Positions 1 through 40,537 of a stretch of DNA of 40,537 nt are shown in pieces. Numbering within the stretch: position 1 is the stretch's first letter; every line of letters starts with the position of its first letter. The translations under genes and the position numbers were made by a program. The notes beneath the pieces are model-generated. The model was not told where the DNA came from. It did not search any database and worked only from the letters and a program-made list of their open reading frames with translations. The DNA lies in NCBI GenBank assembly GCA_012519905.1, contig JAAYPG010000052.1, positions 1 to 40,537 on the forward strand. The letters are read 5' to 3'. This DNA is from Clostridiales bacterium (lineage in GTDB: Bacteria > Bacillota > Clostridia > Lachnospirales > Lachnospiraceae).

Positions 1-1378
1 CATACACATCCCAGATAAATAGAGGTCCCATATCAAGGCCACCGATGAATTGTGAATAATCGTTATTCTCAACAGCTTCATCAAACATCATTGTAAGTGT
101 TTCATCTACAGCTCTCTCATCACGGAACTTAGTATAATAACTATCTTTCCATGCATCTGAATCTTCATATCCAGGAACTGGATCTGTCCATAGGTTATAA
201 GCGAAAGCAATTTTTTCTGCTGTTTCTTTATCATAACTTGAAGGAATTACACCAACGTTGTCAGAGAAGTAAGCTGCATATTTATTGCCACCCTTAGGTC
301 CCTTAGGGAATAATACAAATCCAAAATCGTCTTCCATGGATGCTAAAGCTTGACCAGAGTTATACTCCTCAGCTACTCTTATAGCAACCTTACCATCATT
401 AAATGCAGGTCCAAACCAATCCCAGTTTGAATCTGGAGGTGCTGGCATCTCATAGCCTTTTTCGATCAAGCCAACAGCCCACTGAATTGCCTCAAGGAAG
501 TTAGGATCTGTAATTCCGCTATAGTATTTGCCATCAGCGTCTTTACCAACATATCTTGCATCATTAGAAGTTATAGCACCTCTAAATAGGTCTACTGAGA
601 AGCTTACTGTAGCATATTGATCAGTGATACCATCGCTATTAGTATCTCTGGTTAAAGTGTTACATACGTCTTCAAATGCTTCCCATGTCCACTCACCACT
701 TGCCTGTAAGTTATATAGGTGATCAGGATCTAAACCAGCTTCCTGGAATAATCTCTTGTTCCAGAATACACCAAGCTTAGGCTCAGGTTTTCCAGCATTC
801 ATACCATATATGGAATCTCCATATGTAGTTGCTTCTGTAACGTTCTTAATCCATTTGCTCTCTGAAAAATCTAAGCTATCAAGAGTTGCTAAGTCATATA
901 CAAGACCGTTAGCTATAGGAGCTACTGCCCAACCTGGAGCAAGTAAGAAAATCTGAGCAGCAGGATCTTCTGCTACTGTTGAAGTAGTGAATAATTCTTG
1001 CATGCCGCCCCAGTCAGTAATTGCCACTTGCTTCATTGTGAAATTGTATTTCTCTTGAATCATTTCACGGTACTCCTGCTGTGCTTCCTGGAAAGCATTA
1101 GTAGGAGCGGGAGTTTCTTGTGGTGACCACCAGTCACCAATGATGATTTCCATGCCACCAAGATCTACTGTAGGCTCTTCTTCTACAGGATCTTCTTCTA
1201 CTGGCTCATCTTCAACAACATCCTGCTTGTCATCATCTTTAACATCTTCTACAACAGGATTGTCAACTTCGTTGCCCTTACCCTCATCGTCGTCTTTCTT
1301 TCCGCATGCAGCAAGCATAGTAAAGCTTAAAGCTAATACAGAAAGAAGTACAAGCAACGTTTTAATATTTCTTTTCAT
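1..1378 (-). CDS. ABC transporter extracellular solute-binding lipoprotein (C-terminus beyond window edge)
   Basis: Open reverse frame from ATG at 1378 to the window edge: MKRNIKTLLVLLSVLALSFTMLAACGKKDDD... (lipobox LAAC), acidic linker, then SBP-like sequence (EAGLDPDHLYNLQASGEWTWEAFEDVCNTL). RBS GGAGGAAAGG just upstream. Missing from ORF track because its stop is outside the window. Confidence 0.9.
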   Translation of the reverse strand, partial: MKRNIKTLLVLLSVLALSFTMLAACGKKDDDEGKGNEVDNPVVEDVKDDDKQDVVEDEPVEEDPVEEEPTVDLGGMEIIIGDWWSPQETPAPTNAFQEAQQEYREMIQEKYNFTMKQVAITDWGGMQELFTTSTVAEDPAAQIFLLAPGWAVAPIANGLVYDLATLDSLDFSESKWIKNVTEATTYGDSIYGMNAGKPEPKLGVFWNKRLFQEAGLDPDHLYNLQASGEWTWEAFEDVCNTLTRDTNSDGITDQYATVSFSVDLFRGAITSNDARYVGKDADGKYYSGITDPNFLEAIQWAVGLIEKGYEMPAPPDSNWDWFGPAFNDGKVAIRVAEEYNSGQALASMEDDFGFVLFPKGPKGGNKYAAYFSDNVGVIPSSYDKETAEKIAFAYNLWTDPVPGYEDSDAWKDSYYTKFRDERAVDETLTMMFDEAVENNDYSQFIGGLDMGPLFIWDVY

Positions 1379-1440
1379 ATCCTTTCCTCCTATTTCTTAA
1401 TATTATTTATAGTAAAGTGTATAACACTTTCTATACATGA

Positions 1441-2439
1441 TTACATTTTGATACCTGTCTGGCTTAAGCTTTCTACAAAAGCCCTCTGAGATACTATGTA
1501 TATAAGTAATAAAGGTATTATGGCCATGATCATACCTGTTGATATCATCATCTGCCCATAAGCAATGGATGCCCTAACTCCGCCTCCAATACCATTGAGA
1601 TAATCACCTAGTAACTGCGATATAGCAGTTAGCTTTCTAGATAGAAGTGATATATCACCTAAGAACATAGTTGAGAAAAACGAGTCTGTCCACTGCCACA
1701 CAAAGGCAAATAGAAAACAGGATGTAATTATGGGCTTGGCATCAGGTAACATTATTCTTATAAATGTAGCAAAGTTTCCACAGCCATCTACATAAGCCGC
1801 CTCTTCTAATTCCTTAGGTACTCCTCTATAATACTGCCTTATCAAGAAGATGTATAAACCACCTTTTAAGCCCATCGAGGTAAGACTCATAAACATATAT
1901 GGTAAAGGAGATTTTAGAAGGTTTATGGTTTGCCCCGTAAAGAACTCAACAATTCCAAATATATCAAAAAATCTAAAGTTCAAATATAAAGATGAAAGAA
2001 TTGTCTGTGGTGGCACAAGGATAACTAATATCACACAAGCGAACCAAAATTTCTTTAAGGGGAAGTTGAATCTGGCAAAGCCATATCCAACAACCGTAGC
2101 CGATGCAACCTGCAAAACACTTATAATTACTGAAAAAATCAGTGAATTGCGTAAGGATTTCCAATAATCTATAAGGTAACTAACCAATTTATAGTTCTCT
2201 GTTGTAAAATTTCTAGGTACAACTATAATTGTTGGGTCATACAAATCCTTCTCTAACATAAAGCTCATAGATACCTTATTTAGTAGCGGTTGTATTATTA
2301 GAAAACATACACCGAATAGCAATGCAGCTCTCAGAAAAGAATATATTTTACTGGTTATAGTTTTCTTTAGTAAATAGCCTCCTGATTGCTTATTCCTATA
2401 GATAGCCAATTTCCACTTATCTCGAATTCGTTTATTCAT
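1441..2439 (-). CDS. Carbohydrate ABC transporter permease (MalG/UgpE-like)
   Basis: Multi-TM protein with EAAYVDGCGNFATFIRIMLPDAKP (EAA loop). ATG at 2439 (MNKRIRDKWK) preferred over the longer 2481 start. Confidence 0.88.
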   Translation of the reverse strand: MNKRIRDKWKLAIYRNKQSGGYLLKKTITSKIYSFLRAALLFGVCFLIIQPLLNKVSMSFMLEKDLYDPTIIVVPRNFTTENYKLVSYLIDYWKSLRNSLIFSVIISVLQVASATVVGYGFARFNFPLKKFWFACVILVILVPPQTILSSLYLNFRFFDIFGIVEFFTGQTINLLKSPLPYMFMSLTSMGLKGGLYIFLIRQYYRGVPKELEEAAYVDGCGNFATFIRIMLPDAKPIITSCFLFAFVWQWTDSFFSTMFLGDISLLSRKLTAISQLLGDYLNGIGGGVRASIAYGQMMISTGMIMAIIPLLLIYIVSQRAFVESLSQTGIKM

Positions 2440-3337
2440 AATAATACACCCACCTTGAAGTAATTGCAGAGAACACAGCAATAATCACTATAACAGCTAG
2501 GAAATAAACCCATGCCATGGCTGAACTAAAGCCATAATCCAATCTTATCATGTTTGTACGAATCTTTTCCATAACCTCACTATCGGTTCTCATAAAGAAG
2601 TCAATTATCGTGTAAATTACATTTACTAAAATAACTGAACTAACCATTGGTAATGTAATCTTCCAGAAGCTCTCCCATGCTGAACAGCCTTCTATCTTTG
2701 CTGCTTCGTACATGCTCTTTGGTATAGACTGAAGTCCGGATAGGAAAATAATTATCTGAATACCTGATGATAATACAACTTCGTACACGGAGTTTAGAAC
2801 CTCATATACAGTCTCTAAAAACCTTGAACTCATTCCGCTATTGGATAAGATTTCTTGTAAACTGGCAGTAATATCTACAACATTGGAGTTCTCTTGAATA
2901 TAGCTCTTCATTCCATCTAGCATACTATTGTTAAACTCAAGCCCTACTAGAACACCTGATGAAAGTATTACCGGTAGAAAAAACACAGCTCGAACTAGTC
3001 CTCTTCCCTTAAACTTTTGATTTAAAAGCAAGGCCATTATGAAACTAACAATTAGAACTGCAGGAACATTGATTGCCATTCTAGAAATCTCTTCTGTCAT
3101 CATTCTGTTAAACTCTGGATCCTCAGTAAATGCTCTAATAAAATTTCTAAAGCCTATATTCTCCAGTACAAAACCTTTATTACCAGTGGATATAATTACA
3201 TTGCTGAAGCTCATCCGAAATGATTCCAGGAGGGGAACAGCCATAAATGAGATAAAACCTATTATAAAAGGAAGTATATACAAATATCCAACTATCGCTC
3301 TCTTTTTTCGCAGGTTTTTCTGCTTATTCTTAGCCAT
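2432..3337 (-). CDS. Sugar ABC transporter permease (MalF/UgpA-like)
   Basis: N-terminal YLYILPFIIGFISFMAVPLLESFRMSF and EAA loop YEAAKIEGCSAWESFWKITLPM; overlaps the next permease by 8 nt. Confidence 0.88.
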   Translation of the reverse strand: MAKNKQKNLRKKRAIVGYLYILPFIIGFISFMAVPLLESFRMSFSNVIISTGNKGFVLENIGFRNFIRAFTEDPEFNRMMTEEISRMAINVPAVLIVSFIMALLLNQKFKGRGLVRAVFFLPVILSSGVLVGLEFNNSMLDGMKSYIQENSNVVDITASLQEILSNSGMSSRFLETVYEVLNSVYEVVLSSGIQIIIFLSGLQSIPKSMYEAAKIEGCSAWESFWKITLPMVSSVILVNVIYTIIDFFMRTDSEVMEKIRTNMIRLDYGFSSAMAWVYFLAVIVIIAVFSAITSRWVYYYE

Positions 3338-3339
3338 TT

Positions 3340-5865
3340 TTACCTCCTTTCCACTAGATAATCATTGGCAGGAATAGTTATATCGCCAGTGATAAAGTCA
3401 AAGTTATTATAATTAACAAATACTTTGGTTCCATCTTCATAAGTAGACACCACAACACCCTTATCAATAATCTCATGGTCTATCAGGTACTGATCAAATG
3501 TATGTCCTAACTCATTCTCGTATCTACTATAAATATTATAAGCCTCTTCTTTCCACAGGTTATAATCTGTACCAAAAAAGTATGTGTAGTTAGAATTCTG
3601 CAGATAACTTGTCGGCTTATTCATAAAGACAAATGATAATCCGGCTCCGTTTTCTGCACTTCTTAGTATCTCAGCTTGAAAATCTCCTGATAAATTAATT
3701 GGATTACCTGAGTAATTTACTAAGCCGTGTATAGCCATGGTATAGAATGGTACTGAATGATCGATAATATGATACTCTCTTCCTTTCAGCTCCAAACCTA
3801 CCACAAAATCCACATAAGGAAGTACATAATCATTTCCATGATTCACAACCACACCCGCACCGGAGGAATTTATGTCATTTAGTTTATCCTGCTGCATCTT
3901 AAGAACTTCACTTCTTGTGATAAGATTCTTTTGATAATAATCTGCAGCTAACAGATATCCTATATCAGAAAATGCGACTCCAGCTGCTGAGTATTTATTG
4001 GCATAGTCGGTTAGATTTTGCATGTACTGGATAGTTAATTGTGGCTTTAGCAGATAGAAATGGTCCTTCCAATCCTCTATACCGTAGTATATAGGTGAAA
4101 AGTTATAAAGCTTAATAACTTCTCTACTGCTATATCTTGCACTATCTCTTTTGATTATAAATCCGTCAAACATATTACTATCATGAGCATGCATTACGAC
4201 ACCTTCTAGATATAAAGGTATACCAAGCTCATTGCTACGATCAATAAATTTATGTAATTTCTTTTTGCTACCTAGCTCAGAAACTGTTTTTACTTTGTTT
4301 AGAACCTGCTGCTTAACACCCTTATTCATCCAACCACTGTATCTTATAGAAAGATTTTCATAGCCTTTTTCACTTAATTCAGTAATAATATTATAGGCAT
4401 CATCATAGGTTGTAAGTGGAGTTGGTACTGATACAGGCATTCCAAAGCGTTGTTTTACTTGGTCAACAGCACCTATAAAGGTAATATTTATCGGTGTGCT
4501 CTTATCATCATTTTTAGTCAGATTAGCATTTTTTATAAGATAATCTCTGTAGGAGCTAGCCATATCGGTATAGCTTGAACTTTCTAGAAATCTATAACGC
4601 TGCTTTAGCACTCCTTCTGGCTTCTTAGCTTCATAAACCATAACTGATTTATCTGTTTTTGCTGATACCTGAACTGATGCAGAATGCAGTGTTATATAAG
4701 CAGCATGTACATAATTGTAACTATGGGTTCTACCACTTACATCAGCTTCTATAGATGCAACTGCCTTACCATCCTCTAATATACATATAAGGGAATTGTC
4801 GTTCTTAGATATCCCAAAGACTGGGTAGGCCGCTCTACTTTCATCTATTACTGCATCTCTCTTAAGTCCACCGTCCCAACCATACATTTCAGTATAATAG
4901 GGAATCTGTTTGTTCTTACCATTATTAAAATTAATTATTCCACCATTACCATCAGGAACTAAAGCAAAACCTTCATCCTCTGTATTTCCAGCGCCAAGAT
5001 AAGGTAATAACTTAACCTTAGTTAGGGGATAGAGGCTTTTCCACTGCATATCCTCGAAAGGAACTTCAACTACAAGCTCTCCGTCCTCTAATCTATATAC
5101 GACTGACACATTGAAGTATGGTTTTTCAGCCGCCTTACCTTGCTCATATCTTGCTTTATCTTCCTCTAGATCCTCAAGTGTATATCCTACATCAGCGAAT
5201 ATACCTTCTATTCTTCTTTTAAGATAATCCTGAGCCCCTTCTCTCAGCTCATAAACAGGCTCATCTACAAGATCAGGATATTTTTCAATTAATTCATTCT
5301 TATTATCCGTCGGTCTTAGCTTATTCAGGTCTATCTTTCGGTAATAATCAACTACAGATCTTCTCTGCTTGTTCTCCATTCTATCCAAGAATATATTCAT
5401 TCTAGATTCTGGTATAGCATTTGGAATGTTAAAAGTCTTCTCAACATCTCCTATTGTATAGTTTACTTTAATTGAATCCTCATTCTGTTCAACTGTATAT
5501 ATGTTTTTTGATATACTATACTCAAAATTATTATATAGTGTTGTCATACCAGCTTCATTTGAGAACTCAATTAGCATCGTAGACTGTAGATACTTTTTAC
5601 TTTCTGGATCTGCATAAGGATCATTAGCAGCATCTATCGGATTAGAATACCATGTTGAATTATTTGCTTTATTTAAGACTTCAAAATATGTTGTACTTGG
5701 ATCTAAAGTGAATTTTAGCTTTTCATCCTCTAAGACAAAGGCTTCATCACTTTCTTCATAAGCATAAGTTGCTATAATCTCTTCCTGTTCCTCTTCTTTC
5801 TTACAGGCTGCTAAAAGCAGAACCATTAAGAGGAATAGGCTTAATTTTTTTATTTTAATCATCAC
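3340..5865 (-). CDS. DUF5696-like lipoprotein, possible surface glycoside hydrolase
   Basis: 841 aa; lipobox LLLAACKKEE; beta-rich N-terminus, central TIM-barrel-like region (ENLSIRYSGWMNKG, GIPLYLEGVVMHAHDS, GVAFSDIGYLL, GVVVNHGNDYVLPYVDF), C-terminal beta domain. Family recalled from similar SBP/permease neighbourhoods. Confidence 0.7.
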   Translation of the reverse strand: MMIKIKKLSLFLLMVLLLAACKKEEEQEEIIATYAYEESDEAFVLEDEKLKFTLDPSTTYFEVLNKANNSTWYSNPIDAANDPYADPESKKYLQSTMLIEFSNEAGMTTLYNNFEYSISKNIYTVEQNEDSIKVNYTIGDVEKTFNIPNAIPESRMNIFLDRMENKQRRSVVDYYRKIDLNKLRPTDNKNELIEKYPDLVDEPVYELREGAQDYLKRRIEGIFADVGYTLEDLEEDKARYEQGKAAEKPYFNVSVVYRLEDGELVVEVPFEDMQWKSLYPLTKVKLLPYLGAGNTEDEGFALVPDGNGGIINFNNGKNKQIPYYTEMYGWDGGLKRDAVIDESRAAYPVFGISKNDNSLICILEDGKAVASIEADVSGRTHSYNYVHAAYITLHSASVQVSAKTDKSVMVYEAKKPEGVLKQRYRFLESSSYTDMASSYRDYLIKNANLTKNDDKSTPINITFIGAVDQVKQRFGMPVSVPTPLTTYDDAYNIITELSEKGYENLSIRYSGWMNKGVKQQVLNKVKTVSELGSKKKLHKFIDRSNELGIPLYLEGVVMHAHDSNMFDGFIIKRDSARYSSREVIKLYNFSPIYYGIEDWKDHFYLLKPQLTIQYMQNLTDYANKYSAAGVAFSDIGYLLAADYYQKNLITRSEVLKMQQDKLNDINSSGAGVVVNHGNDYVLPYVDFVVGLELKGREYHIIDHSVPFYTMAIHGLVNYSGNPINLSGDFQAEILRSAENGAGLSFVFMNKPTSYLQNSNYTYFFGTDYNLWKEEAYNIYSRYENELGHTFDQYLIDHEIIDKGVVVSTYEDGTKVFVNYNNFDFITGDITIPANDYLVERR

Positions 5866-5877
5866 TAATCCTCCTTA

Positions 5878-6555
5878 TTAGTAGAAGCGGAAACTTATTT
5901 CTTTGTACAACGATACAAAATATGCTATAGCATCAGATATTAGGGTGAAGAATAGAAGTAACATAAATATAATCACCATCATACCTACTATCGTTGCAAA
6001 CAAGGTTACTAAAGCTTTACTTAATGTATAGTCATGTATCATCATAACCGCACTAATAATTAGGGCTCCGCACCAAATATATGAAAAGTAATATAGAAAA
6101 CCGTAAAATGCACCTTCTTCAACAGTTATTACATTACTGATAAATATCATTGGTAGCTGTAAAAGAACATATGGAGTCAATGAATATCCAATGGCCATAT
6201 ATATGTCCTTCATTGTACCCTTACCATCAAACAAAGTGGTAAGTCCCCAGTTAGCTATACAACCTATAATAATAGGAGCTAAAAATCCTAGGATTATCTC
6301 TATTAAGTTCACAAATTCCCATATAACATTAACAAACAGGAAGCTAGAAAATTGTAATCTTAGTATATTAGTGAGTAAGGCAGCCACTATTATTACATTG
6401 GCAGCTCCTACTGATCCTCGCTTCTCATGAGTTAAATCCCAGAATCCATCCATTGGATGGGTAATCACATATAAGGAGTAACGAAGAGTGGTACCTAAGT
6501 GTCGCAATTTATTAAGCCTATTCTCAGAAATCCACTTCGATGATTTCACTTTCAT
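5878..6555 (-). CDS. YIP1-family integral membrane protein
   Basis: 225 aa; N-terminal YVITHPMDGFWDLTHEKRGS followed by about five hydrophobic segments; overlaps the upstream gene by 4 nt. Confidence 0.7.
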   Translation of the reverse strand: MKVKSSKWISENRLNKLRHLGTTLRYSLYVITHPMDGFWDLTHEKRGSVGAANVIIVAALLTNILRLQFSSFLFVNVIWEFVNLIEIILGFLAPIIIGCIANWGLTTLFDGKGTMKDIYMAIGYSLTPYVLLQLPMIFISNVITVEEGAFYGFLYYFSYIWCGALIISAVMMIHDYTLSKALVTLFATIVGMMVIIFMLLLFFTLISDAIAYFVSLYKEISFRFY

Positions 6556-8033
6556 TCTACACCCACCTCTCTCCTTATCTTTTTAATCTTACCTATTACA
6601 ATAGGCACTGTAATAATCAAAAAGAATGATGTAAAAATCCATGCTATATTTTCTTCAATCCATTCCTTACGATATAATTGGAAAGCTTTAGAATAGTTCA
6701 TTCTATCTAGAGCAAATTCAAAATATTCCATAGCCTCTTTATATCTTTCCTGTCTTAGTAAAGAACGACCAATACCTATGTAGGCCATATCATAATTACC
6801 ATTAAGCCTTAATACTTCTCTCCAATAATCTGCTGATAAATCATATTGACCTAGGGAGTAAGCCTTAATAGCATCATTAATTAATTTGCCATATTCGGTT
6901 AATGTATAAAATGTTATTCCTAAATTACGTGAATCCAGCACCAGTAAGTCAGTGCCCATATGTTCAAGAGCTGTAGGAAACTGTTGATATCCCAGCTTAT
7001 TACCTAGGCTACCGAAGGCATATAATAAATTACCTTGATCATCATAGCCGAATATCCTACCTCTGGTTCTGTCTATGGCATAATAAATATCATTGTCTAA
7101 TACCGTAATATCAATAAGCCTTGAGCTTCCAGACACACCACCTGCAGTATCCCACCATTGATCTCCTATCGGTGGAAGATATCCATTCTTAACCAATATG
7201 TCTGTACCCATTGAATTTAATTTACGAATGGGCTTTGCCTCATCATTACGCAATTGATACTCCTCAAATATTGCGTTTGTGGCATATAAAAACCCGTCCT
7301 TATCCATAGCTACATTATTATACTCAGTCGGAACAAACTGGGCCATTTGAGATTTTTGCTTTTGGGTGGATAGAAGCTTCCATATATAGTCAGTCAGATT
7401 GAACCTAACCTCACTGGCTCCCATATATCCGATGAACAAGCCATCCCTATCGTACTGCAGATAACCCTTATTGAAGTTTCTAGCAAGTACAAAGCATCTT
7501 CCAGCCTTATCTGCAACTAATTTGGTTGGTAAAAAATCCGCCGCCTTATCAACGGTTTCATCAGTAGGGCGAGTAATTACTTTAATTAACTTATAATCTG
7601 AGCTTAGGTGTAGAACCCTTTGGTTGTTAGTATCTGCAATATATAATTCACCTGTCTCAGTAACGAAGATATCATGTGGTTGTGAAAATGTATTAAGCTC
7701 TACATCTCCGCTAAATTCATAAATTTGATCTATTACTTCAATATTATTATTCCCATCTCTTTCAAGTACTACTATCCTGTGATTTCCTGTATCACATACA
7801 TAGATACGATTATCTCTTACATAGAGTCCTTGGGGATTATTGAAATCACCGATACCAAGCTTTGATCCTGTTACGGTTTCCTGTACACTATAGGCATCTG
7901 GTGATTCTCTTTCTACTTCCCAGTAATCATAAGTGTATGTATAAACCGATCTTTCAGCCTTTACAGTTGCAGACGGAAACAGTATTAAAGCTACGAAAAA
8001 GAAAATAATGGGTATAAACTTTTTTCCTCTCAT
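6552..8033 (-). CDS. Secreted/membrane-anchored NHL-repeat protein with TPR-like region and C-terminal TM helix
   Basis: Signal peptide; NHL motifs NPQGLYVRDNRIYVCDTGNHRIVVLE and QPHDIFVTETGELYIADTNNQRVLHL; TPR-like YMAYIGIGRSLLRQERYKEAMEYFEFAL region; C-terminal hydrophobic helix. Confidence 0.75.
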   Translation of the reverse strand: MRGKKFIPIIFFFVALILFPSATVKAERSVYTYTYDYWEVERESPDAYSVQETVTGSKLGIGDFNNPQGLYVRDNRIYVCDTGNHRIVVLERDGNNNIEVIDQIYEFSGDVELNTFSQPHDIFVTETGELYIADTNNQRVLHLSSDYKLIKVITRPTDETVDKAADFLPTKLVADKAGRCFVLARNFNKGYLQYDRDGLFIGYMGASEVRFNLTDYIWKLLSTQKQKSQMAQFVPTEYNNVAMDKDGFLYATNAIFEEYQLRNDEAKPIRKLNSMGTDILVKNGYLPPIGDQWWDTAGGVSGSSRLIDITVLDNDIYYAIDRTRGRIFGYDDQGNLLYAFGSLGNKLGYQQFPTALEHMGTDLLVLDSRNLGITFYTLTEYGKLINDAIKAYSLGQYDLSADYWREVLRLNGNYDMAYIGIGRSLLRQERYKEAMEYFEFALDRMNYSKAFQLYRKEWIEENIAWIFTSFFLIITVPIVIGKIKKIRREVGVE

Positions 8034-8043
8034 TGTTTCCTCC

Positions 8044-8925
8044 TCAATCTTTTATACCAGAGCTTGCCATAGTCTCTAGAATATTACTTTCTGCTACAAT
8101 AAATACCGTAATCGGAACTATCATCATTACTAAGGATACCGCTGATCCTACTCCTGCTCTAGCTATACCTCCACTAAGTATCTGTTGAAGGGCATAGGGC
8201 AGAGTCTTTAATTCTTCAGAATATATAAAGTTTGATGCCTTTGTATTCCACAAGCCTTGAACAGAGAAAATCATTAGTGTTAGCCAGGCAGGCTTAACTA
8301 CTGGTAAGACGATTCTACTAAATATTCTCCATTCCCTGGCACCGTCTATTTTAGCCGCTTCTATGAGCACATCTGGTATACCCTCCATGTATTGCTTCAT
8401 TAGGAACAATCCCATGGGAGATGCAAAGGCAGGAACAATAATTGCCCAATATGTATCAACCCATCCTATCTTTGACATAATCAAGTAATTGGGTATTGCA
8501 GTTACATAGCCACTAAACATTAATGCTACTACAACTAAGTTAAAGAATGCTCTGCTACCTGGGAAATTGTACTTTGCTAATACATATGCACCCATCGAAG
8601 ATATTATCAAATGCCCTGCAGTACCTACTGCCGTTATAAATACTGTATTAAACAAATACCTTGTAAATGGCACCCATGATTTACCCATTATAACTAGTAA
8701 ATCCTGAAAGTTATCCATGGTTGGGTTTTTAACAAATAGTCTAGGCGGATAGATAAATATCTCATCCAAAGGCTTGAAAGCACTGTTTATAGCATAAACT
8801 AATGGGAAGGCCATAAATACGCCAAAAAATATCAATATGAAATTTACTCCCAAATCTCCCGTTAAGGAGCGGTTTGGTTTACTTCGTCTAATGCGCAACT
8901 TCTTCTTCATCGCTATCTTCTCCAT
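8044..8925 (-). CDS. Carbohydrate ABC transporter permease (MalG-like)
   Basis: EAA loop IEAAKIDGAREWRIFSRIVLPVVKPAWLTL; six TM-type hydrophobicity. Confidence 0.9.
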   Translation of the reverse strand: MEKIAMKKKLRIRRSKPNRSLTGDLGVNFILIFFGVFMAFPLVYAINSAFKPLDEIFIYPPRLFVKNPTMDNFQDLLVIMGKSWVPFTRYLFNTVFITAVGTAGHLIISSMGAYVLAKYNFPGSRAFFNLVVVALMFSGYVTAIPNYLIMSKIGWVDTYWAIIVPAFASPMGLFLMKQYMEGIPDVLIEAAKIDGAREWRIFSRIVLPVVKPAWLTLMIFSVQGLWNTKASNFIYSEELKTLPYALQQILSGGIARAGVGSAVSLVMMIVPITVFIVAESNILETMASSGIKD

Positions 8926-8935
8926 ATCATCTACC

Positions 8936-9871
8936 TCAAGTTCCTACTCGGCGCAAGAATGCCTGGATTACCTTATTGCATAAAATCATAGTAACGAACA
9001 GAATTGTTGCTATAGCTGCCGCATAACCCATTTCAAATCTTACAGAGCCATAATCAATCAAGTGTGTTACAACCGTCTGGGTCGCATAGTCCGTACTCGG
9101 GAAGCCTGTCAGAGCCATCGGAACATCAGCAACACCAAATGACTGTGTGATTGTCATAACTGCACCGAATAATAACATTGGTTTCATATTAGGTAAGGTA
9201 ATATACCATAATTCCTGCCAGCGATTTTTTATACCATCAATATATCCTGCCTCATATTGAGACTTATCAATACCTTGCAGTCCGGCTACGAAGGCTAAGA
9301 AGCCTGTACCCAGACTCATCCACAATGTAACTATAATAACTATAGTCAACATATACTGCGGATTAGTTAGCCATAATATGGGCTGGCTTATAATTCCCAG
9401 ATTTAGCAAGAAGGCATTTATGTATCCGTATGCATCTCCAGAGAATATAATTGACCATATTAGGTAAACCTGACCCGATATAGTCGGGGCATAGAATATT
9501 ACAACTGCAAAGGCTTTTAAATATCTAGGTAACTCATTTATGAACCAGGCAAATATAAATGCTGCTAAGTAACCAATCGGTCCCGTTATCACCGCTATTA
9601 GGAATGTATTCTTTACAGCGATTAGAAACACATCATCAGCAAGTATTAAATTTATATAGTTTTGAATACCTATAAACTTTGGCGGTTCCAATACATTATA
9701 ATATGTAAAACTTAAGAACAAGGAAGCGACTACTGGTAAAACATAAAATAGAAAAAACAAAGAAGCATATGGAGCTAGGAAGTAATAATATGTCTTTGAT
9801 TTTTTTGCTATCTTCCATGAAATAGACGCATTTCTTTTCTTTATTTCAATGTAGCGTTTTAATACTGACAT
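8936..9871 (-). CDS. Sugar ABC transporter permease (MalF/UgpA-like)
   Basis: EAA loop YEAGYIDGIKNRWQELWYITLPNMKPMLLF. ATG at 9871 (MSVLKRYIEIK) has RBS AGGAGGG; the ORF-track start 9907 overlaps the upstream gene. Confidence 0.87.
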   Translation of the reverse strand: MSVLKRYIEIKKRNASISWKIAKKSKTYYYFLAPYASLFFLFYVLPVVASLFLSFTYYNVLEPPKFIGIQNYINLILADDVFLIAVKNTFLIAVITGPIGYLAAFIFAWFINELPRYLKAFAVVIFYAPTISGQVYLIWSIIFSGDAYGYINAFLLNLGIISQPILWLTNPQYMLTIVIIVTLWMSLGTGFLAFVAGLQGIDKSQYEAGYIDGIKNRWQELWYITLPNMKPMLLFGAVMTITQSFGVADVPMALTGFPSTDYATQTVVTHLIDYGSVRFEMGYAAAIATILFVTMILCNKVIQAFLRRVGT

Positions 9872-9887
9872 CTCTTTATCCCTCCTA

Positions 9888-12797
9888 TCATTTATCATCA
9901 AGTCCAAATTCTATGCGTTTCTTCTCTATCTCTTCATTAATTGTTCTTCCATAATCTAATAAGGTTTCTCGGGTATCCTCGTTCCTATTAATGGTCCTTC
10001 TAATAGCATTGGTTATGTGTCTTCCGGTAAAGTAACCTCCGGCAACCTCTTTTAGACCTACTGTCCAATCCCATTGTTCTTCTAGTACAGCAATTTGGCT
10101 ACTACTCCAAGACAAGCGCTTAAAGGCATCCTTATTAGCTGTTGCGTACCTAGCTGATGCTCCCAGGATACTTTCCATCTCTTGGCCAAAACGTACCTGA
10201 GTATCAGCACTAACCCACCATTTTAAGAACTCCCAAGATTTTTGTTTAATATCTTCCCTCTCCTGTTTAAACATCATGGAGCCAGTAACTGATGTATGAG
10301 CAGATCTATCAATTGTTCCATCTTCCTTCAGAGTGCCTGGAATTAATGTAAAGTCCCATAAACCTCTAATCTCAGGGGCAAATACAACCAATGTATTAAA
10401 TACATAGAAATCCTGAATACCTAAAGGCATCTCACCGGATCTAAATCTGTTCGGAAAATCATAAATCGTAGGCAACTTATACTGTGTAAACAGATGAGTA
10501 AATGAATCAAATGCCTTAATGCCGCTCTCCTCATCAATTAATGTATGGGTGCCCTCTTCATTGTATACTGAACCACCATTTTGATATAGCATAGCAAAGA
10601 AGGTGGACAGGTCAGGATTAGATACACCATTTATCAATCTATCAGTAGAAGGTATGGCAACCTGCATATTTTTTTGCTGTATTATAGGTAAAATATTAAT
10701 TAAGTCATCCCAGGTCTGCGGAATCTCTAAGCCAAGCTCCTCCATAATATCTGTACGATAGAACATAACATTAAAGTTCTGGGTCTCTGGTAGAGCATAA
10801 AGTCCACCTTCGAATTTGAATGACTCATATGAGCTTGGATAAAATTCTTCTAGAACCTTTTCATATCCATCAAACTGCGTTAAATCTTCTACCGCACTAC
10901 GTAATGCGTAATTGACAGGCTCTCCCTGTCCCGCTGACAAGACTACATCTGGTCCGGTCCCTGCTAGAACTGCATTAAGTAGAGTGGCTGGCTCAACCAG
11001 TTTCAGATTTACTTTTATATTTGTATTAGGTGTAAATGTATCATCTATCATTGTCTTTAAGACAGTACTTTGATCACGACCAGTTAATATCCACACATCG
11101 ATGGCTTCGTCCTTATCATATACATCGCCTAGGGCATTGTAATCAACCACAAAGGATGCAGCAAAGGATTTAATCTCATGAACAAACTTGTCTATTGCAC
11201 TTTCCTTAACTTCGTCCGGCTTTTCATTGATACCTGTTATAGTTATATAATCGACATCTAATGGAGCCTCACTGAATAAGAGAATAGAAGTTCCAAAAGC
11301 ACTTATATTTTCTTTAAATCTTGTAAATGCTACAGGTATCTTGTCTGGCTTATCAACAAACGTCTCCAGCTGTTCTGCCAAGGTAATTAAAGCCCCCAGC
11401 TGTTCCGCCTTTTGTCCTGTGATACTAACAACGTCATCAATAATTTTGAACAGTCTTTTGCTTTCTATATCCATGGCCTCTATTACTTCCGGATATACAT
11501 CTTGAATTCTATAATCCCTGTATCTATCCGGGTTAGTACCTGTAAGGACCAATATCTTTCTATAGATTTCATTTAATCTATAAACGGAGTCCTGCATATC
11601 ATTTAGAACTAATCCCAAATCACCCAAAGTTACTTCCATTCTTAAGGTGTGCTCACCCTTTGTTAGATAGAATTTATAGGGATTATTCTCTTCATCTGAT
11701 AGAGTAATTGACTCCCATTTATTATTATACTTAAATCCTAATTCCTTAACTTCTCTAAAAGGTATTTCTCCGTCAATATAAAGGGTTCTTGTAGATTTAA
11801 AACCTCTTTGATAATTTTGCCTACCCTTTATAGTTATATTGTAAAACCCATCCTCTGGCACATTAAATTCCCATTCAATCCACTGTCCTGGAATTCTCCA
11901 CGCATTACCCCCTATCATGTTTAGACGAATCTGGGATACGCTGTAAGGTACAGTATTGGAAGATGATCTATCATATAGTGCATATAGCGAAGGTGAAGAT
12001 CGTTGGGATGAATGCTCCCCTTGCACAAGCTCCTTATGATTTAACGCCAACTCCGAAACCTGCTGATCGGGTTTATCATTTAGATACTCTTCATAAGTAG
12101 GAGTTTCCTTAATAGCTTCTAATGTAATACTCTTAATCACTACGGGCTCATTAACTGCTTCTAATGCAATAGTATTCTTTCCTTCATTAAAATAAAAGTA
12201 ATATGGTTCTGTATAATAACCTAAATCATCTTTAAAGTAAGCTCTGATCCAATCTGGCTTATCTATCTGTGTAGGACGAATTTCGTTTCCTTGATTATCC
12301 TGCTTAACTTCATTTTTGTCGATCCATAACCTAGTGAAGCTTAGAGCCTCAGCTCCTATAAAGGGAAGATCATTATTAATGAGTAATTTTCTTTCTATAT
12401 CTACTCCTCTAGATTTTACCGCATAGTAGTCCATATACATCTGATACATTCCAGCTTGAGGAACCTCTACTTCCCATTCAATATATGACGAATCTGATGT
12501 ATAGACAACATCCGACACACCCTCAAACTCCGGGTAGCTCTCAACCTGATCTCCAGCCACAAAGGTGGACGCATGAATCTCAATATTATTTTCAGGGAAA
12601 GTCGAATCTGAATATTTCTCTAGATATTTTGCATATGTATTCTCACGACCAATACCTTCAATATCTTTATGTAAATCTGTTACTCCTTCATATTTCTCAC
12701 TATAGTCCTTAGTTTTACCCCTAGGTAAGAACACAATTATTAATATGATTACAAGTACTAGCAGTATTCCTATTATTATCTTCTTATTCTTTTTCAC
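9888..12797 (-). CDS. Membrane-anchored extracellular solute-binding protein with tandem carbohydrate-binding-like N-terminal domains
   Basis: 969 aa; N-terminal TM anchor IIIGILLVLVIILIIVFLP; two CBM-like units (SYIEWEVEVPQAGMYQMYMDYYAV... and QWIEWEFNVPEDGFYNITIKGRQNY...); C-terminal SBP (ALRSAVEDLTQFDGYEKVLEEFYP, FNVMFYRTDIMEELGLEIPQTWDDLINIL). Confidence 0.85.
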   Translation of the reverse strand: MKKNKKIIIGILLVLVIILIIVFLPRGKTKDYSEKYEGVTDLHKDIEGIGRENTYAKYLEKYSDSTFPENNIEIHASTFVAGDQVESYPEFEGVSDVVYTSDSSYIEWEVEVPQAGMYQMYMDYYAVKSRGVDIERKLLINNDLPFIGAEALSFTRLWIDKNEVKQDNQGNEIRPTQIDKPDWIRAYFKDDLGYYTEPYYFYFNEGKNTIALEAVNEPVVIKSITLEAIKETPTYEEYLNDKPDQQVSELALNHKELVQGEHSSQRSSPSLYALYDRSSSNTVPYSVSQIRLNMIGGNAWRIPGQWIEWEFNVPEDGFYNITIKGRQNYQRGFKSTRTLYIDGEIPFREVKELGFKYNNKWESITLSDEENNPYKFYLTKGEHTLRMEVTLGDLGLVLNDMQDSVYRLNEIYRKILVLTGTNPDRYRDYRIQDVYPEVIEAMDIESKRLFKIIDDVVSITGQKAEQLGALITLAEQLETFVDKPDKIPVAFTRFKENISAFGTSILLFSEAPLDVDYITITGINEKPDEVKESAIDKFVHEIKSFAASFVVDYNALGDVYDKDEAIDVWILTGRDQSTVLKTMIDDTFTPNTNIKVNLKLVEPATLLNAVLAGTGPDVVLSAGQGEPVNYALRSAVEDLTQFDGYEKVLEEFYPSSYESFKFEGGLYALPETQNFNVMFYRTDIMEELGLEIPQTWDDLINILPIIQQKNMQVAIPSTDRLINGVSNPDLSTFFAMLYQNGGSVYNEEGTHTLIDEESGIKAFDSFTHLFTQYKLPTIYDFPNRFRSGEMPLGIQDFYVFNTLVVFAPEIRGLWDFTLIPGTLKEDGTIDRSAHTSVTGSMMFKQEREDIKQKSWEFLKWWVSADTQVRFGQEMESILGASARYATANKDAFKRLSWSSSQIAVLEEQWDWTVGLKEVAGGYFTGRHITNAIRRTINRNEDTRETLLDYGRTINEEIEKKRIEFGLDDK

Positions 12798-12938
12798 TGT
12801 TACCTCTCCTATTGTTAGATATTAATTTGGATCTACTTAAATATTAGTCATTATACAAATGCTCAAGCACAATATTCATGCATATATTTCGACTGTCAAT
12901 AAACATTAACTATTGCTCGTTTGAACACTACCCTACAC

Positions 12939-12967
12939 ATTCTATCTAAATATATCAAATATGTCAA
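12939..12967 (-). promoter_or_regulatory. SigA-type promoter for the SBP/permease operon
   Basis: Reverse strand TTGACA (12962-12967), 17-nt spacer, TAGAAT (12939-12944). Confidence 0.6.
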
Positions 12968-13136
12968 TAGTTTTTATTTTTTTCTTTATTTTTTTGTTCA
13001 TTTTGGTTAAATGAGTTAATAAGTCAATTTATCTTTAATTATTTTAATTGGTCGATAGTCATAATTATAACCTATATTAGTAGCTAAATGAAGTGCTTTT
13101 TTCATATATTGCTATAATCATCCGAATTATCTGCCC

Positions 13137-14195
13137 CTAAATTATTAACATAGCATCTCCAAAGCTAAAAAAGCGATATTCCTTTCTTACCGCTTCCTTA
13201 TATGCATTTAATATGTTTTCCCTACCTGCAAATGCAGACACAAGCATCATAAGTGTGGATTCTGGTAGGTGAAAATTAGTTATTAATCCGTCCATCACCT
13301 TAAAACGATAGCCCGGATAGATAAATATAGAGGTATCGCCACTTCCCGCTCTTAAATAACCATCATCATCAGATGAGGACTCAACTGTTCGACAACTTGT
13401 AGTTCCCACACATATAATTCTGCCACCATTTTTTTTAGCAGCATTTATTTTATTAGCTTCCTCCTGTAAAATCTGATAATATTCTGTATGCATATGATGT
13501 TCTAACACATTTTCCACCTTAACAGGTCGAAAAGTACCCAATCCCACATGAAGTGTCACATATGCAATATTTACACCTATGGCTTTTATCTCTTCCATAA
13601 GCTTCTCTGTAAAATGAAGTCCTGCCGTTGGTGCTGCTGCAGAACCATCATATTTTGCATATACTGTCTGGTATCGGGTCTTATCTGATAATTTATGGGT
13701 TATATAGGGAGGCAGGGGCATATCTCCTAATTGGTCTAGAATTTCTTCAAATATACCCTTATAAAAAAACCGGATAAGTCTATTACCATCATCTACAACA
13801 TCCAGTATTTCGCCTATAAGCAGCCCATTTCCAAATGCGATTCTAGTTCCTGGTTTAGCCTTTCTTCCCGGTTTCACTAAAGTCTCCCATATGTCATTTT
13901 CTTTTCTTTTTAATAAAAGCAGTTCAATACGTGCGCCTCGACGGCCCTCATTAGTTTTAGACTTGTCTTCTGTAGCTAGCTTTTCACCGATTAGGCGTGC
14001 GGGAATAACCCTAGTGTTATTTAACACTAGGCAGTCTCCTTCCCTTAAAAAGCTCTTGATGTCATTAAATACTTTATGCTCATATTCCCCTGTGTTCTTG
14101 TTTAATACTAAAAGTCTTGAGCTTGATCGATCCTCTAGGGGGTCCTGAGCTATAAGCCTTTCTGGTAGGTCGTAATAAAAATCTTCTGTTCTCAT
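13137..14195 (-). CDS. queA: S-adenosylmethionine:tRNA ribosyltransferase-isomerase
   Basis: [31 protein letters not shown] and [47 protein letters not shown]. Confidence 0.97.
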
Positions 14196-14220
14196 CTATA
14201 GTCCTCTTATCTCATATTTG

Positions 14221-14373
14221 TTAAAATAGAAGTTCTGATTTTTTCTTTAATAGTTTTGCACCATTTACTATAAGAAATGTACCTGCTGCCAAGCCAGATA
14301 AAATAAAAACAATGCCTAGTACCAAATTCCATACTCCTACAGATTTCATAGTGTTGTAGATTTTCTCCATCAT
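14221..14373 (-). CDS. Small hydrophobic protein of unknown function (~50 aa)
   Basis: MMEKIYNTMKSVGVWNLVLGIVFILSGLAAGTFLIVNGAKLLKKKSELLF; RBS AGGAGGTAAC directly upstream of ATG at 14373. Confidence 0.6.
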   Translation of the reverse strand: MMEKIYNTMKSVGVWNLVLGIVFILSGLAAGTFLIVNGAKLLKKKSELLF

Positions 14374-14377
14374 GATG

Positions 14378-15079
14378 TTACCTCCTAATCTTATGGTTTT
14401 TTGGTCCATATTGCTGATAATATGCATCTATTGAATTCTTTAATTGATCATCTATTATAAGCTTACCTTTATAGGGCTTATTATATAGATGCTCCACTAC
14501 CTCATCCATGGTTACAATTGCAGTTGTTAAAAATCCATAAGTGTCCTCCATCTCCTTAAGAGCACTTTTATCCCCTAGGCCTCTTTCCATTCTATCAACA
14601 GAAACAACCAGCCCCAATACATCCACTTGGCCTTGGGGAGCCTGGGCCTTTATTATAGGCATGGTTTCCTGAATAGAGGTACCTGCTGTTGTAACATCCT
14701 CAATAATAATAATCCTATCTCCAGCATTAATTGGTGAGCCCAGCAAGATACCCTTATCACCATGATCCTTGATTTCTTTTCGATTCGAGCAATATTTTAT
14801 GTCTTTATCGAATAACTCAGATATGGCCATCGACGTAGCGACCCCTAAAGGAATTCCCTTATACGCCGGTCCGAATAGTATATCAAAATCTAGTCCAAAC
14901 CTCTCATTTATAGCCCTAGCATAATACTCACCTAATTTGCGTAGCTGTGAGCCTGTTCTATAAAATCCCGTGTTGATAAAAAACGGCGTCTTTCTTCCAC
15001 TCTTTGTTACAAAATCACCGAACTTGAGTACACCACAATCAACCATAAACTCAATAAATTCCTTCTTATATTGATCCAT
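14378..15079 (-). CDS. pyrE: Orotate phosphoribosyltransferase
   Basis: KSGRKTPFFINTGFYRTG, FDILFGPAYKGIPLG, IIIIEDVTTAGTSI (PRPP motif). Confidence 0.96.
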   Translation of the reverse strand: MDQYKKEFIEFMVDCGVLKFGDFVTKSGRKTPFFINTGFYRTGSQLRKLGEYYARAINERFGLDFDILFGPAYKGIPLGVATSMAISELFDKDIKYCSNRKEIKDHGDKGILLGSPINAGDRIIIIEDVTTAGTSIQETMPIIKAQAPQGQVDVLGLVVSVDRMERGLGDKSALKEMEDTYGFLTTAIVTMDEVVEHLYNKPYKGKLIIDDQLKNSIDAYYQQYGPKNHKIRR

Positions 15080-15080
15080 T

Positions 15081-15998
15081 TTATCCTCCCGATACACAAC
15101 CTATTAAGTCATTTATATCACTAATATTATTCCTTAACATATAAGCTTCTATTCCATCAATTACTTCCTCAGTTGCCCTTGGATTGATAAAATTAGCAGT
15201 ACCTACAGCAACCATTGTTGCCCCGGCCATAATTAACTCTAGGGCATCCTCACCATCCATGACGCCCCCCATCCCTATGATGGGAATAGTTACTGCATTG
15301 GCAGCCTGATAAATCATACGAACTGCTATAGGCTTTATGGCTGGACCTGATAACCCACCTACTTTATTTGCCAGTAGAAAAGTCCTTCTCTCTATATCAA
15401 TCTTCATACCTGTTAGGGTATTTATCAAAGAGATAGCATCTGCTCCTCCTGCTTCTGCCGCCTTGGCAGTTTCAGCTATATCAGTAACATTGGGACTTAG
15501 TTTAATTATAATAGGCTTCTTAGCGTACTTCTTCACCTGAGAGGTGATTGCCTCTACGCGTCTAGGGTCTTGCCCAAAGGCAATTCCCCCCTCCTTAACA
15601 TTGGGACAGGATATATTGATCTCCAGCATATCCACATCACAAGCAGAAAGCCTCTCGGTCACCTCACAATATTCCTCTTCAGTCTTACCTACCACATTCA
15701 CGATTATCCTAGTGTCAAAGGATTTTAAAAAGGGCAGGTCCCTCTTGATAAATACATCCACACCTGGGTTTTGAAGACCGATGGCATTGAGCATCCCACC
15801 ATATGTCTCGGCTACCCGTGGTGTTGGATTTCCTGGCCAAGGCACAAGAGATACCCCTTTAGTTGTCACTGCTCCCAATCTGTTCAAGTCTACATAATCG
15901 CTGTACTCCATTCCTGAACCAAAAGTACCTGAGGCAGTAGTGATTGGGTTCTTAAAACTTACACCAGCTATATTAACTTTCATATTCATATCATTCAT
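15081..15998 (-). CDS. pyrD: Dihydroorotate dehydrogenase, catalytic subunit (class 1B)
   Basis: NPITTASGTFGSGMEYSDYVDLNRLGAVTTKGV, LEINISCPNVKEGG, ADAISLINTLTGMKID, IPIIGMGGV. Confidence 0.97.
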   Translation of the reverse strand: MNDMNMKVNIAGVSFKNPITTASGTFGSGMEYSDYVDLNRLGAVTTKGVSLVPWPGNPTPRVAETYGGMLNAIGLQNPGVDVFIKRDLPFLKSFDTRIIVNVVGKTEEEYCEVTERLSACDVDMLEINISCPNVKEGGIAFGQDPRRVEAITSQVKKYAKKPIIIKLSPNVTDIAETAKAAEAGGADAISLINTLTGMKIDIERRTFLLANKVGGLSGPAIKPIAVRMIYQAANAVTIPIIGMGGVMDGEDALELIMAGATMVAVGTANFINPRATEEVIDGIEAYMLRNNISDINDLIGCVSGG

Positions 15999-16762
15999 AA
16001 CACTATCTCATCCGCATAAAATACAGGGCCTTCCTTACATATTCTTTTGTTGTGTACATTTGTATGATGATCCACTTCTGTGGACTGGCATACGCAGGCC
16101 AGACAAGCACCGATACCGCAAGCCATTCTCTCCTCCAGGGATAGTTGAGCCTTTATATGATTTACCTCAGCATATTCCTTTACCCCTTTAAGCATGGGGG
16201 TGGGTCCACAGGCATATATGATATCAGCTGTAAGGTTATTGGCCTTTATTGCATCTATTACATTTCCCTTAGTTCCTATACTTCCATCTTCCGTAGATAT
16301 ATATACATTACCATATTTCTTGAAATCATTTTCCAAAAATGTCAAATCTCTATATCCGAGGACTATATCCTTCTCACAACTTAACTGCTTTGCCAGCTCA
16401 AGAAGCGGGGGTATTCCTATTCCTCCCCCAATTAACAGTGCTTTACTTCCTTCTAGAGTAAACCCTCTCCCCAAAGGGCCTATACAATCAATTAAATCAC
16501 CGGTCTTTAGCCTTGAAAATTCCTCCGTCCCCTTGCCCAGAACACGGTAGACTAGACGGATGCTGCTCTTATCTCTATCTATCTCACATATGCTTATTGG
16601 TCTGGGTAAAAGTCTGCCTCCATCATTGCAATACAAGGAAACGAACTGACCAGGCCTGGCATCAGCTACCATATCATCCGCTTCAAGCCAAAGATCATAG
16701 ACCCCTTCCTCCAGCATAAGATTTTTCAGTACTCTGATGCTTTTCTTTATCGCTATTGACAT
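15995..16762 (-). CDS. pyrK: Dihydroorotate dehydrogenase electron transfer subunit
   Basis: RPISICEIDRDKSSIRLVYRVLGKGTEEFS, Cys cluster MACGIGACLACVCQ, 4-nt overlap with pyrD. Confidence 0.95.
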   Translation of the reverse strand: MSIAIKKSIRVLKNLMLEEGVYDLWLEADDMVADARPGQFVSLYCNDGGRLLPRPISICEIDRDKSSIRLVYRVLGKGTEEFSRLKTGDLIDCIGPLGRGFTLEGSKALLIGGGIGIPPLLELAKQLSCEKDIVLGYRDLTFLENDFKKYGNVYISTEDGSIGTKGNVIDAIKANNLTADIIYACGPTPMLKGVKEYAEVNHIKAQLSLEERMACGIGACLACVCQSTEVDHHTNVHNKRICKEGPVFYADEIVL

Positions 16763-16809
16763 TGTATTCTCCTTCTATTTATATCCATGTACATCTTATC
16801 CATAAGCAA

Positions 16810-17214
16810 TCAGCCTTCAATAATCTTCACATGGACCCTTCTCTGCCTAGGGCCATCGAATTCAGTAAAATATATTCCCTGCCAGGTCCCCAGAAGCAAC
16901 CTGCCATCCTCTATGATTATAGTCTCTGAAAATCCCATCAGGCTGGCCTTTATATGGGCCGCAGAATTTCCTTCCATATGATGATAGCCATCATCAAATG
17001 GTATCACCTTATTAATTTCCATAAGAAAGTCTCTTACCACATCAGGATCAGCATTTTCATTAATGGTTACCGCAGCTGTGGTATGAGGAATAAATACATG
17101 GCAAATTCCATTCATTACTTTACTAGCTTTAATAGCCTCCCGAACCTGACCAGTTATATCAATCATAGCTGTTGTCTGTGGTGTCTTTATATTAAAACTA
17201 TATAGCTTACTCAC
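16810..17214 (-). CDS. yjbQ: YjbQ/UPF0047 family protein
   Basis: CHVFIPHTTAAVTINENADPDVVRDF, HMEGNSAAHIKASLMG, LGTWQGIYFTEFDGPRQRRVHV. Confidence 0.92.
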   Translation of the reverse strand: MSKLYSFNIKTPQTTAMIDITGQVREAIKASKVMNGICHVFIPHTTAAVTINENADPDVVRDFLMEINKVIPFDDGYHHMEGNSAAHIKASLMGFSETIIIEDGRLLLGTWQGIYFTEFDGPRQRRVHVKIIEG

Positions 17215-17300
17215 GATATATTATCCTTTCGTTGGTAATATTTTATAACTCATTTACCATTATAATCAAGCACAATTTAAATTACAAGTATGTTTAAAGC

Positions 17301-18260
17301 TTATCTATCCCTTACATTTTTCTTTGTCATCATTATCGCTGATAGTATCATAAACAATATTCCACTGCCCAGTAAAAGAGCAAATTGCATTAAGGGAGTA
17401 AACACTGTGTTTCCCAGCTTTAGTTCCATGCCTGTTACCTGGGCATACTCTGCTATCGCCTCCTTAGGAAGTCCTGCAAATGTGGTGTTTAATATCTCAT
17501 TGGTAAATTCCTTACGCATCCATGCACTTCCTTGTGTCATGGGCAGGAAGGCTAGAACTTTGACAACTATATCAGGCATAATACCAAAAGGAACATACAT
17601 GCCTGTTATAAAGCCGGACAGTGTATGTACAAATGTTGAAATACCACTGAAAGCATTCCTGGTTCGGGCTAAGCTTGTGGCAAAGAAAAGGAAGGCTGTG
17701 GTTGAAAATGAGTTTAAGAATATCAACCCTAGAGCCTTGACTGCCAAGGTCATAGACATAAGAGTTCCTCCTGTCAGTACAAGTATTATCTCTGATACAA
17801 CTAAAGTGATAATACTAAAAAGGCAACTAAGACATATAGCTGATATGATATAGCCAGATACTAACACAAAGCGGGAGATTGGCGCTACATAATAGCTTGC
17901 TAACTTACCTGTCTCTTCATCCCAGCTCATCATACTCAGCATTCCCATAGAAGAAGTTATTCCGTTTACTATAGTTATACCCGCTATTATCAAGGAAATC
18001 ACTAGGGTCCTAGCATTGACATCATCAAGGGCTGGGTTTCTGCTACCTGCCACCAAACTCTCAGCTGGTAGGACATTTTCATTCATAAGCTCATCCATAT
18101 GGCGTAAAACATTCTTGACTATATCGATATTCATTTCTCCAAGGAAAACCAGCATCAGGGTTATTATTATAAGCATGGACAAAAAGGTGTAGAATACATT
18201 TTCTTTGTCCTTCATATACACTAAAAGATTTCTCTTAATTATTGAAAATAAGGCTTTCAT
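17301..18260 (-). CDS. ABC-2 type transporter permease
   Basis: Hydrophobic ABC-2-like protein; ATG at 18260 (MKALFSIIKRNLLVYMKDKENVFYTF) preferred over upstream start that overlaps the ATPase. Confidence 0.85.
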   Translation of the reverse strand: MKALFSIIKRNLLVYMKDKENVFYTFLSMLIIITLMLVFLGEMNIDIVKNVLRHMDELMNENVLPAESLVAGSRNPALDDVNARTLVISLIIAGITIVNGITSSMGMLSMMSWDEETGKLASYYVAPISRFVLVSGYIISAICLSCLFSIITLVVSEIILVLTGGTLMSMTLAVKALGLIFLNSFSTTAFLFFATSLARTRNAFSGISTFVHTLSGFITGMYVPFGIMPDIVVKVLAFLPMTQGSAWMRKEFTNEILNTTFAGLPKEAIAEYAQVTGMELKLGNTVFTPLMQFALLLGSGILFMILSAIMMTKKNVRDR

Positions 18261-18270
18261 ATTCTCCCCC

Positions 18271-19191
18271 CTAGATCTTTTCCGATAGCGTCTTACCAGT
18301 AATGTTAAGGAAGGCGTCATCCATAGTTCCCTGTACCACCTCAAAGGATCTGATATAGGGTGAAAGTTCAGTTAGTATAGGTATAGCTGACATGGTGTCA
18401 GGAATGCTAATTGTTATATGATTAGTTTTCTCTTTATAGGTCATCTGATATTTATCAGCTATTTCCCCCACCTTATCATACCTGTCGGAAAACACACGAA
18501 TCCGATCCGAAGCATAGGCTTCCTTTAGCTTGGTTGGAGAGCCGTAGGCTATAATCTTCCCATCATCAATTACAGCTATACTCTGGGCCCTGGCAGCTTC
18601 CTCCATGTAATGGGTTGTCAGAAATATGGTCATCTTATGTTCCTTGCGAAGTCGCTCCACACTTCTCCAGACCATCTGTCTTGTTTGAAGGTCAAGACCT
18701 GTGGTAGGCTCATCTAGGAACAATATCTCCGGTTGATTCATAATTGCTCTGGCTATCTCACAGCGTCTTTTTTGCCCTCCAGAAAGTTTGCCATACTGCC
18801 TTTCAAGCAAGGCTCCTATATCAAGAGTATCACAGACGATATCAAGGTTCTTCTTAATAATATTAGCATCCTTCTCATATAAACATGCTCTACTAACTAG
18901 ATTCTGCCTTACATTTAACTTGGCATCCAGAGTATTATGCTGAAATACTACCCCAAGTTTATTTCTAATGGCATTATTATTTTTCCCAAGCTCGTATCCA
19001 CATATCTCTACTCTTCCGCTGTCAGGTGCATATAAGGTACAGAGCATATTAATAGTTGTTGATTTACCGGCTCCGTTCACGCCTAGATATCCAAATAATT
19101 CGCCCCTCTTTACAGTAAAGCTGATATCATCTACCGCCTTAACATCACCAAAGCTTTTGGAGATACTTTCTACCTTAATTATGTTGCTCAT
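18271..19191 (-). CDS. ABC transporter ATP-binding protein (DrrA/daunorubicin-resistance type)
   Basis: Walker A GVNGAGKSTTINML, signature LSGGQKRRCEIARAIM, Walker B ILFLDEPTTGLD; start MSNIIKVESISK at 19191. Confidence 0.93.
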   Translation of the reverse strand: MSNIIKVESISKSFGDVKAVDDISFTVKRGELFGYLGVNGAGKSTTINMLCTLYAPDSGRVEICGYELGKNNNAIRNKLGVVFQHNTLDAKLNVRQNLVSRACLYEKDANIIKKNLDIVCDTLDIGALLERQYGKLSGGQKRRCEIARAIMNQPEILFLDEPTTGLDLQTRQMVWRSVERLRKEHKMTIFLTTHYMEEAARAQSIAVIDDGKIIAYGSPTKLKEAYASDRIRVFSDRYDKVGEIADKYQMTYKEKTNHITISIPDTMSAIPILTELSPYIRSFEVVQGTMDDAFLNITGKTLSEKI

Positions 19192-19336
19192 AGTAACAGC
19201 TCCCCTTATTACCATTTTTTATCATCATATAAGAATCTAGAATAAAATGCAAATTCTTTTTTACTAATAGGTTATCTTAGGATATTTATCTGTTATAATA
19301 AGAAAATAGCAAGAAATAAATGAAAGGTAATATATT

Positions 19337-20625
19337 ATGTATTGTACTAATTGTGGTAAAAAACTTGAAGGATCAGAAATCAAATGTATGCATTGCCAGA
19401 CATCCACAAACAAGAAAAAAAATAATACTGTGAAGGTAAAAGCTCTTGTGGTGGTTTTTATAATAGTTGCAGTAAATGTAGTGGGTATTTTATTCTTTCG
19501 TCTACATATAGATAAACAAGCTGATAATGTTATGACATATTTTGCTCAAAGTGACTACGATAAGGCAGTAGATCTATATAATAAATATAAGGGTCAAAGC
19601 AAGTCCTTTGAAGATAAAACCCTAACCAATCTAAAGTATACTATAGAGCAGATTAAAGAGGATTTTATCTCCGAGGATATGGAATATAGCTTGGCTCAGA
19701 AGCAATTAAAAATCATAGAAAGCTTTGATATTATGGGTTTGGATCTGATTATCTATGATACGGCTTCATGGATTGACAAGATAAATACCTCCAGAGAGAA
19801 TTACCTAGACGCTAAGGCTTATTATGAACAGGGAGAATATGAGGCTGCTCTTGAAAAATATGGCCTAGTGCTTAAAGATGATAGCAAATACTACGACTTA
19901 GCTGTAAAGGAGATTAATCTTATTTTGCTGGAGGAGGCCAATAAAAAAGAAGAAGAGCTTAAGAAGATGACTTTAAGCGTTCCGGAATTTGAAAGCAACT
20001 CCTTTACCTTTAGCTATTTAGAAGAGGATAAGGAAATTTTGTTTGCAGAATTTTCATTTCCCATTCTTATAGGGGAAACCCCCGCCTATGAGTCCATCAA
20101 TCTAGCATTCGAGCATGCTAAGGAATACTATATGAATCAAGTAAGAAGGATGGCTGAGGATGCCAGACTCAATGTACATGAAGAGTTCTTTAAACCCAGT
20201 GGCTTTGGTATAAGCTATGCTGTAGAATACAATAATAATGGTATACTCTGTATAGTACTTAATGGATATGTATATTCTGGGGGAGCTCATGGTTATCCTC
20301 TACAGGAAACCTATACTTTTGATTTAGCAACCGGCAATAGAATGAAGCTCAGTGATTTAATAGCTGATGATAAGGCTTTTGCCCAACTTGTTATTGATGA
20401 ATTTCAAAGAATGTATGAGTTGGCTCCCGATGAGTACTGGGAAATTCGCTTAATCTTGTTAAGGATATGGCCAATAATATAGATAGCTTGAATTATTATA
20501 TTAGCGAGGACAGTATCTGTATTTATTATTTCCCATATGACCTAGCTAGCTATGCCAGAGGCTTTGTAGACATAATCATCTCCTATAAAGGTAATGAAGG
20601 GATCTTTTCTTTTAATATTAAATAA
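19337..20625 (+). pseudogene. Zinc-ribbon membrane protein with DUF3298/RsiV-like domain, interrupted by an apparent 1-nt deletion near 20443
   Basis: Zinc ribbon MYCTNCGKKLEGSEIKCMHCQ, TM helix, then SYAVEYNNNGILCIVLNGYVYSGGAHGYPLQETYTFDLATGNRMKLSDLI. ORF stops at 20482 but the -1 frame continues ENSLNLVKDMANNIDSLNYYISEDSICIYYFPYDLASYARGFVDIIISYKGNEGIFSFNIK* to 20625. Confidence 0.75.
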
Positions 20626-20737
20626 GACATTTATTCTATCTTACCTTGACAATAAACTTTCAGGTATGTTATATTTACCACCGATAGCAACACGGACGGA
20701 CTCAAATAATTTAACTAGAAAGGACATAGATAGCAAG

Positions 20738-21253
20738 ATGAATCCTATCGTTACAATTGAAATGCAAAGCGGAGATATCATGAAACTGGAATTATATCCT
20801 GAGATAGCTCCAAATACAGTTAATAATTTTATCTCATTGATTAACAAAGATTTCTACAACGGATTGATATTCCATAGGGTTATCCGTGGATTTATGATTC
20901 AGGGTGGCGACCCCGACGGAAATGGAACTGGTGGACCCGGTTATTCAATCAAGGGCGAATTTACCTACAATAACTTTGATAACAAGTTAAAACATACTGC
21001 CGGAGTTATCTCCATGGCAAGATCTCAGAGACCAGATTCAGCAGGCTCACAATTTTTTATAATGCATAAGGATTCTCCACATTTGGACGGCTCCTATGCC
21101 GCATTCGGCAAGATAACTGAGGGAATGGATGTAGTCAATAAAATAGCCGAAAGTAAGACTGATTATTCTGATATGCCACTTGAACCTCAGGTCATGAAAA
21201 AAGTTACTGTAGAGACCTTCGGCACAGAATATCCAGAACCAGATAAACTATAA
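20738..21253 (+). CDS. Peptidylprolyl isomerase, cyclophilin type
   Basis: MNPIVTIEMQSGDIMKLELYPEIAPNTVNNF...FYNGLIFHRVIRGFMIQGGDPDGNGTGGPGYSIKGEF; ATG at 20738 preferred over upstream 20594 start. Confidence 0.94.
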   Translation: MNPIVTIEMQSGDIMKLELYPEIAPNTVNNFISLINKDFYNGLIFHRVIRGFMIQGGDPDGNGTGGPGYSIKGEFTYNNFDNKLKHTAGVISMARSQRPDSAGSQFFIMHKDSPHLDGSYAAFGKITEGMDVVNKIAESKTDYSDMPLEPQVMKKVTVETFGTEYPEPDKL

Positions 21254-21260
21254 TAAATTT

Positions 21261-21461
21261 AAAATAGGCTGTCGCAGAAGTATTTAAGGGGGTGTATATG
21301 TTCCATCACACACTGATTAGTAGTACAGATTGTTATGATTTGTAAATCTTAATCGGACTAAAGTCCGCTTTCGATAATACAAATCATAGCAATCAGTTCT
21401 CCTAAATGTGCATGATTGGAACATATACACCCCCTCTTACATTTAAGCGACAGCCTATTTT
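21261..21461. repeat. Large palindromic inverted-repeat element, copy A (MITE-like; also a plausible bidirectional terminator)
   Basis: Perfect 15-bp termini AAAATAGGCTGTCGC (21261-21275)/GCGACAGCCTATTTT (21447-21461); inner stem GGGGGTGTATATGTTCCA/TGGAACATATACACCCCC; central CGGACTAAAGTCCG. Nearly identical inverted copy at 31006-31196. Confidence 0.88.
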
Positions 21462-21489
21462 TTATTAAATTAATCCTATTATGAAAATA

Positions 21490-22413
21490 TTACTTTTTCC
21501 AGGCTTTCATAAGATCTTCTTTCATGTCCAGCACTGCCTGCCTAGAGGCATCAGCATATGCTAATTCTCCATAGCTTTCATATTGTGGCTGCTTATAGGC
21601 TGCAATTATTCCTCTTGATGAATTCACAATCGCACCCAGTCCATCCTTATTAAAATAATGCTTTAGATCCTCAGCCTTACCCCCTTGGGCTCCATAGCCA
21701 GGAACAAGTATAAATGTCTTAGGCATAAGCTTTCTAAGTACCTTACCAATCTCAGGATAAGTCGCTCCTACCACTGCACCTATATAGCTATAGTTAGACC
21801 CCATAAATAGCTCACCCCACTCAGCTACCTTCTCTCCTACCAGCTCATACAAGGGACGACCATCTATAAGTCGGTCTTGAAATTCACCGCTAGAGGGATT
21901 TGATGTCTTGACTAGAATAAACAATCCCTTATTTTCCTGCTTACAGACCTCTATGAAGGGTAAGATTCCATCAGAGCCCAGATATGGGTTGACTGTGATA
22001 AAATCCTCATTAAAGCCTCTAAATTCATTACCAGCTATCTCTGTCTTCCCAAGGTGCCCTGTGGCATAGGCAGTTGAGGTCGATCCTATGTCTCCCCGCT
22101 TGACATCACCAATTACAATCAAGCCCTTTTCCTTAGCATAATCCAAGGTTTTTACATAAGCTTTCATTCCTTCTATACCAAATTGCTCATACATAGCAAT
22201 CTGAGGCTTTACAGCAGGAACTAAATCATAGATCGCATCAATTATCCCCTTATTATACTGCCATATTGCTTCAGCAGCACCCTCTAGATTCTCTCCCTTG
22301 CTTTCATATGCTTCCTTGATAATGTTCCCAGGTACATAGGATAGCATGGGATCTAGTCCCACCACAATAGGCGCTTCCAACTCCTGAATTCTTTCTGCCA
22401 GCTTATTAACCAT
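21490..22413 (-). CDS. pyrF: Orotidine 5'-phosphate decarboxylase (PyrF type 2)
   Basis: LAERIQELEAPIVVGLDPMLSYVP, KGLIVIGDVKRGDIGSTSTAYA, FILVPGYGAQGGKAEDL, IVNSSRGII. Confidence 0.96.
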   Translation of the reverse strand: MVNKLAERIQELEAPIVVGLDPMLSYVPGNIIKEAYESKGENLEGAAEAIWQYNKGIIDAIYDLVPAVKPQIAMYEQFGIEGMKAYVKTLDYAKEKGLIVIGDVKRGDIGSTSTAYATGHLGKTEIAGNEFRGFNEDFITVNPYLGSDGILPFIEVCKQENKGLFILVKTSNPSSGEFQDRLIDGRPLYELVGEKVAEWGELFMGSNYSYIGAVVGATYPEIGKVLRKLMPKTFILVPGYGAQGGKAEDLKHYFNKDGLGAIVNSSRGIIAAYKQPQYESYGELAYADASRQAVLDMKEDLMKAWKK

Positions 22414-22417
22414 CTAA

Positions 22418-22528
22418 TCCTCCTTCATTAACTAAAAAATATACTAATCCTTTAACGGAGGATTTCTCCTCCTTCATTAACTAAAAAATATACTAATCCT
22501 TTAACGGAGGATTTCTCCTCCTTCATTA
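22418..22528. repeat. 49-bp tandem repeat, ~2.3 copies, each with an SD-containing hairpin
   Basis: Units 22418-22466 and 22467-22515 (TCCTCCTTCATTAACTAAAAAATATACTAATCCTTTAACGGAGGATTTC) and a partial third 22516-22528; GGAGGA-TTTC-TCCTCC hairpin spans each downstream junction. Confidence 0.93.
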
Positions 22529-22536
22529 TCTAATAC

Positions 22537-23829
22537 TTATTTATCTTCCTCATACTTTATATTACCTGATACTATTGTATACTTTACCTTTCCGTACACT
22601 CTTCGTCCATGAAAAGGAGTATTAGTTCCTTTTGATAAGAATTTGTATTTATCTATACAGTACTCCTCATTCGGGTCTACTATAGCAATATCAGCTACCC
22701 TACCCTCGCCTATACAACCTCTGTCTATACCAAGAATATTAGCAGGATTAAGGCTCATCTTTTCAACCATCTGTCTAAGGCTAAGGATTCCCGTCCTCAC
22801 TAGCTCTGTATATGTGATGGGCAAGGCTGTTTCAAGTCCAACTATACCAAAAGGAGCCTCTGACATGGATTTTTCCTTCTCCTCCTTAGAATGAGGAGCA
22901 TGATCAGTTGCTATCACATCAAGGATATCATTTTTCAGGGCCCTGATAATTGCCTCTACATCCTTAGAACTTCTAAGGGGTGGGTTCATCTTATAATTTG
23001 AGTCATCTCCCGGTATATCCTCATCTGATAATGTGAAATAATGAGGGCATGTTTCTCCCGTTACATTTAGACCTTTATCTTTAGCTATCTCTAGAATATC
23101 CATACTACCCTTTGTGGAGCAATGGCATAGATGAAGTTTTGTACCTGTTTCCTGTGCAAGTATTATATCCCTAGCAGCTATGATATCCTCTACTGCATTG
23201 CTAATACCCTCAAGGCCCAGTTCCTCTGCCTTTCTGCCGGCATTCATAACTCCATTAGCTGCAAGGGCCTTATCTTCACAATGGGCAAAGATTACCATGC
23301 CTATCTTAGCAACCTCCTCCATAGCCTTTGCATATAGGGCAGTATCCATAACAGATTTACCATCCTCACTAAATCCCACAGCCCCAGCTTTAGCCAACTT
23401 GAGTATATCTGTCAGAGTATTACCCTCCTGTCCTTGGGTAATTGCACCAATGGGATATATGTTGACTGAGGCTTGCTTTCCTCGGTTAAGGACATATCGA
23501 ATCATGTCTTCACTGTCTAAAGCAGGATTTGTATTTGGCATGGCGCAGATAGTGGTAAAGCCCCCTGCAGCAGCTGCCATTGCACCTGTCTCTATATTCT
23601 CCTTATATTCATAGCCGGGTTCCCTCAGGTGAACATGAAGATCAATTAATCCAGGCATTACTAGCATACCAGACGCATCTATCACCTTATCCGCTTTAAT
23701 GTCAAAATCAGCTCTATCAGGATTAGGGGTAACTTTATAGACAAGGTCATCCTTTATCAGTATATCGTAATATCCTTCGGTATCTGAGCCGGGATCAATA
23801 ACATAACCCTTCTTAATATGTTTTAACAA
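22537..23829 (-). CDS. pyrC: Dihydroorotase
   Basis: GLIDLHVHLREPGYEYKENIETGAMAAAAGGFTTICAMPNTNP, DVIATDHAPHSKEEK. Confidence 0.97.
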   Translation of the reverse strand: MLKHIKKGYVIDPGSDTEGYYDILIKDDLVYKVTPNPDRADFDIKADKVIDASGMLVMPGLIDLHVHLREPGYEYKENIETGAMAAAAGGFTTICAMPNTNPALDSEDMIRYVLNRGKQASVNIYPIGAITQGQEGNTLTDILKLAKAGAVGFSEDGKSVMDTALYAKAMEEVAKIGMVIFAHCEDKALAANGVMNAGRKAEELGLEGISNAVEDIIAARDIILAQETGTKLHLCHCSTKGSMDILEIAKDKGLNVTGETCPHYFTLSDEDIPGDDSNYKMNPPLRSSKDVEAIIRALKNDILDVIATDHAPHSKEEKEKSMSEAPFGIVGLETALPITYTELVRTGILSLRQMVEKMSLNPANILGIDRGCIGEGRVADIAIVDPNEEYCIDKYKFLSKGTNTPFHGRRVYGKVKYTIVSGNIKYEEDK

Positions 23830-23920
23830 AGACTTTTCCTCCTCCTAGTTTTCAGTAGGTCCAGACTAATGGTTTCCGATTTCATATCGAACGAAGTAAG
23901 ATGACATTAAGCTTAATTAT

Positions 23921-25258
23921 CTAGTCTATCTTTCCTGCCAGATAGTTGATAAATTGTTGGGCGGTACGTCCTGACAAGCCTCCATGATAGAGTTCCCATT
24001 TTCTTGCCTCGGTATAAAGTTCCTCTTCAGAAGCAAAATCTATACCCTGCCTTAATGCTAATTGTTTTACAATCTCCAGATACTCCTTATGAGAAGGCGA
24101 AGAGAAGTTAATTGTAATTCCGAATCTTTCTACCAAGGATAGCTTCTCTTCCATGGTATCTGAACGATGAATATCACCATCTGTCTCCATGTCACTTCTG
24201 TCATTCCAGGTCTCCCTTATGAGATGCCTGCGATTAGATGTGGCATAGATTAGCACATTGTCGGGCTTATTCTCAAGACCACCCTCAATAACTGCCTTCA
24301 AATATTTATATTCTATTTCAAATTCCTCAAAGGATAAATCATCCATATATATTACAAACTTATAATTTCTGTTTTTTATAAGCGAAATAACAGCGGACAA
24401 ATCCTCAAATTGGTGCTTATAGATTTCAATCATACGAAGCCCCTTGTCATAATATTCATTGAGGATTGCCTTAACTGATGTGGATTTTCCTGTGCCACTA
24501 TCGCCGAACAAAAGCACATTGTTTGCTTTTTTCCCTTCAACAAAGGCCCTAGTATTATCTATAAGCTTCTTTTTTTGCAACTCATAGCCAATTAGATCTG
24601 ATAACCTAACCTCCAAGGTATTGGTAATAGGAAGAAGCTCAAGCTTCCCCCTCTCTCTGGATAAACGAAAGGCTTTATTTAGTCCTAATTTGCCCACACC
24701 ATAAACCTTGTAAAAATCAGTTACAATAGTGAAAACCTCATCCTCATCCTTGGCAGAGGCTATCTTGGTGCTTAGAATCCTAACCTTCTCGCTAACACTC
24801 TTATTATATTTTCCCTTATTTTTTTCAATAGCCTTATAATCAGAGATAATGGAAAAGCAATCAATTCCAAGCTCATGTTCAATACTAGTAAAATCATAGT
24901 GAAAGAGGTCTAGGAATATTTTAAAATCCGCTTTTGCAAACCGATTAACAGTTCCCTCTCTTGCACCTACCTTCTCACAGGTTATTGTAAAAGGATTCTC
25001 CATGCTTGCCAATGTATAGGCCAGATAATTCTGCCATAGGTTCTGGTCAAAGCCATAGATAGTAGCTATATCCAAAAGCTCATTGATTAGTGTATATATC
25101 CTGGATACTAGATTTGTTCTAGTCATCCAGTCTTTATCATTATCCTTCTCTGACTCCTTAAGACAATCATAATCTAAGATTATCTCAGATAGCTTTACAA
25201 GCAGGTTATCTTCCTCAAAATTCTTATATACTGATAATTTTGAAACAAAACGATACAT
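23921..25258 (-). CDS. DUF815-type AAA ATPase
   Basis: Walker [78 protein letters not shown]. Confidence 0.9.
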
Positions 25259-25316
25259 AAGCCCTCCCTCATGGTAATAGGCACCAATTCCAACAAAGAC
25301 TTAATGCCACCGTTAA

Positions 25317-27089
25317 TTACATCCTTTCAGGTGCCTCAAATGCCAGCAGATCTATGCAAGTAAGTAATATTTCCTTAACTAAAGTAATCATAAGAATTAA
25401 GGAACTCTGTCTTTCTTCACTGTAATCATCTGATATTATCTTGGTATCATGATAGAAACTACTGAATTTATCTGCTAGGTCATAGATATATTGGCAAATC
25501 CTATGGGGTGCCTGCTCTAAGTAAGCCAAATGTATCATATCGCTAAATCTTGTTATCTGTAAACCTAAATCCCTTTCGACAGGGGAGCTTGCAGGAAGTA
25601 TCCTAGCTTCAGGGTTAATGGTCTTTCCTGTTTCTGCAAATTTATCTATAATGGATTTTATGCGCACAATAGTATAAAGGATATATGGTCCTGTATTTCC
25701 CTCAAAGGAAGTAAAGCGTTCCAAATCAAATACATAATCCTTGGATGCCTGATTTGACAGATCACCATATTTTAGGGCTGCTAAGCCGACCTTAGCGGCA
25801 ACTTGCCTTGCTTGTTCCTCTTCCATATTACGGTTATCCATGATTTTATTATATACCTCATCAGTAACCATCTTAATAAGGTGTTCAAGACGAAGCACTC
25901 CTCCATCCCTAGTCTTAAATGGTTTACCATCCTTACCGTTCATGGTACCAAAGCCTATAAATTGAAACTCCATATCCTCCTTAACCAGTTTGGTTTTCTT
26001 AGCACAGCGGAATAATCTTTCAAAATGTAATTCCTGTCTCTTATCTGTGATATATATAATATGGTCAGGATCAAAAAGCTTAACTCTCTCTACAATGGTT
26101 GCCAAGTCAGTAGTACTATATAAGGTGGCACCATCAGATTTTAAAATCATGAATGGCGGTATCTCTCTGGTATCTGCTTCTTCCTTCACATCTACCACCA
26201 AGGCCCCGTCGCTTATTTTTGCATAATCATTCTTTTTCAGATAATCTACCATATCTGTAATATAGGGCTGAGCATCACTTTCCATTTTCCACAGCTCAAA
26301 TGAAACATTAAGGTTATCATATATCTTCTTAAGGTCCACTACAGATACATCCTGCATATGATTCCAGATAGCCATATAGCCTCTATGACCGTTTTGCATA
26401 AGTAGGGTTATATGTTTAGCTTCCTCTAGAAACTCTGGATTTTCCTTAGAATATGCACTGGCAGCAGGATATATATCCTCAAGCTCAGATATAGTAAATG
26501 GGGCTTCGCTAGGATATTCTCCTGTATAGCTTTCATCAAAATATACTAAATCCGGCTTTCTTCTCTTTAGCTCCGCTATAACTAGTCCCATAGGTGTACC
26601 CCAATCACCCAGATGCACATCACCAATAGCATCATTGCCCATGAATTTGAATATTCTCTTCAGACTTTCCCCTATAATAGCTGATCGCATATGACCAACA
26701 TGAAGCGGTTTAGCTATATTTGGACCACCATAATCAATGATTACCTTTTTAGGTGTAGCTTCCTTTTCACAACCAAAATCCTTAGAATTACGCATTTCAT
26801 CTATATATTCGGCTATAAAATCATCACTCAAATTTATATTTATAAACCCAGGCATAATGGCAGTAACTTCCTTAATCTTGTCATTATCCTTTATTAAGTC
26901 TACAACTTCCTGCGCGATCATAATCGGTGCTTTTTTGTATGCTTTAGCAGCTGCCATAGCTCCATTACACTGATATTGACATAGGTCAGGTCTATTGGAT
27001 AATGTTACTACTCCGAATTTTTCATCATATCCCTTTTCTACAAATGCTTTCTTAATATCTTCTGATAATAAATCCACTATTTTCTTCAT
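25317..27089 (-). CDS. argS: Arginyl-tRNA synthetase
   Basis: VIIDYGGPNIAKPLHVGHMRSAIIGESLKRIFKFMG (HIGH-like motif), DHIIYITDKRQELHFERLF, C-terminal anticodon-binding domain. Confidence 0.96.
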   Translation of the reverse strand: MKKIVDLLSEDIKKAFVEKGYDEKFGVVTLSNRPDLCQYQCNGAMAAAKAYKKAPIMIAQEVVDLIKDNDKIKEVTAIMPGFININLSDDFIAEYIDEMRNSKDFGCEKEATPKKVIIDYGGPNIAKPLHVGHMRSAIIGESLKRIFKFMGNDAIGDVHLGDWGTPMGLVIAELKRRKPDLVYFDESYTGEYPSEAPFTISELEDIYPAASAYSKENPEFLEEAKHITLLMQNGHRGYMAIWNHMQDVSVVDLKKIYDNLNVSFELWKMESDAQPYITDMVDYLKKNDYAKISDGALVVDVKEEADTREIPPFMILKSDGATLYSTTDLATIVERVKLFDPDHIIYITDKRQELHFERLFRCAKKTKLVKEDMEFQFIGFGTMNGKDGKPFKTRDGGVLRLEHLIKMVTDEVYNKIMDNRNMEEEQARQVAAKVGLAALKYGDLSNQASKDYVFDLERFTSFEGNTGPYILYTIVRIKSIIDKFAETGKTINPEARILPASSPVERDLGLQITRFSDMIHLAYLEQAPHRICQYIYDLADKFSSFYHDTKIISDDYSEERQSSLILMITLVKEILLTCIDLLAFEAPERM

Positions 27090-27402
27090 GTTTACCTCCT
27101 AGTTCACTTAACTTATTCAATACTTTAACATAGGTGGACATAAATGTCATCAAAATTTTATGAAGGGTTTTTTTCATTTGCTATGCATAATAACGAATAT
27201 TAATACATTATTAATCAATAATCCTTAGTTTTCATATAACTATTACATAAAAATATAATATTTTTAAATAAAGACTGTCCTTTTTGCATTTTTTGTTGTA
27301 TATTATACATATACGATGCATAGTCTATATATTTTTACATGTTCTTATCATTTTATTACAAAAAGGGTTGTAGGGAGAATTAGTAATGAAAGGAGAAACA
27401 TC

Positions 27403-28290
27403 ATGTTCGGACTTTACTTTGGGGGTTACTTATTAGAAAGGAATATAATATCTCAATCACAATTAGAGGATGTTATGGCGAGACATCACAGTTCTCGCGC
27501 AAAACTGGGGTTAATAGCTGTTGCCGAGAAATTATTAACTGCTAAGCAAGCAGATGAGCTAAACGAGCTTCAAAAGCTTAAGGACAGTCGATTTGGTGAT
27601 TTGGCAATTGAAAAGGGGTATTTAACTAAAGAAGAAGTTAATCATTTATTAAATCTTCAAGGAAATTCTTATCTAAAATTTATCCAATCACTTACTGAGA
27701 TGAACATTATGACTATGGATCAAATAGAGTCTGCCCTTGATGATTATAGAAAAGATAATAACTTTTCTGATGCAGAGCTAGATGCGCTAAAGTCTGGTGA
27801 TATAGACCGAATAATACCTATATTTGTGGATACGGACCTACCATTTGTTGGTGAAGCTATTACATTAGCTATTAAAAATATTATTCGTTTTATAAATAAT
27901 AATATTAAACTTAAAAAGTCATATAGAGTAAAAGAATACAACTTTCCCTCAATTGCATATCAACAGATGATTGGAAGCCATGAATTGTATGTTTGCTTTG
28001 CAGGCGAGGATGAGGCTTTATTGAATATTGCTAGCCCCTTTGCCAAAGAGGAATTTGTGAAAATGGATGAGGATGCTTTCGATTCTATATGCGAGTTCAT
28101 TAACTGCAACAACGGATTATACGCTTCTAAGCTAAGCGAAGAGGATATACATATTGATATGACTCCTCCAAAATTTGATCAAAACAAAACCTTGACATCG
28201 GATGGAGATATTTACATTGTTCCTATTGTTATAGACGGAAAGCAAATTGACTTATTGGTTGTTCTTGACCACAAGGTTGAAATAAATTAG
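27403..28290 (+). CDS. CheX-like protein with N-terminal MshEN/GspE_N-like helical repeats
   Basis: ATG at 27403 with RBS AAAGGAG; N-terminal repeats (GGYLLERNIISQSQLEDVM..., FGDLAIEKGYLTKEEVNHLL...), C-terminal CheX/CheC-like region FVGEAITLAIKNIIRF...GSHELYVCFAGEDEALLNIASPF; followed by cheY. Confidence 0.6.
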   Translation: MFGLYFGGYLLERNIISQSQLEDVMARHHSSRAKLGLIAVAEKLLTAKQADELNELQKLKDSRFGDLAIEKGYLTKEEVNHLLNLQGNSYLKFIQSLTEMNIMTMDQIESALDDYRKDNNFSDAELDALKSGDIDRIIPIFVDTDLPFVGEAITLAIKNIIRFINNNIKLKKSYRVKEYNFPSIAYQQMIGSHELYVCFAGEDEALLNIASPFAKEEFVKMDEDAFDSICEFINCNNGLYASKLSEEDIHIDMTPPKFDQNKTLTSDGDIYIVPIVIDGKQIDLLVVLDHKVEIN

Positions 28291-28296
28291 GAGGGT

Positions 28297-28659
28297 ATGG
28301 ATATGGCAAAGATTCTTATAGTTGACGATTCCAAAACCTCAAGAAAAATACTCAGAAACATTCTTGAGGATAATGGCCATGAGGTAGTTGGAGAGGCTAT
28401 AAATGGCAAAGAGTCCGTGGAGAAGTACAAGGAACTTAAGCCGGATATAACCACAATGGACATAACCATGCCAGAAATGGATGGGCTGGAAGCATTGAAG
28501 GAAATTATTGATATGGATAAAAGCGCCAAGGTTATTATGGTAACCGCAGCTGGACAAAAAACCAAGATGGTTGATGCCGTCAAGTATGGTGCTGTGGAAT
28601 TCTTAACAAAACCCTTCGAGGCAGAACAAATTATTGATATTATTAAACAAGTTATATAG
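28297..28659 (+). CDS. CheY-like stand-alone response regulator
   Basis: KILIVDDSKTSRKILRNILEDNGHEVVGEAINGKESVEKYKELKPDITTMDITMPEMDGLEAL...VMVTAAGQ...FLTKPF. Confidence 0.95.
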   Translation: MDMAKILIVDDSKTSRKILRNILEDNGHEVVGEAINGKESVEKYKELKPDITTMDITMPEMDGLEALKEIIDMDKSAKVIMVTAAGQKTKMVDAVKYGAVEFLTKPFEAEQIIDIIKQVI

Positions 28660-28676
28660 AAGGCTAAAAAACTACG

Positions 28677-28720
28677 CATGAGGTTGTAGGGACTCTTCCC
28701 TAGCAACCTCATGTTCTTTT
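28677..28720 (+). terminator. Intrinsic terminator after the cheX-like/cheY pair
   Basis: CATGAGGTTG-TAGGGACTCTTCCCTAG-CAACCTCATG hairpin (28677-28713) followed by TTCTTTT. Confidence 0.8.
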
Positions 28721-28725
28721 CAATA

Positions 28726-28917
28726 TTAGTATTCTTCCTTAACGGGCATAATTACCGCAGCTATAATATAAACTAGTATGCCAAATCCAAAGCAACTAAA
28801 TATTACCCATAATAAGCGAACTACGGTTGGATCAATATTGATGTATTCTGCTATACCCTGGCAGACACCACAAATCATCTTATTAGTAGTAGAGCGATAT
28901 AGTTTCTTAGGTTCCAT
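28726..28917 (-). CDS. PspC domain protein
   Basis: KKLYRSTTNKMICGVCQGIAEYINIDPTVVRLLWVIFSCFGFGILVYIIAAVIMP. Confidence 0.92.
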   Translation of the reverse strand: MEPKKLYRSTTNKMICGVCQGIAEYINIDPTVVRLLWVIFSCFGFGILVYIIAAVIMPVKEEY

Positions 28918-28951
28918 GAAAACACTCCTTTCTAATATAGGTTAATACTTA

Positions 28952-29788
28952 TTACTCAATAAAATCCATAGTTACACTTCCAACATCGACATTAAGTCTG
29001 AAGCTTCCATTATTATTTTCTTTTGCACTCTTATAATTCCGATATTTTCTATTATTAATTATAACATTTCCTAAATCAGAATCAATATCAAAGGAATAAT
29101 ATTCCATATCATCATTGAGTTTTAAAGAAATTGAGCCTACATCACAGAACATACTATTATCACCAAGTATAATACCATCTATATAGACTAATCCCACATT
29201 ACACTCTACGGTTATATTATTTATATCCGCTTGCTCTAGACGGATCTTCCCCGCATCCACATAATATCTTGATTCCTCTTCTACAGTGAGCCCATCAATC
29301 TCCAATGATCCTGCATTTACTGTAAACATCCCCCTATCAGCACTCAAATTTTCAGCCTTAAGACTTCCTGCATCTAGAGAAATTCTTACATCCTCCGCTT
29401 TAAAATCCTCTGGTATGGTTATTCTTATACTGGGTGTTTTAAAGCTTCTCAATCCAAGCGATACAGGGATATTAAATCCAAGTATATTTAAGTTGTCACT
29501 AGTCTCATGGCTAATGACCCATATTCCATCGGATACCTCAGATATTAAGTCAGCCTCTCTGTATAAATTCCTAGCTTCAATACTAAATGTCTCTCCTTGG
29601 GTAATGTAGATTTCACCAAAATCCATCCTAAGATCCAGTCCTCTTACATCCCTTACTGTATCCTCAAAAGTGGCCAAGGGAGTACCCCTTAAAGATAAGC
29701 CATTAACTCCAGCTATAAGTAGTAGTCCTATACCCAGCCCGATAGAAATTAATGCAATACCCAAACATATCTTTGTAAACATCTTCAT
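28952..29788 (-). CDS. DUF4097 family beta-strand repeat protein
   Basis: N-terminal TM followed by repeated beta-solenoid-like pattern (DVRISLDAGSLKAENLSADRGMFTVNAGSLEIDGLTVEEESRYYVDAGKIRLEQADI). Confidence 0.85.
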   Translation of the reverse strand: MKMFTKICLGIALISIGLGIGLLLIAGVNGLSLRGTPLATFEDTVRDVRGLDLRMDFGEIYITQGETFSIEARNLYREADLISEVSDGIWVISHETSDNLNILGFNIPVSLGLRSFKTPSIRITIPEDFKAEDVRISLDAGSLKAENLSADRGMFTVNAGSLEIDGLTVEEESRYYVDAGKIRLEQADINNITVECNVGLVYIDGIILGDNSMFCDVGSISLKLNDDMEYYSFDIDSDLGNVIINNRKYRNYKSAKENNNGSFRLNVDVGSVTMDFIE

Positions 29789-30552
29789 ACAGCCACACTC
29801 CTATTCTTAAAAGGAATTCTACATATAGATACTATTCCTTTAATAATAGCAGGGAATATAGTCTTACTTAGCCAGACACTAAGCATGACAAATAAAATTC
29901 CTAAACCCACTACTATTAAGCCGACTCCACAATGGGCGATACCTATAAAAGGTACACCTATATTTACTAGACCAATAAATATAAGGGCTATTCCTACAGG
30001 CACCATCACAATACCTGCAATACCAAATGCAAATAATAAGGCGAATACTCCTACAATAATTGAAAAGAATATTCCCAAAAACGAAAATACTAAGGGAATG
30101 CCAACCGGTATTGCAAATATACACAATAAAATAATAAGTGCTAGTCTGTTATTGTTGCTAGTAGTCCCTCTACTGGAATTTCCTGAATCTCTAGGAGCCT
30201 TGTTATAGTTATGTTCTGTATTGGTCCTACTTTGTTCACTATTATCTTCCGGTATTATTACCTCATTTGGCTTAATAACCTCAAACTTTTGCTCTTCAAA
30301 TACAGTATCCTTATACCCCTTCTCAGTAAAATATCCCCTATCATTATTGCTACCACCCTCCTCATGAAGGTCTGCTTTAATGATAGCGGCAATCCTGTCT
30401 GGTGACCCAAGTTCATTTAGAATACTATCCTCATTATTTACACCTGCATCATCAAAATAATCATTATAATATTTCAATGCTTCGTTGCGTTCTTCTACTG
30501 GGATATCCGATAGCAAGCTTTCCAGCGTTTTCATAAAATCAAACCTTGACAT
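29785..30552 (-). CDS. DUF1700 family membrane protein
   Basis: N-terminal MSRFDFMKTLESLLSDIPVEERNEALKYYNDYFDDAG...ELGSPDRIAAIIKADL; hydrophobic C-terminal half; overlaps DUF4097 gene by 4 nt. Confidence 0.88.
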   Translation of the reverse strand: MSRFDFMKTLESLLSDIPVEERNEALKYYNDYFDDAGVNNEDSILNELGSPDRIAAIIKADLHEEGGSNNDRGYFTEKGYKDTVFEEQKFEVIKPNEVIIPEDNSEQSRTNTEHNYNKAPRDSGNSSRGTTSNNNRLALIILLCIFAIPVGIPLVFSFLGIFFSIIVGVFALLFAFGIAGIVMVPVGIALIFIGLVNIGVPFIGIAHCGVGLIVVGLGILFVMLSVWLSKTIFPAIIKGIVSICRIPFKNRSVAV

Positions 30553-30870
30553 CTATTTCACTCCTTCAAATATATTGTTAATCTTCTTATAATAGATAAC
30601 CCACTCATCCATATATAACCTAAGCTGCGCCCTACCGGTGTCAGTAATTTTATAATATCTTCTATTTCTCCCTGCAAATTCCATATCATATGTTTCTAGA
30701 CATCCGTCCTTTTGTAGTCTTCGCAGCACAGGATATAGGGTTGATTCAGAAACTTCGATTGCTTTTCGGACCTCCTGTGTCAGATTGTAACCATAAGTAC
30801 CTTCCGGTTCCTTAGAAACTATAGCCAGTACAATTGCATCCAGTAGTGCCGAACCGGTATTAAATACCAT
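30553..30870 (-). CDS. PadR family transcriptional regulator
   Basis: GTYGYNLTQEVRKAIEVSESTLYPVLRRLQKDGCLETYDMEFAGRNRRYYKITDTGRAQL. Confidence 0.94.
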   Translation of the reverse strand: MVFNTGSALLDAIVLAIVSKEPEGTYGYNLTQEVRKAIEVSESTLYPVLRRLQKDGCLETYDMEFAGRNRRYYKITDTGRAQLRLYMDEWVIYYKKINNIFEGVK

Positions 30871-30941
30871 TTAATCAACTCCCTTCAATCTATTCATCTA
30901 TCACAATTTAATACCATACAAGGACAAGACACCTTGTTGGT

Positions 30942-30994
30942 ATATAATATTATATATATATTAATACTATACGCCATATAATATTATATGTCAA
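30942..30994 (-). promoter_or_regulatory. padR-operon promoter with two identical palindromic operator candidates
   Basis: TTGACA (30989-30994), 17-nt spacer, TATAGT (30966-30971). ATATAATATTATAT occurs at 30942-30955 and 30976-30989. Confidence 0.6.
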
Positions 30995-31005
30995 CAAAAA
31001 AGATG

Positions 31006-31196
31006 GAGCTGTCGCAAAAATGTAAAAGGGGGTGTATATGTTCCAATCATGCACATTTAGGAGAACTGATTGCTATGATTTGTATTATCGGAAGCGGACT
31101 TTAGTCCGATTAAGATTTACAAATCATAGCAATCTGTACTACTAATCAGTGTGTGATGGAATATATACACTCCCTTAATTACTTTTGCGACAGCTC
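31006..31196. repeat. Large palindromic inverted-repeat element, copy B (inverted relative to copy A)
   Basis: Perfect 14-bp termini GAGCTGTCGCAAAA (31006-31019)/TTTTGCGACAGCTC (31183-31196). Reverse complement of the 185-nt core aligns to copy A with ~9 mismatches and no gaps by hand count. Confidence 0.88.
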
Positions 31197-31214
31197 GTAT
31201 AATATTGTTTCGTA

Positions 31215-32270
31215 TTAGTTAATATAGCTAACCGCCTTATAAGGTGTCCTATAATTATAGTTTTTTATCTTGATGCCTTCTTTTCTACTTGCAGCTCCTA
31301 TTACTTTACCATTGCCTATGTACATTGCCACGTGATTAACCACGCCGTTCTTTCTATAGAATATTAAATCTCCTGGCTGAATTTTATCCATGGATACTCT
31401 TCTACCACCTCTTGATTGGGCTCTTGAGGTTCTAGGTACATATATACCAAAATTCTTTAGCACAGATTGAACAAATCCTGAACAGTCAGCACCTCTAGTT
31501 AAGCTGGTCCCTCCCCATACATAGGGATTTCCATTGAATCTTAAGGCATAGTTTACTATCTGTTGTCTTCTAGATGAAACCTGCTTTCTTTCCTGGGACT
31601 CTTGCCTTTCCTTCTCAAGCTTTATTCTTTCTTGCTCTTCCTCTATAGAAATAGCCTTCTTAAAATCAGTCTTTATATCTACATAATCGGCAGATACATA
31701 TCCTGTCTTATCTCCAACAGCTATCTTCAGCCAATCATCCTGCTCTTCCACTACCTCAAAAACATGTCCCTTGGGAACCTGAGTAACTACAGATGAGCTG
31801 GTACCGGCCTTTGATCTTACATTGAGTACATTTGCCTTTACTGTAGCAAGACTACTCTTTGCAGAGTCAGCTTTTTTATATACATCAATTCCCGTTAATA
31901 GATAATCTGACTTTATGTAACCTGTTACATTTCCTGATTTAATCTTAAGCCATTCTCCTTCAGTCTCAAGAACTGTAGCAGCACCATTCTTATATAGCTT
32001 TCCCAACACCTTGCTGTCAGTATTAGCTTGACTTCTTATATTTACATAATTATTAACATTAGCAATTGCGAGATCCTGATATTCTATGATAGGATCCAAG
32101 ATATTGCTTATCTCCTTAGTAGTTATATTAGGATTAACACTTATATCTTTTAACAAAACCGTTATGCCTGCAAGAGGCTGCCCTGCAGCGTAGGCGGTTT
32201 TAGTCCCTCCCATAAAAGCCAATGAGCCTATCATACAGTATGTAGCAATCTTTCGTATCCCTCTAGTCAT
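31215..32270 (-). CDS. SH3-domain NlpC/P60 cell-wall endopeptidase
   Basis: Two SH3b units (NVRSKAGTSSSVVTQVPKGHVFEVVEEQDDWLKI), NlpC/P60 core NPYVWGGTSLTRGADCSGFVQSVLKNFGIYVPRTS, VNHVAMYIGNGKVIGAAS. Confidence 0.95.
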   Translation of the reverse strand: MTRGIRKIATYCMIGSLAFMGGTKTAYAAGQPLAGITVLLKDISVNPNITTKEISNILDPIIEYQDLAIANVNNYVNIRSQANTDSKVLGKLYKNGAATVLETEGEWLKIKSGNVTGYIKSDYLLTGIDVYKKADSAKSSLATVKANVLNVRSKAGTSSSVVTQVPKGHVFEVVEEQDDWLKIAVGDKTGYVSADYVDIKTDFKKAISIEEEQERIKLEKERQESQERKQVSSRRQQIVNYALRFNGNPYVWGGTSLTRGADCSGFVQSVLKNFGIYVPRTSRAQSRGGRRVSMDKIQPGDLIFYRKNGVVNHVAMYIGNGKVIGAASRKEGIKIKNYNYRTPYKAVSYIN

Positions 32271-32299
32271 ATAAACCTCCAGTAATTACGATCTTCATG

Positions 32300-32349
32300 A
32301 TTATATTATCAATCATTACAAAAGTATTAAATTTGTTACAAAAGTATTA
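32300..32349 (-). promoter_or_regulatory. Probable activated promoter of the NlpC/P60 gene with 14-bp direct repeats
   Basis: Reverse-strand -10 TATAAT (32300-32305) with no good -35; TTACAAAAGTATTA repeated at 32316-32329 and 32336-32349 (20-bp period). Confidence 0.5.
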
Positions 32350-32513
32350 TACTATATCTTAAGGCAAAATTCATGTGGTAGTTTTTTCAATCACCTACAA
32401 GAGCTGGTCTCATATAAACTATATCCATTTATCTATAAATATGATATACTTCACGACAGATGGTCTGTTTTATTCTAAGAGGCTATAGCATTAGCACGTT
32501 TTTGGAGGTAATT

Positions 32514-34283
32514 ATGGCATTAGATGGAATTGTAGTAGCAAATATAGTAGATGAACTAAATAATAGCTTACTGGAAGGTAGGATAAATAAAATAGCTCAA
32601 CCAGAGAAGGATGAACTATTGATTACCATAAAGGGACAAGATAGAAAAGCCTATAAATTATTGCTTAGTGCTGGAGCCAGTATGCCATTGGTATACCTGA
32701 CTGAGAGTACAAAGCCTAGTCCTATAACAGCACCGAATTTTTGTATGCTTCTTCGTAAGCATCTTAACAACGGCAGAATACTAGAAATCACTCAGCCAGG
32801 TCTTGAGAGGGTTGTGTTTATAAAGCTAGAGCATATGGATGAGTTAGGTGATTTAAGAATCAAATATCTAATTATTGAACTTATGGGTAAGCATAGTAAT
32901 ATTATTTTTTGCGATGATACCATGACTATTATTGATAGTATAAAGCGGGTTAACCAATTTATGAGCTCGGTTCGTGAGGTTCTTCCTGGGAGACAATACT
33001 TTATACCCAAAACTATCAATAAGCATGACCCCTTAACTATCGATTATAGCTCCTTTAAAGATAATATATTATCCAAAACAATGTCTATCGGCAAGGCAAT
33101 ATATAGCGGACTTACAGGTATCAGTCCCCTTATGGCAAACGAAATATGTTATAGGTCATCTTTAGATTCAAGTGCATCCACTTCAACACTTAACGAAGAT
33201 ACCGCACTTCATCTATATCGTAATTTTGAGAGGTTAATGCAGCTAGTTAAGGATAAGGATTTTTCACCCAATATAGTTATAGGTGAACGGGGACCTATAG
33301 AATTCTCCAGTATCCCTCTTAGCTGTTATTCCGGTTATAATATTAACAGCTTTTCCTCTGCATCCTCCATGCTTGAGACATACTATGCCAAAAAAAATGC
33401 CAGCTCTAGAATGCATCAAAAGTCAGCAGATCTTCGTAAACTGGTCTCAAATGCCCTCGAGCGCTCAAGTAAAAAATATGATTTACAGCTAAAGCAGCTG
33501 AAAGACACGGAAAAAAGAGATAAGTATAAGGTATACGGTGAGCTAATAACTGCCTTTGGATACGGATTAGAGCAGGGTGCAAAAGAGCTAATAGCCGAAA
33601 ACTATTATGACAATAATAAAGAAATAAAAATACCTCTTGACCCTCAAATTACACCAATGGAAAATGCCAAAAGGTATTTTGATAAATATAATAAGCAAAA
33701 ACGAACCTATGAGGCGCTAACCTCCTTAATTAAGGAGACCAAAGATGAAATCGAACATCTGGAATCCATCAGAACCTCCTTAGAGATTGCCACAGATGAG
33801 CATGATCTGAATGAACTTAAGAATGAGCTTATGGAATATGGATATATCAAGAAAAAATTCAATCTTAAGAAGGGGAAGGTAAAAGCTAGGAATGTCAAAG
33901 GCACTAAAAGTAAACCCTTCCATTACATCTCTTCTGATGGATACCATATCTATGTGGGCAAAAATAATTATCAAAATGATGAGCTTACCTTTAAGCTAGC
34001 AGACGGTAATGACTGGTGGTTCCATGCCAAAGGCCTGCCAGGCTCCCATGTTATAGTCAAATCTGCTGGTGATGAGTTATCCGATAGTACCTTCGAGGAA
34101 GCCGCTCGGCTTGCCGCCTATTATAGCGGGGCTAAGGGTACAGATAAGGTTGAAATAGATTATACCCAGCGAAAAAATATTAAAAAGCCTAACGGTAAGG
34201 CACCTGGCTTCGTAATATACAACACTAACTATTCCATGGTTGTGGATATGGATATAAGAGATATTAAGCAAGTTGATGACTAG
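32514..34283 (+). CDS. rqcH: Rqc2/NEMF-type ribosome quality control protein (fibronectin-binding/NFACT family)
   Basis: MALDGIVVANIVDELNNSLLEGRINKIAQPEKDELLI, NFCMLLRKHLNNGRI, SSDGYHIYVGKNNYQNDELTFKLADGNDWWFHAKGLPGSHVIVKS; RBS TGGAGG before 32514. Confidence 0.94.
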   Translation: MALDGIVVANIVDELNNSLLEGRINKIAQPEKDELLITIKGQDRKAYKLLLSAGASMPLVYLTESTKPSPITAPNFCMLLRKHLNNGRILEITQPGLERVVFIKLEHMDELGDLRIKYLIIELMGKHSNIIFCDDTMTIIDSIKRVNQFMSSVREVLPGRQYFIPKTINKHDPLTIDYSSFKDNILSKTMSIGKAIYSGLTGISPLMANEICYRSSLDSSASTSTLNEDTALHLYRNFERLMQLVKDKDFSPNIVIGERGPIEFSSIPLSCYSGYNINSFSSASSMLETYYAKKNASSRMHQKSADLRKLVSNALERSSKKYDLQLKQLKDTEKRDKYKVYGELITAFGYGLEQGAKELIAENYYDNNKEIKIPLDPQITPMENAKRYFDKYNKQKRTYEALTSLIKETKDEIEHLESIRTSLEIATDEHDLNELKNELMEYGYIKKKFNLKKGKVKARNVKGTKSKPFHYISSDGYHIYVGKNNYQNDELTFKLADGNDWWFHAKGLPGSHVIVKSAGDELSDSTFEEAARLAAYYSGAKGTDKVEIDYTQRKNIKKPNGKAPGFVIYNTNYSMVVDMDIRDIKQVDD

Positions 34284-34332
34284 CCTTTCATATAGTGATA
34301 TAACCATATAGAATAAATGGAGGATAATTAAT

Positions 34333-35148
34333 ATGATTACTGCTGACTTTCATGTACATTCTAATTTTTCCAGTGATGGAAAGGCTTCTATGGAGGATAT
34401 GATCAATCAAGGAATAAAGCTAGGTTTAAAAACCTTATGTTTTACTGACCATATGGACTATGACTACCCTAATATCTATAAATATTCCTTTGAATTAGCT
34501 CCTGAGGATTATATAGAAAAGCTTGAAATAATGAAAGAAAAATATAAATCACAGATTGAGATTCTTACAGGAATAGAGCTTGGATTACAGCCCCATGTTA
34601 CAGATCGTATGAATGAACTTATAAATAAATATAAGTTTGATTTTATAATAGGTTCAGTCCATGTGGTGGATCAAGTCGACCCATATTATCCGCAATACTG
34701 GGAGAATAAATCTGAGGAAGAAGGAATAGCTAGATGCTTTAAGGCTATTAAAGAAGGCTGTGAAAGCTTTCAGGGCTTTCATGTGTGCGGACATATAGAT
34801 TATATAGTCCGTTATGCTCCAAGCAGTAAGGTAAAGTATAATGAATACTCCTACACTTATTATCAAGATGTACTAGATGAAATATTAAAAACCCTTGTAG
34901 ATCATGGGAAAGGTATCGAGGTAAATACCTCTGGATATAAATACGGCCTTGGGCATCCTCATCCCAAGACTGAGATACTTAGAAGATATAAAGAACTCGG
35001 TGGTGAAATCCTCACCATAGGATCCGATGCTCACTTACCCGAACATCTATGCTATGACTTTGATCGTGTTACTCAGCTCCTTAAGGATATTGGCTACCAA
35101 TACTATACTATCTTTAAAGAAGGGAAACCTATTATGAAGAAATTATAG
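34333..35148 (+). CDS. hisJ: PHP-family histidinol-phosphatase-like protein
   Basis: ADFHVHSNFSSDGKASMEDMI, LCFTDHMDYDYP, IIGSVHVVD, CGHIDYIVRYAP, LTIGSDAHLPEHLCYDF. Confidence 0.85.
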   Translation: MITADFHVHSNFSSDGKASMEDMINQGIKLGLKTLCFTDHMDYDYPNIYKYSFELAPEDYIEKLEIMKEKYKSQIEILTGIELGLQPHVTDRMNELINKYKFDFIIGSVHVVDQVDPYYPQYWENKSEEEGIARCFKAIKEGCESFQGFHVCGHIDYIVRYAPSSKVKYNEYSYTYYQDVLDEILKTLVDHGKGIEVNTSGYKYGLGHPHPKTEILRRYKELGGEILTIGSDAHLPEHLCYDFDRVTQLLKDIGYQYYTIFKEGKPIMKKL

Positions 35149-35192
35149 CATCATAGCTAATAAAAGTTGTATCTAGCAAAAGATCTAATAAA

Positions 35193-35234
35193 GACCCCTC
35201 ATACACATTTATAAAACAGTGTGTATTAGGGGTC
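35193..35234. terminator. Bidirectional intrinsic terminator between convergent genes
   Basis: GACCCCTCATACACA-TTTATAAAACAG-TGTGTATTAGGGGTC; lies between hisJ (+) and mnmA (-). Confidence 0.82.
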
Positions 35235-35249
35235 CATATATTTTCTTCT

Positions 35250-36401
35250 TTATATTATAGTTCCTCCCCCGACAACATAGTCATCCTTATAAAAGACTGC
35301 TGCTTGTCCAGGGGTTACTGCCCTTTGAGGTTCATCAAATACACATAAAATCTCATCCGCTGCCGTCCTTTTAATCGTGCATCTTGCACCCTTATGACTA
35401 TAACGGATTTTAGCATTCACCACCATCTCATCCTCTAAATCCTTTATGGCCATAAAGTTCAAGTTATTAACATAACAACGGTCAGTAAATACATCCTCTG
35501 CATCTCCGATTACTACCTCATTGGTCTTGGGATCTAACTTCTTCACAAATACAGGTCTACCTAGAGCAAGGTTTAGGCCCTTTCTTTGCCCTATAGTATA
35601 ATGGGCTAAGCCCTGATGCCTACCAAGTATATTTCCACGGGTATCTACAAAATTACCTGGCGTAAAGCCATATCCTGAGCTCTCCATATTCTTCATATAA
35701 AGGGCTCTCTTCTCTTCGATAATCCTTCTATTGTCCTCATCCTCTAGATATTCCTTAATAAAAGCAGCATAATCATTATTTGCCACGAAGCAAATTTCCT
35801 GACTATCAGGCTTATTGGCTACTGGAAGCTTTAGCTCATTGGCAATATTCCTAATCTCATCCTTAGAATAAGCACCTACAGGCATAAGTGTATGCTCTAG
35901 CTGATATTGAGTAAGATTATACAAAGCATAGGTTTGATCCTTTGCCAAGGTGACGGAATTTTTAATAGCATATCTTCCATTCTCTAGCCTAGCTATAGAT
36001 GCATAATGCCCGGTCGCTATATAAGAAGCACCTATAGATAAGGACCTGGCAAGAAGAGCCTCCCACTTAACAAATGCATTACATGCAATACAAGGATTTG
36101 GAGTCCTAGCCATAACATATTCTGATACAAAATAATCTATGACGCTCTCCTTAAATTCCTTCCTAAAATTCATAACATAATGTGGAATATCTAAAACAGA
36201 AGCTACTCTTCTGGAATCCTCTACTGCTCCCAAACCACAGCAACCACCATTTTCAGATATGGAGCATACGTCCTCATCCTGCCAAATCTGCATAGTAACA
36301 CCTATGACATCATATCCCTGTTTCTTTAAAAGGTATGCCGCAACAGAGGAATCTACTCCTCCTGACATCCCAACTACAACCTTCTGCATTTGTATCTCCA
36401 A
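35250..36401 (-). CDS. mnmA: tRNA-specific 2-thiouridylase
   Basis: KVVVGMSGGVDSSVAAYLLKKQGYDVIGVTMQIW, TPNPCIACNAFVKWEALL, KPDSQEICFV, GLAHYTIGQRKGLN. Confidence 0.97.
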   Translation of the reverse strand: MEIQMQKVVVGMSGGVDSSVAAYLLKKQGYDVIGVTMQIWQDEDVCSISENGGCCGLGAVEDSRRVASVLDIPHYVMNFRKEFKESVIDYFVSEYVMARTPNPCIACNAFVKWEALLARSLSIGASYIATGHYASIARLENGRYAIKNSVTLAKDQTYALYNLTQYQLEHTLMPVGAYSKDEIRNIANELKLPVANKPDSQEICFVANNDYAAFIKEYLEDEDNRRIIEEKRALYMKNMESSGYGFTPGNFVDTRGNILGRHQGLAHYTIGQRKGLNLALGRPVFVKKLDPKTNEVVIGDAEDVFTDRCYVNNLNFMAIKDLEDEMVVNAKIRYSHKGARCTIKRTAADEILCVFDEPQRAVTPGQAAVFYKDDYVVGGGTII

Positions 36402-36411
36402 TCTAGTACAA

Positions 36412-36849
36412 CTAATAGACTATCTCTTCCTCTTCCTCATGAACATCGCCCTTAGGCTTCTTTAATCCTTCTATCTTAATTCCATTTCTCTCAGCATAAT
36501 CCCATAAGGCTGCGTGAATTGCTTCTTCAGCCAATAGCGAACAATGCATCTTAACAGGAGGCAGACCATCAAGAGCTTCAACAACAGATTTATTGGTAAC
36601 TTTAAGAGCTTCCTCTACAGTCTTACCCTTCACCAACTCAGTGGCAATACTACTAGTGGCAACAGCAGCCCCGCAACCAAAGGTCTTGAATTTCACATCT
36701 TGAATAATACCATTCTCATCTATATCTAGGTACATCCTCATTATATCTCCGCACTTTGCGTTACCTACTGTACCGACACCGCTAGGTTTTTCGATTTCTC
36801 CCATATTTCTTGGATTCGCAAAATGATCCATAACTTTTTTAGTATACAT
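36412..36849 (-). CDS. nifU: Fe-S cluster scaffold protein NifU/IscU-like
   Basis: YTKKVMDHFANPRNMGEIEKPSGVGTVGNAKCGDIMRMYLDID, FKTFGCGAAVATSSIATELVKGKT, MHCSLLAEEAIHAAL. Confidence 0.94.
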   Translation of the reverse strand: MYTKKVMDHFANPRNMGEIEKPSGVGTVGNAKCGDIMRMYLDIDENGIIQDVKFKTFGCGAAVATSSIATELVKGKTVEEALKVTNKSVVEALDGLPPVKMHCSLLAEEAIHAALWDYAERNGIKIEGLKKPKGDVHEEEEEIVY

Positions 36850-36891
36850 AATAATCCTCCATTTATCTGATGGTAATGGTTCTACCAATAT

Positions 36892-38073
36892 TTAATATCT
36901 TCTACGCACAAAATCCTCATATAAGGGTGACATATTCCTTAGCTTTTCCACTGTCTCCTTAATTTTATCAATCGTATAGTCTATTTCCTCAATAGTATTT
37001 TCCTCACTCAAGGTAAGCCTTAAGGATCCATGAGCAATTTCATGGGGTAGACCAATTGATAAAAGCACATGAGAAGGGTCTAATGAGCCTGAAGTACAGG
37101 CCGAGCCGCTAGATGCACATATATTGTTCATATCTAGCATTATTAGAAGAGATTCACCTTCTATAAATTGAAAGCTAAAGTTAGCATTGTTGGGTAGTCT
37201 CTTGGTTCTATGACCATTAAGTCTTGTATATGGGATCTCAGATAGCACTCGCTTTATCAAATAATCACGAAGCTCTGTCTCCTTCTTAATTCTTTCCTCC
37301 ATAGAATTCATAGCAAGTTCTACAGCTTTACCAAATCCTACAGCATAGGGCACGTTTTCAGTTCCTGCCCGTCTACCTCTTTCCTGGGCTCCACCATGGA
37401 TAAGGGAACGGATTTTTATACCCTGTCTTATATATAAGAAGCCTATACCTTTTGGACCATTTAATTTATGAGCACTGGCACTTAGCATATCAATCCCTAA
37501 GTCATCTACATCTATATTCAGCTGACCAAATGCCTGTACTGCGTCCGTATGGAATAAAACCTTATGTTTTTTTGCTATTGCTCCTATTTCTTTAATGGGT
37601 TGGATTGTCCCTATCTCATTATTAGCAAACATAATAGATATTAATACTGTTGTGGGACGAATAGCCTTCTCTAATTGATCTAGCTTAACAACACCATTCT
37701 CATCCACATCCACATAGGTTACCTCATAGCCTCTTTTCTGTAAATATTCACAGGTATGAAGGACTGCATGGTGCTCTATCTTGGATGTTATAATATGTTT
37801 TCCTTTATTTTCGTAAGCTTCTGCAGTTGCAATAAGTGCCCAGTTATCTGCTTCTGTTCCTCCTCCGGTAAAATAAATTTCCGTACTCTCTGCACCTATA
37901 GCATTAGCTATAGTACGTCTGGACTCATCTAGAGCCTTCTTATTCTGAGAGGCAAATTCATAAACACTGGATGGATTCCCATACAGCTCACTAAAGTAAG
38001 GTAGCATTGCCTCTACGACCTCTGGCTTTGTCTTTGTAGTAGCCGCATTGTCAAGGTATATCTTCTTTTCCAT
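36892..38073 (-). CDS. nifS: Cysteine desulfurase NifS/IscS-like
   Basis: IYLDNAATTKTKPEVVEAMLPYFSELYGNPSS, FHTDAVQAFGQ, SASAHKLNGPKGIGFLYI, ASSGSACTSGSLDPSHVL. Confidence 0.96.
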   Translation of the reverse strand: MEKKIYLDNAATTKTKPEVVEAMLPYFSELYGNPSSVYEFASQNKKALDESRRTIANAIGAESTEIYFTGGGTEADNWALIATAEAYENKGKHIITSKIEHHAVLHTCEYLQKRGYEVTYVDVDENGVVKLDQLEKAIRPTTVLISIMFANNEIGTIQPIKEIGAIAKKHKVLFHTDAVQAFGQLNIDVDDLGIDMLSASAHKLNGPKGIGFLYIRQGIKIRSLIHGGAQERGRRAGTENVPYAVGFGKAVELAMNSMEERIKKETELRDYLIKRVLSEIPYTRLNGHRTKRLPNNANFSFQFIEGESLLIMLDMNNICASSGSACTSGSLDPSHVLLSIGLPHEIAHGSLRLTLSEENTIEEIDYTIDKIKETVEKLRNMSPLYEDFVRRRY

Positions 38074-38105
38074 GTGGTCATCTCCTAAAATTGATTAATT
38101 TATTG

Positions 38106-38576
38106 CTAGCAATTCAGTTTAGACTGATTTACTTGTGCTTTACCGGCATCTGCTTGAACTTTCTTGCTTTCAGCAACTAGATCAGAGAGCATAATTCCAT
38201 CCACTGCGTCATTTATACTATCACTTATACGCTTCCAGACGTATTTTGTTACACATATATCTGAGTTGCCGCAAGGTGTATCAGTACTGTTAATTTCATA
38301 GCAATCGACAGGACTAAGATCCCCTTCTAAGGCCCTTAAAATATCGCCTACAGATATTTCTTCAGGAGGCATAGCCAGTACATATCCCCCTTGGGCTCCA
38401 CGGATTCCATTTACTATTCCTGATTTTTTTAGCCTTGCAACAAGCTGCTCTAGATAGTTCATTGAAATACCCTGTCTTTCTGCAATCTGACTTAAGGCTA
38501 TCGCTTCATCATCCGTATTAACTGCTAGGTCAACTACCGCTCTTAATCCATATCTCCCTTTTGTTGTTAATTTCAT
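38106..38576 (-). CDS. Rrf2/IscR family transcriptional regulator
   Basis: MKLTTKGRYGLRAVVDLAVNTDDEAIALSQIAERQGISMNYLEQLVARLKKSGIVNGIRGAQGGYVLA; C-terminal cysteines; start ATG 38576 with RBS GGAGG. Confidence 0.94.
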   Translation of the reverse strand: MKLTTKGRYGLRAVVDLAVNTDDEAIALSQIAERQGISMNYLEQLVARLKKSGIVNGIRGAQGGYVLAMPPEEISVGDILRALEGDLSPVDCYEINSTDTPCGNSDICVTKYVWKRISDSINDAVDGIMLSDLVAESKKVQADAGKAQVNQSKLNC

Positions 38577-38679
38577 ACTTAACCTCCATTCTGCCAATAA
38601 ACCGCGAAAGTATCTAAAAATCGCTGCAATCAGTCCATGGATCATATGTTTTATATCCTACTGAATTAATTCCTATTAA

Positions 38680-38722
38680 ATTACTCGGTAATAAATATAT
38701 CACTCCATGATAAAATTGTCAA
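38680..38722 (-). promoter_or_regulatory. Promoter and candidate operator of the rrf2-nifS-nifU-mnmA operon
   Basis: TTGACA (38717-38722), 17-nt spacer, TATATT (38694-38699); palindrome ATTACTCGGTAAT (38680-38692) over the predicted start site. Confidence 0.68.
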
Positions 38723-38799
38723 CAATAAAATGTGTTATTCATAAGTTTTTACCAATCCAAATATATTTAATAAAGATATGACAATCGAGGTAGTTAAAT

Positions 38800-40377
38800 T
38801 TGAAGGTAAAACAAGCAGCTATAGCAGGTAGCAGGCATATAGGCAGAAGTAATATCCTTAAAGGAACATTAATTCTTACTCTTGCGGGATTTGCCACTAG
38901 AGTGATAGGTTTTTTGTATAAAATATTCTTATCTAAGGTTATGGGAACAGAATGGCTAGGGATATATCAGCTGGTATTCCCTGTCTATGGTATAGCATTC
39001 ACTATCTATGCCACAGGGATTCAAACTGCCATTTCCAGGCTAATTGCCGCTGAAATGGGTAGAAGAAATCATAAAAACATTGGGAAGATTTTAAGGTCCG
39101 GTATACTTCTTTCTATTTCGATAGCATTAATATTGTCTTTCCTTTTATATAAGTTTTCAGACACAGTTGCACTACACTTTTTGCTGGAGCCTAGGAGTGC
39201 CTCTTCTTTAAGAATATTGGCTCTTGTATTCCCTTTCTGTGGCATAACCTCATGTATAAATGGCTATTATTACGGATTAAAAAAAGCCGGAGTTCCGGCT
39301 TCAACACAGCTGATAGAACAGATAATTCGTGTTATTGTAGTATATACTGCTGCCTTTACAGTGGGCAAGGATAATTTTAGGGTAACATGTGAGATGGCTG
39401 TAATAGGACTAGTTATCGGAGAAATTGCTTCCAGTCTATATAATTTCATATCAATATTCATTACAAAGTCACCAAAAGATATGTTATATCTCGGTCCTAA
39501 TCTTTCAGCTGTAACCCTAAGGAGAAGGCAAATATTAAAAAACATCCTTACCCTTAGTATTCCCTTATCTACCAACCGTCTGCTAATAAATATCCTCCAT
39601 AGTGTAGAGGCTGTACTTATACCAACTATGCTTCGTAGGTCGGGACTTAACACAGCTGAGGCATTAAGCACCTATGGAACCTTAGTGGGTATGTCTATAC
39701 CATTTATTATGTTTCCAACAGCAGTAATAAATTCATTGGCTGTACTTCTTCTTCCTACAGTATCCGAGGCACAGGCTATGGATAACAATGATATGATCGG
39801 AAGGACAACTTCCGTCTCTATAAAATACAGCTTAATAATAGGTATAATGAGCACAGGTATATTTTTATTGTTTGGCAACAACCTAGGAATCAGTATATTT
39901 AATAGCGAGGAAGCAGGAAGGTATCTCATAGTATTAGCCTGGATTTGTCCTCTAATATACATAGCCACCACCTTAGGAAGTATAATAAATGGACTTGGCA
40001 AGGCTCATATTACCTTCATAAATTCTATCGTCGGTACAATTGCTAAGATTGTTATAATTATTATACTTATACCTCATAGAGGTATAGATGGATATCTTAT
40101 TGCGTTACTAATTGGTCAGCTTATTATAACCATCATGGATTCTATCCATATCATAAGAAATATTCCTTTTCAATTTGATGCGGTAAACAGTTTGCTCAAA
40201 CCAGGAATTATCGTAGCCATGTCAGGTTTCATACTAAAGAGTATCTATGAATATTTGCATAAAATCACTCATTTACATCAAGCGGTTTTTCTTCTATTAT
40301 TTTGTTTTATCTTCTGCATCGTATGCTTAATTCTTTTTATTATAACAGACACAATCTCAAAAAAAGATTTTAAGTAA
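38800..40377 (+). CDS. Polysaccharide biosynthesis/SpoVB-like MOP-superfamily flippase
   Basis: 525 aa, TTG start; LKGTLILTLAGFATRVIGFLYKIFLSKVMGTEWLGIYQLVFPVYGIAFTIYATGIQTAISRLIAAEMG; many TM segments. Confidence 0.88.
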   Translation: MKVKQAAIAGSRHIGRSNILKGTLILTLAGFATRVIGFLYKIFLSKVMGTEWLGIYQLVFPVYGIAFTIYATGIQTAISRLIAAEMGRRNHKNIGKILRSGILLSISIALILSFLLYKFSDTVALHFLLEPRSASSLRILALVFPFCGITSCINGYYYGLKKAGVPASTQLIEQIIRVIVVYTAAFTVGKDNFRVTCEMAVIGLVIGEIASSLYNFISIFITKSPKDMLYLGPNLSAVTLRRRQILKNILTLSIPLSTNRLLINILHSVEAVLIPTMLRRSGLNTAEALSTYGTLVGMSIPFIMFPTAVINSLAVLLLPTVSEAQAMDNNDMIGRTTSVSIKYSLIIGIMSTGIFLLFGNNLGISIFNSEEAGRYLIVLAWICPLIYIATTLGSIINGLGKAHITFINSIVGTIAKIVIIIILIPHRGIDGYLIALLIGQLIITIMDSIHIIRNIPFQFDAVNSLLKPGIIVAMSGFILKSIYEYLHKITHLHQAVFLLLFCFIFCIVCLILFIITDTISKKDFK

Positions 40378-40391
40378 AATAAAGTTCCTAC

Positions 40392-40537
40392 TTATAACTT
40401 GTAAGGGGTTACTTGATATACATAATAATTCAACCAGTTCGTATACATGGTATTAGCATGAGCCCGCCATGTAAGATTCGGCCGTTCCTCTGAACCATCT
40501 GGGCTATAATAGTTTACAGGTGGTTCAATATCCAATC
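40392..40537 (-). CDS. metA: Homoserine O-succinyltransferase/acetyltransferase, C-terminal fragment (N-terminus beyond window)
   Basis: Reverse-strand translation LDIEPPVNYYSPDGSEERPNLTWRAHANTMYTNWLNYYVYQVTPYKL*, matching the remembered MetA C-terminus (WR-H-N-L--NWLNYYVYQ-TPY-L). Confidence 0.88.
   Translation of the reverse strand, partial: LDIEPPVNYYSPDGSEERPNLTWRAHANTMYTNWLNYYVYQVTPYKL

Follow-up and report, generated by a model that had tools for sequence, protein, structure and literature searches.

What does a locus do in which two binding-protein and permease sets for sugar import enclose three envelope proteins that are not transporters? The question is raised by a 40,537-nucleotide stretch of contig JAAYPG010000052.1 from a Clostridiales bacterium of the Lachnospiraceae (GCA_012519905.1), hereafter the window, whose minus strand carries nine ORFs at positions 2-12797, neighbouring ORFs being separated by no more than 62 bp or overlapping slightly (Table 1). 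The ORF coordinates and Pfam matches (SBP_bac_1/8, four BPD_transp_1, NHL with TPR, Yip1 and DUF5696) agree with the nine co-directional genes, their families and their order, which an earlier note had read from the sequence. A near-consensus predicted promoter lies ~140 bp upstream of CBM-SBP, the first gene of the operon, and an Rfam scan of the window returned no RNA element. The upstream neighbour of the cassette is queA (identified by Pfam), and the downstream side lies off the contig.

Table 1. Coordinates of the cassette genes and the predicted promoter in the window
Feature	Position	Strand	Evidence
CBM-SBP	9888..12797	-	Pfam SBP_bac_8/1; two beta-sandwiches (CBM35/6-like), helical bundle, C-terminal sugar solute-binding domain
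PermA, MalF/GlcT-type permease	8936..9907	-	BPD_transp_1; NCBIfam GlcT/UgpA-like; EAA loop EAGYIDG...ITLP
PermB, MalG/UgpE-type permease	8044..8925	-	BPD_transp_1, NCBIfam; EAA loop EAAKIDGAREWRIFSRIVLP
NHL beta-propeller + TPR + C-terminal TM segment	6552..8033	-	Pfam NHL, TPR; alignment
YIP1-family multi-pass membrane protein	5878..6555	-	Pfam Yip1 E=1e-12
DUF5696 lipoprotein, GH129/DagB-fold	3340..5865	-	Pfam DUF5696 E=8e-190; lipobox LLAAC
PermC, MalF/UgpA-type permease	2432..3337	-	BPD_transp_1, NCBIfam; EAA loop EAAKIEGCSAWESFWKITLP
PermD, MalG-type permease	1441..2481	-	BPD_transp_1, NCBIfam; EAA loop EAAYVDGCGNFATFIRIMLP
SBP2, sugar solute-binding lipoprotein	2..1378	-	SBP_bac_1 E=6e-12; lipobox MLAAC; 3' end off contig start
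Predicted sigma-70 promoter	12939..12967	-	TTGACA-17-TAGAAT, 11/12 match; consensus match only

Such an array could hardly arise by chance, since about 100 loci share its gene order. Among the 90 well-covered loci, which derive from Lachnospiraceae, other Clostridia, Treponema and Paenibacillus, the dominant order is CBM-SBP, permease, permease, NHL, YIP1, DUF5696, permease, permease, SBP, and it recurs in an independent phylum sample. Presence per locus is 91-98% for every family (CBM-SBP 100/103, PermA 97/103, PermB 94/103, NHL 100/103, YIP1 99/103 either alone or fused, PermC 108/110 and PermD 107/110) except SBP2 (91/110, 83%), which is absent from the vicinity of about 10 loci and relocated upstream in Paenibacillus. 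A 516-aa protein without a Pfam match downstream of PermD in locus L065 looks like an SBP when read by eye, making the SBP2 count a lower bound, and apparent gaps in L084, L087 and L092 look like antisense-ORF calling errors. The linkage also holds in reverse, with 72 of the 81 strong NHL-protein matches (61 genomes) situated within 1.7 kb of DUF5696 and the remainder at contig ends. Conserved linkage around DUF5696 as anchor, covering YIP1, NHL and both permease pairs as the earlier note had supposed, is thus borne out in both directions, and its description of the locus as unlike a simple sugar importer fits a conserved carbohydrate-import locus with two-way linkage to accessory proteins. 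Stand-alone copies of NHL or DUF5696 were also considered; those checked sit at contig ends. Some genomes hold several paralogues of the cassette.

NHL and YIP1 are fused in 21/120 loci (confirmed by Pfam in L058), and some lineages retain NHL-YIP1, DUF5696, PermC/PermD and SBP2 in the absence of the CBM-SBP/PermA/PermB half. The latter lineages indicate that the three accessory proteins belong with the second importer, and the absence of SBP2 or of the CBM-SBP half from some loci indicates that the parts of the cassette are not all obligatory. Both sets are complete in the window, as had been claimed, but the idea that they share the three proteins was too strong, given the lineages that pair the accessories with PermC/PermD-SBP2 alone. 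The term surface complex likewise needs care, since the cassette is also present in diderm Treponema and would there be located at the inner membrane. It could be argued that the locus comprises two independent, ordinary importers that are merely co-regulated, with the accessory proteins engaged in unrelated envelope work, as each half has a full SBP/permease set and SBP2 is the part that moves or disappears. This is very unlikely, since over several phyla NHL/YIP1 are linked in both directions, and almost exclusively, with DUF5696 and PermC/PermD, and the NHL-YIP1 fusion argues for a functional unit.

Both permease pairs are of the MalF/MalG type. Each of the four permeases has an intact EAA loop, and the idea of a degenerate PermC/PermD pair was rejected on that ground. 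The sugar-binding protein of a CUT1-type importer is represented in the first set by CBM-SBP, according to Pfam, fold and HMMER, and in the second by the truncated SBP2, according to a Pfam match only. CBM-SBP has an N-terminal membrane anchor with no lipobox and matches Lin1841, Tlet_1705 and MalE3 (Foldseek/HMMER). In its AF2 model (pLDDT 88.5), two N-terminal beta-sandwiches (residues ~72-227 and 255-390) are followed by a helical bundle and then by the SBP domain at the C-terminus. The beta-sandwiches support the earlier label of a CBM-fused SBP, but CBM35 and CBM6 fall below the Pfam cut-off in the window protein itself and are weakly detected in 11/41 and 5/41 members of the family, respectively. 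Lipoboxes are found in DUF5696 and SBP2, and the latter, with its SBP_bac_1 match, is the lipoprotein SBP that the last gene had been taken to encode; its ORF runs past the contig start and is therefore truncated (459 aa in the window, 499 aa in the closest homologue). The genome encodes one OB_MalK-bearing ATPase (contig C146), a candidate partner of both permease pairs.

It is also conceivable that NHL-TPR/YIP1/DUF5696 and PermC/PermD form a glycan or flux sensor controlling the locus, with CBM-SBP/PermA/PermB as the real importer. The combination of propeller, TPR and membrane segments resembles a signalling scaffold, and many relatives have an AraC or LacI regulator alongside. The ATPase-coupling EAA loops of PermC/PermD are nevertheless intact, a kinase or cytoplasmic output domain was not seen in these proteins, and where the CBM-SBP half is lacking the other half is kept next to GHs, as expected of a self-sufficient importer, all of which makes a sensor improbable. 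YIP1 and NHL could still act as sensors instead of scaffold.

The enzymes encoded beside the cassette in relatives are xylanases (GH10/43/67/3) or mannanases (GH26/5/130), and about half of the loci have no diagnostic GH within the flank. Xylan and mannan labels mapped onto the DUF5696 tree require 2 changes, compared with at least 12 in 1000 shuffles, and the window copy is placed in the xylan clade, its close relatives being flanked by GH43-CBM6, GH10, GH3 and GH67. Adjacency of GH and transporter genes is seen directly in these relatives; for the window it comes via a syntenic contig end of the same genome (C176), not physically joined, which carries HlyD genes and a GH10 86% identical to that of locus L052. 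The glycan of the window cassette is predicted to be xylan-derived on the basis of the relatives and this unjoined contig. Both types can occur in one genome, as with the window copy and the mannan-type locus L034. The earlier note proposed that a polymeric glycan is bound and imported. Binding and import are supported by the conserved import locus, but oligosaccharides are more likely than polymer because each permease pair corresponds to an ordinary MalF/MalG-type ABC importer.

The AF2 model of DUF5696 (pLDDT 90) matches 5opq (E=1e-33) and 5wzn (E=7e-25) in Foldseek with TM(target) of 0.68-0.73, and the protein shows remote sequence homology to GH129/DagB along its length. It shares with the GH129/DagB (ZgGH129) alpha-glycosidases NagBb (5wzn) and 5opq a fold made up of an N-terminal beta-sandwich, a TIM barrel and a C-terminal Ig-like part. 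Unlike GH129, DUF5696 sits in a transporter operon, most of its members being lipoproteins or carrying a membrane anchor, and PF11308 (Glyco_hydro_129) gave no match to the window protein at E up to 0.1. The catalytic carboxylate pair, mapped here as that of NagBb (D435/E478; the catalytic residues of DagB itself are D202/D486/E517/E531), is invariant in the control set of 19 GH129 homologues from Paenibacillaceae (19/19) and kept in 8/118 DUF5696 members, thus missing in 110/118. The acid/base position (NagBb E478) is occupied by N675 in the window protein and by N/S/Q/T and others in most members. D634 lies near the nucleophile position (NagBb D435) and is kept in 81/118, with an alignment uncertain by 1-2 residues. 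GH129 homologues were found neither in 250 genomes of the phylum nor in 10 cassette-carrying genomes, and the plasmid collection contained no DagB relative.

Judged by sequence and model, DUF5696 is probably a non-catalytic, glycan-binding pseudo-glycosidase. The loss of the acid/base in this remote GH129-fold homologue and most of its relatives speaks against the trimming once assigned to it, which presumably falls to the GH10/GH43/GH67/GH3 enzymes encoded next to it. It is rather unlikely, though less so than a sensor, that DUF5696 instead represents a new family of active glycosidases, removing side chains before import with other carboxylates, such as D634 together with D331, D702 or E738. 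These last three are about 95-98% conserved and could serve a different catalysis, the closest solved relatives are all enzymes, and the second catalytic residue of DagB differs from that of NagBb (PMC5698469), suggesting that the fold tolerates changes. Against this reading, besides the substitutions at the acid/base position, stand the dedicated xylanases or mannanases already encoded alongside, and the variety of partners (xylan, mannan and other GHs) is hard to square with one fixed linkage specificity.

The cassette thus probably serves to take up hemicellulose fragments (in the window, fragments of xylan) through two sugar pumps assisted by three membrane or envelope proteins. In the proposed mechanism, secreted xylanases and arabinofuranosidases would cut the polymer, and fragments would be captured by the membrane-tethered CBM-SBP for PermA/PermB and by the SBP2 lipoprotein for PermC/PermD, with both pairs drawing on a single MalK/MsmX-type ATPase whose gene lies elsewhere in the genome. 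On the outer side of the membrane, the DUF5696 lipoprotein would serve as a receptor that binds glycan without cleaving it, and would be held at PermC/PermD by the NHL-TPR protein and YIP1, which would form one membrane unit and are often one fused polypeptide. A conserved uptake operon for hemicellulose oligosaccharides, whose window copy serves (arabino)xylan fragments with a DUF5696 receptor and an NHL-YIP1 scaffold, is the favoured and reasonably likely reading. A bolder version remains tentative, namely an ABC import machine of a new type in which GH129-derived DUF5696 is the substrate receptor of PermC/PermD, held by NHL-YIP1 and physically coupled to the CBM-SBP importer.

CUT1-type importers with a shared MsmX/MsmK ATPase, such as Anaerocellum bescii Athe_0595-0598 (PMC12838199), likewise comprise an SBP and a MalF/MalG-type pair without their own ATPase gene, and this cluster also has two SBPs and handles plant-fibre oligosaccharides. 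The cassette adds two permease pairs per operon, a CBM-carrying tethered SBP and the NHL, YIP1 and DUF5696 proteins, which are not described for the Athe_0595-0598 system. ABC importer genes clustered with GH43-type enzymes also feature in Gram-positive polysaccharide utilisation loci for arabinoxylan, such as the Bifidobacterium pseudocatenulatum AXH clusters (PMC7688211). The Bacteroidetes SusC/SusD system embodies an analogous idea, a glycan-binding lipoprotein beside a membrane transporter with matched enzymes, but the cassette has ABC permeases in place of a TonB-dependent or outer-membrane component and lacks SusD homology; none of its nine proteins has a Pfam match to a TonB-dependent transporter or SusD. 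We know of no DUF5696/NHL/YIP1 core in the arabinoxylan loci of the Bifidobacterium type.

No description of the cassette was found in an open library of 5.4 million papers. What is new is that one fixed nine-gene cassette has paralogues matched to different substrates. The cassette is kin to Gram-positive polysaccharide-utilisation importers and is common in fibre-degrading Lachnospiraceae, Treponema and Paenibacillus, gut and soil bacteria that eat plant fibre. If the favoured reading holds, it would give a function to DUF5696 and to its bacterial YIP1/NHL partners, and the hemicellulose preference of uncultured gut bacteria would be predictable from a single gene tree. A further question is then why an importer should have kept a retired glycosidase at its side. 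Should the new type of import machine prove true, one chassis would have been duplicated and adapted to different plant glycans, xylan and mannan among them, giving Gram-positives and spirochaetes a counterpart of SusCD at their cytoplasmic membrane.

The window is contig C109, from an assembly totalling 2.59 Mb, and encodes an array in the order CBM-SBP, PermA, PermB, NHL, YIP1, DUF5696, PermC, PermD and SBP2, the last being cut off by the contig start. Its components are known families, and those named for the nine genes in the earlier note were matched by Pfam in the window proteins. Pfam places queA upstream of the array, and a near-consensus promoter is predicted from sequence 5' of the first cassette gene. 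Both permease pairs (PermA/B and PermC/D) are of the MalF/MalG-like type, with the ATPase-coupling EAA loop intact in all four proteins, and the single MalK-type ATPase (OB_MalK) of the genome is on another contig. In the CBM-SBP model (pLDDT 88.5), an N-terminal anchor helix is followed by two beta-sandwiches and a helical bundle, and the SBP part at the C-terminus is similar to Lin1841, Tlet_1705 and MalE3; CBM35/CBM6 is detectable in a minority of family members. The rest of the window, as sampled, holds chiefly housekeeping genes.

Coordinates of the cassette and of other features noted (L numbers denote the stretches of sequence analysed; G000 is the source genome)
Feature	Location	Strand	Observation
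Cassette	window, 12797 to 2	minus	nine ORFs in one tight array
DUF815 family ATPase	window, 23921-25258		adjoins argS; housekeeping surroundings
Second full cassette (L034)	G000:C19:9000-28500		DUF5696 ~26% identical; adjoins CBM65-repeat protein; mannan clade
Genes past the window's left edge	L235:6051-13914 (G000:C176)		after GH10: three HlyD-type proteins, 948-aa FtsX/MacB-like permease, two ABC ATPases
Protein after PermD	L065:5438-6988		516 aa, no Pfam match; by eye, divergent solute-binding lipoprotein

The linkage on which the earlier note's glycan locus depended is conserved. Loci were drawn with their flanks from DUF5696 profile matches in 61 genomes, 80 named loci that a pattern search across genome contigs had picked out and a phylum-wide sample, and annotated with profiles built from cassette proteins; the full order dominated in the 90 with enough flank. 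Near DUF5696 were found CBM-SBP (100/103), PermA (97/103), PermB (94/103), NHL (100/103), YIP1 (99/103), PermC (108/110), PermD (107/110) and SBP2 (91/110), a recognisable SBP2 being missing in about ten loci. In the reverse direction, 72 of 81 strong NHL-protein matches lay 1.0-1.6 kb from DUF5696 and the other nine at contig edges. NHL and YIP1 form a single polypeptide in 21/120 loci, with the L058 fusion confirmed by Pfam. Hosts are Lachnospiraceae, other Clostridia, Paenibacillus and Treponema (including horse-faeces and rumen samples); Treponema being diderm, the predicted complex is placed at the cytoplasmic membrane.

Five loci of the phylum sample (L207, L209, L214, and L208 and L213, which end at contig ends) retain NHL-YIP1, DUF5696, PermC and PermD in the absence of CBM-SBP, PermA and PermB, and therefore NHL, YIP1 and DUF5696 belong to the second importer, which is often partnered by the CBM-SBP importer. 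SBP2 accompanies four of the five, and the neighbourhoods contain GH106, GH29, GH42, apiosidase-like or GH5 genes.

The cassettes most closely related to that of the window (L052, L057, L061, L063, L064) have GH43-CBM6 and/or GH10 alongside, and other members of its clade GH10-GH3-GH67-UxuA with an AraC regulator. A second clade, which takes in L034, has GH26, GH130 and a CBM65-repeat protein; Treponema cassettes have GH5/GH130 with an acetyl-esterase. Xylan and mannan labels change twice on the DUF5696 tree, against at least 12 times in 1000 shuffles, and the window protein falls within the xylan clade. Since both cassette types occur within single genomes, the pattern is more than organism phylogeny by itself can account for. 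At one end of contig C176 of the source genome lies a partial GH10 gene with 86% identity to the GH10 beside the L052 cassette, followed by the same HlyD genes as there, plus an FtsX permease; from this synteny, C176 would continue the window's left edge across the gap. The HlyD/FtsX/ABC set beside the xylan cassette, present in part at L052 and L057, reads as an exporter next to a sugar importer.

A 60-member DUF5696 profile matched DagB (5opq/8rzk; E=3.5e-13) and NagBb (5wzn; 1.6e-4), and the AF2 model (pLDDT 90) had DagB (E=1e-33) and NagBb (7e-25) as top PDB folds, then GH101 and GH36. NagBb D435 and E478 both lie at positions shown in the alignment. In the profile-profile alignment, NagBb E478, which we take to be its second catalytic residue, consistent with its invariance, aligns with window N675. 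The position of D435, named in PMC5698469, falls at window F632-S633, adjoining D634. Acids occupy both sites in 8/118 DUF5696 proteins (neither in 22/118) versus 19/19 Paenibacillaceae GH129 controls, and therefore the inherited catalytic pair was lost in most lineages, the window's included. The main alternative, catalysis through other residues, draws on D331, D702 and E738, which are ~95-98% conserved; we read DUF5696 as a predicted glycan-binding pseudo-glycosidase. A divergent clade (L071-L073) keeps the acid/base Glu and has lost the Asp; its loci carry a LacI regulator and a conserved 1062-aa protein with no Pfam match, with a GH16 enzyme at L073. The open literature searched yielded no account of the cassette as a unit, of its exclusivity in both directions, of the fusion between NHL and YIP1, of DUF5696 as a pseudo-glycosidase or of the substrate-split tree.

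In the most likely mechanism, extracellular enzymes would release oligosaccharides, which CBM-SBP and SBP2 would hand to PermA/B and PermC/D, both pairs being powered by a common ATPase; these first steps rest on what is established for ABC importers (compare the system of A. bescii, PMC12838199). We infer that DUF5696, held by NHL-YIP1, may concentrate or orient glycan at PermC/D.
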